A stretch of 64,000 bases of DNA from Alloprevotella rava (GTDB taxonomy: Bacteria > Bacteroidota > Bacteroidia > Bacteroidales > Bacteroidaceae): NCBI RefSeq assembly GCF_014195585.1, contig NZ_JACICA010000003.1, positions 124,001-188,000 of the forward strand, given 5' to 3'. Made by a program: the position numbers and the translations under genes. The notes under the pieces were generated by a model. The model ran no database searches and was not told the origin of the DNA. It saw only the letters and a program-made list of their open reading frames with translations. The first letter of the stretch is position 1, and each line of letters begins with the position of its first letter. Positions 1 to 64,000 of the stretch are shown piece by piece.

Positions 1-799
1 AGTCAACGGGTAAGATGTCCACACCTAAAACGAGATGATTCAGTGCCATTTTCATATTGCTCATTTCTCCCTCGTCGGAAGCATGGAAATAGTAATTTTT
101 CTTCCAACGTGTCAAGTCGGTCAGTGTCACATTCAATCTCACGGGAAGCGACTCCAACCCTTTCGTAAAGCCGAAAGTCATGTTAAATGGTAAGTGTCCC
201 GACTGGCCTTCGTGGAAATCTTTGAGTTGTGCTCCCACATTGCGCAGCGCAAAGGAAGCACTGAAGTCGCGCTCTTCATCGAAATAGTTGAGGCCCAAAT
301 CCACTCCCAAACCGAAAGCATGATATTTATCGTAGCTGGGACATACCATTTTGATGTTCGCACCACCAGCCCAGCGGTCGGAGAGTAAGTAGCTATATCC
401 CATAGCCAGTATAATATCATTGGCACTGAATGTTCCCAATATCTTGCCTTGTTCGTCGGTTTCTTTCATCTCTCCATAATCCATCAGTTGCCCCATCAGA
501 GCCACTGTATGGCGTTGCCCGATGGCCTTAACGCCTTGAACGCCTAAATACTTGCTTCCGGCACCGTATGTCATAAAGTTGAATCCCACGCTATAGTCCG
601 TCACACCGGAGAGTAAGGCGGGATTGCTCCACCCCACATCAGGGCGATCCTCCACGTGGGAAATGTTATCGCCGCCCAAGGCTGAAGCATGACTCGAAAC
701 AGGAAGTTTCAGTACATTATAAGACGATGTGGATTCTTGAGCTTGCAAACCGAGCGGTAATAGCAGTGACAATATTATATAGATGACACCTTTTTTCAT
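1..799 (-). CDS. porQ: Type IX secretion system protein PorQ (3' end cut by window edge)
   Basis: Reading left from the ATG at 799, the frame is open to the window edge, giving the first 266 residues; the family is usually about 340, so the C-terminus is missing. The product starts with a signal peptide (residues 1-21, ending GLQAQ) and continues as a PorV/PorQ-type outer-membrane barrel with the early 'GWSNPALLSG' segment near residues 57-65 and repeated beta strands. PorQ belongs to the outer-membrane shuttle that handles T9SS cargo in Bacteroidetes. Linkage to cmk and ispH supports the name; I recall the same neighbourhood in Porphyromonas. The window contains T9SS cargo (S8 protease, 39.5-40.9 kb protein, BspA-like protein), so a working T9SS fits. 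Sure of the family, slightly less of PorQ versus PorV. Confidence 0.85.
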   Translation of the reverse strand, partial: MKKGVIYIILSLLLPLGLQAQESTSSYNVLKLPVSSHASALGGDNISHVEDRPDVGWSNPALLSGVTDYSVGFNFMTYGAGSKYLGVQGVKAIGQRHTVALMGQLMDYGEMKETDEQGKILGTFSANDIILAMGYSYLLSDRWAGGANIKMVCPSYDKYHAFGLGVDLGLNYFDEERDFSASFALRNVGAQLKDFHEGQSGHLPFNMTFGFTKGLESLPVRLNVTLTDLTRWKKNYYFHASDEGEMSNMKMALNHLVLGVDILPVD

Positions 800-819
800 T
801 CTTTAACTGAAATTGTGTT

Positions 820-858
820 CAAAGATACAGAGAAATCCCGGAATCTGAACTACTTTTG
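820..858. promoter_or_regulatory. Divergent promoter region for porQ and the tonB-cmk-ispH genes
   Basis: On the minus strand TATCTTTG (820-827) matches the Bacteroidetes -7 box TAnnTTTG and would serve porQ. On the plus strand TACTTTTG (851-858) would serve the tonB-like gene, placing transcription start near 865. No clear -33 TTG lies at the right spacing for either box, so these are single-box matches. Confidence 0.45.
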
Positions 859-878
859 TATCCCAAAGCGGGTAAAAC

Positions 879-1691
879 TTGCCCTTATATAACGTGTTTC
901 GAGACGAATTATTATCAAAGGAATGGTGTAATCTGATCTTCCAAGGACGGAATAAGGATTATGGTGCTTACGTGATGAGAAAGAACGCTGGCAGGCGGCT
1001 CACGTGGGCACTTTCTATTGTTGTGGGCATTGCCCTCCTTTGTGCCGCTATCCCTTTGGCTGTGGTAGCTTATATCAACTATGAGATTCGTCAAGCCAGC
1101 ACAGAGATAGAGCGGCTCACACAGTTCAAACCGCTCGAGTTGAACCAAGAGAAAAACATCAAAGCCATAGCAGCCGGACGTTTTGTGCCTCGGCGGCAAG
1201 GCCCAGAGGGAGATGAAATGTCCGTGTTTGATATTGTTGATCATATTCCCCCTCCGCTAAAATTCGGTATTGAAGGTCCTGAAACGCTGACGGTCAATGA
1301 CGATGAATGGGTGGCTCTTCCCGACACTGCCCACAATGCTGAGCGCGACGACCTCCCTGATGAGGGCCGCCAGCTCACACCCACCCAAGTGGTGGAGGAG
1401 ATGCCGCAATTTCCTGGCGGTATTGATGCGTTGGTAAAGTTTTTCGACGAAAACGTTGCCTATCCGCAGAGCGCGATAGATGCCAAGAAAGAAGGCGACC
1501 TTGAAGTATGTTTCTTGGTAGATGCAAAAGGCAACGTGGCAGAACCGAAAATTTCTCGCAAACTCTCCCCCGAACTCGACGCTGCAGCCTTGGAGGCATG
1601 TAAGAAGATGCCACGCTGGAAACCTGGAAAGGTAGGAGGGAAAGTCACGATAGTACAAGTCACAGTGCCCATACATTTTCAATTGAAATAA
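879..1691 (+). CDS. TonB-family energy transducer
   Basis: Links the proton-motive force of the inner membrane to outer-membrane TonB-dependent receptors. Visible layout: a short cytoplasmic N-terminus with the Bacteroidetes pattern '[19 protein letters not shown]' (13-31), one transmembrane helix (about 43-66), an acidic, Pro-containing periplasmic spacer, and a C-terminal TonB domain (about 173-270) with 'EEMPQFPGG' and '[14 protein letters not shown]'. There is no ATG near the conserved N-terminus; TTG at 879 or GTG at 894 are the candidates, and either keeps the conserved 'SKEWC' block. The stop is 5 nt before cmk, so the three genes tonB-cmk-ispH probably form one transcript. No ExbB/ExbD in the window. 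The receptor at 37344 could be a client, but that is inference. Confidence 0.85.
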
Positions 1692-1696
1692 ATAAT

Positions 1697-2383
1697 ATGA
1701 AAAAGATAATAGTAGCCATAGATGGCCATTCATCATGCGGTAAAAGCACGATGGCAAAAGCCTTGGCAAAAGAGATTGGATATATCTACGTTGACACAGG
1801 TGCGATGTATCGTGCCGTCACGCTTTTTGCACTTCGCCGCGGATTCTTCCACGGTAGCGACATTGACGCTCCAGCCTTGGAAGCAGCAATGGGAGAGGTC
1901 CGTGTCAACTTCCAGTTGGATGCTGCAACGGGGCTGCCACTCGTTTGTCTCAACGGCGAGGTGGTAGAGAATGAGATTCGCGGCATGGAGGTAAGCAGCC
2001 GTGTGAGTCCCATCGCTGCGCTGCCGTTTGTGCGTATTGCCATGACGCGTCAGCAGCAAGAAATGGGGCGTGAAAAAGGTATCGTTATGGACGGTCGCGA
2101 CATCGGTACGGCTGTGTTTCCCAACGCCGAACTCAAAGTGTTTGTCACTGCCAGTGCGGAGGTGAGGGCGCGCCGCCGCTACGACGAACTCATCGCCAAG
2201 GGGCAGCAAGTGGACTTCAATGAGATTCTGAAAAATGTGGAGGAGCGCGATTATATCGACTCCCATCGCGAACTCAATCCGTTGCGTCAGGCCGATGATG
2301 CACTGGTTTTGGACAATTCCACACTCACCCGCGAAGAGCAAAGCCAGTGGCTGTTGGACGCTTTCAAACATGCCTCTCTTTAA
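1697..2383 (+). CDS. cmk: Cytidylate kinase
   Basis: Phosphorylates CMP and dCMP with ATP in the cytoplasm, feeding CTP/dCTP synthesis. The 228-residue protein has the P-loop 'GHSSCGKS' (10-17), the '[10 protein letters not shown]' segment (33-42) that follows it in all bacterial Cmk proteins, and the 'MDGRDIGT' motif near residue 132, with an Arg-rich lid segment ('RARRRYDEL') after it. Length matches the family. ATG at 1697 follows the tonB stop by 5 nt; ispH begins 13 nt after the cmk stop, so co-transcription is likely. Confidence 0.96.
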
Positions 2384-2396
2384 TGAACCTGCCGTT

Positions 2397-3248
2397 ATGA
2401 ACATCGAAATTGATAGTCACTCTGGTTTCTGTCATGGTGTGACCACTGCTATCAAAAAGGCTGAAACAGAACTTCAGGGAAAGGAACGCCTCTATTGTTT
2501 GGGCGACATCGTCCACAACGATCGTGAAGTGGAACGATTGCGCTTGGCCGGACTGGAAACCATAGATCACAACAGTTTTTCTCAGCTCCATGATGCCAAA
2601 GTGCTGTTGCGCGCACACGGCGAACCGCCTGCTACCTATGCCTTAGCAGAGCAAAATCGCATCACGCTTGTGGATGCCACTTGCCCCGTTGTGTTGCAGT
2701 TGCAAAAACGCGTAAAAAATGTCTACGCCCAAATGCCCGAAGCTCAAATCGTTATCTTCGGTAAGCGTGGACACGCGGAGGTTGTAGGTTTAGTGGGACA
2801 AACCGAGGGACACGCCCTTGTTATTCAGAGTGTGGAGGAAGCTGCGCGCCTCGATTTCAATCGCGATATTTATTTGTTCTCACAAACCACTATGTCGCTC
2901 GATGGTTTCCATCAAGTCATCGACTATATCACCACCCACATTCTCGAACCCGCCCACTTCCATTATGCCGACACCATTTGTCGCCAAGTGGCTAATCGTT
3001 TGCCCAATATCCGTAGTTTTGCAGCTCGGCACGATGTTATCATTTTTGTAAGCGGATTGAAGAGCTCCAACGGCAAGATGCTCTACAATGCCTGTCTGCA
3101 GGTCAACCCTCGCTCATATATCGTCGACAATCCTGCAGCCATTGAGCGCGAGTGGTTCACCAATGCCGAAACAGTAGGTATCTGTGGTGCCACCAGCACC
3201 CCCACTTGGTTGATGGAAAGTTGCAAAGAAGTGATCAGTAAGTTTTAG
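2397..3248 (+). CDS. ispH: 4-hydroxy-3-methylbut-2-enyl diphosphate reductase
   Basis: Last step of the non-mevalonate isoprenoid route: reductive dehydroxylation of HMBPP to IPP and DMAPP with a [4Fe-4S] cluster. I place the start at ATG 2397, which gives the usual beginning 'MNIEIDSHSGFCHGV' and 283 residues; an upstream in-frame ATG would run into cmk. The three cluster cysteines are present: C12 ('GFCHGV'), C96 ('DATCP') and C195 ('DTICRQVANR'). Substrate-binding residues also fit: H40 ('DIVHN'), H74 ('RAHGE') and E128 ('GHAEVVG'). The C-terminal 'GICGATSTPTWL' motif is intact. Confidence 0.96.
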   Translation: MNIEIDSHSGFCHGVTTAIKKAETELQGKERLYCLGDIVHNDREVERLRLAGLETIDHNSFSQLHDAKVLLRAHGEPPATYALAEQNRITLVDATCPVVLQLQKRVKNVYAQMPEAQIVIFGKRGHAEVVGLVGQTEGHALVIQSVEEAARLDFNRDIYLFSQTTMSLDGFHQVIDYITTHILEPAHFHYADTICRQVANRLPNIRSFAARHDVIIFVSGLKSSNGKMLYNACLQVNPRSYIVDNPAAIEREWFTNAETVGICGATSTPTWLMESCKEVISKF

Positions 3249-3250
3249 TG

Positions 3251-3283
3251 TTTTCCACTAAGTTTTCCACAGGGTTTTCCACA
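3251..3283 (+). repeat. Three 12-bp direct repeats resembling DnaA boxes
   Basis: TTTTCCACT (3251), TTTTCCACA (3263) and TTTTCCACA (3275) follow each other with an exact 12 bp period right after the ispH stop, and an AT-rich stretch follows. The units differ by one base from the DnaA box TTATCCACA. They could be iterons of a lost replicon, a DnaA-titration site, or chance. I see no replication gene beside them. Confidence 0.55.
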
Positions 3284-3446
3284 GCATAAATTTTTGAATA
3301 TCTCTTTGGTAGTCAATAGGAAAACATCTGTATGAAGCTCTTTCTTAAAGCGGAAAACTAACAAGCCTATATATAGCTCCACCGAAACTCTTTTGGCGGA
3401 GCTTTTTCATACCCCAAAGTTTCTTTGCGATACGCACCAGCGTGAA

Positions 3447-3544
3447 TTTCCTTATTGCGTTTGCAAATACAATAAGGCTGTCAGCTGACATCCTTATTGC
3501 GTCAGCCAGCGCCCTTATTGTATTTTTGAACGCGACAAATAAGG
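3447..3544. repeat. Palindromic intergenic repeat, copy A
   Basis: Alternating CCTTATTG and CAATAAGG blocks separated by TCAGCTGAC or a degenerate form; one of six copies in the window (also near 13.5, 26.8, 37.0, 44.4 and 51.6 kb). It sits in a gene-free stretch between ispH and the toxin-antitoxin remnant. Its minus strand can be read as a small protein with 'ADAIRMSADSLIVFANAIR', which is repeat translation and not a gene. Confidence 0.85.
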
Positions 3545-3580
3545 CCACAACTATGAGAAAACACACTCCTTTCCAGAGTT

Positions 3581-3763
3581 CGTTTTTCTTGTTGTCACGT
3601 CGTCACGTTGTCTCACTTTGACTATAACTAATTGAAAATGTAAGGTTTGAATGCGTGACAACAAGGTGACAACGGTGTGACAACAAATATTTTGTTGTCA
3701 CGCCCGCAAGCATCTGTTTATCAGCAGATTTACTCCTCCGTGACGACGTGACAACAAAAAACG
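3581..3763. repeat. ~180 bp element with inverted-repeat ends and internal GTGACAAC repeats
   Basis: GTTGTCACGTCGTCACG (3591-3607) is repeated in perfect inverted form at 3739-3755, and the match extends outward through a T-rich/A-rich arm with a one-base difference. Inside are further GTGACAAC units in direct orientation and an 11-bp hairpin with a 3-nt loop (3677-3701). No coding sequence is visible inside. The shape resembles a small non-autonomous mobile element or a cluster of binding sites of a lost element; I cannot assign it to a known family. Confidence 0.6.
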
Positions 3764-3878
3764 GATTTTTCTTGGTAGGAGACGGCGATGGATAAAGCTA
3801 TATATATCAATATTCAGTTGAAATGTTTGGATTTTTCACTTATTTTATATTACATTCGCATACAAAGAGGATAAGAAA

Positions 3879-4180
3879 ATGGATACTACGACAGTAAGAA
3901 AGCCAGCATCTTTCAGATTGAATGCCGAATTGCTCGAAATGCTGAAGCGCTATAAGCATGAAAAAGGAAACTTGAGAATCTGAAAGCTGTGCTTCGCTAT
4001 CTTTGCGAACATGGAAAAGTGCCTCGCAAGAATCGTCCGCACTCCTTGTTGGGCGAGTACAAAGGTTGTATGGAATGTCATGTAGAAAACGACTTCCTGC
4101 TCATTTGGATGGACGAAACCAAAGGCATTATTAAATTGCTAAGACTTGGTAGCCATTCCGAACTTTTCAGTAAATATTAA
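3879..4180 (+). pseudogene. Collapsed toxin-antitoxin module: antitoxin start joined to YafQ-type toxin end
   Basis: ATG 3879 opens a 34-codon frame (start 'MDTTTVRKPASFRLNAELLE') that looks like the beginning of an antitoxin and stops at TGA 3981. From about 3962 another frame, without its own good start, encodes the C-terminal two thirds of a YafQ/RelE-type mRNA interferase and ends at 4180. It aligns with the intact toxin at 11214-11504: 'KNRPHSLLGEY' with 'KFKPHLLHGNR', 'MECHVENDFLLIW' with 'WECHIQPDWLLIW', 'GSHSELFSK' with 'GTHADLFGK'. A deletion removing the antitoxin end and roughly the first 20 toxin residues explains this. A GTG at 3989 could still start a 63-residue fragment, but it would lack the N-terminal helices. 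Confidence 0.75.
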
Positions 4181-4210
4181 TACTCTCTTTTTATATTTTT
4201 GTATTTTTAT

Positions 4211-4242
4211 TTGGCCTTTCCGAAAAACTTTCTGTATTTTTG
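4211..4242 (+). promoter_or_regulatory. Bacteroidetes-type promoter
   Basis: TTG (4211-4213), 21 nt spacer, TATTTTTG (4235-4242): a fair match to the -33/-7 consensus. The predicted start, near 4249, lies upstream of the (CT)22 tract and of the small Gly-rich gene and the lipoprotein gene, so the tract could be in their 5' leader. Confidence 0.5.
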
Positions 4243-4265
4243 CGGCTGGCTATAACTACCATTGA

Positions 4266-4457
<192 letters not shown>

Positions 4458-4540
4458 TATAGGCGTACTTCCGCTTATATTCTCTTCATTTAGTATTTTC
4501 TATATTACCGCTCTCGGCAGAAGCTCGCAGAGTAATTATA

Positions 4541-4570
4541 GGCAAAGGACTATTCTACCGTTCCTTTGCC
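4541..4570. other. Hairpin in the leader region
   Basis: GGCAAAGGA (4541-4549) pairs with TCCTTTGCC (4562-4570), 12-nt loop, with no T-run after it. It lies between the CT tract and the small Gly-rich gene and may be a pause or processing site in their leader. The rest of 4460-4690 shows nothing recognisable. Confidence 0.45.
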
Positions 4571-4696
4571 CGAATCTCTATATTCTTTTATTTAGTTTTT
4601 TTCTGTTCAGAAGAAGCAGGGATGAATATCAATTTTAGGTTTTAGGATAGGAAAAGACTATAGAAAATTCAATTAACAATATACTCCAAAAAAAAC

Positions 4697-4927
4697 ATGA
4701 ACAAGAATCAATTAAGAAGACGGGCATACCTGCCGCCCACAACGTGTGCTATAGCCACGAGCTGTGAAGGTAGGCCTCTTTGCGGTTCCTTCGAAGGTGG
4801 CCATAATGGTGGCACTTCTGGAGGCGATCTCGGCGATAGTGGCGATAATGGGCACAATAGCGGTGAGTCGGGCGGCTCTATGGGCGACACCCGGAAAGAA
4901 TGGATCAATTCCAGTTTGTGGAATTAA
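4697..4927 (+). CDS. Small Gly/Ser-rich protein preceding a surface lipoprotein
   Basis: 76 residues: a basic start with 'RRRAYLPP', two Cys-containing segments ('TTCAIATSCEG', 'PLCGSFEGG'), a long Gly/Ser/Asp tail and a Trp near the end. The plan matches the ORF at 53021-53209 ('KKRSYLKP', then 'DGSVGGG', then a Gly tail and terminal Trp residues). Short proteins with a Y-x-x-P start, a Gly-rich middle and an acidic/Trp end are common and uncharacterised in Prevotella, to my recollection. No signal peptide or membrane segment. The fimbrillin-like gene starts 69 nt downstream, so both may share a transcript. Confidence 0.55.
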   Translation: MNKNQLRRRAYLPPTTCAIATSCEGRPLCGSFEGGHNGGTSGGDLGDSGDNGHNSGESGGSMGDTRKEWINSSLWN

Positions 4928-4995
4928 GAATCCTTCTTTTTGTAAAGAGTAACAACGTAATAATCCGAAACGTAAGAAATTAAGAACGAACGACA

Positions 4996-6459
4996 ATGAA
5001 AACAAAAATCTATCTAAACATTCTCGCCGCAGGCATGTTAGCCTTTATGGGCAGTTGCGCAAGCGATGAGCCTATAGAACGCGGCAACGGGACAGACGGT
5101 GGCAGTTCTTCAGCTCTGACCTCTTTTTCCAGTGTGTCTCCCAATCGCTTAATGAAGTATACCCCTCGAACCTCTATGGGTGGTCACGATTATCTTGCAG
5201 GTAGTCGTTTCTATTGGGAACCAGGTGATAACATCTATGTAAAGGACGACAACAATGCTTTGCAGAAGAGTGGTGAAAACAATATCTCTGCAACTCAACC
5301 CAGGGCACGGTTCAAAGTGCCAGGTGCATATACGGCTCAAAACACCTACGAGGTGTATTACACCGGTGCTGCAGCAGGTGCTACATCTGAAAAGGTGATT
5401 ATCTCAACATCTCAGACCCAGACCTCTCCCAACACCGCCAAACATATAGGTGGGGTGGGCGACTGCGGCACATCTACTGCTACTCGTGTGGGCGACCATT
5501 TTGAGTTTATGCTCAACCACAAGGCCGCCTATCTCTGCTTCCTGCCACGCGTTACGAACGCTGAACTTGGTCAGAATATCTATCTGAAGAAGATTGTAGT
5601 GAAGTCGGATAATGCCATTGCAGGCGACTATACCCTCTCAATGTCCGGTCTCTCCTCTGCGCCTACGGCTAATGCTGCTACTGAAATTACCCTCACCACG
5701 CTGGGGACAACGCTTCCCAACGGATTCCCTCTCTCTAATACAGCTACTGATGTAGCAACAAATGCTGCTTATATGGTCATTGCTCCTGGTACGCACTCGC
5801 TCACTGTGGACTATTACATCAAAGACCCAGTGACTAAGGTTGAAGGAGTCATTACTAAGACCTTACCTGTGGGCAAACTCTTTTTGGCTAACAATGTTTA
5901 TGATATAACAGCGAATCTCACGCCTAAAGATTATGCAAGCGAGTATTATACAGCGGAAGAATCTGAAATATTCAATCTTGCTCCCAATAGTAATTTGATG
6001 GTATGGTATGCCGAAAAAGGATCACCGCATTGGGACACTCAATCAATTTGGTCTACGCAGGGACATCTTTATTGTAAAGGAATGTGGTATAAGAAAGCCA
6101 GTGTTATTGCTGCAGAGAATGGTCTTAGTGTAGCAGAACTAAATGAGCGAGATCCACAAGGAAATGATCTACGACCACAAGTGTTCTCTAATTTGAATGG
6201 TGATGCCCTTGTAGTACATGGTCGTCCATTAATGTCGAATATTAACGATTACTTCTATGTACCTGCATTAGGTGGTAAATTAAATGGTGAAAACTGGTTC
6301 TTTGGTAAATCAGCACTCTATTTTACGAGCAACACGCAAGGGAATGCAGTAGGTATACATTTGTCGGCTGATCCACAAGCCTCGCGTGTAGATCCTTTTT
6401 ATTCTTCTAACTACCAACTGCCTTTGTGGTTTGGAGAAAGTAGTTCTCCCCTGAAATAG
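4996..6459 (+). CDS. Fimbrillin-like surface lipoprotein
   Basis: Signal peptide with lipobox 'MGSC' (Cys at residue 21) followed by an acidic/Gly linker, so the protein is probably lipid-anchored and surface-exposed. The central part (about 45-310) is beta-rich with features of Bacteroidales fimbrillin/Mfa-like proteins: 'SRFYWEPGDNIYVKD' early on, 'FMLNHKAAYLCFLP' in the middle, and a strand ending 'LFLANNVYDITANL'. The last ~170 residues (from about 315) do not resemble the fimbrillin part and contain Trp-rich stretches. It could be a fimbria subunit, tip protein or unrelated adhesin. It ends at a strong terminator shared with the convergent methyltransferase gene. Confidence 0.65.
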   Translation: MKTKIYLNILAAGMLAFMGSCASDEPIERGNGTDGGSSSALTSFSSVSPNRLMKYTPRTSMGGHDYLAGSRFYWEPGDNIYVKDDNNALQKSGENNISATQPRARFKVPGAYTAQNTYEVYYTGAAAGATSEKVIISTSQTQTSPNTAKHIGGVGDCGTSTATRVGDHFEFMLNHKAAYLCFLPRVTNAELGQNIYLKKIVVKSDNAIAGDYTLSMSGLSSAPTANAATEITLTTLGTTLPNGFPLSNTATDVATNAAYMVIAPGTHSLTVDYYIKDPVTKVEGVITKTLPVGKLFLANNVYDITANLTPKDYASEYYTAEESEIFNLAPNSNLMVWYAEKGSPHWDTQSIWSTQGHLYCKGMWYKKASVIAAENGLSVAELNERDPQGNDLRPQVFSNLNGDALVVHGRPLMSNINDYFYVPALGGKLNGENWFFGKSALYFTSNTQGNAVGIHLSADPQASRVDPFYSSNYQLPLWFGESSSPLK

Positions 6460-6484
6460 AAATAATAATTCTTCTTATTTTAAG

Positions 6485-6520
6485 CAAAGCCCTCATTTTC
6501 GAGAGAGAATGAGGGCTTTG
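6485..6520. terminator. Bidirectional terminator
   Basis: CAAAGCCCTCATT (6485-6497) pairs with AATGAGGGCTTTG (6508-6520), a 13-bp stem with a 10-nt loop between convergent genes, with T-rich sequence to the right. Confidence 0.85.
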
Positions 6521-6551
6521 TTACTTTCTTTTTATTTGTCATCAACTTGTT

Positions 6552-7370
6552 TTATTCAGACAGCGCGGGGGAGGGGCTTCTCAACTCCCAAAATGTGACG
6601 GCGGCGGCAGCGGCTACGTTGAGCGAATCAACTTGGTGAGACATCGGGATGCGCACCACATAGTTCGATGCAACAATGGTTTCTGTGGGGAGACCGTCGC
6701 CCTCTGTGCCCATGATAATGGCCAAGCGTGGGATGGCTTTCAGTTCGGGCGCATCGAGAGGGATGGAGTTGTCCGAAAGGGCCATAGCGGCCGTTTTGAA
6801 GCCGAGGGCGTTGAGACTGCTTATTGGGCCGTCGAGCCAGGTCCAGGGAACTAAGAATACCGAGCCCATCGACACGCGCACCGCTCGCCGATTGAGCGGG
6901 TCGCAGGAGTTGCGCGTCAGTAGGACAGCATCGATGCCCAGTGCGGCTGCTGAACGGAAAATCGCCCCTATGTTGGTGGTGTCTACAACGTTGTCGATGA
7001 CCACGATGCGCCGTGCGTTGCGGCAAACGTCCTCAAGTGCGCGCGGTTGCGGCCGACGCATGGCGCAGAGCACACCGCGCGTCAGTTTGTAGCCCGTGAG
7101 TCCGGCGAGGAGTTCGCGCTCCCCTGTGTAAACGGGAATGTCTCCGCACCGACGGATGATATCCGCGGCATCGCCCGTGATATGGCGGCGTTCGCAGAGA
7201 AGAGCCACGGGGGTGTAGCCAGCCCGCAACGCCACATCGATGACCTTGGGACTTTCCACAATGAAGATGCCGCGGTCGGGTTCGAGGCGGTTGCGTAGTT
7301 GTGCTTCAGTCAGGGCGCTGAACATCTCCGCTCCCTCTTGTTGTAGACTTTTGAGTTCGATGAGTTTCAT
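6552..7370 (-). CDS. TrmH/SpoU-family RNA methyltransferase
   Basis: Transfers a methyl group from S-adenosylmethionine to a ribose 2'-OH of tRNA or rRNA. The N-terminal part (about 1-100) is the RNA-binding substrate domain; the C-terminal SPOUT knot (about 115-265) shows 'DNVVDTTNIGAIFRSA' (motif 1), 'IIMGTEGDGL' (motif 2) and 'IPMSHQVDSLNVAAAAAV' (motif 3). The exact RNA target cannot be told from sequence. 272 residues is normal. It overlaps no neighbour and shares its terminator with the lipoprotein gene. Confidence 0.9.
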   Translation of the reverse strand: MKLIELKSLQQEGAEMFSALTEAQLRNRLEPDRGIFIVESPKVIDVALRAGYTPVALLCERRHITGDAADIIRRCGDIPVYTGERELLAGLTGYKLTRGVLCAMRRPQPRALEDVCRNARRIVVIDNVVDTTNIGAIFRSAAALGIDAVLLTRNSCDPLNRRAVRVSMGSVFLVPWTWLDGPISSLNALGFKTAAMALSDNSIPLDAPELKAIPRLAIIMGTEGDGLPTETIVASNYVVRIPMSHQVDSLNVAAAAAVTFWELRSPSPALSE

Positions 7371-7585
7371 TTAGCGTTCTTTTGTTACGTGGCAACAGTG
7401 GCTTCGATTCCGCATCTTGCCGACTGTCAAAGCCTTTCTGAGCAACAAAGTTATGGATTTCGAGCCAAAACGGGGGAACGTATGAAGGGAAAAGGCGGAT
7501 GCGGCAGTGGGCAGCTCTGCGAAACCCATGAGGGGAAGGGAGAGAAGGATGGCGGTGTCTGTCAGGCGTTTTATTGTGTTTTTCG

Positions 7586-7593
7586 TACCTTTG
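7586..7593 (+). promoter_or_regulatory. -7 box before the MATE gene
   Basis: TACCTTTG matches TAnnTTTG. It predicts transcription start at about 7600, which is the A of the chosen ATG, so the message may be leaderless. It also argues against upstream start codons. Confidence 0.45.
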
Positions 7594-7599
7594 TGGGCG

Positions 7600-8934
7600 A
7601 TGAAAGTAACGGATAATTATGCCTTTCTGACGAAAGGCCCTATTCACCAGGTGATAGGGACACTGGCCGTGCCTACTATTATCTCGATGCTGATAACGAA
7701 TGTCTACAACATTGTCGACACCTTCTTTGTGGGGCAGATCGATACGCAGTCGACGGCGGCTGTCGGCGTGGTCTTTTCCCTCATGTTTGTGGTGCAGGCT
7801 TTTAGTTTCTTTTTTGGTAATGGCTCGGGCACTTACATAGCACGTCAGTTGGGGGCGCGCGATCGTCATCATGCGGAACGTATGGCGTCGACCGCCTTTT
7901 TCTACGCCCTTTGCTGCGGTACTTTGTTGGCCGTTTTCGGTCTTGTTTTTCTCACTCCTATATCTAAAATGTTGGGCAGTACGCCCACGATTTTACCTTA
8001 CACGGAGAGCTACCTCGGCATCTCCCTTTTCGGCGTGCCTTTCTTGATGGGCTCGTTTTGCATCAACAACCAAATGCGCTTTCAGGGGTATGCGCGCTAT
8101 TCTATGTATGGCATGGTGAGCGGTGCCGTACTTAACTGCGTGCTCGACCCTATTTTCATCTTCGGCTTGCGTATGGGCGTGGCCGGTGCAGCCCTCGCAA
8201 CGGTGGTGGGCTATATCTTCGGGTTCATCGTGATGCTGCGAATGACGCGCATGAGCCCTAACATCATCCGCTACTCCGTGAAGCGTATCAGTTTCTCCTT
8301 CGCCTACGTCAAAGAGATACTGGCAGGCGGCACTCCCTCTATTTCGCGACAGGGCTTGGCCGCTGTATCCACCATTGCCCTTAATTTTGCGGCTGGAGCT
8401 TATGGCGATGCAGCCATTGCAGCCATGAGCATCGTCAATCGCATATCAATGTTTGTGTATAGCGTTGTGGTGGGGCTGGGGCAAGGCTTCCAACCGCTGT
8501 GTGGTTTCTGCTTTGGTGCAAAACTGTATGGGCGTATCAAAGAGGGGTATAACTTCTGCTTGAAAGTAGGTACGGTGTTCCTCGTGTTTTGGGCTGTACT
8601 TCTCTTTTTCTTTAGTAAGGGAGCTATCGCGCTGTTCCGCAACGACCCAGAGGTGATAGCCGTGGGCACTTCTGCGCTCCACTATCAAATCATTTCTTAC
8701 CCCCTCATAGCGATGCTTACAGTCTCGAATATGCTGATGCAGACTTGTCGGAAAACCATTCGCGCCAATATCTTGGCGGCAGCACGTCAGGGATTGTTTT
8801 TCGTTCCGCTCATTATCCTTTTGCCCCACTACTTCGGGCTGACGGGCGTGGAGTGTTGCCAAGCCGTTAGCGATGTGTTGGCGTTCCTTTTGGCCGTTCC
8901 GCTGGTGAGGTGGGCTTTTCGAGAGATGAAGTAG
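7600..8934 (+). CDS. MATE family efflux transporter
   Basis: Inner-membrane antiporter exporting drugs or metabolites using Na+ or H+. The 444-residue product from ATG 7600 has about 12 membrane segments and the MATE features 'LAVPTIISMLITNVYNIVDT' near the start and 'GLGQGFQPLCGFCFGA' in the second half. I chose 7600 because a -7 box at 7586-7593 lies just upstream; starts further upstream would add a non-conserved stretch. Substrate unknown. It stands alone, with the metal ATPase 84 nt downstream having its own promoter-like box. Confidence 0.92.
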   Translation: MKVTDNYAFLTKGPIHQVIGTLAVPTIISMLITNVYNIVDTFFVGQIDTQSTAAVGVVFSLMFVVQAFSFFFGNGSGTYIARQLGARDRHHAERMASTAFFYALCCGTLLAVFGLVFLTPISKMLGSTPTILPYTESYLGISLFGVPFLMGSFCINNQMRFQGYARYSMYGMVSGAVLNCVLDPIFIFGLRMGVAGAALATVVGYIFGFIVMLRMTRMSPNIIRYSVKRISFSFAYVKEILAGGTPSISRQGLAAVSTIALNFAAGAYGDAAIAAMSIVNRISMFVYSVVVGLGQGFQPLCGFCFGAKLYGRIKEGYNFCLKVGTVFLVFWAVLLFFFSKGAIALFRNDPEVIAVGTSALHYQIISYPLIAMLTVSNMLMQTCRKTIRANILAAARQGLFFVPLIILLPHYFGLTGVECCQAVSDVLAFLLAVPLVRWAFREMK

Positions 8935-8981
8935 CGGGAGCTGCCCAGCAACTTTGCAACCGAGTTGCAAAACCTTATCCC

Positions 8982-8989
8982 TACCTTTG
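8982..8989 (+). promoter_or_regulatory. -7 box before the metal ATPase gene
   Basis: TACCTTTG fits TAnnTTTG; no TTG at the expected -33 spacing. Nearby TTGCAA copies (8954, 8965) form a short repeated motif, possibly a regulator site, but the support is weak. Confidence 0.4.
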
Positions 8990-9018
8990 CAAGCAGAACA
9001 AATAAAAGGTAGCGTCTT

Positions 9019-10896
9019 ATGCATTCACACAACAAACTTTTTAGGATCATCGTTGCGGCCTTGCTGTTAGTGGTGGCCGTCCTTATTGTCCACAATGTAC
9101 AACTGCCCGTGTGGCAGCAGTTGCTAATTTTTCTCGTGCCTTACCTCGTTGCAGGCTACGATGTGCTGGGAGAAGCGATTGAGGGCATCATGGAGCGCGA
9201 ACCGTTCAATGAGGACCTACTCATGAGCATCGCTACTCTCGGCGCGCTTTCCATTGGTTTTTTGCCCGGAGCAGCCACAGAGTTTCCCGAGGCGGTCTTT
9301 GTGATGCTTTTCTTTCAGGTGGGTGAACTCTTTGAGCATTATGCTGAAGATAGGAGCCGTAAGTCAATTGCTGAATTGATGGATATTCGTCCCGATGTGG
9401 CTCATGTGGAGCGCGAGGGAGGAGTGCAAACCGTTGAGCCGACAACCGTTGGAGTGGGGGAAATCATAGAGGTGCGCCCTGGCGAGCGAGTGCCCATGGA
9501 TGGTTGCATATTGGAAGGGGAGACCACCCTTGACATCGTTGCGCTGACAGGGGAGAGCGTGCCCCGCATGGCCCATTCCGGCGACAGCATCATCTCTGGC
9601 TCTGTCAATCTGACGGGCGTGTTGAAAGTGCGCGTTGAGAAAACTTTTGGCGAATCCACGGCGTCGAAGATTATCGACCTTGTGGAGAATGCTGGCGAGC
9701 ACAAATCGAAGAGCGAAACCTTCATAGCGCGCTTCGCAAAAGTCTATACGCCCATCGTGGTTTATGTAGCCATCGCGTTGGCTTTTCTGCCACCGCTTTT
9801 CGCAGAGAATTTCGCCACGGCATTCCCCGTGTGGCTCAATCGAGCTTTAACATTCCTCGTGGTGTCCTGTCCCTGCGCCCTCGTCATCTCTATTCCGCTT
9901 ACTTTCTTTGGCGGCATTGGCGGTGCTTCCCGTCGCGGCATTCTCATCAAGGGATCAAACTATATGGATGCCCTTTCTAAAGTTGATACCGTGGTGTTTG
10001 ACAAAACGGGCACGCTGACGCGCGGTGTGTTTAAGGTGACGGCGATTCATCCCGAGCAGTGTGATGAAGAACAACTCCTGCATCTTGCCGCTCATGTGGA
10101 GCGTTTCTCAACGCATCCTATTGCAGTTTCGCTGCGCGAGGCTTATAGTCACGAGCAGGACGGTTGCACCGTGGAGCAAGTGGAGGAAATGAGCGGGCAG
10201 GGCGTGCGTGCCGTTGTCAATGGTAAGACGGTTTGTGTGGGCAATACGAAGATGATGGAGCAACTCAATGTTCGTTTCCAGCCCTGCGAATTGGTCGGGA
10301 CGATTGTTCATGTGGCAGTTGATGGCGAATATTTCGGACACATCGTTATCTCCGACGAAGTGAAGAGCGATGCTCGCGAGGCTGTCGAAGCCCTCAAAGC
10401 TGCCGGTGTGCGCCGTACTGTGATGCTGACGGGCGACCGTCGGGAAGTGGGTGAGGATGTAGCAAAGCAGCTCGCGCTTGATGAAGTTCATACGGAACTC
10501 CTTCCTGCTGAAAAAGTGGAACGGGTGGAAGCGTTGCTGAAAGCGAAAGCCGACGGACAGAGCTTGATTTTTGTGGGCGACGGTATGAATGACGCCCCAG
10601 TGCTGGCTCGTGCCGATGTGGGCATGGCTATGGGCGGTCTGGGTTCAGATGCTGCCATCGAAGCCGCCGATGTTGTCATCATGGACGATAAACCTTCCAA
10701 AGTGGCACTGGCCATCGCGCTTGCGCGGCGTACCGTGGGCATTGCCATGCAAAACGCGTGGTTTGCCATCGGTGTGAAAGTGCTGGTGCTCTTCCTTGCT
10801 GCTTTCGGCATTGCCACAATGTGGATGGCCGTCTTCGCCGATGTTGGCGTCATGGTCTTGGCCGTGCTCAATGCCATGCGCGCACTGAAGAGTTAA
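9019..10896 (+). CDS. Heavy-metal-translocating P1B-type ATPase
   Basis: Pumps metal ions, probably Zn2+/Cd2+/Pb2+ or Co2+, across the inner membrane with ATP. Motifs in order: the TGE-type actuator loop ('ALTGES'), the metal-site C284-P-C286, the phosphorylated D328 in 'DKTGTLT', 'HP' in 'FSTHPIAV' as expected for P1B pumps, and 'GDGMNDAP' at 520-527. At 625 residues it lacks an N-terminal heavy-metal-binding domain, like many Bacteroidetes homologues. A -7-like TACCTTTG lies at 8982-8989, 30 nt before the ATG. No metal-sensing regulator is adjacent. Confidence 0.94.
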   Translation: MHSHNKLFRIIVAALLLVVAVLIVHNVQLPVWQQLLIFLVPYLVAGYDVLGEAIEGIMEREPFNEDLLMSIATLGALSIGFLPGAATEFPEAVFVMLFFQVGELFEHYAEDRSRKSIAELMDIRPDVAHVEREGGVQTVEPTTVGVGEIIEVRPGERVPMDGCILEGETTLDIVALTGESVPRMAHSGDSIISGSVNLTGVLKVRVEKTFGESTASKIIDLVENAGEHKSKSETFIARFAKVYTPIVVYVAIALAFLPPLFAENFATAFPVWLNRALTFLVVSCPCALVISIPLTFFGGIGGASRRGILIKGSNYMDALSKVDTVVFDKTGTLTRGVFKVTAIHPEQCDEEQLLHLAAHVERFSTHPIAVSLREAYSHEQDGCTVEQVEEMSGQGVRAVVNGKTVCVGNTKMMEQLNVRFQPCELVGTIVHVAVDGEYFGHIVISDEVKSDAREAVEALKAAGVRRTVMLTGDRREVGEDVAKQLALDEVHTELLPAEKVERVEALLKAKADGQSLIFVGDGMNDAPVLARADVGMAMGGLGSDAAIEAADVVIMDDKPSKVALAIALARRTVGIAMQNAWFAIGVKVLVLFLAAFGIATMWMAVFADVGVMVLAVLNAMRALKS

Positions 10897-10910
10897 GCTC
10901 TCAAGAACTC

Positions 10911-11006
10911 GAACAAGCCGCCCTATGCGGAGCTTCAACCAAGTAGGGGCTTGTTGGAGAAAAGGATAATAATAAAAGGGTATATCATGATTCTGATATG
11001 CCCTTT
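10911..11006 (+). terminator. Tandem hairpins ending the metal ATPase transcript
   Basis: First a stem of AACAAGCC with GGGCTTGTT (10911-10954), then a stronger one, AAAGGGTATATCA (10976-10988) with TGATATGCCCTTT (10994-11006), followed by T-rich sequence. The second has the form of an intrinsic terminator. The rest of the gap to 11182 shows nothing recognisable. Confidence 0.8.
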
Positions 11007-11181
11007 TTCTTTTTCTCGATGATAAAACTCAGTATAAACAATCAATAAAGGCTTTTTCTTTGCTCCTTTAACGTTCCTCACGCTTGTTGGAAAAGGGAGA
11101 AGCATTTGTGGAGTCTTTGGAATTTCCGGCAGGGGCGATATACCTGTTTGCAGATGTCTATAAATCACGGGGAAGAAAGGC

Positions 11182-11215
11182 ATAAAAAACGCCAAGTGCA
11201 TGTCCACTTGGCGTT
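11182..11215 (-). terminator. Terminator of the toxin-antitoxin operon
   Basis: AACGCCAAGTG (11188-11198) pairs with CACTTGGCGTT (11205-11215); the run of A on the plus strand at 11184-11189 gives the U-run for minus-strand transcription. Confidence 0.85.
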
Positions 11216-11504
11216 ATCTTTTAGTTTTGCCAAACAAATCGGCGTGTGTTCCTGTGTTCAGCATGAGTAGGGTAAGTTCTTTATCGTTCTGTTCCCAGAT
11301 AAGTAGCCAGTCGGGTTGTATATGACATTCCCATTGACCGTTTCTATTACCGTGGAGCAAGTGAGGCTTGAACTTACCGGGCACTCTTCCGCTTGCCACC
11401 AACTCTCTGATAATCTCTTTCAGTTTCTCCATTGGTAGCCCCCGTTTCTTGCATCGTTTGAGGTCTTTCTCAAACTGATGTGTGGTAAAGAGTCGGTATG
11501 CCAT
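11214..11504 (-). CDS. yafQ: YafQ-type mRNA interferase toxin
   Basis: RelE-superfamily ribosome-dependent endoribonuclease, the toxin of a type II module. The 96 residues carry the YafQ active-site pattern: H48, H51, H61, D65-W66, H87 and F91 ('HIQPDWLLIW', 'THADLF'), closely matching positions in the E. coli enzyme. The start ATG overlaps the antitoxin stop by one base (TGATG), typical of translational coupling. It is in the order antitoxin-toxin. A broken relative of the same family lies at 3962-4180. Confidence 0.92.
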   Translation of the reverse strand: MAYRLFTTHQFEKDLKRCKKRGLPMEKLKEIIRELVASGRVPGKFKPHLLHGNRNGQWECHIQPDWLLIWEQNDKELTLLMLNTGTHADLFGKTKR

Positions 11505-11716
11505 CAGATTCCCATTTTGGAGAACAGTTCTTCAGGGGAATCATACTCATTGACGCATCCGTGCTCTTTCTCGTCAAGTGCTTGTTCGTAGGGCGTAGGC
11601 TTTGTTGTAGCCTTCACTGTCCAGCCCATTCGTTTAACGAGTGACTTTAGTAGTGAACTATCAGCCTTGGGTATTTCCAAGAGGAAGGTGTCCGTCGTAG
11701 TGTTATTCGTTTCCAT
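11504..11716 (-). CDS. Antitoxin of the YafQ-type module
   Basis: 70 residues: a start region with 'FLLEIPKADSSLLKSLVKRM' (about 11-30) that fits the small Bacteroidetes antitoxins found before YafQ/RelE toxins, then an acidic C-terminal tail ('YDSPEELFSKMGI') that likely wraps the toxin. It is not a clear RelB/DinJ or HigA homologue by eye. An AGGAGG Shine-Dalgarno lies 9 nt before the ATG (11726-11731), notable because most genes here lack one. Autoregulation is expected for the family but no operator is obvious. Confidence 0.8.
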   Translation of the reverse strand: METNNTTTDTFLLEIPKADSSLLKSLVKRMGWTVKATTKPTPYEQALDEKEHGCVNEYDSPEELFSKMGI

Positions 11717-11725
11717 TTTTTATCC

Positions 11726-11731
11726 TCCTGT
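11726..11731 (-). promoter_or_regulatory. Strong Shine-Dalgarno before the antitoxin
   Basis: Minus-strand AGGAGG, 9 nt before the antitoxin ATG. Bacteroidetes genes usually rely on A-rich leaders, so a canonical site may keep antitoxin synthesis high, or mark an imported module. Confidence 0.7.
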
Positions 11732-11761
11732 TTATATTGTTAGCTTGGTGTATCTTGACTT

Positions 11762-11802
11762 TTCGCTCCTGCTTTTCTCCTGATGGAGAGGAGGACTGGA
11801 GC
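11762..11802. other. Imperfect hairpin after the GltD-like gene
   Basis: GCTCC and TTCTCC on the left pair with GGAGA and TGGAGC on the right, with mismatches. The T-run lies on the plus-strand side, so it is not a good terminator for the minus-strand gene ending at 11810. Confidence 0.35.
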
Positions 11803-11809
11803 AGAATTT

Positions 11810-13150
11810 TTATTTGCTTCCTTGCTCGATTTCTTCGAGCAACTTAACGGCGTTTACGTATTCCTCGATGCCTAAAGCTACTTCTTGTGCGGCTTTCATC
11901 GCCAATACCACGGTTTGTGGGCGATGCACGACGTCACCTCCTGCGAAAACGCCGCGGCGAGTGGTCATGCCGTAGGGGCGTTCTACAATTTTGACATAGC
12001 CCTTTTCATCTGTTTCGATGCCGTCGGTAGTTGTCACAATGCGGCTTGAGGGGCGCGAACCAATGGCTAAGAAGATACGGTCGAACGGCTCAATGCGGTC
12101 GCCCTCTTCGCTGTGGATGCGCACGCTTCCCAAGCGGCCGCGGCGTCCTTCGATAAACTCCGTGGCGGTGGACTTCCACCAAAATTTCACTCCCTCTTTC
12201 AAAGCCTCTTCGTACTCGGCTCGAATGGCCGGCATCTCGGCATCGGTGCGGCGGTAGATAATCGTGACATCAGCGCCGAGGCGGATGGCGGTGCGGGCAG
12301 CGTCCATAGCCACATTTCCACCTCCGATAACGCCCACGCGCTCCCCTGCCTTGATGGGCACATTGCGCGCGCTGATAGCCCCCTCATTGAAAGCATTGAC
12401 TTGGTGGAGCAGATAGGTGGCTTGGTTCACTCCGCGCAGGCGCGCACCTTTCACATCGTTCATGTCGATAGGGACGGACGTGCCTGTTCCCATGAAAATG
12501 GCGTCGAAGCCTTGCGTGAAGAGCGAATCAACGGTCAGGCCGTTTTCTCCCACCATGGTGTTGGTGATGAAGTTTACGCCCAGCTCCTCTATCTTTTCTA
12601 TTTCCGCTCGCACAACGGTTTTGGGCAAACGATACTCGGGGATGCCGAACATCAGCACGCCTCCTAAATCTTTCTGTCCTTCATAAATCGTCACGGAGAA
12701 GCCTTTGCGCGCCAGATTGCCCGCCACCGTCAGACCGGCGGGGCCTGAACCAATCACGGCGATCTTGCCGCGACTTTTCTGCACGATGCGCTCGCGGTTG
12801 AACTGCATCTTCGTGTCGAAATCGGCAATAAAGGATTCGAGTCGCCCAATCTGTATGGGGTTTCCTTTCTTATTGAGTATGCAACTGCCTTGGCATTGTT
12901 TCTCGTGCGGACAAACACGGCCACAGATGGCGGGGAGGTCCGATGTTTCGTTGATGATGGCCATGGCGTCGCCAATGTTCCCTTTCGAGAGCTGGTGGAT
13001 AAACTCCGGTATGTTGTTGTTTATCGGGCAGCCTTTTCGGCACAGTGGCACTTTGCAGTGGAGGCATCGTTTGGCCTCGTCGATGGCTTCGCGTGTGCTG
13101 AAAGATTGGTGGACAACCTTGAAGGCTTCATTTGTTTCTTGTTGAGTCAT
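11810..13150 (-). CDS. gltD: GltD-like NAD(P)H-dependent FAD/Fe-S oxidoreductase
   Basis: Resembles the small subunit of glutamate synthase, which passes electrons from NADPH through FAD and Fe-S centres. Residues about 25-110 hold two Cys clusters ('CLHCKVPLCRKGCP' and 'CGRVCPHEKQCQGSC'); a first Rossmann motif 'GSGPAGLTVAG' near 134 binds FAD and a second, 'GVIGGGNVAMDAARTA', near 270 binds NAD(P)H. 446 residues is normal for the small subunit. No large subunit (gltB) is adjacent, so it may serve a gltB elsewhere or act as a stand-alone ferredoxin:NADP oxidoreductase, a common ambiguity for this family. A good promoter lies at 13180-13210. Confidence 0.8.
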   Translation of the reverse strand: MTQQETNEAFKVVHQSFSTREAIDEAKRCLHCKVPLCRKGCPINNNIPEFIHQLSKGNIGDAMAIINETSDLPAICGRVCPHEKQCQGSCILNKKGNPIQIGRLESFIADFDTKMQFNRERIVQKSRGKIAVIGSGPAGLTVAGNLARKGFSVTIYEGQKDLGGVLMFGIPEYRLPKTVVRAEIEKIEELGVNFITNTMVGENGLTVDSLFTQGFDAIFMGTGTSVPIDMNDVKGARLRGVNQATYLLHQVNAFNEGAISARNVPIKAGERVGVIGGGNVAMDAARTAIRLGADVTIIYRRTDAEMPAIRAEYEEALKEGVKFWWKSTATEFIEGRRGRLGSVRIHSEEGDRIEPFDRIFLAIGSRPSSRIVTTTDGIETDEKGYVKIVERPYGMTTRRGVFAGGDVVHRPQTVVLAMKAAQEVALGIEEYVNAVKLLEEIEQGSK

Positions 13151-13179
13151 AGTAAAACCTGTGATACAAGTTATAAATG

Positions 13180-13210
13180 CAAATTTACGATATTTTCCCT
13201 AATTCGCCAA
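13180..13210 (-). promoter_or_regulatory. Promoter of the GltD-like gene
   Basis: Minus strand: TTG (13210-13208), 20 nt, TAAATTTG (13187-13180), a good Bacteroidetes -33/-7 match, about 30 nt before the ATG. Confidence 0.65.
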
Positions 13211-13521
13211 TCTTGCCTTTCTTCCTGCCTTTCCGAGGTGTTGGATTATACCTGCTGCCTCTTGCTGGAGTGATGGCTGTGGTTTCGGAAAGAAAGAGGC
13301 GTGGAGATTCTGAAAATGGAGCTGTAAAACCGCCTTATATTTTGACATTGAGGTTTCTCCTTCTGGCGTTCAGAAAGAGGGGATATGCTGAAGTTTTTAT
13401 CAGATTCATGGCAGCATATCTTAATTTTCTTGAAAAATACCTTGCTTTTGATGTTCGAAAGCACTAAACAGGGCTTTCTTTTGCTAAAGTTGACCAGCTT
13501 TTGCCTTGTTGGGTGCAAAAA

Positions 13522-13608
13522 TCCTATAAGGCTGTGGGCTGACGCAATAAGGCTGTGAGCTGACGCAATAAGGGTATCTGTCGGCAGCCTTATTGTATCT
13601 GCTGGCAG
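13522..13608. repeat. Palindromic intergenic repeat, copy B (degenerate)
   Basis: Blocks of ATAAGG and CCTTATTG with GTGGGCTGACGC/GTGAGCTGACGC spacers; more diverged than the other copies. It lies in the 727-bp gap 13151-13877, which otherwise holds a 66-bp repeat (13662-13727), a small hairpin (CATTGGCTC with GAGCCAATG, 13729-13749) and no convincing gene. Confidence 0.7.
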
Positions 13609-13661
13609 AGAGCTTTTCTGCTGTTGCCAGAAGGAGCAGAGTTCTGGTCTCTTTATTTGTT

Positions 13662-13727
13662 GTTGGATTTTGTGCGATTCTCATGCGTAGAAAGTAAGAG
13701 AATCATTTACAAAAAGGTTGCTGCTTC
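13662..13727 (+). repeat. 66-bp repeat, copy 1
   Basis: Matches 27065-27130 over its length, with shared blocks GTTGGATTT at the start, GCGATTCTCA and TTTACAAAAA inside, and GCTGCTTC at the end. Both copies lie downstream of a degenerate palindromic repeat (copies B and C). No function evident. Confidence 0.65.
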
Positions 13728-13877
13728 ATTGGCTCAAAGAGCCAATGAAGTCTTTCTTGATGTTCTTGCATTAAAAGCCCCGCCGATGTCTGAATGGCTT
13801 CGCAGCGGTCGGGCAGCGTGCGGGAACTTTATCAAGAAATCTCCTTGAGGTTGAAGATTTCTCACTCATCTAATAAC

Positions 13878-14900
13878 TTATAGTATCTTCATTCTCCACG
13901 TTAGTCCAAAATCAATATATGATTGTTTGGGACGTACCACAGCATTGGGTGTGGTGTTGTGTCCGAACGCATAACTATAGTTGGCGTGCAAGCGGATGCG
14001 GTCGTCTTTGAGTGGGAAGAATTCCATACCCGCACCTACGCGTGTGATTTCTGTACCTTGGCTCAGTCCGAGATCCTTATCGGTGTGGGTGCGATTCACA
14101 TCGTAGCTGGCTTTGGCAAAGGCACTGACCATCGGTGAAAAGCGATAGGCGAAGCGGCTCATAATGGAGCAGTCGCGGAAGAATACCGGTTGGCCAGATG
14201 CAGCACGGTTCATGAAGTCGATGTCCCACTCGATGTGACGGCCGATATTGAAGCGATTGCCCAAGCAAAGGTAGCTGATGTATCGACCAGGGGCATAAGC
14301 CATTAGGTTCAGGGATGATGAACTGTGATAGAAGCCGTGGTTGCCATACCATACGAGGTTGAAAGCATACATCTCGCCTGCTTCTCCGTTCTTTTGCTTG
14401 TATTGTCTGCGGAATGGGCTTTCGCACACCTGTGCAATGAACTTGTCGTTGCCTTTCTTGGTGGAAACTATTGCGTTGACGCCCCAGTTGTAGCAGGGGA
14501 AATGGTAGCAGAACTCTCCGAGCTGGTACACATCTATCGGGGCGGGATCAAACTCCCAACAACCTGTTAGTACCACCCATTTTCCGGCCATAAACGTGAG
14601 GCGTTCGCTGGGCGAATAGGCCATATAAAGCCAGTCTGTAGCATCAAAAAAGTTGTATTCGCGATTGATACCATTGAGGCGTTGTCTGTATTTATAAGAA
14701 AATTTTTGGCCAATACTGCCTTGCAGGTATACATCAAGAATTTCGCCCTTAAAACCTGAGGGATCTTTTTGGTACTGCCCATCAACGTATTCTCGCTTAT
14801 AGTCGCCGCGAGCTTCGAGGCGCAGACTGATGGGCTTCTCCTCTTGCGCGAAGAGCGAAGAGGCGAGAAGGAATGTTAGGATAGAGAGAGTGGTGCGCAT
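13878..14900 (-). CDS. Outer-membrane porin, OprO/P-like
   Basis: 340 residues with a signal peptide (about 1-19, ending 'SLFAQ') and a beta-barrel pattern of alternating aromatic strands throughout; it ends '...YIDFGLTWRMKIL', as outer-membrane barrels do with an amphipathic last strand. 'RQRLN', 'DWLYMAY' and 'FMAGKW' near residues 65-110 resemble the phosphate-selective porin O/P group. Substrate unknown; the name only indicates fold. It is alone between gene-free DNA and the YitT gene. Confidence 0.7.
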   Translation of the reverse strand: MRTTLSILTFLLASSLFAQEEKPISLRLEARGDYKREYVDGQYQKDPSGFKGEILDVYLQGSIGQKFSYKYRQRLNGINREYNFFDATDWLYMAYSPSERLTFMAGKWVVLTGCWEFDPAPIDVYQLGEFCYHFPCYNWGVNAIVSTKKGNDKFIAQVCESPFRRQYKQKNGEAGEMYAFNLVWYGNHGFYHSSSSLNLMAYAPGRYISYLCLGNRFNIGRHIEWDIDFMNRAASGQPVFFRDCSIMSRFAYRFSPMVSAFAKASYDVNRTHTDKDLGLSQGTEITRVGAGMEFFPLKDDRIRLHANYSYAFGHNTTPNAVVRPKQSYIDFGLTWRMKIL

Positions 14901-15039
14901 ATATGTAGTTGAGATATTCGAGAAGGAAGGGACGATGCTCCAGGCAGGGGAGAAGCGGAAGTTTTCCTATGCGCGGAAGCAGTTTTGCCCCATCTGCTGC
15001 GTGGCGGGTTTTAGCCGTGGCTCACCCGCACATTTGTTC

Positions 15040-16056
15040 TTAATGGTTGAATCCGTTTTCTTCTTCTTTGCAAGCTTGCTTTCTGCCTAATGCTTGGGCA
15101 CGCTTGTTGTTCCAAAGTCCCATGATGGCGCTTACCTTATCGGCCGACATGAAGGATTGGATGTTTTCCTTGGCCATAAAGTCAATCAGACGGGCATAAT
15201 CATCTTGGTCGAGGATGATTTTGAGTTCCATCTTTTCTTTTTTACTATAGCCACCAATCACTCTTTGCAGCGTGACACCGCGACGGATATAGCCCGTGAC
15301 GAAGTTGATAATTTTCTCGTATTCATCCGTGATAATGTAAACACGGATTTTGGAACTCATCTCTCCCATAAAGTAGGTCACGGTGAGGCCGTTGATCCAT
15401 GTTCCCAAGAGGCCTATAATGACCAGTCCGACATCGTTGATGAGGAATGCAGTACAGCAAATGGCGCCTCCAGCAATGCTAACCGCTGTGCCGAGGTTGA
15501 TGTGCATGTATTTATTGACAATTTTAGCCAAAATATCCAAGCCGCCCGTTGAGGCGTTGATGCTGAAGAGAATGGCTTGGGAGGCACTCAAGATGAGCAC
15601 AAAGCAAAGGAGATCAAACCACGGGTTGGCGATGACTTGCCCCGTTCCAGTAATGGTCGTGGAAAAGAGAGAGCCCTGCACCGGGAAGAGCCATGCGAGC
15701 AGGTCTATGAAAGGGCCCAGGATGAGGGCTGTGTAGACCGTTTTCGCCCCAAACTCATTGCCGATGAGTATGAAGGAAAGCACCAGGAGTATGGCGTTGA
15801 TCACAAAAATAATGTTACCGACCGAGAGGATTGGAAATAATTTTCCAATCACCAGCGAAAGTCCTGTGATAGACCCCACAATTAGTTTGCTCGGAATGAG
15901 AAAGAAATAAACGGCAATAGATGCAACGAACATTCCGGCTGTCATGATGAATAGCTCCCACCAGAATTTCTTCGTCTTTAGTAGTTTGCCGAAGTCTTGT
16001 GCCAGTTTAACAAGGCGTTCGCCTATTGTTTTCTTCGCTACAGCTTCGTTTTCCAT
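15040..16056 (-). CDS. YitT family membrane protein
   Basis: 338 residues. N-terminal cytosolic helix, then five or six membrane segments between about 30 and 220 (including 'ELFIMTAGMFVASIAVYFFL' and 'INASTGGLDILAKIVNKYM'), then a C-terminal DUF2179 domain (about 228-300; 'VYIITDEYEKIINFVTG', 'GVTLQRVIGGYS') of the PII/ACT-like kind. The family is widespread and of unknown transport function. No operon partner is evident; the 213-bp gap to the tag gene is AT-rich with nothing recognisable. Confidence 0.85.
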   Translation of the reverse strand: MENEAVAKKTIGERLVKLAQDFGKLLKTKKFWWELFIMTAGMFVASIAVYFFLIPSKLIVGSITGLSLVIGKLFPILSVGNIIFVINAILLVLSFILIGNEFGAKTVYTALILGPFIDLLAWLFPVQGSLFSTTITGTGQVIANPWFDLLCFVLILSASQAILFSINASTGGLDILAKIVNKYMHINLGTAVSIAGGAICCTAFLINDVGLVIIGLLGTWINGLTVTYFMGEMSSKIRVYIITDEYEKIINFVTGYIRRGVTLQRVIGGYSKKEKMELKIILDQDDYARLIDFMAKENIQSFMSADKVSAIMGLWNNKRAQALGRKQACKEEENGFNH

Positions 16057-16269
16057 AATGTAAGTAGTTTGTGGTTAAAACTGTATCAGTCGTCCTATTC
16101 TCTTATGTTATAGGGCTGACTTTTTCAAGGAACCTTTCCTTTTGTCAGTTTGTTTGATGCAAACATACATACGCTTTTGCTACTTTACCAAATAAAGATA
16201 CGTTTTTTTATCTTAAAATGTTATAAAACATATTTAAGATTCTTTTTTTGAGAGTAAAAAGGGTGTTTT

Positions 16270-16869
16270 TTATTGCTCCTGCATCTCTATTTCGGCCTGT
16301 TGGCATACTTCGGCAAAGCGGAAGCATGTGGGCAGGTGGTCGTTGATGATACCGATGGCTTGGAGGTGGGAATAGATGATTACTGTACCAACAAATTTGA
16401 AACCGCGTTGTTTCAAATCTTTGGCCACAAGGTCGGAGAGAGCGTTGTGAGTAGCGGGTGTGTGAGCATGAGAGGGGTAGACAAAGGTTTTGCCGTTTGT
16501 GAACGACCATATATAGCGGTCGAAGCTGCCGAATTCCTGCTGAACTTTCAGGAAGGCTTGCGCGTTGGAGATCATGGCTTTTACCTTGCGCCGTGAGCGT
16601 ATCATGCCTTCCGTTTGGATGATGCGCTCCATGTCGGCCTCTGTGAAGGCAGCCACTCGGGCAGCATCGAACTCTGCAAAGCAGCGGCGCAGGATTTCGC
16701 GTTTGCGGAGTATCAACTCCCAACTCAAGCCGCATGACATACATTCCAGCACTAGAAATTCGTAGTGCTTATGGTCATCGTGAAGAGGTAGTCCCCATTC
16801 TTCATCGTGATAGCATCGGTAGAAATCTTTCTCTAAAGCTTTGCCCCATTGGCAGCGTGTTTTTTCCAT
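16270..16869 (-). CDS. tag: DNA-3-methyladenine glycosylase I
   Basis: Removes 3-methyladenine from alkylated DNA. I start it at ATG 16869 because a -7 box lies at 16886-16893 and an upstream ATG (16896) would precede that promoter; this gives 199 residues. The family's zinc 'snap' is visible: Cys in 'TRCQWG', His in 'CYHDEEWG', and the C-terminal pair H-x3-C in 'DHLPTC'. The catalytic region 'ECMSCGLSWELILRKRE' matches the family Glu and base-binding pocket. No other repair gene is adjacent; an AlkD-like protein occurs at 43.7 kb. Confidence 0.92.
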   Translation of the reverse strand: MEKTRCQWGKALEKDFYRCYHDEEWGLPLHDDHKHYEFLVLECMSCGLSWELILRKREILRRCFAEFDAARVAAFTEADMERIIQTEGMIRSRRKVKAMISNAQAFLKVQQEFGSFDRYIWSFTNGKTFVYPSHAHTPATHNALSDLVAKDLKQRGFKFVGTVIIYSHLQAIGIINDHLPTCFRFAEVCQQAEIEMQEQ

Positions 16870-16885
16870 TTTATGCATTTTTGCG

Positions 16886-16893
16886 CAAAAATA
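16886..16893 (-). promoter_or_regulatory. -7 box of tag
   Basis: Minus-strand TATTTTTG, fitting TAnnTTTG, about 17 nt before the chosen ATG. It decides the start codon of tag. Confidence 0.5.
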
Positions 16894-16971
16894 CATCGTT
16901 TTGAATTTATAGTGTATGCTTCTTGGAATTTTCTTTCTACTGAGTGGCGTGGAACAAATGGAGGAAAAGCG

Positions 16972-16979
16972 TAACTTTG
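16972..16979 (+). promoter_or_regulatory. -7 box of the nitroreductase gene
   Basis: TAACTTTG, 45 nt before the ATG at 17025; no clear -33 TTG. Confidence 0.4.
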
Positions 16980-17024
16980 TGCTTGTAAACCAATGAATAT
17001 ATCAGTTTTTTTAATTTTTCGGAT

Positions 17025-17555
17025 ATGGAAAATCAAGTGTTGAAAGCGCTCAAGGAGCGCCGCAGTGTAAGGAAGTATAAAGCAGAACAAATCACAGATG
17101 CCGAACTGACGGCTGTGCTCGAGGCGGGCACTTATGCGGCCACGGGTAAAGGCTTGCAAGACCCCTGGATTGTGGCTGTGCAGAACGAAGAGATAAAGGC
17201 GCAGCTCATCCGGATGAATGCCGAGGTGATGGGCACTACGGGGAATCCTTACTATGATGCTCCGACGATTGTCCTGGTCTTTGCTTCTGCTCCCGAGCAA
17301 TGGCCTAACGCGCTGCAAGATGCATCGCTCGTTTTGGGCAATATGATGCTGGCTGCTCATGCAGTAGGTCTGGGTTCGTGCTGGATTAACCGCGAATTGC
17401 AGATGTTTTCTACTGATGAGGGTAAGGCTCTGATGAGTCGTCTTGATCTGCCCGACGGACTCATCGGAGTAGGTGCGCTTTCTCTGGGCTATGCAGATGG
17501 AGAGCCGCGTCCTGCAAAACCACGCAAGGAAAACTACTATCGCATCGTGAAGTAG
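17025..17555 (+). CDS. Nitroreductase family protein
   Basis: FMN-dependent NAD(P)H oxidoreductase of about 176 residues. The N-terminal 'KERRSVRKYKAEQITDAEL' (11-29) gives the FMN-phosphate Arg residues; 'ATGKGLQDPWIVAV' follows; 'LGNMMLAAHAVGLGSCWINR' (about 105-124) and 'GVGALSLGYADGEP' complete the fold. Physiological substrate unknown: quinones, nitroaromatics or flavin. It is monocistronic, and its 3' flank contains a strongly structured sequence (17597-17703). Confidence 0.9.
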   Translation: MENQVLKALKERRSVRKYKAEQITDAELTAVLEAGTYAATGKGLQDPWIVAVQNEEIKAQLIRMNAEVMGTTGNPYYDAPTIVLVFASAPEQWPNALQDASLVLGNMMLAAHAVGLGSCWINRELQMFSTDEGKALMSRLDLPDGLIGVGALSLGYADGEPRPAKPRKENYYRIVK

Positions 17556-17596
17556 CATTCTTTCTTGACTTGTAGTGACGGACTGATTTGTTTTTA

Positions 17597-17703
17597 GCTA
17601 CAAAACTTAACACAAACGCCTGCGGCGGATACAGAGGTTCTTCTTGTTTAGAACCATGAGAGTTCTAATGAAGAAACGTTTTGTAGCCGCCGCAGGCGTT
17701 TGT
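17597..17703. other. Structured 3' region with two interleaved inverted repeats
   Basis: Four arms in the order A-B-A'-B': GCTACAAAAC (17597-17606) matches GTTTTGTAGC (17678-17687), and ACAAACGCCTGCGGCGG (17612-17628) matches CCGCCGCAGGCGTTTGT (17687-17703). Because the pairs interleave they cannot all form as simple nested stems: either two alternative folds or a pseudoknot. Inside, TTCTTC (17638-17643) pairs with GAAGAA (17670-17675) around the stem TTAGAAC/GTTCTAA (17648-17668). Another small hairpin (CACTAAC/GTTAGTG) follows near 17726. No T-run after B'. It is 42 bp past the nitroreductase stop. Confidence 0.7.
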
Positions 17704-17845
17704 ATTATGTTGATGGATAATCAAGCACTAACGTGTTAGTGTCTGATGGTTTGATAATTAGTGAGAGTGTTCCAAAAATGTGTACAGACTTTATCTGATA
17801 TTGAAACGCACTACAACTCAAGAGATTTTATGAAGTAGAATTTCT

Positions 17846-19102
17846 TTATTTATTCAAATTTACTCTGATTCCGATATTGAGATTGAAATTTGTAGGTTTG
17901 TCCTTATAGATGTTCTTTACAGAACTGCCATTGTTGAAGTGATAACTCACGCCAGGCTCAACATAAGCACTGACATCCTTATTGAATCTATATTCTCCTC
18001 CAATAGCAGCATTGAGCGAGAAGATTGGACGATTTTCTTTGATGGAGATGCCGCTCTGTTTTTCCTGCGGATCGTTCCCCTCAATCTGTTTAGATTCGCC
18101 TTTCACAAGTTTCTCAATCTCTCCGCCTGCTGTTGCATAGGCATTAAATCTCTTTGTTTTGACGAAACTATAACTTACGTTCACTGGCAGACCGATATAG
18201 TGTAGGGTTTGTCTTTCCGAGTGGCGACCAGCTCCCTTTCCAAACGAGAAATCAGAAATGAGAAAACTGTACGTAAGGCCTGTTTGCAAGCTCCAATGGC
18301 GGTTAAGATTGTATCGCATAGAAATACCAAACTTGATGGGCTGGCGGTGTTTCACTTGCGTTATTATCTCGTCCGACTTCGCTTTTTCTCCAGAAAATTC
18401 AGGGTCATAATTGCCGTATGGGTCTGCTGTGCTCAACAACAATCTTTCACCATTGTTGGCCGTCCCTGTTGCGCCGCTATAAGATGTTGCAATACTAAGG
18501 CGGGAAGACTTAACATAATAATCCGTACATCCATAGCTATACGTTCCAACATTGCTCCCTTTTTGTGGTGTTTTGGTTGAGGAATCAGTTGTATTGTTCT
18601 TTGCGCTCGGCTCTACACATCCTGGCGGAGTGTGATTATCGTCTCCCTCATTAGTCTTGACAATTATCTGCGCTACATTTTTATTCGCATCGGAATGATA
18701 AGCAAGTAAGGTTTCCCCTTTAGCCTTTCGTGAGTTTTTCCAAATATGCTCGGCTGTCTCTTTGTTGTTTGAAGTATCGTAGCTCGCAGCGTATCCGTTC
18801 AGTGAAGGATTTGGGTTTGAATTTGCCTTATCTTTAGTCACTGAGGCAATCTGTTCCGGCATAGAATACGGAGCGATAATGATATTGCCCAAATACAGAC
18901 AGACAGCAACAACGGCCGCAACAGAGACCGAACGATACAGCCACAAAGATAGTCTCTGCGCTTTTTTTCGAGTAGGAGGCACAGGAGCTACACCCCGACG
19001 AGCCATCTCTTTTTTGATGTCGTCGAGAAGACCTTCAGGTGCTTTTACATCGTGCTCGTTTTGAACACGTGTCTGCAATTTATCAAGCCACTCTTTTTTC
19101 AT
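17846..19102 (-). CDS. Anti-sigma-like protein fused to an outer-membrane beta-barrel domain
   Basis: 418 residues, directly after an ECF sigma gene (11 nt gap). Residues 1-50 are cytosolic, starting 'MKKEWLDKLQTRVQNEHDVK', with 'LLDDIKKEMARRG', a place where anti-sigma domains sit. One membrane helix at about 53-78 ('SVSVAAVVAVCLYLGNIII'). A Ser/Thr/Asn-rich linker (about 80-245) follows, then a C-terminal beta-barrel-like domain (about 250-418; 'GISMRYNLNRHWSLQTGLTY', 'NLNIGIRVNLNK') of the OMP_b-brl group. If both parts insert, one chain links inner and outer membranes. Genes with this pairing are found in Bacteroidetes, but I know of no functional study. Confidence 0.75.
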   Translation of the reverse strand: MKKEWLDKLQTRVQNEHDVKAPEGLLDDIKKEMARRGVAPVPPTRKKAQRLSLWLYRSVSVAAVVAVCLYLGNIIIAPYSMPEQIASVTKDKANSNPNPSLNGYAASYDTSNNKETAEHIWKNSRKAKGETLLAYHSDANKNVAQIIVKTNEGDDNHTPPGCVEPSAKNNTTDSSTKTPQKGSNVGTYSYGCTDYYVKSSRLSIATSYSGATGTANNGERLLLSTADPYGNYDPEFSGEKAKSDEIITQVKHRQPIKFGISMRYNLNRHWSLQTGLTYSFLISDFSFGKGAGRHSERQTLHYIGLPVNVSYSFVKTKRFNAYATAGGEIEKLVKGESKQIEGNDPQEKQSGISIKENRPIFSLNAAIGGEYRFNKDVSAYVEPGVSYHFNNGSSVKNIYKDKPTNFNLNIGIRVNLNK

Positions 19103-19113
19103 AGTCTGTCTTT

Positions 19114-19689
19114 CTATTTCATTTGTTCTTTCAGCATCTTAGCAAGCATGCTTCTTGCTTTATAAAACTGCGACGCGGACGTGTCCGGTTTTATCTTAAG
19201 GAGTTCTGCTATTTCCTTATGGCTTTTTCCTTCTATCGCAAATAAATTGAACACAGTCCTGTAGCCAATGGGGAGTTGGAGGATTGTGTCTGTTATCTGT
19301 TGTATAGAAAGATTATCTATATCCGGTTCTGTTCCACTGTCTGCTTCGACAGCTGCAGTATCCGGAAGATCCCCTTCGTTATCTACAAAAGCATGCGCAT
19401 CATTATCTCTGAGAAAATGGAGAGCCTCATTGATGACAGTCCTTGTAAGCCAGGCTTTCAAAGAGCCTTTATCTCGATATTCAAACGTATGAATTTTCGT
19501 AAATATCTTAATGAAAGCTTCTTGAAGCACATCGTGCAGGTCGTCCGTATTTCCGATATATCGCGAACATACTTTGGTAAGGAAGTCTGCATACTCGCTA
19601 TAGAGCACATCCATAGCACGGGTATCGCCTTTTGCAAAAAGGCTTATAATATGCTGCTCTTTATTGTAGTACCCTGATAGTAGGCTCAT
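19114..19689 (-). CDS. ECF-type RNA polymerase sigma factor
   Basis: 191 residues with region 2 (about 18-90; 'MDVLYSEYADFLTKVC', 'DLHDVLQEAFIKIFTK' for -10 binding and core contact) and region 4 (about 130-185; 'LQLPIGYRTVFNLFAIEG' then the helix-turn-helix 'SHKEIAELLKIKPDTSASQF'). An acidic linker of about 30 residues lies between. It precedes the anti-sigma-like/barrel gene, whose N-terminus is the likely regulator. Target promoters cannot be named from sequence. Confidence 0.94.
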   Translation of the reverse strand: MSLLSGYYNKEQHIISLFAKGDTRAMDVLYSEYADFLTKVCSRYIGNTDDLHDVLQEAFIKIFTKIHTFEYRDKGSLKAWLTRTVINEALHFLRDNDAHAFVDNEGDLPDTAAVEADSGTEPDIDNLSIQQITDTILQLPIGYRTVFNLFAIEGKSHKEIAELLKIKPDTSASQFYKARSMLAKMLKEQMK

Positions 19690-19718
19690 GAAAAGGTATA
19701 CAGGCTTCCCTGTTACTA

Positions 19719-20396
19719 TTACTTACGACTTTTATATTTGAATCGAACACTTTTTATGCCTGAGAACGACTGCCACTTCAATGTAAGGTCCACCGTCTTC
19801 CCTTGTGTATCTGGAAGATCGCTTAGTCTGAATGCTACCAGACCATCACGGATAAGACCTCTTGTATCGCCCATCGCGTTATGATGAAGTATTACCTCAT
19901 ACGGATTTTCTCCTTTGACAAGATTCAATACATGTTTCTTTCCGTTGTTAAAATAGGTTCGGAAGCGCAGCGTGATATAGCCGTCTTCCACTATCGTTGT
20001 CCAATCTTTGACAATCTCCACAGGGTCTTTCCCATAAGTCTCATTGTCTTTCTGTCCTAAGCTGGGCGCCATTTCCTTTGTACGTATTGTATCAATCCAG
20101 TTGACATACGCACTTTTTGAATAAGGGGCACTCTGCCCGTTCTGCATCTTTAAGTTCACCAGAGCACGCAACTCCTTCTTTGCATAGGACAAATTTATCG
20201 AGTTGGTTGGCAGGACTGTTGTCGAATCATCCAACTGAAAATAGACCTGTCCCGTAGAACTGTTGGTTTTAATCGTAACAAGTGCGTTGGGATAGTTAAT
20301 AGAGCCAGTGAAATCATCGTCTTTCGTACACGAATGTAAAGACAACGCGCTCAATAAAGCTGCAAGAGCAAAAGCGCAACATAATAACCTTTTCAT
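19719..20396 (-). CDS. NigD-like lipoprotein
   Basis: 225 residues; lipobox ending at Cys23 ('LSLHSC'), then two beta domains matching the NigD N- and C-terminal pair: strands including 'NALVTIKTNSSTGQVYFQLD' early and 'YITLRFRTYFNNGKKHVLNL' late. NigD-like proteins occur across Bacteroidales and are named from a bacteriocin cluster, but their role is unclear. It is 29 nt upstream of the ECF sigma gene, so it heads the operon NigD-sigma-anti-sigma/barrel. A clear GGAGG Shine-Dalgarno is at 20403-20407 and a -7 box TATATTTG at 20433-20426. Confidence 0.8.
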   Translation of the reverse strand: MKRLLCCAFALAALLSALSLHSCTKDDDFTGSINYPNALVTIKTNSSTGQVYFQLDDSTTVLPTNSINLSYAKKELRALVNLKMQNGQSAPYSKSAYVNWIDTIRTKEMAPSLGQKDNETYGKDPVEIVKDWTTIVEDGYITLRFRTYFNNGKKHVLNLVKGENPYEVILHHNAMGDTRGLIRDGLVAFRLSDLPDTQGKTVDLTLKWQSFSGIKSVRFKYKSRK

Positions 20397-20402
20397 TTTT
20401 GT

Positions 20403-20433
20403 TCCTCCTTTTTTTATTTCTGCTACAAATATA
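20403..20433 (-). promoter_or_regulatory. Promoter and Shine-Dalgarno of the NigD-sigma operon
   Basis: Minus-strand TATATTTG (20433-20426) fits the -7 box; AGGAGG lies between it and the ATG (about 20403-20408). No convincing -33 TTG. Confidence 0.5.
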
Positions 20434-20455
20434 CGAACTTTAAATTAAGGAAAAT

Positions 20456-20485
20456 ACGGGGAAATACTGTTGCCAATTTCCCCGT
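20456..20485 (-). terminator. Terminator after the Ig-like lipoprotein gene
   Basis: ACGGGGAAAT (20456-20465) with ATTTCCCCGT (20476-20485); plus-strand A-rich sequence to the left supplies the U-run. It separates the Ig-like gene from the NigD-sigma operon. Confidence 0.8.
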
Positions 20486-20512
20486 TCTCCAACGCTTTGG
20501 ATATTTAACAGA

Positions 20513-21067
20513 TTACTTCACGGTAACAACAACCGTTCCGGCTAACTTATTCTTATCAAGAACACTGATAGTAGTAGTTCCAGCCTTGACGCCTTTAATC
20601 ATAATTTTGGAATCTTTTACCATAGCAGTAGCAATCTTGTTATCTTTCACCATAGCTGTGTATGGAGCTTTTCCGGACTTAACGACAACAGTCTCCTCCT
20701 TGCCTACTGCAACTTCCACTTGTTGCTTGTCGAAATCAAGAGGTTTCATCACATTAATAGCCAGAGTAGCAGACATTTTCTTTTTATCCGTAACAACAAC
20801 AGATGTTTTGCCTTCTTTCACACCCGTAATTGTCATAACATTTTTATCTAATTTAACCGTAGCTACCTTTTCGTCTACAGATCTTACTGAATAGGGTTGC
20901 GTTCCGTTGCTGATAGCCACTCTGGCTGTAGCACCAGATACCATATCAACTTTGGCAACACTTAACTTTAGTTTGTTGTTGTCTTCATTATCGCAAGAAG
21001 TCAACACTGCAACACCCAGGCAGCTTACTGCCACCATCATTGTTCTAAAAATGTTTTTTAATTCCAT
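20513..21067 (-). CDS. Ig-like (BIG2-type) lipoprotein
   Basis: 184 residues from ATG 21067; an upstream in-frame ATG would put 22 residues before the signal peptide. Lipobox 'LTSC' with Cys25, then two copies of a bacterial Ig-like group 2 module (about 33-110 and 110-184): each has 'VDMVSGATARVAI' or 'VEVAVGKEETVVV' early and 'ITGVKEGKTSVVVTD' or 'IKGVKAGTTTISVLD' at the end. Such modules mediate protein-protein contact at the cell surface. Function unknown. Confidence 0.8.
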   Translation of the reverse strand: MELKNIFRTMMVAVSCLGVAVLTSCDNEDNNKLKLSVAKVDMVSGATARVAISNGTQPYSVRSVDEKVATVKLDKNVMTITGVKEGKTSVVVTDKKKMSATLAINVMKPLDFDKQQVEVAVGKEETVVVKSGKAPYTAMVKDNKIATAMVKDSKIMIKGVKAGTTTISVLDKNKLAGTVVVTVK

Positions 21068-21238
21068 TGTTTTATTGTTTTTTATGGTTAAAAATTGAAC
21101 TTTCATTACTGTTGATGTACCTATTAAATCCAAACATTTAAAGAACTTGCCTGGGAAATCACTTAAAAGAAGTTAAACATTTTTGTCTGCCGTTTTTCCT
21201 ATTTCTTTCTAGAATATGCTTTTCCTTTATAAAAAGCC

Positions 21239-21271
21239 TGCGACAAACTCTTACAGGTAGAGTTTGTCGCA
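21239..21271 (-). terminator. Terminator of the M18 aminopeptidase gene
   Basis: TGCGACAAACTCT (21239-21251) pairs perfectly with AGAGTTTGTCGCA (21259-21271); A-run to the left at 21231-21235. Confidence 0.85.
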
Positions 21272-21335
21272 GATATTTGTATAAAGTTTGTGGTTAAAGT
21301 GATTATAGTGATGGTTATAAAAACTTACTTCATCA

Positions 21336-22634
21336 TTACATCTCGAAGAATTGTTCGAAGGCTTTGACGCAGTATGCGTGGTCTGCCACACTGCCCGTTT
21401 CGCGACAACTGTGCATGCCCAAAACGGCGTTGCCCATATCGACACCACGGAGAGGGAGCGAAGAGGCTAGGATGTTACCCAAGGTGCTACCGCCTGCCAC
21501 ATCGCTATGATTCACAAAACGCTGGCAAGGTACGCCTGCTTCCTCGCAAATGCGGGCGAAAACGGCCGCTGTGACGGCGTCGCTGGCGTATTTCTGGGCT
21601 GCGTTGAACTTGATCACTGGACCTCCGCCCAACTGCGGGTGATTTGTTGGGTCGTACTTCTCGCTGTAGTTGGGATGCCAACCATGAGCGTTGTCGGCCG
21701 AAATCATAAATGCTTGTTCGATGGCTTGATAGAATGCTTCTTCTGAACCGCTCTGCGCAAAGCAGATGCGCTTCAGCATCGATGCCAAGAACGGACTTCC
21801 TGCACCTTGCTTGGTCTGTGAGCCTGTTTCTTCATTGTCGAAGATGGCCAAAACTTGCGTTGTGTCGGTGGCAGGCGTGTGGAGTAGCGCAGTCAGTCCG
21901 GCGTAGCACATAGAAAGGTCGTCCAGACGGCCAGAAGAGATAAACTCGTTGTGAACTCCGAAGGTGCACGCGGGGGTAGTATCGGCCAAGTAGAGATCAA
22001 AGTCGAGGATGTCGTTGCGGTCCACGTGCTCTTGCTTGTTCAGTTCCTCCACGATGACATTCATAAGGAGATTTCCGCGTTCCAGTTCGTCGCTGATGAT
22101 GCCGAGTAGGGGAAGCACATCCTTCTGCCGAGAGAGTTTCATGCCGTCGTTCACTTCTCGATTGAAATGAATGGCCAAATTACTGATTTGCAGCAAGGGG
22201 CGCTGAATGTGAATGAGTAGCGTTCGGGGATGTAGGGCATCGCTGCCGCGCAGGATTACGCGACCTGCAAGCGTCAGCGGACGATCGAACCACGTAGACA
22301 TGATAGGGCCGCCGTAGACCTCTGTGTTGAGTTTTACAATACCTCCCTCGCAGGTCATTTCAGCATTGGGTTTGATGCGGAACGTGGGAGAGTCGCAATG
22401 GGCACAAAGCAAGCGGAAACCAGCTTCGGCCAATGGGCGCGCGCCTATTTGGAAGGCGTAGATGGAAGAGTCGTTTTTGGTGACATAGAAGCGATCTCCA
22501 GCTTTTACACTGCCCAAAGCCTCGGCAGGGTTGAGATGACGATAACCAGCCTTATCGAGTTCGGCCGCGATGTTCTTCACCGCCAGAAAGTTTACGGGCG
22601 ATGCGTCGAGAAACTTCAGAAGGGAATCAATCAT
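21336..22634 (-). CDS. M18 family aminopeptidase
   Basis: Cytosolic di-zinc aminopeptidase that prefers acidic N-termini. 432 residues, usual for the family. Visible metal-site motifs: 'LCAHCDSPTFRIKP' (His), 'DLSMCYAGL' (Asp), 'FDNEETGSQTKQGAG' (Glu pair) and 'FVNHSDVAGGSTLGN' (His near the C-terminus). It contributes to peptide breakdown with the C1 and M24 peptidases encoded just upstream on the same strand, each with its own terminator or gap, so co-transcription is not evident. Confidence 0.92.
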   Translation of the reverse strand: MIDSLLKFLDASPVNFLAVKNIAAELDKAGYRHLNPAEALGSVKAGDRFYVTKNDSSIYAFQIGARPLAEAGFRLLCAHCDSPTFRIKPNAEMTCEGGIVKLNTEVYGGPIMSTWFDRPLTLAGRVILRGSDALHPRTLLIHIQRPLLQISNLAIHFNREVNDGMKLSRQKDVLPLLGIISDELERGNLLMNVIVEELNKQEHVDRNDILDFDLYLADTTPACTFGVHNEFISSGRLDDLSMCYAGLTALLHTPATDTTQVLAIFDNEETGSQTKQGAGSPFLASMLKRICFAQSGSEEAFYQAIEQAFMISADNAHGWHPNYSEKYDPTNHPQLGGGPVIKFNAAQKYASDAVTAAVFARICEEAGVPCQRFVNHSDVAGGSTLGNILASSLPLRGVDMGNAVLGMHSCRETGSVADHAYCVKAFEQFFEM

Positions 22635-22811
22635 AGTATGCCTTTTGTATTTGTTATTATTTTGTTTGACATTTGATGTAGCGAAGTTACGGAAAAAGTT
22701 TAATTGCTGCTCGCAAAAGTCCTCGAATCCGTATTCCTTCTTATTCTGTCAGTCTAATGTCCGTATTTTTCAGCCATCAGCCCAATTTCTTTTTCCGCCA
22801 GCCCAACAAAA

Positions 22812-22837
22812 AAGACCACCCTGAAAGAGGTGGTCTT
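22812..22837 (-). terminator. Terminator of the C1 peptidase gene
   Basis: AAGACCACC (22812-22820) with GGTGGTCTT (22829-22837), A-run on the left. Confidence 0.8.
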
Positions 22838-22862
22838 ATATACTTATATATGTGTCGGCAGA

Positions 22863-24053
22863 TTAGATACCGAGTTTCTTGCGGATGTCCTTGGGGATAG
22901 CGTTTTTGTTGATGAGAATGTTCATCGTCTTGTAGGCAACGTAAGGTTTGCTTGCGTAGAAGATACCTTTGTAGCGGCCGTATTCGCCCCAGCTATTCTT
23001 CACCATGAAATACTCCTTACCTTGAGGATCTTTAGCAAGACCATAGATAACCATACCGTGGTCGTCCGTAGTTTCCCAATTATCGTAAGCAGTCTGGCGA
23101 AGTTGCTGCGTGATGGTCAGCTCGTCCTTGCTGTCAGCTTGATTCACCTGCTTGCCGTTTGTACCCATCCAGCGAGCAGCATCAGAGCCAGTTAAATCGT
23201 TCTTGTAAGACTTTGCAGGAACAGTTGCAATACCGTTGCGGCTGAAGCCTGTTTCGCTGACATCGGCACCCCATGCAAAGGTGTAGCCATTGCGGACAGC
23301 GCTTTCCATCACCGTCATAAACTCGTCTATAGGCAAGTTGTAGCTCTCTGCCCAGCGCCAGTTGTCCTGCACTTCAATAATGAATTTGCTGTAGAAAGGA
23401 TGGTGCGTGAAGCTTGTCAAACTTACGTAGTCATCGAGGTTAAGTCCGAGGCTCTTCTGGAAGCTTTCCGGCGTGTAGCTCTTGCCTTTGTAAGTAAAGG
23501 TCTTGGGAAGTTCACCGAAATAACCTGCATAAATATGACTCAACGTAGATTTCCATGAGAGAGGAATTTTCTTCATTTCGCTATTCGCAATGGATTTAAC
23601 GTAAGCACTGGCCTGTGCGTCGAGCGTATTGAAGTTGAAGAGGCTATCTCCGTAAAGGCTGCCAGGGAAAGGCATAGCTTCTTGAGGAACAATGCCGTAG
23701 TGACGGAAGCAATAGAGAACATCATAGAAAGAACCACCTTGGCTGAAGCTTACATCGCCGTGCATACGGATGGCCTTATCGGCGCGGTCCATATAGGTAT
23801 GGTAAGCCACGAAGCTCTCGCACAAATCGTGTGTGCCCTTACCGAGACGGAGAAGTTCAGCCTCGAAGAAACCGAGAGAACTATAAGCCCAGCAAGTACC
23901 TGAACGATTCTGGTCCTTGATTGAGGTAATGGGGTTGGCTTTCACTACGGTAAACTCTACCGTGTCACTCTTGGCCGCTGCTGGCTTTGCTTGAGCAGCC
24001 ATTGTCCCTGGGAGCAGCATCATTACAGCTGCAATGAGGAGATTTTTGTTCAT
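22863..24053 (-). CDS. Exported C1-family (bleomycin hydrolase-like) cysteine peptidase
   Basis: 396 residues from ATG 24053, where a normal signal peptide begins ('MNKNLLIAAVMMLLPGTMAA'); a start 15 codons upstream would spoil it. Papain-fold catalytic residues: Cys in 'NRSGTCWAYSSLGFFEAELL', His in 'DDHGMVIYGLAKD', Asn in 'MVKNSWGEYGRYKG'. Sequence order and length fit the C1B aminopeptidase/bleomycin hydrolase branch, which is usually cytosolic; here export to the periplasm is predicted. Likely role: trimming imported peptides. Confidence 0.88.
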   Translation of the reverse strand: MNKNLLIAAVMMLLPGTMAAQAKPAAAKSDTVEFTVVKANPITSIKDQNRSGTCWAYSSLGFFEAELLRLGKGTHDLCESFVAYHTYMDRADKAIRMHGDVSFSQGGSFYDVLYCFRHYGIVPQEAMPFPGSLYGDSLFNFNTLDAQASAYVKSIANSEMKKIPLSWKSTLSHIYAGYFGELPKTFTYKGKSYTPESFQKSLGLNLDDYVSLTSFTHHPFYSKFIIEVQDNWRWAESYNLPIDEFMTVMESAVRNGYTFAWGADVSETGFSRNGIATVPAKSYKNDLTGSDAARWMGTNGKQVNQADSKDELTITQQLRQTAYDNWETTDDHGMVIYGLAKDPQGKEYFMVKNSWGEYGRYKGIFYASKPYVAYKTMNILINKNAIPKDIRKKLGI

Positions 24054-24152
24054 ATAAAGATAAATTTTAATTGTATGTGCGTGTTGAAAATGCCGCACTA
24101 GTTGAGCGGCATCTTTGAGATGTCACATTTTTTGGAGCGTTGGAGCAGAGTT

Positions 24153-25556
24153 TTAGTCTCTGTTAGCGAGGAATTCCTCCACTTCATCCACATGGTAAGG
24201 TATGCGGTCCTTGCCTAAGAAGCGGCAACCGTCGGCAGTAATGAGCACGTCGTCTTCGATGCGTATTCCGCCGAAGTCTTTGTACTCTTCAACCTTGTCG
24301 AAGTTGATGAAATCGTCGTATGTGTGCTGAGAGCGCCACAGGTCGATGAGGTCTGGGATGAAATAGATACCCGGCTCGTCGGTGACAACAAAGCCCTCTT
24401 CGAGGCGGCGTCCCATGCGCAGACAATTCGTGCCGAATTGGTCGAGATTTGGTCGAGTTTCGTCATCGAAACCAACGTAGGTCTGTCCCAGTCCCTCCAT
24501 GTCGTGAACATCCATGCCCATCATGTGGCCCAGTCCGTGGGGCAGGAAGAGCGCGTGAGCCCCTGCGCGGAGTGCGGCCTCAGTGTCGCCTTTCATCAAG
24601 CCCAGGTCTTTCAGTCGGTTGGCCATGAGTCGGCACACATCGAAGTGTACATCCCACCAGCGAACACCAGGCTTGGCCACATTGAGGGCTAAGTCGTGGC
24701 AGTCCACCACAATCTGGTAAATATCTTTCTGCTTCTGTGTGAAGCGGCCGCTAATTGGGGTAGTGCGCGTATTGTCCGAACAGTAGTGTTCGTTAGTTTC
24801 CGCGCCCGCGTCGCAAAGCATAAGTCGGCCGGCTTCAAGGGCGCGCGGCGACGGATTGCCGTGCATGATTTCCCCGTGCATAGTGACGATGCTCTGGAAC
24901 GAAGGTACTGAACCGTAGGCCATAGCAATACCGTCGATAGTGCCTCCGATAAATTGCTCCGTCACGCCCGGCCGGCAAAGGCGCATAGCCGTTGTGTGCA
25001 TTTTATAACCAATGGCAGCAGCGCGTTCGAGCTCTTCGATTTCTTCTGCCGTCTTTTTGCTGCGTTGTTTAACAACGGCCTGGATGAGAGGCAGAGAGGC
25101 AGCTGCACGCTGTTGTGACGGATGGATATGCAGCAGATCCATGATTTGAATCTGCGTATCGTAGCGATAGGGCGGGAGGAAATGAACCTTACGTCCTTGT
25201 TTGACGGCTTCGTCTACGATGTCGGCCACACGGCTCATAGGAGCATGATTGGGAACTCCTGCTTCCTGTGCCAAGTCGCTCACCGACTGTACGCTACCGT
25301 ACCACACGATGTCGTCAATGTCAATCTCGTTGCCGCAAAGAACCTCGTAGTCCGTGTCGGCATCCATGACGCCAACCAGCCCTTCGCGGTGCTGTGCGAA
25401 ATAGTAGAGGAACGCGCTATCCTGCCTATACTTATAGGCGTTAGAAGGATAGTTCATCGGTGCATCATTATTGCCAAAGAGCAAGATGATGCTATCGCCT
25501 ACAAGCTTCCGAAGTTCTTGGCGGCGCTGAACGTAAGTCTCTTTGCTGAATAACAT
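24153..25556 (-). CDS. pepP: M24B Xaa-Pro aminopeptidase
   Basis: Releases N-terminal residues linked to proline. I start it at ATG 25556 (467 residues), which gives the usual 'MLFSKETYVQRRQELR' N-terminal domain; an ATG 54 codons upstream would lie beyond the promoter at 25612-25619. The N-terminal domain (about 1-170) includes 'DSAFLYYFAQHREGL'. The pita-bread domain has the five metal ligands: Asp in 'LMLCDAGAETNEHYCSD' (two), His in 'LPHGLGHMMGMDVHD', Glu in 'VVTDEPGIYF' and Glu in 'GGIRIEDDVLI'. Confidence 0.93.
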   Translation of the reverse strand: MLFSKETYVQRRQELRKLVGDSIILLFGNNDAPMNYPSNAYKYRQDSAFLYYFAQHREGLVGVMDADTDYEVLCGNEIDIDDIVWYGSVQSVSDLAQEAGVPNHAPMSRVADIVDEAVKQGRKVHFLPPYRYDTQIQIMDLLHIHPSQQRAAASLPLIQAVVKQRSKKTAEEIEELERAAAIGYKMHTTAMRLCRPGVTEQFIGGTIDGIAMAYGSVPSFQSIVTMHGEIMHGNPSPRALEAGRLMLCDAGAETNEHYCSDNTRTTPISGRFTQKQKDIYQIVVDCHDLALNVAKPGVRWWDVHFDVCRLMANRLKDLGLMKGDTEAALRAGAHALFLPHGLGHMMGMDVHDMEGLGQTYVGFDDETRPNLDQFGTNCLRMGRRLEEGFVVTDEPGIYFIPDLIDLWRSQHTYDDFINFDKVEEYKDFGGIRIEDDVLITADGCRFLGKDRIPYHVDEVEEFLANRD

Positions 25557-25611
25557 AGTAGTATGAATAGGTCTCTGCTGAGACCCCTTAATTAGAATAA
25601 ATGTTTCCCCG

Positions 25612-25648
25612 CAAAGATAAGACTTTTTTATGAAAAGTGCTATCTTTG
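25612..25648. promoter_or_regulatory. Divergent -7 boxes
   Basis: TATCTTTG on the minus strand (25619-25612) for the Xaa-Pro peptidase gene, and TATCTTTG on the plus strand (25641-25648) pointing toward the ATP-grasp-like gene at 25875, about 225 nt away. The leader between could hold a small ORF but none is convincing. Confidence 0.55.
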
Positions 25649-25874
25649 CAAGACTTTTTCGTATTCCTTTTTCAACAATGAAAGAGTCTGTAAAAGAAGT
25701 TCCTAATTTTCTCGTCAATGTTCCGCCGTCTATGATGTGGCAGCACGGAGATTCTCATTGTCTGCATAGGCGTTTCAATGGTGTTGTGTACTCTTATTTT
25801 TTCCTCCTTGGCTTGTGTTTTCTGGCTGCTACTTTTTGCATGGAAGTACACCCCAAATATGCTTGTTTTTCTCT

Positions 25875-26726
25875 ATGAAACTCCTCATTTTTAATCCCTC
25901 TCACGATGAGGCCCTGGCCTCTAATTCGCCTTATTATTATCCCTCGAAAGCCGCTCAGTTGCAGGCAGAACGTTTTGCGGGACAACGCTTTCCGTGGGCT
26001 AAAGAAGAGGATGTTTGCTGGACTCCTGGCGAAGCTGTGGATTGGGATGCTATCACGGAGATTCAGCCTTGGGGCTGGGACCCTTTACTTCGCCATCAGT
26101 TATTGCGGGCCGGTGCGCCAGAACGCCTGTTGCCTTCGGAAGAACAAATACAGCGAATTCGTCAACTCAGTTCGCGGCAAACGGTCGTGACGCTTCTACC
26201 TTTGCTTCGCACGGATGTGGCAGAAAGTTTCGGTGATGCGCAGTTTTGCAGTTCCTTTGAAGATGTGGAGCGCGCGTTGCAATGCTGGGGAGATGTCATA
26301 CTGAAATCGCCGTGGAGCTGTAGTGGGCGCGGCGTGTTTAGAGCCAATGGCTCTCTCACCGAAGCTCAGCAAGGGCGCGTCCATCGGATTTTGCGCGAGC
26401 AAGGCGGAATTGAAGTAGAGCCTTTTTATGCTCATGAACAAGACTTTGCGATGGAATTTTCTTACTGTGATGGAAAACTCCATTACGAAGGTATCAATGT
26501 TTTCCAGACCACCCCTTCTGGGCAATATCTGTCCAATCTTTCGCCCGAACTCTTGCGCGTTTCGCCCGATGTGCTCGCAGCAGTGCGCCGAAGCCTTCAG
26601 CAGCACCTCCCCTCTATTCTCGGTGCGGACTATCGAGGGCCGCTCGGTGTCGACATGATGCAGCAAGCGGGCAAAGTGCATCCCTGTGTGGAAATCAACC
26701 TCCGGCGAACGATGGGGCAGTTTTGA
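25875..26726 (+). CDS. Uncharacterised ATP-grasp-like protein
   Basis: 283 residues. The N-terminus 'MKLLIFNPSHDEALASNSPY' is a signature I recall in a Bacteroidetes family with 'NPEHDxALA'. ATP-grasp features: 'VILKSPWSCSGRGVF' (lysine plus flexible Ser/Gly loop, about 140-155), 'QDFAMEFSYCDGKLHYEG' and C-terminal 'GVDMMQQAGKVHPCVEINLR', where Glu and Asn would hold Mg2+. ATP-grasp enzymes join a carboxylate to an amine or thiol, but I can name neither substrate. The start at 25875 keeps the conserved opening; an upstream start adds 20 unrelated residues. It is monocistronic. Confidence 0.6.
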   Translation: MKLLIFNPSHDEALASNSPYYYPSKAAQLQAERFAGQRFPWAKEEDVCWTPGEAVDWDAITEIQPWGWDPLLRHQLLRAGAPERLLPSEEQIQRIRQLSSRQTVVTLLPLLRTDVAESFGDAQFCSSFEDVERALQCWGDVILKSPWSCSGRGVFRANGSLTEAQQGRVHRILREQGGIEVEPFYAHEQDFAMEFSYCDGKLHYEGINVFQTTPSGQYLSNLSPELLRVSPDVLAAVRRSLQQHLPSILGADYRGPLGVDMMQQAGKVHPCVEINLRRTMGQF

Positions 26727-26818
26727 TTGTTAAGCAAATTTAAGTTTTTCTATAACCGTCCTTTTATTTTACATTCGCTCTTGCTGAAATAGAAAAGCGA
26801 GTGTCTACCTTTTCATCG

Positions 26819-26895
26819 TTTTCCTTATTGCGTTGGCCAATACCATAAGCGCGCTGGCCGACATCCTTATTGTGCTGGCTGACACAATAAGGAAA
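26819..26895. repeat. Palindromic intergenic repeat, copy C (degenerate)
   Basis: CCTTATTGCG, then variants of GCTGGCCGACA and CCTTATTG, ending CACAATAAGGA. Core TCAGCTGAC is changed to CTGGCCGAC. It lies in the 558-bp gap 26727-27284, which otherwise holds the 66-bp repeat (27065-27130), a -7-like box at 27255 and no gene. Confidence 0.75.
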
Positions 26896-27064
26896 TCTGC
26901 GCAGCTTCTTATCATGTTCCTGGTTTTCTTTGTCAGAAAAGACAGAAAAGTATAGTGAGAAGTGGGACTTTTTGGCAAAATTGAAGTTTTCGTTATCCGA
27001 CAGATGCGCTCCCATAAGGAAACCAAACGCTTCTCCTTGCGATATTTTCAAACAATTTATCGAA

Positions 27065-27130
27065 GTTGGATTTCGCGCGATTCTCAGGGCGGTAGAATGC
27101 GAGAATAGTTTACAAAAATAGAGCTGCTTC
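27065..27130 (+). repeat. 66-bp repeat, copy 2
   Basis: Counterpart of 13662-13727 with a few small indels; starts GTTGGATTT and ends GCTGCTTC. Confidence 0.65.
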
Positions 27131-27254
27131 TTCTCTTTTCTGTCTGCCTCATTCTCTCTCCCAAAGATGGAGGCGAACAGAACCATACCGCTCTGTGAAT
27201 AGGTATGATTCCCCTTTTTTCTTTCGTCAATCCTCTTTTTCTCCGAAAAAACCG

Positions 27255-27262
27255 TATCTTCG
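27255..27262 (+). promoter_or_regulatory. Variant -7 box before the small OMP gene
   Basis: TATCTTCG, one base from TAnnTTTG, 23 nt before the ATG at 27285. Confidence 0.35.
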
Positions 27263-27284
27263 CGTTTATTAAACTAGAAATTAC

Positions 27285-27761
27285 ATGAAAAAGATTATTT
27301 CTTTCCTCTTTGTGCTTTTCGTTGCAGTTAGCGCGAATGCGCAGTTCCGTGAGGGTACTAAGTATGTCAATGCCTCTCTGTCCAACTTAGGTTTCTCTTA
27401 TAGCAAGGCCGACCGTTTCCGCTTCGGACTTCAGTTGGATGCAGGCTATTATATTGCCGACCGCTGGATGGTCCACGCCAATGCAGGCTATCAGCATACG
27501 AAAGCCGTTGATGATCTCTTTGTTGGTGCAGGTCTTCGCTACAACATTACGCAGAATGGTCTCTATCTTGGAGCTGGTGCCGAATTGGCACATCATACCA
27601 AAGGAAGCACCGACCTTTACATTCCAGCAGAGGTGGGCTATACGTTCTTCCTCAATCGCTACCTCACCATTGAGCCAGCTGTTTATTACAAGATGAGCTT
27701 GAGCCACTTCGGCGATAACAGTACGGCCGGTGTTCGTATTGGTCTGGGTTATTATTTCTAA
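27285..27761 (+). CDS. Small outer-membrane beta-barrel protein
   Basis: 158 residues with signal peptide (about 1-20, 'VAVSANAQF') and eight predicted beta strands ending '...AGVRIGLGYYF', an aromatic C-terminus typical of outer-membrane barrels. 'SKADRFRFGLQLDAGYYIAD' and 'LTIEPAVYYKMSLSHFGD' are characteristic of the OmpA/OmpX-like eight-stranded group in Bacteroidetes. No ligand can be named. Ends at a terminator shared with nothing else; thiL follows with its own start. Confidence 0.82.
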   Translation: MKKIISFLFVLFVAVSANAQFREGTKYVNASLSNLGFSYSKADRFRFGLQLDAGYYIADRWMVHANAGYQHTKAVDDLFVGAGLRYNITQNGLYLGAGAELAHHTKGSTDLYIPAEVGYTFFLNRYLTIEPAVYYKMSLSHFGDNSTAGVRIGLGYYF

Positions 27762-27767
27762 CATCAT

Positions 27768-27820
27768 AAGTCCCCTCCCTGTGTGGCCCATTGTCGGCCT
27801 ACTTCGGGAGGGGCTTTTTA
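27768..27820 (+). terminator. Terminator of the small OMP gene
   Basis: CCCCTCCC (27772-27779) with GGGAGGGG (27806-27813), then a T-run. Loop 26 nt. Confidence 0.75.
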
Positions 27821-27836
27821 TCTTTTATATATCATC

Positions 27837-28868
27837 ATGACACAGATTTCAGAACTGGGAGAGTTTGGGCTGATTCATCATCTGACGGATAAGTTCGAGA
27901 ACAAAAATGCTTCGACCATTAAAGGCGTAGGCGATGATTGCGCCGTGCTTTCTTATCCCGACAAGCAAGTGCTTGTGACGAGCGATATGCTCATGGAGGG
28001 CATCCACTTCGACCTTGTTTACACACCGCTGAAGCATCTTGGTTACAAAGCCGCGCAAGTGAATTTCTCCGATGTGTATGCCATGAACGGAACGCCCCGA
28101 CAGCTCGTGGTGTCGATGGCCTTGGGACGCCGATTCTCTGTGGAAAATGTCGAGGAAATATATGAAGGTCTGCGTTTGGCCTGCGAGCGTCATCAGGTGG
28201 ATCTCGTTGGCGGCGACACTTGTAGCAGTGTCACGGGCCTGGCTCTCAGTTTGACGTGTATAGGTGAAGCACCAGCCGACGATGTTATTTATCGTAGTGG
28301 TGCAAAGGAGAACGACCTCATTTGCGTGAGCGGTAATCTCGGAGCGGCCTACATGGGACTCCAACTGATGGAGCGGGAGAAGCGCGTCTTTGAAAGCCGC
28401 CCCGCACAGGACGCTGAAGCCGCGCAACCCGATTTTGCAGGACGCGAATATCTCCTTGAGCGTTTCCTCAAGCCCGAAGCCCGTCGCGACATTGTGGAAC
28501 GCCTGCGCGCTGCTGGCGTTCGCCCAACGGCCATGATGGACGTCAGCGACGGCCTGTCGAGCGAATTGCTCCACATCTGCCGCGCGAGCCATTGCGGCTG
28601 CCGCGTCTATGAAGAGCGCATCCCGCTCGACTATCAGACGGCTGTGACGGCAGAAGAACTCAATCTGAATGTGACGACCTGCGCGCTCAATGGAGGCGAG
28701 GACTACGAACTGCTCTTCACTGTGCCACTTACCGCCCATGAGAAAGTGGCGGCGATGGACGATGTGGCCGTTATCGGCTCTATCACGCGCGAAGCCTTAG
28801 GCCCACAGCTCGTGGCACGCGATGGACAAGAGTTTGAATTGAAAGCACAAGGGTTTAAGGCTTTTTGA
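27837..28868 (+). CDS. thiL: Thiamine-monophosphate kinase
   Basis: Phosphorylates thiamine monophosphate to the diphosphate. 343 residues from ATG 27837, where the conserved 'SELGEFGLIHHL' begins right away. Motifs: 'GVGDDCAVL' (Mg/ATP), 'SDMLMEGIHFD', 'NFSDVYAMNGTPRQLVVSMAL', 'LVGGDTCSS', 'DVSDGLSSELLHI' and 'GGEDYELLFTV'. A non-conserved insert at about 195-225 ('ESRPAQDAEAAQPDF') is somewhat longer than in some relatives. No other thi gene in the window. Confidence 0.95.
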   Translation: MTQISELGEFGLIHHLTDKFENKNASTIKGVGDDCAVLSYPDKQVLVTSDMLMEGIHFDLVYTPLKHLGYKAAQVNFSDVYAMNGTPRQLVVSMALGRRFSVENVEEIYEGLRLACERHQVDLVGGDTCSSVTGLALSLTCIGEAPADDVIYRSGAKENDLICVSGNLGAAYMGLQLMEREKRVFESRPAQDAEAAQPDFAGREYLLERFLKPEARRDIVERLRAAGVRPTAMMDVSDGLSSELLHICRASHCGCRVYEERIPLDYQTAVTAEELNLNVTTCALNGGEDYELLFTVPLTAHEKVAAMDDVAVIGSITREALGPQLVARDGQEFELKAQGFKAF

Positions 28869-28896
28869 GATAGGAATTATCCGACAGGAGTAACTA

Positions 28897-28941
28897 AAAG
28901 CCCCCTCCAGTATTCCCGCAAAGGGAACAGGAGGGGGCTTT
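28897..28941. terminator. Bidirectional terminator
   Basis: AAAGCCCCCTCC (28897-28908) pairs with GGAGGGGGCTTT (28930-28941), between convergent thiL and DUF488 genes. Confidence 0.85.
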
Positions 28942-29000
28942 GCTTATTAGTTGGACAGGTCAGACTAGTCCGACCTGTTCGAGAACTTCCTTTTTCTTTT

Positions 29001-29363
29001 TTACAACCGCTTTTTCAGCCAGTCGCACAGGACGATGGCGTGGTTGTGTTGCTCGTCTTTAGCACCATAGAGGAGAGTGACGTTGTGCTGCAGGAGTTGC
29101 TCGTGGCAGAGCTCAACAAAGGCCGGAGCTTCGGGGTTGGCGTTGAGTTCGGCCGTATATTGTTCCGAGAAGTCAGGGAAGCGTTCCGGCTGATGATTGA
29201 ACCATTGGCGCAAACTCGTTGTAGGCGAAATCTGTTTGGCCCAATAGTCGATGGCAGCTTTTTCTTTCGCCATGCCACGCGGCCAAAGTTTGTCGGTTAG
29301 GATGCGATAACCATCTGTTAGCTCAACCGGCGCATAGATGCGTTTTACAATAAGCTGATACAT
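29001..29363 (-). CDS. DUF488 family protein
   Basis: 120 residues matching the small DUF488 family: 'VKRIYAPVELTDGYRILTDK', 'LWPRGMAKEKAAIDYWAK' and 'TLLYGAKDEQHNHAIVLCDWL'. Function unknown; cytosolic. Only 12 nt separate it from the FKBP gene upstream, so the two are probably one transcript. Confidence 0.9.
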   Translation of the reverse strand: MYQLIVKRIYAPVELTDGYRILTDKLWPRGMAKEKAAIDYWAKQISPTTSLRQWFNHQPERFPDFSEQYTAELNANPEAPAFVELCHEQLLQHNVTLLYGAKDEQHNHAIVLCDWLKKRL

Positions 29364-29375
29364 ATTCTTTAATTT

Positions 29376-29774
29376 TTAAGAAATACTTATAAGTTCCAAA
29401 TCGAAGATGAGCGTAGAGCAACCAGGAATATCTCCTGAGGAGCGCGTGCCATAAGCCTCAGAGTGAGGGATATAGAGCGTCCAACGGTCGCCAGCATGCA
29501 TAGCGCGCAGGGCAATCTGGAAGCCCGTGATGAGATCACTCACGCGGAAGGCTTCAGGATAGCCACGTTCCCACGCGTCATCAAACACCTTGCCCGAGAT
29601 GAGGCTTCCACGATAGTAGCACGTTACGATGGAGCGCGGCCCGACATCGCGCGTCCCGTCGCCCGACTTAGTGATGCGATACAAGATGCCGTGGGGCAAT
29701 TCGTGGATGCCCTCTTCTTTGCGAATTTCTTCGAGAAATTCCTCGTTTTTTCGGCGATATTCTTTTTTGCTCAT
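29376..29774 (-). CDS. FKBP-type peptidyl-prolyl isomerase
   Basis: 132 residues: a charged helix (1-25) and an FKBP domain (about 28-131) with 'VTCYYRGSLISGKVFDDAW', 'FRVSDLITGFQIALRAMHAGD' and 'YIPHSEAYG...IPGCSTLIFDLEL'. Catalyses proline cis-trans isomerisation. No signal peptide, so cytosolic, unlike many Bacteroidetes FKBP lipoproteins. Confidence 0.92.
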   Translation of the reverse strand: MSKKEYRRKNEEFLEEIRKEEGIHELPHGILYRITKSGDGTRDVGPRSIVTCYYRGSLISGKVFDDAWERGYPEAFRVSDLITGFQIALRAMHAGDRWTLYIPHSEAYGTRSSGDIPGCSTLIFDLELISIS

Positions 29775-29853
29775 ATTGTGTTTTGGGAAAAATAAAGGGG
29801 CTGCGGCATAGGCCAGTCAGCCCCGTTTAGATGTAGGGATATGTCTGAAAAAG

Positions 29854-30486
29854 TTAGGGGAGGCGCAATAGTTGGAACAATTTTGTCGTCCAATCCTCAC
29901 CGTTGACGGCTTGGAAGGTGACTATGCCCAATTCCTGCGCAGCAGAAATGTTGTGGGGCGAGTCGTCGACAAACAGGAGTTCCTCGGGGCGTACGCCTTC
30001 AGCTTCGAGCACGCGGCGGAAGATTTCGGCCGACGGTTTCATCACCTTCATCTGATAGCTCAGATAGAGCGCGTCCACATAGTCGGCAAGGGAATGTCCG
30101 TTGCCGTCAAAGTCCTGGCTCAACGCCCAACCCATCATGAAGGGATTGGTATTAGAAAGGATGGAAAGGCCATAGCCCTCGCGGCGAAGGCGCTGCAGGG
30201 CTTCAAGATTGCGTTGCGGAAGTCCGTCGCAATAGCCGCGCCAAGCGTAGCTACAATCCTCGATGGTCACGGCACGTCCGATGAGCAAACTCAGTTGCCA
30301 GCGGAAGTCCTCCGCCGTAATCTTTCCTTCTTCCAATTCGCCAAAGAATCCCTGCTGCGTGTAAGCACCCAGTCGCTCCTCCGCGTCGAGGAGTCCTATC
30401 TGCTTGAAGCGTTCCACGGCCTGTTGTTGGTTCTGTCGGATGATGACTCCTCCGAAATCGAAAGCAATCCTTTTGATTTTATCCAT
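29854..30486 (-). CDS. HAD family phosphatase
   Basis: 210 residues; HAD motif I 'FDFGGVI' near residue 9-15 (nucleophile Asp10 followed by FGGV), a helical cap, motif II 'LSILSNTNP', motif III Lys in 'MKVMKPSAEIF' and motif IV 'LLFVDDSPHNI'. Resembles the YihX/alpha-D-glucose-1-phosphatase group, but substrate cannot be fixed. It follows the flavodoxin-type gene on the same strand after 41 nt. Confidence 0.9.
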   Translation of the reverse strand: MDKIKRIAFDFGGVIIRQNQQQAVERFKQIGLLDAEERLGAYTQQGFFGELEEGKITAEDFRWQLSLLIGRAVTIEDCSYAWRGYCDGLPQRNLEALQRLRREGYGLSILSNTNPFMMGWALSQDFDGNGHSLADYVDALYLSYQMKVMKPSAEIFRRVLEAEGVRPEELLFVDDSPHNISAAQELGIVTFQAVNGEDWTTKLFQLLRLP

Positions 30487-30527
30487 TGCGTTATCCTTTT
30501 GTTTGTTGCGGCAAAGTTAGTGATTTC

Positions 30528-31154
30528 TCACCGAATGATTCTGAGCGCCAGTCGGCGTGCACGTTGCAAGTCTTTGGGCGTGAGCGGATGTTTCTTTGTG
30601 CCGCCCCGCTCCAGCGTTCCACAGATTCGGAAACCGCTCCATTTCAGGATTTCTTTCAAGGCTCGCACCACGCCGCGCGTTTGATGGAACCAGATGTTGA
30701 ACGGCCAAAACGTGGTGCTGGTGCTGACAATGGCCGCCCGCTTGCCCTTCATCAATCCGATGGGAATACCATGTTTGTCTTCGTCCATCATTCCGTAGAC
30801 GAGGCGATCAAAGAGAATTTTTAATTCGCCAGGGATGTTGCCCCAATAGCAGGGCGCGCCGATGACGAGGAGCTCACACGCCTGCAGTTCCTCCAGCACT
30901 CGCACGGAATCGTCCTCGGGCAGACAGCAAGCGTGCTTACTGCGGCAGTACATACAGCCCGTGCAATGCCTCATTTGTAGGTCGGCCGTTCGGATGAGAC
31001 GCACCTCTTTACCCGCTTCTTGCAGCGTGCGTTGCATTTCTCCCAGCATTTGCGCGATGAGTCCTTTGCGGCGCGGACTAGCATTGATGATGAGCACCCG
31101 TCCCTTGATGGTATCCGTGGGGGCAGGGGAGCAATGGTTATCCTCTGACGGCAT
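30528..31154 (-). CDS. Flavodoxin-fold NAD(P)H-dependent oxidoreductase
   Basis: 208 residues; FMN-binding 'LIINASPRRKGLIAQML' near 20-36, a Cys-rich motif 'CTGCMYCRSKHACCLPEDD' (about 65-83) seen in the iron-sulfur flavoprotein-like branch, and 'VIGAPCYWGNIPGELK'. Its start overlaps the end of the Fe-alcohol dehydrogenase gene by 17 bp, so the two are translationally linked. Likely reduces a quinone, nitro compound or aldehyde partner; the link to an alcohol dehydrogenase suggests detoxification of electrophiles, which is inference. Confidence 0.87.
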   Translation of the reverse strand: MPSEDNHCSPAPTDTIKGRVLIINASPRRKGLIAQMLGEMQRTLQEAGKEVRLIRTADLQMRHCTGCMYCRSKHACCLPEDDSVRVLEELQACELLVIGAPCYWGNIPGELKILFDRLVYGMMDEDKHGIPIGLMKGKRAAIVSTSTTFWPFNIWFHQTRGVVRALKEILKWSGFRICGTLERGGTKKHPLTPKDLQRARRLALRIIR

Positions 31155-32316
31155 ATTCGTAGATTTGACGCGTGTGTTTTTCGTTGAGCGGTACGAAATT
31201 ACCCACCAATTCGCCTTTGGTCACATGGAGGTGGCTATTGATGAGTTCCAGGTCGAAATTGTCGATGCCCAACTCGGCGATGTTTGTAGGCATTCCAATT
31301 GCGTGGAAAAATGCCTTTAAGCGCGCAATGCCTTCAAGCGCATCGGCTCGTTTGTCGGCCGTAGCAGGAACATTCCACACCTTATGTGCGTAGTGGGCCA
31401 CTTTATCTACATTGTGGTCGGCCATAAATGTCAGCCAAGCCGGGAAGATAACTGCCAATCCTGCACCATGTGTGACACCATAGAAAGCACTGAGTTCGTG
31501 CTCAATGGCGTGTGACGACCAGTCCTCCTCGTTGCCCGTCCCGCAGAGTCCCGTGTGTGCCAGCGTACCACACCACATCAGGGCAGCGCGCGCATCATAG
31601 TCGTTGGGACTTGCCAAGACTTTCGGCGTCACCTCAATGATGGTGCGCAGTAGCGACTCACTCAGTGCGTCCGTCACTTCGGTGTGCGGCGTATTGGTGA
31701 AGTAACGCTCTTGGATATGTGCCATCATATCGACCGCACCGGCCGCTGTCTGATAGGGCGGGAGCGTCATGGTAAGTTCGGGGTTCATGATAGCAAACTT
31801 CGGACGCAGGGCGCGTGGCGTTCGGAGGCTGATCTTTTTGTTTGTGCTCACTTGTGTGATAACGGAGTTGCCCGAGCCCTCACTACCCGCAGCCGGAATG
31901 GTGAGAACAACGCCCACGGGCAGTGCGGTTTGAACAATGGCCGTACCTGCATAAAAGTCCCAGAAATCGCCATCATAAACCAGTCCGGCAGCAATGGCCT
32001 TGGCCGTGTCGATAACAGAACCGCCGCCAACAGCCAGCAGCATATCGACCTGTTTTTCCTTACCCAAGCGAATACCTTCATAGACCATCGTGTCCGTGGG
32101 ATTGGGTTGGATACCGCCAAAGAGCGTGTAGTCGACGCCCGCCTTACGGAGTGATTCCTCCACTCGGCCTAACAATCCTGTACGAACAATGCGTTCGCTA
32201 CCATAAACCAGCAATACGTGGCGGCCACCATACCGTGCCACCAATTCTCCCGTTCGTTCTTCCGTGTTCTTACCGAAGACGAACTCCGTAGGGCTATAAA
32301 ATTCAAAGTTGTTCAT
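31138..32316 (-). CDS. Iron-containing (butanol-type) alcohol dehydrogenase
   Basis: 392 residues from ATG 32316, giving the conserved 'NNFEFYSPTEFVFGK' opening. NAD(P) motif 'AVGGGSVIDTAKAIAAG' near 95-111; metal ligands in 'IEHELSAFYGVTHGAGLAV' (two His) and 'GAVDMMAHIQERYF' (Asp, His). Interconverts an aldehyde and alcohol with NAD(P)H. Overlaps the flavodoxin-type gene, and ends 11 codons after it begins; the order is dehydrogenase then reductase, then HAD. Confidence 0.92.
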   Translation of the reverse strand: MNNFEFYSPTEFVFGKNTEERTGELVARYGGRHVLLVYGSERIVRTGLLGRVEESLRKAGVDYTLFGGIQPNPTDTMVYEGIRLGKEKQVDMLLAVGGGSVIDTAKAIAAGLVYDGDFWDFYAGTAIVQTALPVGVVLTIPAAGSEGSGNSVITQVSTNKKISLRTPRALRPKFAIMNPELTMTLPPYQTAAGAVDMMAHIQERYFTNTPHTEVTDALSESLLRTIIEVTPKVLASPNDYDARAALMWCGTLAHTGLCGTGNEEDWSSHAIEHELSAFYGVTHGAGLAVIFPAWLTFMADHNVDKVAHYAHKVWNVPATADKRADALEGIARLKAFFHAIGMPTNIAELGIDNFDLELINSHLHVTKGELVGNFVPLNEKHTRQIYEYAVRG

Positions 32317-32333
32317 ACCTGTGTGTTCTTGAA

Positions 32334-32366
32334 ATAAAAAAGGCCTCATCCAGAAGGACGAGGCCT
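32334..32366 (-). terminator. Terminator of the S8 protease gene
   Basis: AGGCCTC (32341-32347) with GAGGCCT (32360-32366); the A-run at 32336-32341 gives the U-run for minus-strand transcription. Confidence 0.75.
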
Positions 32367-32382
32367 ATGAGAGTTTTTATAC

Positions 32383-34530
32383 TTATTTGACAACGACCTT
32401 CTTGCTCACCGTGGCATTTGCCGTGGTAACGTTGAGGAGGTAGACGCCAGCGGGGAAGCCGTTCAAGCTGATGGTTTCCTCCTGGCCTCGGCTGATGCCT
32501 TGCAAGTTGCGCTGGTTCAGCAGTTGTCCACTCACGTTGTAAATAGCTATGCGGGTAAAGTTCTCATCGCTGTTGAAGAGAATGTTCCAAGCCTCGGGCT
32601 TCATGTTGATAGTGACGGGCTGGTTGGTATATTCCACACGGTTAATACCCGTACTATTACTCATAGTGAGAGCCATTTTGAGTCCTTCGTAGACATCTAG
32701 TTTTCCGTAGCCAAATGTAGGAGTCCAAGTGTCATTTCCCGTGTATCTGTCGCGGCGAGCCGTTTTCTTGAGAATCTCAACGACTTGTTCAGAAGTCAGC
32801 TTAGGATTGGCTTGCATCCAAAGGGCTATCGTGCCCGTAACAACCGGTGTTGCCATGGAAGTTCCGTTCATTGCACCATAGTAATAAGTCTTTCCGTTGA
32901 TGACCAGTTTGTGTGTCACTTCTTCCTGCAGATCGTCAAGGCTATGGTCGTATTGGTTGAAAGCTGAAAGTATGAAAGTTCCTGGCGCAGCAATGGTGGG
33001 CTTCATGATGGTAGAGTCGCCCAACCATGGACCAGGGCTAGAGAATTTCGCAATCTTACCTGCGGTGTAACCCGGTAGCGTGTAAGTACCTCCATCTACG
33101 TTTTTGAAACGCGTAGAGAGGGTGTAGGCTGCAACGGAAATAGCACTCGGTACGTTAGCACCACCTTCGCTACTCAGATATTTACTGTCGCCTCTGAGGA
33201 AAATACCCTGGGAATTGTCAAACTCACCATATTCAACTTCCATCCAGCAGTGGACTTCAGCATCCTTTTGACCCGTGATTTCAACACCAAACTGTGCATC
33301 ACCACCTCCGATAGACTCGATAGTAGAACTATTCAAGACGAAAGAGAAGAAGTGCTTGTTATTGTTTTGGTCGATGTCGTCATCAATGCCCATACCGCCT
33401 CCGCTGAGCGTAGCAATCTGGCTGTCTGTCAGATATGTTTTTGCACCATTATTATAGTAGAACGGACGGAATTTTACGTGTTTTTGGCCGTCTGCAATAG
33501 TCTCCCAGCATTGTCCAATCAGGAGCGTTTTACTTCCGTTGTTGGGATATTCTGGCGTTTTTACGAGGAATGATTTTGATTGATTATTGGCCGTGAATTT
33601 ATGATAAGTGTGGATGGGATCTTCGCCTTCGTTACCCGCAGCAGCTACGAGAACGCCATTGTATCGCTTGAAGAGGCGGTCCATTGTGCGGTCGTAAGTG
33701 GTGCTACCATCGTGCGGGCCGCTCTGTGCACCTAAGCTCATGTTCACCACGAAGGGTTGTTTTTTTTGCTGTGCATATTGTGCAATAGCGCGGACATCCT
33801 CCAGCATTTCTTTTTCATCGAACGAAGAAGAAATGAAGTAGAGATCGGCAGCTGGCGCAATACCCTGCAAATCGTTGCCGAGGTTGCGTCCGCCAGCGAT
33901 ATTAGCAACGTGAGTGGCGTGTCCTTGTGCTTGCAGACCATCGCCCTGGTTGGGAAGAACCGTTGTGGGAGTGGATGTTGTGGGCTTTGCTCCGCGTCTC
34001 CACCACATCTTCACGCGGGTTTCGTTGTTTGGGTTGGTGAACGCCAAGTGCTTGGGATAGAAACCTTGGTCTATCACACCGATGAGCACACCTGTACCAT
34101 CAAATGGCGTGTCGAGGTTTGTTCCTGCGTGCACTTTGTCGGCTCCAATGTCGTGGCGGGCCTGTTTGAGCAGCGGGCGGAACTTTCTAGAAACTTGCAT
34201 GATGTTGACATCGTTGCGTGTAGAGAGTTGTTGGATTTGTGCCGCAGTGAGTGTGGCCGAAAGGATGTTTTCATCGATGGCTGTTACATCGAAACCCTCA
34301 GCTTGAAGTTCTTTCTCCAAAGCTTCAGCGTTCTTCGCATCAATAAGGATGGAGAACTGTTCGGGTTGGGAGGCACTGATTCCGCGAGCTTTTGCCGCAG
34401 TAGCTTGCTTTACGAGGCGCTCCAATTGGGTAGACATTTTGCTACCATTGCCGCAGAGGGCAGTCTGCGCCATTACAGAAGAACTGAAAGTTAGCCCAAA
34501 GGCCAACGTGTAAAGTATTTGTTTCTTCAT
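32383..34530 (-). CDS. Secreted S8 (subtilisin-like) serine protease with T9SS sorting tail
   Basis: 715 residues. Signal peptide 1-21; prodomain to about 125; catalytic triad Asp154 ('GVIDQGF', the usual DTG changed to DQG), His207 ('GHATHVANIAGG') and Ser558 ('NGTSMATPV'). After the catalytic domain a C-terminal region (about 640-715) ends 'GVYLLNVTTANATVSKKVVVK', a type A T9SS sorting domain, so the enzyme is predicted to be secreted or anchored on the cell surface through T9SS. Subtilisin-like T9SS proteases are known virulence factors in oral Bacteroidetes; here that is analogy only. A -7 box TAATTTTG is at 34570-34563. Confidence 0.93.
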   Translation of the reverse strand: MKKQILYTLAFGLTFSSSVMAQTALCGNGSKMSTQLERLVKQATAAKARGISASQPEQFSILIDAKNAEALEKELQAEGFDVTAIDENILSATLTAAQIQQLSTRNDVNIMQVSRKFRPLLKQARHDIGADKVHAGTNLDTPFDGTGVLIGVIDQGFYPKHLAFTNPNNETRVKMWWRRGAKPTTSTPTTVLPNQGDGLQAQGHATHVANIAGGRNLGNDLQGIAPAADLYFISSSFDEKEMLEDVRAIAQYAQQKKQPFVVNMSLGAQSGPHDGSTTYDRTMDRLFKRYNGVLVAAAGNEGEDPIHTYHKFTANNQSKSFLVKTPEYPNNGSKTLLIGQCWETIADGQKHVKFRPFYYNNGAKTYLTDSQIATLSGGGMGIDDDIDQNNNKHFFSFVLNSSTIESIGGGDAQFGVEITGQKDAEVHCWMEVEYGEFDNSQGIFLRGDSKYLSSEGGANVPSAISVAAYTLSTRFKNVDGGTYTLPGYTAGKIAKFSSPGPWLGDSTIMKPTIAAPGTFILSAFNQYDHSLDDLQEEVTHKLVINGKTYYYGAMNGTSMATPVVTGTIALWMQANPKLTSEQVVEILKKTARRDRYTGNDTWTPTFGYGKLDVYEGLKMALTMSNSTGINRVEYTNQPVTINMKPEAWNILFNSDENFTRIAIYNVSGQLLNQRNLQGISRGQEETISLNGFPAGVYLLNVTTANATVSKKVVVK

Positions 34531-34562
34531 TGATAAATATGAGTATTTTGTTTATATGTACG

Positions 34563-34609
34563 CAAAATTAAAAAAATATCCAGACACATTCCAAAAAAGA
34601 AGTGTCTGG
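34563..34609 (-). promoter_or_regulatory. S8 protease -7 box and upstream hairpin
   Basis: TAATTTTG on the minus strand (34570-34563). CCAGACAC (34580-34587) with GTGTCTGG (34602-34609) and A-run at 34571-34576 forms the terminator of the upstream cysteine-desulfidase family gene. Confidence 0.6.
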
Positions 34610-34637
34610 ATAGCTATTTTTTTATTTGTGGTGCTAA

Positions 34638-35930
34638 TTATTTTTTGTGCGTCATAATATTGAGCACGCAGCGGTCGGTTTCATCCATGGCATTGGCACC
34701 AATAGAAACGAGGTTTCGGATACTTTGTTCCACATCGTCGTCGATAATTCCTTCCACACTCGTGACATATTCGTTCTGCATGGCCAGCATTGCACACATC
34801 ACGGCGGTGCTAACGCCTGTGGTGAGCTTCATCGCACAGCTGGGCTTTGCTCCGTCGCAGATCATACCCGTTAGGTTGGCAATCATATTTTGAACCGCGT
34901 ATGTAATCTGTTGGTAGTTGCCGCCCATCAAGTAAGTGATGCCGCAGCTCGAACCCGTAGCAGCCACCACGCAACCACAGAGAGCCGAAAGCGTGCCGAG
35001 ATGTTCCTTTATATATATGACAGTAAGGTGCGAGAGCATGAGTGCACGAATCATTTCTTCCTCCGTATTGTTGTTTTCGCGAGCAAAGACCACAATGGGA
35101 TTGGTAGCACATATGCCTTGATTGCCACTGCCGCTGTTGCTCATCACGGGAATCATTGCTCCCGCCATTCGAGCATCGCAAGCGCAGGATGTGCTAGAGA
35201 TGATGTGTGAAAAGATGCTGTCGCCCATAATGCCACGCCCAATGGGGCGAGAAAGAATCTTACCCAATCGATGACCATAGTTACCTTTCAGCGAGAGTTG
35301 TGCAGCTTTCTCATTGAGTAGGCGTGCTTCGTCTATAAATCGGATTTCCTCAAGGGGAGTTGTTGTTGCAAATTCATAAACCTTTTTGAGAGAGAGCCCT
35401 GATTTTTCTTTCTTTACCTCTTTATTTCCTTGTTGCAGTGTTTGTTCATCTAATAATGTTTCTCTGTCTTTTTTGAGGAGCGTAAAGCGAGTGTGTTCAT
35501 AGGCTATGACAGCCGTAGCCGAGTGGTCAGCAGCCGTCACACAGATTTCGACATAGAGCTTGTCGCAAGCATTTTGAGCGAGATGAATTTGGATGCGTTC
35601 TTCAGCGATGAATTTCTTTCCTTCTTCTACAGCCGTAGTGTCGACATCGCGAAGAACTTCTAAGCCGTAGTCAGACTTTCCAACCAAGGCTCCGAGAGCA
35701 ATGGCAATGGGAAGGCCTACCATGCCGGTGTTGGGGATGCCTACTCCCATGGCGTTTTTTAGGATGTTTGCACTTAAGTGTGCTTCAATGCGTTCTGGAC
35801 GTTGTCCAAGCAGTTCCGTAGCTTTTGCTGTTGCCAGAGCCACGCAGACAGGTTCGGTGCATCCGATAGCGGGTACAACCCAATGACGTACCAAGCGGAT
35901 GATTTTTTCACGTTCTTGCGTATCTAACAT
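34638..35930 (-). CDS. L-cysteine desulfidase family (CyuA/UPF0597) protein
   Basis: 430 residues with the family features 'HWVVPAIGCTEPVCVALA' at the start, 'GIPNTGMVGLPIAIALGAL', 'GSGNQGICATNPIVVFA', 'TYLMGGNYQQITYAVQNMI' and 'MICDGAKPSCAMKLTTGVSTAV'. Homologues degrade L-cysteine to pyruvate, ammonia and sulfide using a [4Fe-4S] cluster; the cysteines in 'GCTEP', 'SCACD' and 'MICDGAKPSC' are candidates. Sulfide production would suit an anaerobe. Also annotated as serine dehydratase-like in older databases. Confidence 0.87.
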   Translation of the reverse strand: MLDTQEREKIIRLVRHWVVPAIGCTEPVCVALATAKATELLGQRPERIEAHLSANILKNAMGVGIPNTGMVGLPIAIALGALVGKSDYGLEVLRDVDTTAVEEGKKFIAEERIQIHLAQNACDKLYVEICVTAADHSATAVIAYEHTRFTLLKKDRETLLDEQTLQQGNKEVKKEKSGLSLKKVYEFATTTPLEEIRFIDEARLLNEKAAQLSLKGNYGHRLGKILSRPIGRGIMGDSIFSHIISSTSCACDARMAGAMIPVMSNSGSGNQGICATNPIVVFARENNNTEEEMIRALMLSHLTVIYIKEHLGTLSALCGCVVAATGSSCGITYLMGGNYQQITYAVQNMIANLTGMICDGAKPSCAMKLTTGVSTAVMCAMLAMQNEYVTSVEGIIDDDVEQSIRNLVSIGANAMDETDRCVLNIMTHKK

Positions 35931-36076
35931 AGTCTTTTCTTAGTATAAAGAGACTTATTTAGGGGAGGGGAAAGCCTTCCCCTATACCTGATTTATATTT
36001 AAAGATTTCTGTTATTGCCCAAGGCGTGTTTTCCTGTCCTCTGCCATAAAGCGGAAGGATTGCCTCTTTGTTGGGC

Positions 36077-36499
36077 TTAATCCTTTTTTAATTTCGTGCC
36101 GAGGGCTTTTACTCGGAATTGTCGTGGGGTCATTTTCTCTTCTCGGTGGAAAGCCAAGTAGAAAGCCTGACGAGAGGCAAAACCGCAGTGCAGGCCTATT
36201 TCCTCCACGGATTGGTCGCGGTAGCGAGGGCTAGAAAGCATCTTGCGGGCATCGCGCAATCGGTAGTTGTTAACTAGAGCGTTGTAATTGTCACCCGTGT
36301 GTAGGGCCACCACCACTGAGATATATCTCGGGTTGGTTTTCAGATCAATTGCCAATTGGCGAGCTGAATAATCTGGATCTCGGTAAAGTTTCTCCACTCC
36401 AATTTTTTGGATGATTCGAACGAAAAGCTGGTCGGCTATGTCATCTTTTATTCGAGCATAAGATAACTTCTCCGTGTCAATAGTTTTGGAGTTTGCCAT
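36077..36499 (-). CDS. Small AraC-type DNA-binding regulator
   Basis: 140 residues that consist almost only of an AraC double helix-turn-helix domain (about 25-130): 'SARQLAIDLKTNPRYIS' and 'SVEEIGLHCGFASRQAFYLA'. There is no ligand-binding domain, so it may act as a constitutive or partner-controlled regulator. Targets unknown; the nearest unlinked candidate is the TonB receptor gene 845 bp away. The gap 36500-37343 holds the receptor promoter (37273-37302) and repeat copy D, with AT-rich DNA and no gene. Confidence 0.85.
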   Translation of the reverse strand: MANSKTIDTEKLSYARIKDDIADQLFVRIIQKIGVEKLYRDPDYSARQLAIDLKTNPRYISVVVALHTGDNYNALVNNYRLRDARKMLSSPRYRDQSVEEIGLHCGFASRQAFYLAFHREEKMTPRQFRVKALGTKLKKD

Positions 36500-36971
36500 A
36501 GTTCTCTGTGTTATTATAATTTATGCAACAGGTATTTATTTATGCAAAGGTATTGATTATATTTAAGAATTCCACAAAAATAGAGTATTTTTTGTTTTTT
36601 ATTTTTTCTAATACTATAACCTATCTGTTTTTCTTTTTAATATAAAGATTTACAGCGTTTTATGACTAATCTGCGGGGCATTTTAAGTATAATATTTATA
36701 ACTCAAAATATGTTGCGAAACATATATATGAGGTCTTAACATCTGGTTTTTTATGTTAAGTGGCATTCAAATTGTATTGATACGGCCCTCAAAGATTTGA
36801 TTTTTTTGCTTTAGAGTATGATTAAATACTTGCTGTTCAGAGAAAAACCGATGAATGTCAGACATTTATTTCTCTATTCGACGAAGCGATAATCTATGCT
36901 GACTTTATACCGTTAATGGCAAGAGGAAGAGAGCGGTATAAATACTCCTAAAAGCTCCCTTACAGCGAGTG

Positions 36972-37057
36972 AAAAATATCCTTATTGCATTTTCAAATAC
37001 AATAAGGGCGTCAGCTGACAGCCTTATTGTGTCAGCTGACACAATAAGGATATTTTT
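36972..37057. repeat. Palindromic intergenic repeat, copy D
   Basis: Begins and ends with matching arms, AAAAATATCCTTATTG and CAATAAGGATATTTTT, around two TCAGCTGAC cores, so the whole copy is close to a perfect palindrome. Lacks one internal block found in copies E and F. Confidence 0.9.
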
Positions 37058-37272
37058 GCCTTGATGGGAGATGGTTGTGGGTGTTATGCGTGGGTGCGTG
37101 TAAAAGCTTTGTTTATAGGTTTTTATGTGTGTTTTTCTGATTGGTCGCGTGTGTTCTGTTTCTTTGCAACATGGCGATTGCTTCTTGCGCGAATGTACCT
37201 TTCTTTGCTCTCGCTTATTCTCTGGGAAAGTGAGTCCTTCCTGTTTTTTTCTCCATTCGGTAAGCCCTTCTT

Positions 37273-37302
37273 TTGCTGGCTCGGGGCAAAGCGTTAATTT
37301 TG
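37273..37302 (+). promoter_or_regulatory. Promoter of the TonB-dependent receptor gene
   Basis: TTG (37273-37275), exactly 19 nt, TAATTTTG (37295-37302): the best match to the Bacteroidetes consensus in the window. Predicted start near 37309, leader of about 35 nt, so a start codon upstream of 37344 is not transcribed. No cobalamin-riboswitch core was seen. Confidence 0.75.
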
Positions 37303-37343
37303 CAGGCGCGAGAGGAAAGTCCTCTATATTTTTTCTAAAACAA

Positions 37344-39425
37344 ATGAACAATTCAACTAAACTGAAGCTCAAGCCGGTGGTGTTCCACCACTTCAGCCGC
37401 AAGCCTTATGCGCTCTTCTCCGTCCTGAAGCGAGAAGTGACGGTGGGCGTGCTGAGTGTGGCCACAATCACGACGGCTTCCGCTGCCATTACGTTGTCCG
37501 ATGTACGCCCCATTCCAGCTGGGCGCATCGATACCGTAGTGCTGAACAGCGCCGAGGTAACGGCCTCGCGAGCTCCTCTGGCTGCTCAGGTAGCAGCCCG
37601 TCAGGTGACCACGTTGAGCCGCGCGGACATTGCGGCTGCGGGGGTCACGAGTGTGAACGACGTATTGAAACTGGCCGCGGGTGTAGATGTCCGTCAGCGC
37701 GGCGGTTTTGGTATTCAGACGGACATCAGCATTGATGGAGGCACTTTCGACCAAATCACGCTGCTTGTGAACGGCGTTCCCATCAATAATCCTCAAACTG
37801 GCCATAATGCGGCCGATTTTCCCGTTAATGTTTCCGACATTGATCACATTGAAATCCTGCAAGGGGCTGCTTCGCGCATCTTCGGTTCGCAGGCTTTTAG
37901 TGGTGCCATCAATATTGTGACGAAACCGCTGGGCGATGCTCTTTATTTGAAGACAGAAGGCGGTTCGTATGGCACGTTCCGCAATGAGTCGCGTTCCTCT
38001 CATCATTGGGGAAGTTTCGATATGACGCTGTCGCGCTCCACGCAGCGTTCGGACGGAGCTGTTGAAAATGGCGACTACATGACCAACAAAGTGTTTTGGA
38101 CAGGCCGCCTGCGTCTGCCGCGCTTTGTGCTGAAATCTCAGACCAGTGCGTTGTGGAACGACTTTGGCGCTAATACGTTCTACTCCGCTGCCTATCCCAA
38201 TCAGTGGGAGGCTACGCGCCGCTTCATGGTGGCGCTGCAAGGCGAGTGGAGCGGGCGTATCCATCTCTCCCCGCAACTTAGCTGGGCACGCAATGTGGAC
38301 CATTTTCAGCTGATTCGCGGCACGAAGAAAGCCGAGAATTTCCATCGCGGTAATGTTTTGAATAGCGGACTCAATGCTTGGACAGATTGGGCCGCTGGTC
38401 GTACGCTTCTCGGCGTGGAGTTGCGCTATGAAGACATACAAAGTTCCAATCTCGGACTTCCCGTCGATTCATCGAAATTTGTCCGTGTCCACGGGCAGCG
38501 CAATAGCTTCTACACGCATCGCGACCATCGCACCAACACGTCGCTCTTCTTGGAACATACGCTGGTGCTGAATCGCTGGACTTTCTCGGCGGGCATCATG
38601 GGACAAACCAATACGAGCGTGCGGGGCGGCCTGCGTTTCTATCCGGGCGTGGATGTGGCTTACCGACCGATGCAGAGCCTCAAACTTTTTGCCAGCTTCA
38701 ACCGCTCAATGCGATTGCCTACGTTCACCGATCTCTACTATAAGAGTCCGACGCAGGAGGGCAACAAGGATTTGAAAGCCGAAGAGAATAGCTCGTTCCG
38801 TGTGGGAGCGGACTACGCTCTGAAAGGCTTTAAGGCGCAGGCCTCGGCTTTCTACAACCGTGGTAGCCACATGATCGACTGGGTGATGCGTTCGCCTACG
38901 GATAAGTTCCACGCCACTTCGTTCGACCTTGACAACGTGGGCGTTAGCCTACAGATGGATGCCGACTTCCGCGTGTTGCTCGGACGGCATCAGCCGTTGG
39001 AGCGTTTCGCTGTGAGCTATGCCTATATCCATCAGCATCGCCGCGACGGAGCAGCTTATTTCAAATCCAATTATGCACTGGAGTATCTGCGCCACAAATT
39101 GGTGCTTCGCCTCTCACACAATATATATAAGCAGCTGGGTGCAGACTGGAGTTTGCGCTTGCAGCGCAGAGAGGGAAACTACCTTGTCTACGAGAACCAC
39201 AAGAGTACGGGACAGCTTCATCCCTACGGCACGCACGCCCTTCTCGACCTGAAACTGAAATGGGCAGCTAAGAACTGGACGGCTTACGTGGATATGTCGA
39301 ACCTCACCGCAACGCGCTACTTCGATTTGGGCAATGTGCGCCAACCGGGCTTTGTGGTGATGGCCGGCGCCGATATTCGGTTGAACGATTTCAACTTTGT
39401 GAGAAAAGTTTTCGGCCGTCCCTAA
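37344..39425 (+). CDS. TonB-dependent outer-membrane receptor
   Basis: 693 residues from ATG 37344. The N-terminus has an unusually long basic stretch, 'HHFSRKPYALFSVLKREVTV' (about 15-34), before a hydrophobic run that ends 'TITTASA'; I recall the same 'SRKxYAxFxxLxREV' pattern in other Bacteroidetes receptors. The plug domain (about 60-190) has 'SVNDVLKLAAGVDVRQRGGF', 'VNGVPINNPQTGHNAADFP' and 'IEILQGAASRIFGSQAFSGA'. A 22-strand barrel follows. The plug resembles BtuB/FhuA-type receptors rather than SusC. Ligand unknown. No SusD partner. Confidence 0.92.
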   Translation: MNNSTKLKLKPVVFHHFSRKPYALFSVLKREVTVGVLSVATITTASAAITLSDVRPIPAGRIDTVVLNSAEVTASRAPLAAQVAARQVTTLSRADIAAAGVTSVNDVLKLAAGVDVRQRGGFGIQTDISIDGGTFDQITLLVNGVPINNPQTGHNAADFPVNVSDIDHIEILQGAASRIFGSQAFSGAINIVTKPLGDALYLKTEGGSYGTFRNESRSSHHWGSFDMTLSRSTQRSDGAVENGDYMTNKVFWTGRLRLPRFVLKSQTSALWNDFGANTFYSAAYPNQWEATRRFMVALQGEWSGRIHLSPQLSWARNVDHFQLIRGTKKAENFHRGNVLNSGLNAWTDWAAGRTLLGVELRYEDIQSSNLGLPVDSSKFVRVHGQRNSFYTHRDHRTNTSLFLEHTLVLNRWTFSAGIMGQTNTSVRGGLRFYPGVDVAYRPMQSLKLFASFNRSMRLPTFTDLYYKSPTQEGNKDLKAEENSSFRVGADYALKGFKAQASAFYNRGSHMIDWVMRSPTDKFHATSFDLDNVGVSLQMDADFRVLLGRHQPLERFAVSYAYIHQHRRDGAAYFKSNYALEYLRHKLVLRLSHNIYKQLGADWSLRLQRREGNYLVYENHKSTGQLHPYGTHALLDLKLKWAAKNWTAYVDMSNLTATRYFDLGNVRQPGFVVMAGADIRLNDFNFVRKVFGRP

Positions 39426-39460
39426 AAGTTTTACTCCCGACTTTCTTCTCGCAACACAAA

Positions 39461-39499
39461 AGCCGCTGCAACTCCCTGAAGAGTGCAGCGGCTTCTTTT
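39461..39499. terminator. Bidirectional terminator
   Basis: AGCCGCTGCA (39461-39470) with TGCAGCGGCT (39484-39493), then CTTTTTG, between convergent genes. Confidence 0.85.
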
Positions 39500-39519
39500 T
39501 GTATAGTCCGACGCGGGGT

Positions 39520-40896
39520 TTACTTCACGTAAACTTTCTTGCCGTTCTGAATGTAAAGGCCCTTAGCGGGGTTCTCAACGCGACGGCCTTGGAGGTCGTA
39601 AGTAGCATTGGATACGCGAACCGCAGTATTGGGCGTTGTGATACCCGTATAGGCATTAGCTTCTTTTTGGTCGTAAGTCAAATCAAGACCAACAGCCCAG
39701 TTGAAAGCATGGAATTTACCATCGTTATCAAACTGGAAGATGTTGATGGAGATAGGCAGATCTTTGTAGTCCTTACCATTGTAGGAGAAAGAAATAGCTC
39801 CATAGCCAGTTTGTCCATCAGACATTCCTTTGGAGATTATAGGTACTAAGCTGAATGCTTGAGTGCTCGTTGCGGAAGGACGCAAACGAAGCAATACGTT
39901 CTGATTGATTGCGATGGCTTCCTTAGCCGAGAAGTGAACCACATAAACAGCAGCTTGTTGGCCTTGTGCGGGGATAAGAGTTACCTTATCGGCTGTCAGT
40001 TGAGCCTGCATGGGCTCGTTAGCCGGACGGCCGTTTTCAAGTGGAATAAGTTCCACCACAACATCAGAAGCCTTCACTTCTTGCGTGCCATCAGAATAGA
40101 ACATAGCTTCACCGCCTAAGATGTAACCCGTTGCGTTGCTGTTGAACCTGAAGAGCTCATAGGCCGCAGTCAGCTTTAGGTCTTGGTTGCCGTATTTCTT
40201 ACTGAAAGCTTTGGTGATATTGGTGTTAGCTTTTTCGTTGTTAAAGCCGAAGTAGTCGCTGATATTGACAGTACCTGCCATATGGCGTACGTCGTAGTTT
40301 ACAGAGGGGAAAAGCGTTTCTCTGCGCAGTGCGCGACCACCGTAAGCAATCACATTGCCCACTGAGAATGTATCTGCTTTTGTCTTAGCTGTGAGTGGAG
40401 AAGTACCCACCTTGCTCGTGCTGATGAGTTGTGGTGCGGGTAGCGCAGCAGCTGGATATGTAACGGTCAGCACGGAGTCTGTGCCGCCATGGATATCCTT
40501 TGTGAGGTAAGTGTAATCTTGTTGATCTTCAGTGAGGTTTTGTGCAGGGTCAGGGTACATCCATTTGCATTTCTCTCCCACCATGACGCCTTGAAATTCG
40601 AGGGCTGTATTGGCCGGTGCAATGAGGTAGCCTTGGTAGGCATTAAACTGGTTGTTTGCTCCAGCCCAGAAGCAGCCCGCTGGACGTGCGTAGAAAGCGG
40701 AAGGAGTAACGGTAGTGATGCGAACGCCCACTTTGTTGGCTTGGAGAGCCTTTCTTGCTTTTTTCACAGCTTTCTGGTTGAGCGACAGAGTTGTCACTGC
40801 GTTGCGGCCACTAAGGCTCACCTCGTGGAGCTGAGTCTGAGCCGAAGATGTAAGGGCGAAGGCTGCGAGAGCCGAAAGGAGTAAAGTTCTTTTCAT
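39520..40896 (-). CDS. Secreted protein with T9SS-like C-terminal tail
   Basis: 458 residues; signal peptide 1-19 ('LAAFALTSSAQ'), then a beta-rich domain with no family I recognise: 'RPAGCFWAGANNQFNAYQGY' near 70-90 and 'FSVGNVIAYGGRALRRETLF' further on. The C-terminus 'YDLQGRRVENPAKGLYIQNG' (433-452) followed by 'KKVYVK' is the short form of T9SS sorting tail common in Prevotella. Predicted secreted or surface-bound; function unknown. Confidence 0.8.
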   Translation of the reverse strand: MKRTLLLSALAAFALTSSAQTQLHEVSLSGRNAVTTLSLNQKAVKKARKALQANKVGVRITTVTPSAFYARPAGCFWAGANNQFNAYQGYLIAPANTALEFQGVMVGEKCKWMYPDPAQNLTEDQQDYTYLTKDIHGGTDSVLTVTYPAAALPAPQLISTSKVGTSPLTAKTKADTFSVGNVIAYGGRALRRETLFPSVNYDVRHMAGTVNISDYFGFNNEKANTNITKAFSKKYGNQDLKLTAAYELFRFNSNATGYILGGEAMFYSDGTQEVKASDVVVELIPLENGRPANEPMQAQLTADKVTLIPAQGQQAAVYVVHFSAKEAIAINQNVLLRLRPSATSTQAFSLVPIISKGMSDGQTGYGAISFSYNGKDYKDLPISINIFQFDNDGKFHAFNWAVGLDLTYDQKEANAYTGITTPNTAVRVSNATYDLQGRRVENPAKGLYIQNGKKVYVK

Positions 40897-41168
40897 AAGC
40901 GTATGTTTAGATGATAAAAATTTAATGAGCTGTTTCTTAGCTTTAGGCAGACAGAAGTCTGTCGGATTGATGGAGCGAAACTAAATCTTTTTTTTGAAGG
41001 CTGCAAACTTCAGTAATCTTTTTTAATAAAAGAGTGGGAAAAATACTTTGTTTTAGTTACCATAATTTGCAAAACTTGATTTTCTTCTTTTCTCTTCTTG
41101 TAGGTGAGCTTTGTTTTGCGAGATATATTAAAAACGGAGAAGGGCGGATAGAAAGTGAAAAATATCCT

Positions 41169-41176
41169 TATCTTTG
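41169..41176 (+). promoter_or_regulatory. -7 box of the GH92 gene
   Basis: TATCTTTG, 22 nt before ATG 41199; it supports that start against in-frame starts further upstream. Confidence 0.5.
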
Positions 41177-41198
41177 GGGCGAAGAAAATCCCAAGATT

Positions 41199-43547
41199 AT
41201 GAAAAAAATAGCTTTAGCCTTTTTTGCTGCCGCTTTGAGTGGTGCAGCGATGAGTCAGACAGTCGATTTGGCTTCCTATGTCAATCCGTTTATCGGTACG
41301 GGCGGACACGGCCATACTCACCCCGCAGCCGTCGTTCCGCATGGTATGATTCAGCCGGGGCCTGACACGCGGCATCATGGCTGGGATGCTTGTTCGGGCT
41401 ACTACTATGAAGACAAAACCATCAATGGCTTTTCCCAAACGCGCTTGAGTGGTACGGGTTGCGCCGACCTTGCTGATTTTCTGCTGATGCCTTTCACCGG
41501 CAAGGCCGACTTGGCTCATGTGGGCGAGAAAGGCGGAAAATATCGCTGTCCTTTTGCTTCTGAATTTAGCCATCAGGAGGAAATAGCAACGCCTGGCTAC
41601 TATTCCGTGTTTCTCCAACGTTACGGAATCAAAACTGAGATAACATCCACGGAGCGCACGGCTCTGTACCGCTTTACCTACCCCGAAGGGAAGAACGCAG
41701 GTATGATCCTCGACCTCGACTATAACAACCAGAATCAATATATGCTGGAGTTTGACTACGAGCAATTGGACGACCGCACGATGCGCGTATTCCACCGCTC
41801 GTTGGGTTGGGCCTATAATCAGCCTATCTTTGGCGTGTTTGAATTTTCGCAGCCTTTCACCTACGAAGTAGTACGCGACACGGTGCACGATGCTAACCGC
41901 GACTATCCTTGCTGCAAGTTGGTGCTCCATTTCAAGGAAGTACCGACCAATACGCAGCAGTTGTTCTGCCGCGTGGCTCTCTCTTATGTCGACAGTAACG
42001 GCGCGCTCAACAATCTGCGCTCTGAGCAGCCCGGTTGGGACTTCGAGGGAACGTGCGCTGCTGCACGTGCGCTCTGGAACGACGAATTGAGCAAAATACA
42101 GATCAATGATATGGCAGGCAATGCCGATTCTGTTCGCCAAATTTTCTATACGGCTCTTTATCACGCCCAATTAGAACCGATGCTCTTCAGTGATGTCGAC
42201 GGTCGCTATTTGGGTATGGATTTGAAAGTGCGTCAAGGATTGCAGGACGATCCGATGTACACGGTATTCTCCTTATGGGACACTCACCGCGCCTTGCATC
42301 CGCTCATCAGCATCATCGACCCCGCGCGCAATGAAGCCTACATCCGCAGCCTTATCCGCAAGGGCGACGAGCTGGGAATAGTGCCAAAGTGGGAGCTGGC
42401 AGGCAACGAGACGGCTTGCATGATTGGCTACCACTACGTGTCCCTCGTGGCCGATATGTACACAAAGGGCTACCACAATTTCAACCTTCAGCGCGCCTAC
42501 CGCCATGCGTTGCGCTGCGCCGAGTACGACACCACGGGCATCGCTTCCGTATTCCCGCGTTGGAAGATGGAGGAAATCGAACCTTCGGCCAAATACTATA
42601 AGAATACGCAAGCCTACATACCGTTCGACAAAGCCAGTGAGAGCGTGGCACGCGCCTTGGAATTTGCTTACAACGATTGGTGTATCAGTCAGCTCGCTGA
42701 GGCTGTGGGCGACACGGCCAATGCGCGCCGCTATCAGCAGTTCGGACAGGCTTATCGTCAATACTTCGATGCTAAAACAGGCTTCATGCGCGGTAAGGAC
42801 TCACAGGGAAATTGGCGCACACCATTCAATCCCGTGAGCAGTACGCACCGCATGGACGATTATACGGAGGGCACAGCGTGGCAGTGGACTTGGTTCGTGC
42901 CGCAGGACCCTGAAGGACTCGCCTCCCTCTTTGGCGGGCGCAAGAAGATGCTCCATAAGCTCGATTCGCTCTTTACGATGTCCAGCCAGATGATAGGCGA
43001 CAATGTCAGCCCAGATATTAGCGGCATGATTGGCCAGTATGCCCACGGCAACGAACCCGGACATGGCACTATATTCCTATATAATTATATGCGTGCACCT
43101 TGGCGCACCCAAGAACTCTGTGATAGTATCCTCTACGGCCTGTATTATGCCGGCCCGAACGGCCTAAGTGGCAACGAGGATTGCGGCCAGATGTCGGCCT
43201 GGTACCTACTCAACGCGATGGGCTTCTACCAGTTCTGCCCCGGCCGCCCAGTCTACACCATCAGTCGCCCCATCTTCGGCGAAGTTTCCATCTCTCTGCC
43301 CAATAATCGCAAGTTCACAGTGCGCACCATCGGCAACAGCCGTCAGAACAAATACATTCGCCGCGCGCGCCTCAATGGAGTTGTTCTCACGACGCCTTTC
43401 TTCACCCACCAGCAACTCATGGAGGGCGGCGTATTGGAAATAGAGATGAGCGCCACTCCCACTAAGTGGGGCACAGATGCCAAGCCCGTGAAACTCTATA
43501 TGCCAAAGCGGCCGATAAAGCCCATAAAGCCCGCTCGCATTCGTTGA
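41199..43547 (+). CDS. GH92 family alpha-mannosidase
   Basis: 782 residues from ATG 41199, opening with a signal peptide (1-20, 'AALSGAAMSQ'). Typical GH92 sequence: 'VNPFIGTGGHGHTHPAAVVP' (23-42) and 'GMIQPGPDTRHHGWDACSGY' directly after 'PH', 'FSQTRLSGTGCADLADFLLM', 'FSLWDTHRALHPL' and, near the C-terminus, 'NEDCGQMSAWYLLNAMGFY', whose Glu/Asp supply the calcium-linked catalytic acid and base. Such enzymes trim alpha-1,2/1,3-mannose from N-glycans in the periplasm. No Sus genes are next to it, so it is not in a standard polysaccharide utilisation locus. Confidence 0.94.
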   Translation: MKKIALAFFAAALSGAAMSQTVDLASYVNPFIGTGGHGHTHPAAVVPHGMIQPGPDTRHHGWDACSGYYYEDKTINGFSQTRLSGTGCADLADFLLMPFTGKADLAHVGEKGGKYRCPFASEFSHQEEIATPGYYSVFLQRYGIKTEITSTERTALYRFTYPEGKNAGMILDLDYNNQNQYMLEFDYEQLDDRTMRVFHRSLGWAYNQPIFGVFEFSQPFTYEVVRDTVHDANRDYPCCKLVLHFKEVPTNTQQLFCRVALSYVDSNGALNNLRSEQPGWDFEGTCAAARALWNDELSKIQINDMAGNADSVRQIFYTALYHAQLEPMLFSDVDGRYLGMDLKVRQGLQDDPMYTVFSLWDTHRALHPLISIIDPARNEAYIRSLIRKGDELGIVPKWELAGNETACMIGYHYVSLVADMYTKGYHNFNLQRAYRHALRCAEYDTTGIASVFPRWKMEEIEPSAKYYKNTQAYIPFDKASESVARALEFAYNDWCISQLAEAVGDTANARRYQQFGQAYRQYFDAKTGFMRGKDSQGNWRTPFNPVSSTHRMDDYTEGTAWQWTWFVPQDPEGLASLFGGRKKMLHKLDSLFTMSSQMIGDNVSPDISGMIGQYAHGNEPGHGTIFLYNYMRAPWRTQELCDSILYGLYYAGPNGLSGNEDCGQMSAWYLLNAMGFYQFCPGRPVYTISRPIFGEVSISLPNNRKFTVRTIGNSRQNKYIRRARLNGVVLTTPFFTHQQLMEGGVLEIEMSATPTKWGTDAKPVKLYMPKRPIKPIKPARIR

Positions 43548-43618
43548 GTTCTCGGAAGTGACGGATTTGTTTGGCTGGTTTGTTCAGTCCTGCAAATCAC
43601 CGCTTCCACCTTCTAAAA

Positions 43619-43647
43619 AATCCCTGCTCCAAATTGGAGTAGGGATT
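43619..43647. terminator. Bidirectional terminator
   Basis: AATCCCTGCTCC (43619-43630) with GGAGTAGGGATT (43636-43647), flanked by A-run and T-run, between convergent genes. Confidence 0.85.
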
Positions 43648-43722
43648 TTGTTGTTGTTTGGAAAATCTGAGTTCTTCTCCTCGTGAGAGAAGAGAAGGGG
43701 GACTTTCGATAGGATAGTGTTC

Positions 43723-44328
43723 TTACATTCCCACACTCTCCAACACCTGGTTTCCCAAGCGTTCTTGACCGATGCCTAAGTCCATAAATTTCATCAGGCT
43801 GCGCCAGGCAGCTTGCTTCACCATTGTGTTGTCCGCGCGGAGGTCGGTGGTGGTGTGGTCGAGGTATTCCAGCATATCTCGGCGATTGGGCACTTTCTTT
43901 TCGGTAAAGAGGCGGCCCAGCAGCTGGTAGCCCACATAGCGGAACATAGGGCGTTCGTCGGCCAGCCATACGAAGGCGCGTTCCGAAGCATAGGAAGTGC
44001 GTGAGAGTAGATAGAACACCAAATTGTCAGCCTCCTCGGGGAAGAGGATTTGTTCCACCCAAACATCCGCAAGGTCGGCAGGGAAATCCGCTACCGGCAT
44101 CAGCATGCCAGCCAGCAATCGACATTCGCGAATGTTCTCTTTCCACAGAGCCGCCGCCAGCTCGTAAGTCTTAGGCAGTTCATGGGAAAATTCTTCCAAA
44201 CGCGGTTTTTCTACGCCGAAGTTTACTTTATAGGTCAAGCCCTTGTTGCGCATGGCTTGCGAAACAGGGCCGTTCATCATCGAATGGAGTGCGCGCTTGA
44301 TTTGGCGCAATTGTTCTTGTAGTTCCAT
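43723..44328 (-). CDS. DNA alkylation repair (AlkD-like) protein
   Basis: 201 residues from ATG 44328; an upstream in-frame start would translate the palindromic repeat (copy E), which is not gene sequence. All-helical HEAT-like fold: 'VNFGVEKPRLEEFSHEL', 'ADVWVEQILFPEEADNLVF', 'RAFVWLADERPMFRYVGYQL'. AlkD homologues excise positively charged alkylated bases, but the catalytic Trp/Asp set is not certain here, so 'AlkD-like' is as far as I go. The ATG is only about 5 nt from the -7 box (44340-44333), so translation may be leaderless. Confidence 0.8.
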   Translation of the reverse strand: MELQEQLRQIKRALHSMMNGPVSQAMRNKGLTYKVNFGVEKPRLEEFSHELPKTYELAAALWKENIRECRLLAGMLMPVADFPADLADVWVEQILFPEEADNLVFYLLSRTSYASERAFVWLADERPMFRYVGYQLLGRLFTEKKVPNRRDMLEYLDHTTTDLRADNTMVKQAAWRSLMKFMDLGIGQERLGNQVLESVGM

Positions 44329-44332
44329 ACTG

Positions 44333-44340
44333 CAAAGATA
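44333..44340 (-). promoter_or_regulatory. -7 box of the AlkD-like gene
   Basis: Minus-strand TATCTTTG; with a start site about 5-7 nt downstream, the message would begin at or beside the ATG at 44328. Confidence 0.55.
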
Positions 44341-44406
44341 CGATGAAAAGCCGAAAGTGAGGAATTTTCTGTTTCTGCCCTTTTCTGTGCGATGAAGAAA
44401 GGCCGT

Positions 44407-44490
44407 AAATACAATAAGGGCGTCAGCTGGTAGCCTTATTGTGTCAGCTGACATCCTTATTGTATTTTCAAACGCAATAAGGATATTTTT
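44407..44490. repeat. Palindromic intergenic repeat, copy E
   Basis: AAATACAATAAGG at one end, CGCAATAAGGATATTT at the other; two cores, one as CAGCTGG. It lies just upstream of the AlkD-like promoter and 230 bp before the porin-imelysin operon. The 230-bp stretch after it (44491-44719) holds a possible Fur-like site (44695-44717) and no gene. Confidence 0.9.
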
Positions 44491-44719
44491 GGAGGTGATT
44501 ATAAAGAGGTGTTTCCTTATGCTGTGGCTTTGTGTAGACTCCGTTTTTGTGGAAGAATATCTGTATTTTCCAGCTTCTTAGTCTTTATTTACCTTTTTTA
44601 GGGCATTGGGTATGGTAAGGCGTTTTTGTTCTTTTGTACTGAAAATATAATGGTATTCGATACTCGCTCAAGTCTGGACGAGATTTCAATATACGATAAT
44701 AGTAATCAGACAATTATTT

Positions 44720-46015
44720 ATGATGAAGAACGAAAAGTTAAAACTCGTTTTAGGCGTCTTGGGTTTGAGTATGAGTATGACTATCTCGGCTCAAGTCAAT
44801 GCTGCCGATTCAGTGATGAATCATGTGAAGGGGAATCGCTTGAGTGTTGGCGGATACGGTGAAGTGGCTTATTCCCGCAACTTTTATAGTGACAATGTTT
44901 ATCGTTATGCCAATCCTGCGAAATACAAGAATGGCAAGAGTCACGGACGTTTCGATTTGCCTCACGTTGTAGTTTATTTGGGCTACGACTTCGGTAAAGG
45001 CTGGAGCATGGGTACAGAAATCGAGTTTGAACATGGCGGTACGGGTTCGGCTTACGAGCGCGAATACGAAGAAGGTGGCGAATGGGAAGTAGAGACCGAG
45101 AAAGGCGGCGAAGTGGAGCTGGAGCAGTTCTGGTTGCAGAAATCCTTCTCTCGTGCTTTCAACCTCCGCGCCGGACATATCGTAGTGCCCGTTGGCCTTA
45201 ACAACAGCCACCACGAACCGCTCAATTTCTTTACCGTCTATCGTCCAGAAGGCGAAAACACTATCCTGCCCTCCACATGGCACCAGACGGGAGTGAGCCT
45301 CTGGGGACACTTTCGCAACTTCAAATATGAAGTGCAGTTCCTCGAGGGACTTGACGCGATGCAGTTCGACCGTGATGGCTGGATTAAGAAAGGTCCTCAC
45401 AGCGCGTTCGAATTCTCTCCTGCCAGCAAATATGCTGTGGCAGCACGCCTCGACTGGTATGCGATGCCAGGTATGCGCTTAGGTGTGAGCGGCTACTATG
45501 GCCACTCCATCAATAATACGCTGATGAACGATGCCAATGAGAAACTCAAAGGCGCTGTTACGATAGGTAGCGTTGACTTTACGCTGAATAAATACAACTG
45601 GATTGTGCGCGCTCAGGCCACTTATGGACATCTCGCCGATGCCTATTTCGTGAAAACCCTCTCAGGACGTAGCACAAAGACTAGCCCTTACAGTTCTTCG
45701 GAAGTAGGTAAGAACGCTGTGGCCCTCGGTGTTGAAGCTGGCTACGACCTCTTCTCGCGCTTCGACAAACTGCGTGCTAACGAGAAAAAACTATATGTAT
45801 TCGGTCGTTACGACTACTATAACCCCTACATCCGCGACCATCGTCAAGCACCTTATCCCTATGAGGAAAGAAACAAGCTGACCTTTGGTTTCAACTACTA
45901 TCCGTTGCCGCAAATCGTTATCAAGGCCGACTACGGCGTGCGTATGTTCAAGTCGCCCTATAACAATGAGCCAAGCCTCAATTTCGGCGTTGCTTACGAG
46001 GGCTTCTTCCTCTAA
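44720..46015 (+). CDS. Outer-membrane porin-like protein of the imelysin operon
   Basis: 431 residues; signal peptide 1-24 ('LSMSMTISAQ'), then a barrel with alternating strands: 'RFDLPHVVVYLGYDFGKGWS', 'FNLRAGHIVVPVGLNNSHHE' and C-terminal 'SLNFGVAYEGFFL'. It resembles the OprO/P-like and copper/iron-linked porins of Bacteroidetes, but no substrate residues are visible. It heads the run porin-imelysin-dihaem oxidoreductase-CcsBA, 50 nt ahead of the imelysin gene, so an envelope transport role with them is likely. Confidence 0.78.
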   Translation: MMKNEKLKLVLGVLGLSMSMTISAQVNAADSVMNHVKGNRLSVGGYGEVAYSRNFYSDNVYRYANPAKYKNGKSHGRFDLPHVVVYLGYDFGKGWSMGTEIEFEHGGTGSAYEREYEEGGEWEVETEKGGEVELEQFWLQKSFSRAFNLRAGHIVVPVGLNNSHHEPLNFFTVYRPEGENTILPSTWHQTGVSLWGHFRNFKYEVQFLEGLDAMQFDRDGWIKKGPHSAFEFSPASKYAVAARLDWYAMPGMRLGVSGYYGHSINNTLMNDANEKLKGAVTIGSVDFTLNKYNWIVRAQATYGHLADAYFVKTLSGRSTKTSPYSSSEVGKNAVALGVEAGYDLFSRFDKLRANEKKLYVFGRYDYYNPYIRDHRQAPYPYEERNKLTFGFNYYPLPQIVIKADYGVRMFKSPYNNEPSLNFGVAYEGFFL

Positions 46016-46065
46016 TGAACGCGTGATATTCCAACAGACAAACAATTCTTTTATATAACACAACA

Positions 46066-47346
46066 ATGAAAAAGATTTTCATGTATGCTTTGCTGTTCGC
46101 AGCAGCTAGCGCAACCGTTCTCGGTTTCAATTCTTGCAGTAGCGATGATCCCGATCACACTCAGACGCTTACTGAGGAAGAAATGTATCTGCAAAAGGTG
46201 CTCGGTTCTTACGTGGACAACACGATCAATCCCACCTATGCCAGCATGGCTCGCAATGCAGAGACTTTCTATGAGCATATGAAAGCTCTCCGCGATGCAG
46301 TGGAGAAGGGTACGGCCACCCAAGCTATGGTGGACAAGGCTTGTGAGAGCTGGAAAGCTACGCGTGCCGACTATGAGAAGAGCGAAGCCTTCTTGCTCGG
46401 TGCTGCCAGCGACTACAACATCGACCCGCACATCGACACTTGGCCCCTTGACCTGACGGCTCTCCACAACCTCCTGTCAAGCCCCAACCTGCTGAAGAAC
46501 ATCACTACCTCTGATGACGAAGCCAACATCGAGTATGCCCACAACAACCTCAACCAGAACCTCCTCGGTTTCCACGCTGTAGAGTTCGTTATCTTCCGCG
46601 ACGGTGCGCCCCGTAAGGTGGCATCTTTCACCAGCGGTAATGACAACTTCAACGATGGCGTTGACTTCACGGACATCAGCGCACTCGATGAGCTGAAGTA
46701 TTCAGTGGCTGTTTCTGGCGACCTGAAGTATTCAATCTTCGAACTGGAAGTGTGCTGGGCTGGCGGTACGGAAGCTCACAAGAAAGCCCTCGAAGCACAG
46801 GAGAGAAAGACTACGATGCCTAGCTCTACTATCACTTATGGCGAAAACATGAAGAAAGCAGGCCAGCCAGGTAGTCTCTACACCTCTATCAAAGGTGCAG
46901 TGTCCGCCATCCTCAGTGGTGACCACGGCTGTGTAGGTATCATTGACGAGGTAGGTCAGACTAAGATGGGTAAACCCTATGGTCTCGGCACGAACGATGA
47001 GAACAAGGAATCCGACCCTAACTATATAGAGTCTCCTTTCTCCCACAACTCGCTGACCGACTTCTGGGACAACATCGAGAGTCTGAATAATGTATGGAAC
47101 GGCGGTTATGATGCCAGCAAGCGCAGCACTATGTCCTTCGCAAGCTACTTTAAGAAGTACAACCCCAAACTGGGCGCAAAGGTGCAGAAAGCTATCAACG
47201 ATGCACAGGCAAAGATCAAAGCTTGTCCCGCTCCGTTCGTGACCAACTACAAGAATGCTCAAGTGCTGGCAGCTATCAATGCTTGCGATGAGCTGACAAA
47301 GGCTATCCAAGAAGCTGACGAATTTATCCAGCAGAAGAAAAAGTAA
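46066..47346 (+). CDS. Imelysin-family lipoprotein
   Basis: 426 residues; lipobox ending at Cys24 ('GFNSC'). The family metal motif GxHxxE is present as G168-F-H170-A-V-E173 ('LLGFHAVEF'). Helical-bundle pattern with segments such as 'YASMARNAETFYEHMKALRD' and 'SKRSTMSFASYFKKYNPKLG'. Imelysin proteins (M75, IrpA/EfeO-related) bind or help take up iron; a peptidase role is doubtful. Lies between a porin gene and a di-haem oxidoreductase gene, a pairing that is known for DUF1111-type enzymes in proteobacteria. Confidence 0.9.
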   Translation: MKKIFMYALLFAAASATVLGFNSCSSDDPDHTQTLTEEEMYLQKVLGSYVDNTINPTYASMARNAETFYEHMKALRDAVEKGTATQAMVDKACESWKATRADYEKSEAFLLGAASDYNIDPHIDTWPLDLTALHNLLSSPNLLKNITTSDDEANIEYAHNNLNQNLLGFHAVEFVIFRDGAPRKVASFTSGNDNFNDGVDFTDISALDELKYSVAVSGDLKYSIFELEVCWAGGTEAHKKALEAQERKTTMPSSTITYGENMKKAGQPGSLYTSIKGAVSAILSGDHGCVGIIDEVGQTKMGKPYGLGTNDENKESDPNYIESPFSHNSLTDFWDNIESLNNVWNGGYDASKRSTMSFASYFKKYNPKLGAKVQKAINDAQAKIKACPAPFVTNYKNAQVLAAINACDELTKAIQEADEFIQQKKK

Positions 47347-47379
47347 ACGACAACGAATCATTTAACAACTGAAAGCAAA

Positions 47380-47409
47380 CACCCATCTACCCTAAACGGG
47401 GTAGGTGGG
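47380..47409 (+). other. Intercistronic hairpin
   Basis: CCCATCTACCC with GGGTAGGTGGG (11 bp, one G-U pair), loop 5-6 nt, no T-run, between the imelysin and di-haem genes. Probably slows or protects the message rather than ending it. Confidence 0.6.
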
Positions 47410-47433
47410 AGTTCGCGGCTAAAACAACATACA

Positions 47434-49161
47434 ATGAGAAATTTATCATCTTACTTGTTGATGGGTATCGCTGCATTGTCCGCTGCATCCTGTACGGACA
47501 ATACCGACACGCCTGTAGGACCTTCTTATCACAAGGATTCCCTCGCCGTGTTCTCACAAGCCGAATGGCTACCGGGAGGTGAGAAAGGAACCACCAGTAA
47601 TGAGCAAGGTTGCTATTCAAATCCCGCTCCCGCTGTTGAACTGGCAGGTTTGGATCTCACGTTTAAGAATGGCGAGAACTTCTTTGAGCACAACGCCAAC
47701 CTCTTTACGCGTCCGTTCTGGGGACTTGGTCCTGCTTGGGTTCGTACCGGTTGCGAATTTTGTCACCCTTCTTACGGTCACGGTAAGCGTCAAACAGAGT
47801 ACCGCGCTAACAAGATGGGCAACGGCTACTTGCTCGTGATTTATCACCCAACGGCAGGCGTCGACGGAAACGGCAAACCCTATGCTGCAAACTCTTACAT
47901 CACCGAAGTAACGGGTATGCCGCAAACTCAGGCTATGCACCCCTTCAAAGCACCTGTTGACGAGAAGGGTATCACTATTACGTGGAAGAATGCAACGGAT
48001 GAACACGGCAATAAGTTTCCCGATGGCGAAACTTACGAACTCTCTTATCCTGATGTGCAAATAGCCCAATCGGCCTTCAATACAAAACCGCTGCCTACTA
48101 ACTATGAGGTGCGCCTCGAGTCCACTATCGGTATGTACGGTACAGGCCTTATCGACGCCATCAGTCAGGACTCTATGCGCGTTCAGTACCAGCGCGAGGC
48201 TCGCTTCGCAAAGCTGAACCCCGGCATGTGGGATCACGCTACTAACGACTGGGCTACTACCGCTTGGTACAAACTGGCAGATGGTCAGAAGCGTATTAAG
48301 AAGTTTACCTACGGTATGACACGCGCCACATTGCTCGATGGCCCTGGTGGTAATGCAATATGGAACATCACCAATGTGACCCGTTCCGATCGTCACTACC
48401 TCTACACTACCGCTGCTTGGGCTAAGGCCATGAGCGAGGATGCCGATGTAATTGAAAGCATCAAGAAGGAAGGCGGTAGCTTCTCCTCTCTGCTTCATCC
48501 CTACTATGGCGACGGTTCAACAGACAGTATCAAGACGCTTGTCAACAAGCTCCTCGGACTGAACAGAAATACGCCTGAAATGCGCGCCGACTATGAGAAG
48601 TATATCGTTAATGCAGCACCTTGGAACGGTCGCGAAGAGATGACCGATGAGGACTTCTATGCTTTCGGTGTTTGGCACCGTGGTCTCGGTGTGCCCAAGG
48701 CACGTAATTTGGACAATCCCGAAGTGCAGCGTGGTAAGAAGCTCTTCTATCAGATGGGCTGTACGAACTGCCACCGCCCTTCTTGGACTATCAAGAAGGA
48801 CAACATCTGGATTGACAACGCCAGCAAGGCTTATATGGCTACACATCCTAACGCTAAGTTCCCCACTTACGATGATACGGTGATCTGGCCTTATACCGAC
48901 TTGGTTCAGCACAAGCTCCACATGGTCAACGATATTCGCGCTGGTTGGTGCCGTACTACTCCGCTCTGGGGGCGTGGTCTTTCCACGCAAGAAACGGGTG
49001 AAGGTTCACGCCTCCACGACTGTCGTGCTAAGAATGTTATAGAAGCCATCATGTGGCACGGATATAGCAAAGAAAGCGATGCTTACGCTGCTTCGCAGAA
49101 GTTCTATCGTTTGTCGAAGAGTGACCGCGAAGCCGTTGTAGCATTTATCAATGCTATCTAA
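47434..49161 (+). CDS. Di-haem c-type oxidoreductase (DHOR/DUF1111-like)
   Basis: 575 residues; signal peptide with possible lipobox 'LSAASC' (Cys20). Two CxxCH haem-attachment sites: C107-E-F-C110-H111 ('CEFCHPSYGHG') and C443-T-N-C446-H447 ('GCTNCHRP'). Order, length and 'LHDCRAKNVIEAIMWHGYS' near the end fit the di-haem oxidoreductase/putative peroxidase family, often next to imelysin genes. Located in the periplasm or on the outer membrane's inner face. It requires covalent haem, which the next gene (CcsBA) can provide. Confidence 0.9.
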   Translation: MRNLSSYLLMGIAALSAASCTDNTDTPVGPSYHKDSLAVFSQAEWLPGGEKGTTSNEQGCYSNPAPAVELAGLDLTFKNGENFFEHNANLFTRPFWGLGPAWVRTGCEFCHPSYGHGKRQTEYRANKMGNGYLLVIYHPTAGVDGNGKPYAANSYITEVTGMPQTQAMHPFKAPVDEKGITITWKNATDEHGNKFPDGETYELSYPDVQIAQSAFNTKPLPTNYEVRLESTIGMYGTGLIDAISQDSMRVQYQREARFAKLNPGMWDHATNDWATTAWYKLADGQKRIKKFTYGMTRATLLDGPGGNAIWNITNVTRSDRHYLYTTAAWAKAMSEDADVIESIKKEGGSFSSLLHPYYGDGSTDSIKTLVNKLLGLNRNTPEMRADYEKYIVNAAPWNGREEMTDEDFYAFGVWHRGLGVPKARNLDNPEVQRGKKLFYQMGCTNCHRPSWTIKKDNIWIDNASKAYMATHPNAKFPTYDDTVIWPYTDLVQHKLHMVNDIRAGWCRTTPLWGRGLSTQETGEGSRLHDCRAKNVIEAIMWHGYSKESDAYAASQKFYRLSKSDREAVVAFINAI

Positions 49162-49178
49162 TTTAGCTAACTCTTAAA

Positions 49179-49226
49179 AACTCCGAAACTCCTCTTCTCG
49201 TTTTGATGGGAGAGAGTTTCGGAGTT
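49179..49226 (+). other. Strong hairpin between di-haem and CcsBA genes
   Basis: AACTCCGAAACTC (49179-49191) pairs perfectly with GAGTTTCGGAGTT (49214-49226), 22-nt loop, C-rich rather than T-rich after it. It could be a weak terminator or attenuator that lowers ccsBA relative to the upstream genes. 130 bp of ordinary leader follow. Confidence 0.65.
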
Positions 49227-49356
49227 CTGCTGTCCTGACGATACGCTTCCTTAGCGTGCGCGTAGTGTTTCTGAATAAGCTGGAGGAAACAATTTTTTTG
49301 CTGTTGGCGCGTTAAGAGAGGACAGTGGAAACAATATCTAAATAACATAGCGCGAG

Positions 49357-51609
49357 ATGCTGAAGAAAATAGTTATAACTCTCTATGTGCTGATAGTAGT
49401 GTTGTTAGCTGCCATTACAATCATTGAAAATACCTACGACACCACTTTTGTGAATCAGCACTTCTATGGTAGCTGGTGGTTTAGCCTTTTGTGGGCTTTG
49501 CTCACTGCTGCTGGCATTACCTATATAGTGCAACGCCGACTGAAGCAGTGGGGCTTGCTCTTGCTCCACCTCTCCTTCGTCGTGATTCTATTGGGCGCGT
49601 GGCTCACCCATGTCACTTCGTTCAAAGGCACGGTACACCTGCGCGGCGACCAACCTACGAACCAGTATTCCGTGATGACGTCGATGACCGACACAGAGCA
49701 CCACACGCTGCCTTTCTACGTGAGGCTCGACCGCTTCCAAGTGGTCAATACCGCCGGAACGCTTGCGCCTACGGACTATGTAACGAACTTCGTCATTATT
49801 GATGGGGCGAAGAATCAGCCCGCACAAGTGTCAATGAACAAAGTGTACACTTATCGCGGCGTGCGTTTCTATCAAGCCAGCTACGACACCGATGAGCGCG
49901 GGAGCTACCTCAGTGTGAACAGCGACCCTTGGGGGCTGCCCGTCACTTATATAGGGTATGCGCTCCTTTTCTTCTCTCTGCTCTGGTTGCTCCTTGAGCC
50001 GAAGGCCACTTTCCGCCGCCTTCTCAAGAGTCCGCTGCTTCGCAAGGGCGCGCTCATGTTTGTGCTGGTGGCTTTCTCCTCGTTCCTGCCCGCTGCGAGC
50101 CAGGCAGCCACCACGGTGGACCGTGCTACTGCCGATAAGTTTGGCCGACTTTTCATCAACTACAACAACCGCATTTGTCCCGTTCAGACCTTTGCTTGCG
50201 ATTATGTGAAGAAGCTCTACGGCAAGCGTACCTATGAAGGACTCACACCCGAACAGGTGCTGACAAGCTGGATTTTCTTCCCCCGCGAATGGCGCAACGA
50301 GCATATCATTCGCGTGAAGAGCAGCGAGCTGCGCGAACATTTTGGATTGTCGGACTATGAGAGTGTGCATTCCTTCTTCCGCGATGGCAACTACATACTG
50401 GGCCCTTACGCCCATGAGTATGCCGAGGGGCAGACCGATGCCCTCCATAAAGCCTGCGCTGAGATGGACGCCAAACTGCAAGTGTGTATGTTCTTGCAAG
50501 AGGGTAGTGCGCTCACCATCTTCCCCCACACGGCGGGAGCTAACACTATCTGGTATAGTCCTGCTGATAGTCTGCCATCCTCTCTGGGGCAGATGAACAT
50601 TCTTTTCTTCCGCAACGCTTTCCCTTTGCTCTACGATCAGATTGTTTCGGGCGATGTGTCGAGTGCTAACCACGTGCTCGACAAAATGCTCTCCTATCAG
50701 CAGCAGAATGCAGGCCAGAGTCTGCCCACACCCATGCAGGTAGAGGCCGAGCGCATCTACAACGTAGTACCTTTCGCCACCATCTTGGCCATGGCGAACC
50801 TCGCGCTGGGTTTTCTGGCCTTGTTCTTGACCATTCGCCGCTTGATGCGAAATGACGGCAAGGCTCTATCGCGCAAGACCGACTATGTGCTGCTCGCGCT
50901 CTTAGGCGTGTCGTTCTTGACGCTTACTTTCAGCCTGGCTCTTCGCTGGATTGTTTCCGGCAATGTGCCGTTGAGCAACGGCTATGAGTCGATGCTCTCT
51001 GTGGCATGGTTTGTGGAATTGTTGAGCATCGTGGCCTATCGCAAAGCTCGTATTGTCCTCGTCTTTGGTTTCTTGCTGAGCGGTTTCTTCCTCTTGGTGA
51101 GCCATATCAGTCAGATGGACCCCGCCATTGGCCCTATGATGCCCGTGCTCAATTCGCCGCTGCTCTCGATTCATGTGAGCATCATCATGATGAGCTACGC
51201 ACTGCTGTCGCTCACTTTCATCTGTGCGCTCACGGCCGTTCTCATCCATTTCTTGATGCGTAAGGCCATCTCGAAGGCTGAGCGCGATTTGCGCGACGAA
51301 CGCTTAGAAGCCTTGCAGGTGTTGAGCCGCCTTTTCCTCTATCCCTCTATCACCACCATGGGGCTGGGCATCTTCATCGGTGCCATTTGGGCCAATATCA
51401 GTTGGGGGGCTTATTGGAGTTGGGACCCCAAGGAAACGTGGGCACTCATCACTTTTATGATTTATGCCGTTGTGCTCCACACGCAGAGTCTGCCCACCTT
51501 CCGCCGCCCCATGGTCTACCACCTCTATATGCTCGTGGCTTTCCTCAGCATCGTGATGACCTATTTTGGCGTGAACTATATCCTCGGCGGTATGCACAGC
51601 TATGCGTAG
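49357..51609 (+). CDS. ccsA: Cytochrome c biogenesis protein CcsBA (ResB-CcsA fusion)
   Basis: 750 residues. The N-terminal half is ResB/CcsB-like (membrane segments at about 5-25, 40-60, 65-85 and a large periplasmic domain from about 90); the C-terminal half is CcsA, with at least six membrane helices and the haem-binding WWD region 'WANISWGAYWSWDPKETWAL' (near 670-690). Single-chain CcsBA exports haem and attaches it to CxxCH motifs, needed for the di-haem protein encoded upstream. Presence in the same cluster suggests a private maturation system. It ends only 90 bp before a truncated porin. Confidence 0.94.
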   Translation: MLKKIVITLYVLIVVLLAAITIIENTYDTTFVNQHFYGSWWFSLLWALLTAAGITYIVQRRLKQWGLLLLHLSFVVILLGAWLTHVTSFKGTVHLRGDQPTNQYSVMTSMTDTEHHTLPFYVRLDRFQVVNTAGTLAPTDYVTNFVIIDGAKNQPAQVSMNKVYTYRGVRFYQASYDTDERGSYLSVNSDPWGLPVTYIGYALLFFSLLWLLLEPKATFRRLLKSPLLRKGALMFVLVAFSSFLPAASQAATTVDRATADKFGRLFINYNNRICPVQTFACDYVKKLYGKRTYEGLTPEQVLTSWIFFPREWRNEHIIRVKSSELREHFGLSDYESVHSFFRDGNYILGPYAHEYAEGQTDALHKACAEMDAKLQVCMFLQEGSALTIFPHTAGANTIWYSPADSLPSSLGQMNILFFRNAFPLLYDQIVSGDVSSANHVLDKMLSYQQQNAGQSLPTPMQVEAERIYNVVPFATILAMANLALGFLALFLTIRRLMRNDGKALSRKTDYVLLALLGVSFLTLTFSLALRWIVSGNVPLSNGYESMLSVAWFVELLSIVAYRKARIVLVFGFLLSGFFLLVSHISQMDPAIGPMMPVLNSPLLSIHVSIIMMSYALLSLTFICALTAVLIHFLMRKAISKAERDLRDERLEALQVLSRLFLYPSITTMGLGIFIGAIWANISWGAYWSWDPKETWALITFMIYAVVLHTQSLPTFRRPMVYHLYMLVAFLSIVMTYFGVNYILGGMHSYA

Positions 51610-51614
51610 GGGAG

Positions 51615-51696
51615 AAATACAATAAGCGCGTCGGCCGACAGCCTTATTCTGTCAGCTGACATCCTTATTGTATTTTCAAACGCAATAAGGATATTT
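51615..51696. repeat. Palindromic intergenic repeat, copy F, fused to a truncated gene
   Basis: AAATACAATAAG at the left, two core copies (TCGGCCGAC and TCAGCTGAC), AACGCAATAAGGATATTT at the right. It begins 6 bp after the ccsBA stop and ends exactly where porin homology begins (about 51697). Confidence 0.92.
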
Positions 51697-52632
51697 ACGC
51701 TCAAGGATACTTATTTACAGTATAGTTTCCAGAAGAATAACTTCCTTCGTGCCGGTTACTACACCGTGCCCTTCGGTCTCTCTTCTGCTTACAGCTCTGC
51801 TAAGAAAGAATACATGGACGAGCCAGAAGGAAACGTGTATCAAGTGGGCCGCCGCCTTGGTGTGATGCACACTATTTATAACAAGCCTTTCTGGGGACAG
51901 TATGGTGTGTTTGCCGACAATTCTGCACTGACAAAGAGTACCGACAAGAGTGGTCGTCAGGGCTACACGTTGGCTGCTCGTGGCGTTTGGCGTCCTATCA
52001 TGACTCAGGATTATGGCTTCCATGTAGGTTTCTCTTGGAACCGTGTGCAAGCTGAGGCTACCTCTAAGGGCAAACATGCTGCCATTGCTTACAACAAACG
52101 CTATCTCACCGTAGTGGATAAGACCGTGGCAACGGGGCTGACTCTCACAGATGCACGTTGGGAGAATAAATTTACAGCTGAGTTCCAAGGTATCTACCGC
52201 AACTTCCAGCTCTCCAGCCAGTACTATTGGTCGCACATTGCTCGCGAAGACGGTAATAGCTACGATACGGATGGTTTCTACGTTTCAGCACGTGGTATCA
52301 TTGTGAACCCAGGTAACTACAAGTACAACTTTGCTGGCTCTGGCGTTGACAATCCTTCTAATAACAACCTCGAATTGATGCTCGGCTATGGTTATCTGAA
52401 TCTCCGCGATGGCGATGCTTATGCAAAGAATCAGGCAGCTATTGCTGCTGGCATGCCAAGCGTTGACCTTTCCAAGGCTGGCCGTATGAGCGACATCAGC
52501 GCAGGTCTTTCCTACTTCTTGAACAAGCACGTCACCTTCCGTTTGAACTATCACTATGTGACGGTGAAGAACTTCGATCTTGAGAAAAAGAACGTCAATG
52601 TGCTTCAGGCCCGCGTTCAGTATATGTTCTAA
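51697..52632 (+). pseudogene. 5'-truncated phosphate-selective-porin-like gene
   Basis: From about 51697 the frame encodes 'LKDTYLQYSFQKNNFLRAGY', 'YTVPFGLSSAYSSAKKEYMD' and onward to a normal barrel end 'NVNVLQARVQYMF', 311 codons of sequence that match the last two thirds of an OprO/P-type porin. There is no signal peptide; a GTG at 51766 is the only start and lies inside the conserved strand. The frame is open back through the repeat to codon 51610, directly after and in phase with the ccsBA stop TAG. The missing 5' end was replaced by repeat copy F, so the gene is probably dead, unless read through from ccsBA. Confidence 0.8.
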
Positions 52633-52687
52633 ACTGAATTTCCAACCTACTCATCTGCCGAACCTTATTTTTCGGCTAGATAAAACT

Positions 52688-52724
52688 AAAGGGATGCTCC
52701 TTCAAATGGGGGTATCCCTTTTTC
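52688..52724 (+). terminator. Terminator after the truncated porin
   Basis: AAAGGGAT (52688-52695) with ATCCCTTT (52714-52721), then T-rich. An unused terminator for a dead gene suggests recent loss. Confidence 0.75.
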
Positions 52725-52876
52725 TTGGCATGATGGCCTCCAGCAGTAACTTTTTCCTCTGTGTTTTTCTTAGTGCTTTGTGTGCTCTTTTGCCCTTTTT
52801 TTTACTTTAGTTGGGAATAAAATGATGAAAAAGAGAGGAAAAGTAAAAAAAAGTGGTAAGTTCTTATGCATTTCTT

Positions 52877-52884
52877 TATATTTG
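52877..52884 (+). promoter_or_regulatory. -7 box before the small Gly-rich gene
   Basis: TATATTTG, 137 bp before ATG 53021. The 388-bp gap 52633-53020 has this box and the preceding terminator but no gene. Confidence 0.4.
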
Positions 52885-53020
52885 CCAAGTAGTCCATATT
52901 GTATGCTGTTTTGACTTTTTCGCAAAAACCGATTATAACCAAGCTTTTAAGGTAAGACAGGATATACTATTGACGAACATAAAAGATGAAAACTATAAAA
53001 TCTAAAAAACAAAAGAGCAA

Positions 53021-53209
53021 ATGAAAAAAAGAAGTTACCTTAAACCTTTGTCCAAATGGCAGGACATAGTTTTAGAAAAGAGTCTGCTTTTAGATGGCTC
53101 CGTCGGAGGTGGAAAGTTACCAGGGGGCGGTAATGCCAGCGAAGGCGGTAATCCACCTGCTGACACACGCCGTTGGACGTGGAATGAAGACTCTTGGAGC
53201 GATGACTGA
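53021..53209 (+). CDS. Small Gly-rich protein preceding the BspA-like gene
   Basis: 62 residues: 'MKKRSYLKPLSKWQDIVLEK', then 'LLDGSVGGGKLPGGGN' and an acidic end with four Trp residues in total. Same layout as the protein at 4697-4927: basic YLxP start, Gly-rich centre, Trp/Asp tail. No signal peptide. The interrupted BspA-like gene starts 67 nt after its stop, equal to the 69-nt gap between the other pair, a good sign of shared gene order. Role unknown. Confidence 0.6.
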   Translation: MKKRSYLKPLSKWQDIVLEKSLLLDGSVGGGKLPGGGNASEGGNPPADTRRWTWNEDSWSDD

Positions 53210-53275
53210 TATCCAGAGAGTCATCGGAAAAGCCAGGTGACTGGCGAGTTTTTAACCATAACATTTTACTATATT

Positions 53276-56200
53276 ATGAAACCAATTTACTCTATTTTAT
53301 ATGGGTTGTTGGGGTTGACGCTGTTTTTTTCAGCAGGTTCGCTCCATGCCCAAAATAATTATGTACAAGTATCTGATGCTAATGGTAATCTACTGAGGTA
53401 TTATTGCAATACTACGACCGGGCAAGCTTCTTTTATTGGTGTTGCCCAGTATGCAGTAGATGACGGTACAGCTTCAGTAGTGATTGCCGATGAGGTGACA
53501 GCAGCTGGTGGCCAGGTATTTCCCGTGACGGAAGTTCGAGCATCTGCCTGTAAATCTAATTCCAGTTTGGGGCAGTTGACCTTGGGGAGTAAAATCCATA
53601 TGCTGGGTAAGGAAAGCTTCTATGGCTGTCGGAATCTGAAGAAAGTAGTTCTCAATAGCCAATTAGACACTATTGCTTCTAATGCTTTTCAAGACTGTAA
53701 AGTCTTGAAGGATATTCAGTTGGAGCAGGCAACAAAACTACGCTTTATTGGAAATTATGCGTTCAATAATTCTTCCATCATGCAGGTCATCATGCCTCCA
53801 ATGGTGAAAACTATAGGTATGTCGGCTTTCTCTAATTGTAAAAACTTGCGGCAAGTAAAAATGAACGATGCCTTGAGTTACATGGGAAGCAAAGCCTTTC
53901 AGAGCTGCGATAGTTTGAAGACTGTTGAGTTTGGGAATGGACTTCGCACCATTACTTCCGAAGCGTTCTATTCATGTAAGGCTCTGACTAATGTGAAAAA
54001 CTTAGAGCGTATAACGCGAGTTGAGAGCAACGCTTTTAAGTTTGCTACAAGCGTGCAGGAGTTAACTTTCGGAGATTCATTACAGAATGTTGATATGTAT
54101 GCTTTCTCATGCTGCTACAATCTGCATACATTGACCTTTGGAAAGAGCTTAAAGAATATTGGTAATTACAGTCTTAGTCAATGTTTTTCTTTGCAAAAAA
54201 TTATACTTCCAGGCTCTATTTGTCCGTTTGGCCAGTATTTTTCCTTTCCCAAAACAGGAATAAATCTATATGTTCCTCTTGAAATGGTTGCAGTGTATCA
54301 GGGGAAAAATAATATACGTGGGCAGAACATTATAGCATTGGGTATGCCGGTGACGTTTGATGTGACGACAACGGCGGGAGGCGAACTCCAGACGAAGGTG
54401 GAAGCTTTGGGGCTTGCTACCAATGTGATGGAACTGACTGTCAGCGGGCCTATCAATGGTACTGATATTGACTATATTCACGGAAAACTAAGAGTTTTGC
54501 AGAAGCTTGACCTCCAGCAAGCACAGATTGTGGGCGGTGGCGATAGCTATCATATGTGGGGATTTACATCTAGTGGAATTCCTGCGAAATATCCCAACTA
54601 TAGCTTTAATACAGAGCCGAATGTCGTGGGCGATTATATGTTTTACAATATGCCACAGCTTCGGAGCTTAAAGCTACCTGTTGATGCCATTAAGATTGCC
54701 TCTTATGCTGTATCAAGAGTAGGATTGACTGAATAGGTTGATATTCCTGCTCATGTTGAAGAAATTGGTGAAGGAGCTTTCTCAGGATGTGGTAGTTTGC
54801 CTGGCGTTGTATTGAACCCAACTCTTAAAGAGATAGGTAAAGGAGCTTTTACCTCTTGTATCAGCTTGGCAGGAATAGATATTCCTAACTCTGTAAATTC
54901 TATTGGTCAAGAAGCTTTTTCGAAATGCGAAAATCTGCAAAATGTGAAGTTGCCCGATGCTCTGAAAGTAATTAATAGAGAGACTTTCGAACATTGTAAA
55001 AATTTGGAGCGTGTGACGTTGCCTTCTCGCTTAGAGGTGCTTGAAAATAGAGCTTTTTCTAATTGTGGTAATCTGTCATCTCCTATCACGATTCCCGGTA
55101 CGGTAACGAATATATGTTTTTATGCATTTGAAAACTGTGTGAAAATACCCGAGCTAATCATAGAAGAAGGAGTGGAACAGATTTCTCAAGGTGCTTTCAT
55201 GGCATGTAGGCTACTGACAAAGGTGACACTTCCTTCCACATTAAAAACAATTGAGCAGGAGGCTTTCTACAAATGTTCTCACCTAACAGATATTAGTATC
55301 CCAGAAGGTCTTTCCACACTGGGGGATGAAGTTTTCTTTAGTTGTGACAGTTTGCGCTCTATTACTCTTCCTGTATCAATAACGGAGATACCCAAAGGTA
55401 CGTTTTTAGGATGTAAAAAATTAGAGACAGTCAATCTGTCATCAGAATTGACGACTATCGGGACAGACGCATTTATATATTGTGAGAACTTGAAGTCGTT
55501 TGACTTTTCTGCTTATCCGAAACTGACTACGCTTCAAAAAGATTGTTTTAGCCAAACAGGACTACAACGCGTGGAACTTCCAGATCAGATAAATACGATA
55601 GAAATTGGAGTTTTTGGAAAATGCTCGAAGCTGGAACATATCAATGTGCCAACAGCGTTGACGGCAGTTCCTGATTATTTTGTATATAAATGTCCGGTAT
55701 TGACCGAAGTGGTGATGCATGCGGGAATTAAAACGATTGGGCGTAATGCTTTTTCAGATTGCATCGAATTGGAACATATAGATCTGCCCAATGGAATCAG
55801 CGAGATATCTAGTGGTGCTTTCTTACATTGCAAAAAACTACAAATAACGGAATTGCCTTTGGGACTTACCAACATAGGTTCTTATGCTTTTTCAGGAACT
55901 TCCGCACTTGATAGTATCAGCATCCCCAGAGGAGTTCAGATTCTGGGACCTGGTGCTTTTGAAGAAAGTGGCGTGCGCATTGTGGAACTTCCCGAAGGAA
56001 TTAAAACATTTTACGATAAGGTCTTTAATAAATGTCAGCGGCTAACAAAGGTTGTTTGGCCTGCAGATCAGAAGGAGATACCTTCTAAGACTTTCTACCA
56101 ATGTGATACACTCTCAACTTTTGATATTCCATTAGGGGTAACAGAGATTAAAAGTAGTGCTTTTGCAGAATGCAAAAACCTCTACAGTGTTAGCTTTCCA

Positions 56201-58141
56201 GAAACACTAAAGAAAATAGGATGGAGAGCTTTCGATAATTGTGCCTTAAAAGAAGTGGAGATTCCTGATTCCGTTACAGAAGTCGGCAATGAAGCTTTTG
56301 CAAACAATAAGTCTTTACGCAAAGCCTTTATGGGGCGTAATATTGTCTATAAGAATGGAGCTAAGTTTAATTTCTTTTCCCAATGTGACTCTCTTCAGTT
56401 GCTCCGCATCTTTGTTTCAAAACCGATACCGATGTCAGAATATGATGCTTCTACTTGTATGTCGTATCGGAAAAAATGTGTGCTTGAAGTGCCCTCTGGC
56501 TGTGATAGTATTTACCGTGCTACTGATGTGTGGAGAGATTTCAAGGAAATTCGCGGTGTGACAGTTGGGGGCGATACGCTTGCCGCAGTCGATTTTGCAC
56601 TGCTCAAGATGATTTATGACCGATTGGATGGGAAAAACTGGACTAACCAGTGGGATCTCTCCTCTCCGGATCGCTTTGAGGGAAAGTGGCATGGTGTGAC
56701 AACGGATGGCGATCATATCACTGAAATAGTGTTGTACAACACCGAACTGCGCGGAGAAATCTTTGCAGAACTCTTCACGCTGCCTACACTGACTCGTCTT
56801 GAATTGACTAACGGAGAACTGAGGGGGAGTATCAATAAAGTGCTGGAAGGTAAGGAACAAAATGTCAGTCCTGTACTGAAAACAATAGCTCTCTCTTGCA
56901 ATCAGCTGACGGGCGACTTGTCTCCTTTTGCTAATAGTTTTCCTGCTCTGGAGAAACTTTATGTCGACTATAATCAACTGACTGCTATTTCTGTACCTAT
57001 CCATTCTTCGATCAGAGAGTTGGATTATTCGTGGCAGTTTATTGATCCCAATACACAAACCCCTGTAGTCTCCGATTCTTGTCCTGTTGTGCAGGTAGCT
57101 CTCGGTACTCCTTTTGAGCCCATAATTAGCACACTGCAAACTTATGATCATGAGAAGCAGGACTATAGTCGGGATAACTTCCGTAAAAATAAAATATATC
57201 ATTACACTATACTTGACGAAAATGAACCTGTACTTATGGTTAATCCATCGGCTTTCATTTACGACTCTTCCATAGACAAATTTAAAGTTGGTAGTGACCA
57301 ATTTGCTAAAGTGCCTCGGAATACGCCACAACCGTTTTGTTGCACTGGTTCTCCTTATGTGCCATTTTATTTCTCCTTGGACTGGATTGATGGTGATGTG
57401 AATATGGACAGAAATGTGGATCTTATCGATTTGCAATCTCTCATATATTATTGTGCTCATGAGAGCTCTTCATCTCAATTTCCTTTCAATTATATGACGG
57501 GTGATACCAATGAGGACAAAGAGATAGACGTGCGCGATGCAGTAGTTACTGTCAATCGTATTTTGGACTGGAAGGGCGAAGAGCCGCATCCGTCGCGTCC
57601 TTACTTTGCTGCACCCACAGTGGCTTGCAATGTAGTTGCTATAGAGGGTAACACGCTCCGTCTTGTCAACGCGGAAGAAGTGGCGGGTATCCAGCTCTCT
57701 CTGCAAGGTGTTAGTTCCGACGAGCTTCGCAAAGCTTCTGCGGTTAGTGGTATGAAGATGGCTTGCCGACAGACGGAAGAAGGGCTTCGCGTTTTGCTCT
57801 ATTCTTTCAGTGGGCAGACACTACAGCCCGGACAGCACGACCTCTTTGTTCAACTTCCGGCTGGAACTACAGTGTCTAAGGTTATATTAACCAATTTGGA
57901 TGCTAAACGTCTTGATGCCGTCGTTGCTTCAACGCTAACGGGATTGAATCAGATTTCACAAAATGAGATAGACCGTCTCTTTGCTGACGCTTCAGGGGAC
58001 ACAGTGCTATGTATCTATGCTCTTGACGGCCGTTTGCTCTATCAAGGGCAGCCACATATTGAACACTTTACCTCTCTTCCAAAGGGCACTTATGTGCTTC
58101 GTCTCGGAAACCGAACATACAAGGTGACGAGAGCTAAGTGA
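53276..58141 (+). pseudogene. BspA-like leucine-rich-repeat surface protein, interrupted by one in-frame TAG
   Basis: One continuous frame of 1,621 codons interrupted only by TAG at 54734-54736 (codon 487). Signal peptide 1-26 ('SAGSLHAQ'). More than 20 LRR-5 (TpLRR/BspA) repeats of about 23 residues, e.g. 'IGSYAFSGTSALDSISIP', occur on both sides of the stop, in the same phase. Later come a non-LRR domain (about 1090-1370), two dockerin-like repeats 'GDVNMDRNVDLIDL' and 'GDTNEDKEIDVRDA' (57391-57560), a cohesin-like region, and a T9SS-type tail ending 'GTYVLRLGNRTYKVTRAK'. Family role: adhesion to host or other bacteria. The TAG could be a nonsense mutation, a sequencing error or a recoded codon. 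Downstream translation could restart, but no signal peptide would be present. Confidence 0.85.
57391..57570 (+). other. Dockerin-like calcium-binding repeats
   Basis: Two DxNxDxxxxxxD motifs, 'GDVNMDRNVDLIDL' and 'GDTNEDKEIDVRDA', spaced as in type I dockerins, inside the BspA-like protein just before its C-terminal T9SS tail. Confidence 0.65.
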
Positions 58142-58178
58142 TAAGTTACAAGTTATAAGAAAAAAATAAAATAAGACT

Positions 58179-61100
58179 ATGAATATCCGACATTTTTTCA
58201 GTTTCGTAGTGCTGATGCTCTGCTCTCTTGTGGTACAGGCGCAGACAAATATTCTGCAAGTGCCCGACATGGACTACGCCGCCGGAAAGCGTCTCGACAT
58301 TCCGGTGGAAATGGAGAACACCAGCAATGTGGTGGCTGTTCAATTCGACATTCAGCTGCCTTATCATTCGGTGGCCGACTCCTTGCTCCCTTCTCGCTTA
58401 AAGGGGCATGAAATGACCGTAACAAAGCTGAGTTTTTATAAATACCATTCAGATTTTGCTTATCGTGTAATTATTTATAGTGCTAACAATAATGAACTGA
58501 TAGGAAGTTCAGGAGCGTTGGCTACATTCTCTGTGAAACTGCCTGAAAACTTAGAAAATGGTAAAAAACTCAACGTGAAGCTCCACAATGTCATACTGAG
58601 CGATCGTGACGGAAAGAATGTGGCAACAGGTAGTAAGGATGGAGTTATTACGGTGAAGTTAGTACCACGCCCAGACCTTGTTCCTACAGATGTGAAAGTG
58701 GCACAAACACAGGCCTCACCGAAAGATCTTCTCGATTTTAATTGGACGGTTCGAAACCAAGGTGATTCTATTGCCGCTGCTGGCTGGACGGAGAAAATCT
58801 TTCTCCAGAATGAAGATGGAACCAAAGTGTATGTAGGCATGACTTCCTATGAGGGAGTATTGGCCAAAGGTGCTTCTGTGAATCGTTCTTTGCAGCTACA
58901 GTTAGACGAGTTTCCCGCTATCAATGGTAACGTTCGTCCTATCGTACAGATACTGCCAGCTGCTGATTGCGGCGAGATAACTCTCGATCAAGGCAATAAC
59001 ACTGCAGCGGCAGACAATTACTCGCTTTACGTGAAGAAGTATCTTGTACTTACACCGTATCAGAAACCGATCCCCGAAAATAGCACGAGTGTCTACGCTT
59101 GTGAACTACGACGCACTGGTGATATCTCCTTTTCCGAAACATTCAAAGTAAAAGTGACGGATCGCAACGGAAATGAAGGTCGTCTGCGACTGATGGACGA
59201 AGGTAAGGTTACTTTTGTTCGAGGAACCAGTAGAGCCTATATAGGAGTTCAGCCTGTTAATGACGATATTGTAAGTCCTGACGATGTCATGCTGCTAATC
59301 GTGAACTCCGAACTCAATAACGGCTATGGAATGGTTCGCGATACGCTTCACATAGAGGAGGATGAACTCGCATCCCTTACGTTGACGCTTGACAAGCAGG
59401 ATTATAATGAGGGTGATATTATCCATGGTACGCTAACAGCAGAACGTCTATTTAGCGGACTACTTACCGTAAATCTTGCAATTGAAAATCAGGAACGTTT
59501 CTCGATTCCTCGGCGTGTAATTTTTGCCGAAGGGGCTACAACGGCTAATTTTGATATCAAGGTTCTTGATGACAAACTACCGGCAAATGACATTACTGTG
59601 AAGCTAACGGCTACTGCCAAACGCTATACTCCAGCAAATGTTCTTTTCCTGCTTCACGATAATGATATGCCTGCTATTTCCCTCACGCTGACTCCGAAGA
59701 CTGTCGGCGAGAATGCTGGACCACAAGCCATTTATGGTACGGTGACGCGTAGCGAGGTGACGGACAATAAAATCACCGTGAAGCTTTCCGATGACAGTCA
59801 GGGCGATATTTACTATTCTGTAAGAACGCTTACGTTGCCGCCGGGAACAACTACGGCACACTTCCCGCTCGGTGTGGTCGACAATAACAACAAGGAAGGC
59901 GACCGAATGGTACATATTCGTGCAGCTGTTTATATGACAGATTGCGACTGTGATGCTATCGGCGACAAGCAAGGTGCTGTTTCCGATTCTATTCTGATTA
60001 CGGATGATGACGGCCCGATGCTTTCTGTTACAACCTCCAAACCGACAGTGTTGGAAGGCGATGAGTCGGGCACTCGCTTAACCGTAAGGCGCAACACAGA
60101 AACGTCTTCGCCACTTACGGTAGAGCTGAAAAGTGATGGAACCGATGTGGAACTGCCGTCCAGCGTAACGATTCCCGCAGGACAATCTTCTGTCACTGTT
60201 ACCTTCAAAGCACTTGCCAATGGTGTTCAAGAAGGCGATCGAACAGTTAGCGTGACTGCTACGGCCAACGGATTTAGTACAGGTTCTTGCTGGATGTTGA
60301 TTTCCGACCGCACTCTGCCCGATGCAGCTTTTGGTACCCTGAGTCTTTCCAAGACTCAGGTGGATGCAGGAAGCAACGTTGATGCCACCATACTGCTGAA
60401 GAATATTGGTGCTGCTCCATTGCCAGCAGGCGTTATCATACAACTGCTGCAGGATGGGAAGGAAATCAGTAGCATGCCGCTGCCTGAAGCTCTGCCTGTT
60501 GCTTCTGAACGCGAGCTGACGATGCACTTCCGTGCTTCCGACGTGCCGGGTGACTACCGGATTACGGCCGTGGTGAACAGTGGAAAGAAAGTTGTTGAAC
60601 TACTGTATCTCAACAACAAGTCAGAAGCGGCCGATTTGAAAGTTCTTTCTCTCTATACATTTACTATTGCTGCCGATAAGGCTGTTTATAATGAAGGTGA
60701 CACTATCCGCTTGACAGGACAAGCAATGAAGAGTGGGGCAGGCGATGTCAATCAGTTGCGCGTTGAGCCGTATATTATCTTCAATGGTGACAGACAAGCT
60801 CTTGAAGTGCAGACTGATGCTTCTGGACACTATGAAACTAATTATGTTTTGCCAACAGGCTATCGTGGTTCGTTCAGCTATGGTGTATGTATTCCAGGAG
60901 AGAAACTCACGGACGAGATGGGTACGTTCAATGTTTATGGCTTCGAACGCACCTCAAAGGATTTCCTCAAGCATGAAGTGTTCAAGGGAGAACCCTATCA
61001 GGGCTCTATTATGCTAAAGAATATGACAGGTCTGTCTCTCCATAATATTACGCCTACCATAACATCTAATGCGGGAGAGTATCTGCTGGAAATGACGCCT

Positions 61101-64000
61101 ATTGCAGAATTGTCTGGCAGCAATACGGTAGCATTCCAATACACGCTGACAGGACAGAAAAGAACTGTCGGTAGGTCTTGGGAACGCGTAGAGCTGAAAC
61201 TAACTTCCGAAGAAGGAGCAACACTTCCGCTCACGCTCTATTGTTACACCCGTGAGCACCACGCTAAATTGGTGGCTAATATCGATAATATTACGACAAG
61301 CGTAACTAAGGATCAGAGTCGCACCTATCCTGTCCAACTATCTAATACGGGATTAGCCGAGACGGGACGCATCAAAATAGTTCTTCCCGAGGGGCTTTCA
61401 TCCTTTATCAGTCTTGTGACACCACAAGATGTTCCGTCGCTCAAGAAAGGCGAGAGCACAACTGTTATGCTTCGCTTCACAGCTGGCAATAAAGATATCA
61501 ACGCTATCCAAAAAGGTAGTTTTGCCATCAATTGTGCTAACGGTAATGGAATAACCGTTCATTTCAATGTTAAAGTGGTGAGCGAAAGCAAAGGAAACTT
61601 CCATGTTCGTGTGCGCGATGAGAATACCATCTATGGTAATAAAGAAGGAGAACATCCCTATGTAGAAAATGCTTCTGTACAGATAAAAGATGTCAACACA
61701 GGAGCTCTTATCGTTGAGGGAAAGACTGATGCCGATGGTCGCGTCAATTTCGACAATCTGAATGAAGGGTATTACAGCCTTTATGTCACGGCCGACAAGC
61801 ATGGCAACCATCAGCAAAACATTCTTGTCAGTCCAGGAGAAACAACAGAACTTCTGGCTACAATTTCCTATCAAGCTATTTCCGTGACTTGGGATGTGGA
61901 AGAAACAGAAGTGGAGGACGAATATAGTATTGTGCCCACTTTGGTCTATGAAACGCAAGTGCCTGTTCCCGTAGTGCGCATGACGCTGCCCGACACCGTA
62001 GCACTTGATCGTATTGAAAAAGGGCGTGCAACGCTTTTCAATATTCTTCTCCGTAACGATGGTCTTATCGCAGCTCAGAATGTGAGAGTAAATCTTCCCA
62101 AGGTTAACGGCTTCACGTTCCAGCCACTGATGGAAGTGTTCGGTATCACCCTTGGCGCAGGACAAAGCAAGACAATTCCTGTACGCGTCACACACGCTAC
62201 ACCGTCTTCTGGCACGCGTCGACAAGCACCAGTAGAAAATAACATTCCTTGTTCCACCAGCATACAGGTTAATTATGAATGGCCTTGTGGAGAAAACATG
62301 AAAGTAGCATGGGTAGCAAATATCATGATGCTGTCAGCAGATCAATATAAGTGTACAGGAAAGAAAAAACCGGGAAGCACAGCTGGTTATGTCTCTAATG
62401 ACAATGTAGATCCTGCCGACCTTATAGGAATCAATCCTGAAGACTTACCCTCTGCTGGCTATTCTTCTGGCTCTGAAAGTTCCGTAGAAAGTATGGCAAA
62501 GCTTCTCTGTACTATGTTGGAATGTATTCCTTTCGATATTCCGTATGAATCATGCTTTGCTACAGGACAATCAATAGCCTCAGGAGATTCTGCGATGGCT
62601 TATGGTATTCTTAGCGGAAATTGGGAAACCCTCAGTTGTTTAGCAGAACTTGTAAAAAAAGCAATGCCTTACGATGAATATCTCAATTGTGTCAAAGGCA
62701 TTTATAATAATTCCTTTATTCGTCAGGAACGAAAAGCTCCTTCTGGGAAGCCTGAAATGCCAGAACAGCTCAGAGCCTACACTAAGAAAGCATATCCCTA
62801 TGTCGACTATCTGAAAACATCGAGTCTTATTTATGATGAGTTCTCCGGGACAACCTCCATCTTAAATATCTTGACACCTCAGTTGGCCACTTCTCTGCAT
62901 CGTATCGATTCTGTATTGATGGCACAACACGCTCAGGGTAAGCTCGAACAAGTCGACACGCTGAAGATTCCTCTCTATGCTCAACCTGGGCAGTCGGAAA
63001 CTTCTCTGGAAGCAGAGTTGACGGGATTGATGCCCAATGGTGTTGCCAACATACAGGGTTTCCGCCTACGCCACTATGTGGATCGCATAAAGAATAATTT
63101 CCGTATAGCTGATGGCTTGGCGGCCACCAGTGACAACTACATGCATCGAACCATTCTCGATAAGTACACCGCTCATCTCGATTCTTGCCAACAAGCTATG
63201 GTAGATTTAGGCTTTGCCAGCTGGGAAGAACTTGTAAAGAGTGCCAATAGGGACAAACAGGAATTTTTCGACAATCAGTCCGCTAATACTTGTGCGAAAG
63301 TAAAGCTCGAAATCGACCAAAAACTCGTGCTTACGCGCCAAGCTTTCCGCGGGACGCTGACCATTGAAAACAGCATGGAAACCGAATTGAAAGACATTGA
63401 TCTGAAAGTCACGGCCACAAACCTCCTTGGCGAATTGGCTACATCTCATGAGATGCAGATCAACTTCGAGAAGATTACGGGCTTTGCAGGCGCATTGGAA
63501 GGGCCGTGGACATTGGGCGGAAAGTCGAAAGGTGTGGCCACAATACTCTTTATACCTACGAAGTATGCAGCTCCCGATACGGTAACCACTTACTCTTTTG
63601 GTGGAACACTGAATTTCACGGCCGATGGCGAAAGTCGTTCGCGAAACCTCTGGCCTGTCAAGCTACAAGTGAAACCTTCACCCGAACTCGACCTTACCTA
63701 CTTTATGCAGCGTGATATCTATGGCGATAATCCGCTAACAAAAGATGTTGTAGAACCTGTTGTGCCGGCAGAATTCTCCGTGCTCATCCATAATAAGGGT
63801 AGAGGAGAGGCCACCAATGTGCGTATATTAAAGGAACAACCTAAGGTGGTGGAAAATGCGAAAGGACAGAATGTAAACTTTGCCATCGTAGCTTCCAGCC
63901 TTAATGGGCAGCCGCAAGCACTTGCCCTTGATTCTACTATTGCTACAGACTTTGGTAACATTGCACCTGACTCCTCGTCTTATGCAACGTGGTACCTGAC
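58179..64000 (+). CDS. Giant surface protein with cohesin-like, Calx-beta and CARDB-type domains (3' end cut by window edge)
   Basis: Starts at ATG 58179, 37 nt after the BspA-like stop, and stays open to 64000 (1,940 codons so far). Signal peptide 'LMLCSLVVQAQ' ends near residue 23. Residues about 24-165 are cohesin-like: 'VVAVQFDIQLP' and 'SGALATFSVKLP'. Then a CARDB-like domain (about 170-290), three Calx-beta-like units (about 400-700; 'PTVLEGDESGTRLTV', 'VTIPAGQSSVTVTF'), further CARDB-type domains, a carboxypeptidase-regulatory-like domain ('DADGRVNFDNLNEGYYSLYV', near 1185) and a Cys-containing helical part (about 1380-1500). Likely cell-surface or T9SS-secreted and co-transcribed with the BspA-like gene. 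The C-terminus is not visible. Confidence 0.8.
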   Translation, partial: MNIRHFFSFVVLMLCSLVVQAQTNILQVPDMDYAAGKRLDIPVEMENTSNVVAVQFDIQLPYHSVADSLLPSRLKGHEMTVTKLSFYKYHSDFAYRVIIYSANNNELIGSSGALATFSVKLPENLENGKKLNVKLHNVILSDRDGKNVATGSKDGVITVKLVPRPDLVPTDVKVAQTQASPKDLLDFNWTVRNQGDSIAAAGWTEKIFLQNEDGTKVYVGMTSYEGVLAKGASVNRSLQLQLDEFPAINGNVRPIVQILPAADCGEITLDQGNNTAAADNYSLYVKKYLVLTPYQKPIPENSTSVYACELRRTGDISFSETFKVKVTDRNGNEGRLRLMDEGKVTFVRGTSRAYIGVQPVNDDIVSPDDVMLLIVNSELNNGYGMVRDTLHIEEDELASLTLTLDKQDYNEGDIIHGTLTAERLFSGLLTVNLAIENQERFSIPRRVIFAEGATTANFDIKVLDDKLPANDITVKLTATAKRYTPANVLFLLHDNDMPAISLTLTPKTVGENAGPQAIYGTVTRSEVTDNKITVKLSDDSQGDIYYSVRTLTLPPGTTTAHFPLGVVDNNNKEGDRMVHIRAAVYMTDCDCDAIGDKQGAVSDSILITDDDGPMLSVTTSKPTVLEGDESGTRLTVRRNTETSSPLTVELKSDGTDVELPSSVTIPAGQSSVTVTFKALANGVQEGDRTVSVTATANGFSTGSCWMLISDRTLPDAAFGTLSLSKTQVDAGSNVDATILLKNIGAAPLPAGVIIQLLQDGKEISSMPLPEALPVASERELTMHFRASDVPGDYRITAVVNSGKKVVELLYLNNKSEAADLKVLSLYTFTIAADKAVYNEGDTIRLTGQAMKSGAGDVNQLRVEPYIIFNGDRQALEVQTDASGHYETNYVLPTGYRGSFSYGVCIPGEKLTDEMGTFNVYGFERTSKDFLKHEVFKGEPYQGSIMLKNMTGLSLHNITPTITSNAGEYLLEMTPIAELSGSNTVAFQYTLTGQKRTVGRSWERVELKLTSEEGATLPLTLYCYTREHHAKLVANIDNITTSVTKDQSRTYPVQLSNTGLAETGRIKIVLPEGLSSFISLVTPQDVPSLKKGESTTVMLRFTAGNKDINAIQKGSFAINCANGNGITVHFNVKVVSESKGNFHVRVRDENTIYGNKEGEHPYVENASVQIKDVNTGALIVEGKTDADGRVNFDNLNEGYYSLYVTADKHGNHQQNILVSPGETTELLATISYQAISVTWDVEETEVEDEYSIVPTLVYETQVPVPVVRMTLPDTVALDRIEKGRATLFNILLRNDGLIAAQNVRVNLPKVNGFTFQPLMEVFGITLGAGQSKTIPVRVTHATPSSGTRRQAPVENNIPCSTSIQVNYEWPCGENMKVAWVANIMMLSADQYKCTGKKKPGSTAGYVSNDNVDPADLIGINPEDLPSAGYSSGSESSVESMAKLLCTMLECIPFDIPYESCFATGQSIASGDSAMAYGILSGNWETLSCLAELVKKAMPYDEYLNCVKGIYNNSFIRQERKAPSGKPEMPEQLRAYTKKAYPYVDYLKTSSLIYDEFSGTTSILNILTPQLATSLHRIDSVLMAQHAQGKLEQVDTLKIPLYAQPGQSETSLEAELTGLMPNGVANIQGFRLRHYVDRIKNNFRIADGLAATSDNYMHRTILDKYTAHLDSCQQAMVDLGFASWEELVKSANRDKQEFFDNQSANTCAKVKLEIDQKLVLTRQAFRGTLTIENSMETELKDIDLKVTATNLLGELATSHEMQINFEKITGFAGALEGPWTLGGKSKGVATILFIPTKYAAPDTVTTYSFGGTLNFTADGESRSRNLWPVKLQVKPSPELDLTYFMQRDIYGDNPLTKDVVEPVVPAEFSVLIHNKGRGEATNVRILKEQPKVVENAKGQNVNFAIVASSLNGQPQALALDSTIATDFGNIAPDSSSYATWYL

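Follow-up and report, generated by a model that had tools for sequence, protein, structure and literature searches.

Operons that pair an imelysin with a DUF1111 protein have been known in proteobacteria since 2011, together with their link to iron and their regulation by Fur (PMC3143127). EfeB, the haem enzyme of the EfeUOB system, is described as a DyP-family peroxidase (PMC3577903), and it has been grouped with DUF1111 (PMC3143127). Among the constraints on gut and oral Bacteroidales during inflammation, iron is a main one, and iron control of the Bacteroides form of such a locus was documented in 2023. In Bacteroides thetaiotaomicron, the BT2473-82 locus is upregulated 63-324-fold when iron is low and 14-33-fold in colitis data cited by the same study, and is among the most strongly induced loci in both (Lewis & Gui 2023, PMC10434189). 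Its genes encode a fimbrillin, CcsA, a hypothetical protein, a porin, a thiol oxidoreductase, a peptidase M75, a further hypothetical protein and an HTH protein, and the authors marked them as found only in B. thetaiotaomicron among their three species (PMC10434189). Moreover, the proteome of Prevotella bryantii includes an imelysin among the iron-related proteins that change together (PMC7709123).

In this study, we analysed a gene block of Alloprevotella rava coding for a porin, an imelysin, a di-haem oxidoreductase (DHOR) of the DUF1111 type and a fused cytochrome c synthase (CcsBA). The block lies in a 64,000-nucleotide stretch of DNA, hereafter the window. A first-pass annotation had proposed a conserved, iron-linked module, and on the expression side this proposal is supported by the published 63-324-fold induction of the B. 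thetaiotaomicron counterpart (PMC10434189). The annotation had also stated that no characterisation of the four-part form was known, which overlooked that this counterpart, which matches the block in gene kinds and gene order, had been published as induced by iron shortage and in colitis (PMC10434189). The features of the block are the following:

44398..44500, no strand: ~82-bp palindromic repeat found genome-wide, upstream flanking copy, with inverted-repeat arms
44597..44636, + strand: promoter box variant TTTAGGGCATTG-N20-TTCTTTTG upstream of the porin gene, a match to the loose pattern
44720..46015, + strand: outer-membrane porin, 431 aa, predicted 16-strand general-porin fold (AF2 model and Foldseek)
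46066..47346, + strand: imelysin (M75/IrpA) lipoprotein, non-permuted, 426 aa, PF09375, GxHxxE at 168-173
47434..49161, + strand: DHOR/DUF1111 di-haem oxidoreductase lipoprotein, 575 aa, PF06537, CxxCH at 107 and 443
49357..51609, + strand: CcsBA, fused ResB-CcsA cytochrome c synthase, 750 aa, PF05140 and PF01578, WWD, match to 7s9y
51615..51696, no strand: downstream copy of the same ~82-bp repeat, 93% identical

The promoter box at 44597-44636 and the 82-bp repeats at the block ends did not figure in the first-pass annotation.

Results

Four intact genes of the cell envelope

The ORF list gives four intact ORFs on the + strand of positions 44720-51609, in the order porin, imelysin, DHOR/DUF1111 and ResB-CcsA, in agreement with the four consecutive same-strand genes described earlier. 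The motifs reported for them, namely GxHxxE at G168, CxxCH at 107 and 443, and WWD, were all found again. The porin (44720-46015) has no match in Pfam or NCBIfam, Porin_O_P (PF07396) included. AlphaFold2, run on 28 sequences, predicts a 16-strand barrel with moderate confidence (pLDDT 66), and the best PDB matches of this model are MOMP and OmpF-type general porins (Foldseek, E 1e-11). The label of porin holds on this predicted fold, and not on family membership. Residues 99-137, around the loop that joins predicted strands 3 and 4, comprise 14 D/E among 39, and many of these acidic residues are invariant; E and H residues are among the invariant positions of the porin. Such a stretch would fit a path for cations.

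The imelysin matches PF09375 over its full length (E 4.5e-44, profile 3-285 of 288) and its GFHAVE motif begins at G168; a full-length PF09375 match with GxHxxE places it in the IrpA-imelysin group. It has a single M75 domain, is the only imelysin of the genome and has relatives in the PDB (3n8u, 4ecg). DHOR matches PF06537 (E 4.4e-27; 95 bits, with a cut-off of 22), the best stretch being profile positions 346-498, and its haem sites are CEFCH at 107 and CTNCH at 443. Two CxxCH sites and a profile score above the cut-off identify it as a DUF1111 protein. Of 78 orthologous ORFs, 77 retain both sites, the exception (L053) being a 5'-truncated ORF.

Both proteins carry lipoprotein signals, with a lipobox LGFNSC in the imelysin and a lipobox cysteine at C20 in DHOR. 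At positions +2 to +6 after the lipid cysteine, at least two acidic residues are present in 67 of 76 imelysins and in 65 of 73 DHORs; the residues following the cysteine in the window are SSDDP and TDNTD, respectively. These acidic residues resemble the surface-export signal of Bacteroidetes, which is SDDDD in Bacteroides fragilis (PMC5080379). Judging from these signals, the imelysin and DHOR are likely to be surface-exposed in the group, and surface exposure is plausible in the window organism. The topology put forward earlier, in which iron enters through the porin and is then held by the imelysin, presumes periplasmic proteins and fits poorly with lipoprotein signals of this kind (PMC5080379).

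CcsBA matches PF05140 and PF01578, contains the GAYWSWDPKETWA motif (WWD) and is clearly related to the solved CcsBA 7s9y (phmmer, E 1e-111), which we take to be a Helicobacter protein. Residues H71, H606, H708 and H747 and the WWD columns are conserved, and these four histidines are presumably the haem ligands. Fused ResB and CcsA, a WWD domain and the four ligand histidines make it a System II synthase. The window genome has a second synthase set, nrfH-nrfA-resB-ccsA, separate from the module. In B. thetaiotaomicron, the Nrf operon BT1414-18, which includes ccsA and resB, goes down 30-36-fold in low iron, while the ccsA gene BT2475 goes up 104-fold in the same study (PMC10434189). Because one falls while the other rises, these data offer a reason for keeping a separate synthase, as the Nrf-linked one would be unavailable under the conditions that call for the di-haem protein.

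A conserved three-gene core with a variable synthase

We surveyed 149 genomes of the order Bacteroidales, evenly drawn at roughly one per family. Imelysin and DHOR were each found in 17 of them; 16 genomes have both and one genome each has only the one or the other. The two genes are adjacent and collinear in all 16, and a high-scoring porin (at least 236 bits; the next best scores 95 bits) lies directly upstream in exactly these 16 genomes of the 149. Taking only imelysin and DHOR, a co-occurrence of this extent has a hypergeometric probability of 2e-19 across the 149 genomes. We also collected 80 Prevotella-type loci through the di-haem protein, and porin, imelysin and DHOR follow the same order on one strand in 79 of them, the 80th ending at a contig edge; in L046, imelysin and DHOR are 3.8 kb apart. 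A survey of imelysin neighbourhoods, which the first-pass annotation had put forward as a check, has in this way revealed a conserved order, one that is kept in distant families. The core of porin, imelysin and DHOR has a patchy distribution, so that its three genes are gained or lost together. The imelysin of genome G118 (L129) was rejected as a module member; it sits in a DUF4856/HTTM-type cluster.

A CcsBA-type gene follows DHOR in 12 of the 16 module genomes, with two intervening genes in L122. Across the 80 Prevotella-type loci, CcsBA is full-length in 45, reduced to a middle periplasmic piece in 13, missing from 12 and shrunk to ~386 aa in eight (two of these cut or short); displaced copies, as frames of 740 and 726 aa, were located elsewhere in the L041 and L066 genomes. 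The 386-aa form is devoid of window residues 225-557, keeps H71, H606, H708, H747 and WWD, and still matches both Pfam domains. In three of the four genomes with such a form, no other Cytochrom_C_asm protein was found. DHOR keeps both haem sites whatever the state of CcsBA in the locus. Because this state varies across loci and the haem sites are unaffected, CcsBA is best seen as a frequent partner and not as a fixed member. Hence, the dedicated synthase proposed earlier plausibly serves the module where it is present, but it is not a fixed fourth part (12/16 genomes, 45/80 loci). Altogether, the porin, imelysin, DHOR and CcsBA genes form a real module, in which CcsBA is the looser partner.

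A promoter box and a candidate regulator

The box TTTAGGTATTG-N19-21-TAnnTTTG, whose second half we take to be the usual -7 element of Bacteroidales, is present in 36 of 71 porin upstreams of relatives versus 1 of 647 control upstreams, which belong to other genes of the same loci. The window genome has no exact box, and upstream of its porin gene there is only a loose form, the variant at 44597-44636. The loose pattern matches nowhere else in the 2.56-Mb genome, and its reversed form, used as a control, has no match at all. Outside the Prevotella group, porin upstreams showed no clear match to the box. The exact box occurs 25 times in the genomes of 12 relatives (control, 0). Elsewhere in these genomes, it lies ahead of genes for SAM methyltransferases, one of them followed by a gene for a calycin-like lipoprotein, for an HMA protein, for TonB receptors, for a TetR-TonB pair and, in two species, for flavodoxin plus DUF2023. 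RNA-seq of iron-starved Prevotella intermedia shows fldA-DUF2023 up 159-164-fold, a TonB/TetR operon up 129-289-fold and a class I SAM methyltransferase up 64-fold (PMC10434189). Because these other kinds of box-bearing genes are induced by iron starvation in P. intermedia, the box probably marks iron-starvation promoters. A scan for sigma-70 promoters gave hits below those of shuffled sequences, as expected for Bacteroidales promoters, and a search for riboswitches and known RNAs upstream of the module found none, apart from one surely spurious, below-threshold match of the repeat to a viral microRNA model.

A gene for a hemerythrin-LuxR protein (PF01814 and PF00196) is the divergent neighbour in ~50 of the 80 loci; in the window genome it lies elsewhere on the same contig. 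We rejected it as a module-specific gene, given its presence in 89 of 149 genomes, and it is enriched in genomes with the module (14/16 vs 75/133, p 0.016). The box was not found in the upstream region of the regulator's own gene (0/50). A split form of this protein is called CdhR in Porphyromonas gingivalis and the fused form occurs in P. intermedia; CdhR regulates hmuYR and is not known to bind iron (PMC10434189). A CdhR-type hemerythrin-LuxR protein is possibly the activator acting at the box.

Discussion

Our results favour an iron-acquisition module of the cell envelope that is deployed in iron starvation, a reading to which we give a probability of about 0.7. In the order of events that we propose, iron shortage would lead the activator to turn on the operon from the TTTAGGTATTG-box promoter, and CcsBA would load the DHOR lipoprotein with its two haems in the periplasm. 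Both DHOR and the imelysin would next be tethered to the outer membrane, probably facing outwards, and there the imelysin may bind or hand over iron and DHOR may change its redox state. The acidic porin would admit the ion to the periplasm, from which another transporter, e.g. FeoB, could take the iron in. The metal bound, the redox direction and the porin substrate are steps that we infer, and the detailed redox order, taken alone, has somewhat less than an even chance. More tentative, and on the doubtful side, is the complete picture of a surface system for iron redox and hand-over: the imelysin and the lipidated di-haem enzyme would sit on the outer face above an acidic cation porin, and a separate synthase, cut down to 386 aa in some rumen species, would stay active while iron starvation silences that of the nitrite reductase.

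Several features of the locus weigh against iron acquisition. Two haems per DHOR are a cost in an iron-starved cell, the module is devoid of an inner-membrane iron permease, and many loci have lost CcsBA, have it elsewhere or have only a shrunken form. The missing exact box, in the window genome as in porin upstreams outside the Prevotella group, and the weak fold match of DHOR count against this reading too.

One alternative is that DHOR acts as a peroxidase that shields the envelope from hydrogen peroxide during the passage of Fe(II), with imelysin and porin handling the iron. Pfam annotates DHOR as a putative peroxidase, and the 13 best structural matches of its model are all of the di-haem cytochrome c peroxidase type, MacA included; however, these matches are weak (E 0.014 to bacterial di-haem cytochrome c peroxidases). 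Moreover, the reported induction is by low iron, and DHOR is inseparable from the imelysin in 16 genomes, which suggests a joint reaction, so that we regard this peroxidase role as unlikely. The module might also serve another metal or metal complex, such as copper or haem, its induction in low iron then arising from overlapping metal stress responses. In that case, the imelysin would bind copper, or the substrate of DHOR would be a haem-like complex, with use of its iron afterwards. The M75 protein EfeM prefers copper, iron and zinc (PMC9174327), and the HMA protein and calycin-like lipoprotein associated with the box would be in line with this possibility. However, both the genes that carry the box and the published fold changes speak mostly for iron starvation, proteobacterial imelysin operons are under Fur (PMC3143127), and none of the four genes belongs to a known haem-uptake family; we consider a role in another metal quite improbable.

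Finally, the four genes could be neighbours without a joint function, assembled by the flanking repeats. Copies of the 82-bp repeat do flank the block at both ends in the same orientation, but the repeat was scored at ~40 places genome-wide (a first look gave 239 candidates) and the G+C content of the module resembles that of the surrounding DNA. The survey across the order, with the gene order conserved in distant families, strongly contradicts chance assembly, which we regard as extremely improbable. The downstream repeat copy is joined to a 5'-truncated outer-membrane-protein gene (51766-52632, 288 aa), the frame of which is open across the repeat and has no signal peptide. We rejected this truncated gene as a fifth module member, as it has no relatives in the 80 loci.

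With regard to the iron-acquisition module, the three-gene core across the order, the pattern of surface signals and a synthase that varies and can be miniaturised are new as far as the literature was searched. The promoter box and its likely regulon may likewise be new, on a search that covered the module. The survey yields a minimal conserved core of porin, imelysin and di-haem enzyme, a testable promoter box, a candidate activator and a reason for the separate cytochrome synthase. In addition, a natural minimal CcsBA could help to define the requirements of cytochrome c synthases. The window CcsBA shares the ResB-CcsA fusion, the WWD motif and the conserved histidines with the Helicobacter-type protein 7s9y, but it has 750 aa versus ~940 aa, and its relatives shrink to ~386 aa.

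Among known systems, Pseudomonas aeruginosa PA4370-PA4373 and Vibrio cholerae VC1264-1266 likewise place an imelysin beside a di-haem DUF1111 protein in an iron-linked envelope system, but they include a second imelysin-like protein (GxxxxE) where the window has a single imelysin (PMC3143127). Unlike these operons, the window has a linked porin and cytochrome c synthase, and its promoter box is of a different type. EfeUOB also pairs an M75 protein with a haem enzyme for iron uptake; in the window this enzyme is DHOR and not the DyP-type EfeB, and the module's genes code for neither an EfeU (Ftr1-type) permease nor a cupredoxin domain. The closest resemblance is to BT2473-82, compared by its published gene list: the window has the same content of porin-like, M75, DUF1111 and CcsA genes on one strand, and the same order, with BT2480 (hypothetical), BT2479 (M75), BT2478 and BT2475 (CcsA). 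We take thiol oxidoreductase, the name given to BT2478, to be an older name of DUF1111, and the position of BT2480 suggests that it is the module porin. The porin BT2477 and the hypothetical protein BT2476 stand between DHOR and CcsA, where the window has no gene. The same order as in BT2473-82 is seen in L122, which comprises porin, imelysin, DHOR, a second porin of the Porin_O_P type (PF07396), a 241-aa lipoprotein with one CxxCH, and CcsBA.

Variant forms of the synthase and of the operon

Relatives of the Alloprevotella rava module carry altered forms of CcsBA, the fused ResB-CcsA cytochrome c synthase, and of the operon itself.

L063:11783-12946, natural CcsBA of ~386 aa (likewise at L040, L052, L054, L058, L067, L069 and L079)
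L030:10442-11005, middle periplasmic piece of CcsBA standing alone downstream of the di-haem gene (and at 12 similar loci)
L122:6756-8775, extended operon form (also L124 and L126)
L004:14044-15198, protein of ~380 aa that has Rid (PF01042) as its C-terminal domain (and at 16 other loci; also L122, L124 and L126)

The ~386-aa protein is missing some 330 residues and retains all four CcsBA histidines together with the WWD motif. In three of the four genomes tested, this form was the sole synthase of the CcsBA type that we found. At L030 and the 12 similar loci, the remnant of CcsBA is a protein of 190-250 aa without a Pfam match. No CcsA-domain gene was seen in two of six middle-piece genomes, whose assemblies are possibly incomplete, and the di-haem protein (DHOR) of these two has both haem sites intact.

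In the extended form, two further proteins are encoded after DHOR, before CcsBA or a Rid-family gene: one of the Porin_O_P type and a lipoprotein of ~245 aa that has one CxxCH. The gene for the ~380-aa Rid-domain protein recurs directly downstream of the module.

In the order-wide genomes G037, G051, G132 and G138, match coordinates put distant homologues of the porin, 24-30% identical, no more than about 2 kb away from homologues with a hemerythrin domain.

Flanks of the module

44398-44500 and 51615-51696, two copies of a ~82-bp palindromic repeat
51766-52632, outer-membrane-protein gene, 5' part missing
53237-58141, two large ORFs of the repetitive leucine-rich surface-protein type, BspA-like by eye

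The two leucine-rich ORFs come after the module block. The module is bracketed by the two repeat copies, in identical orientation; the A. rava genome holds about 40 scored places for this repeat (239 candidates). The truncated outer-membrane-protein gene is fused to the downstream copy and looks like a decayed gene.
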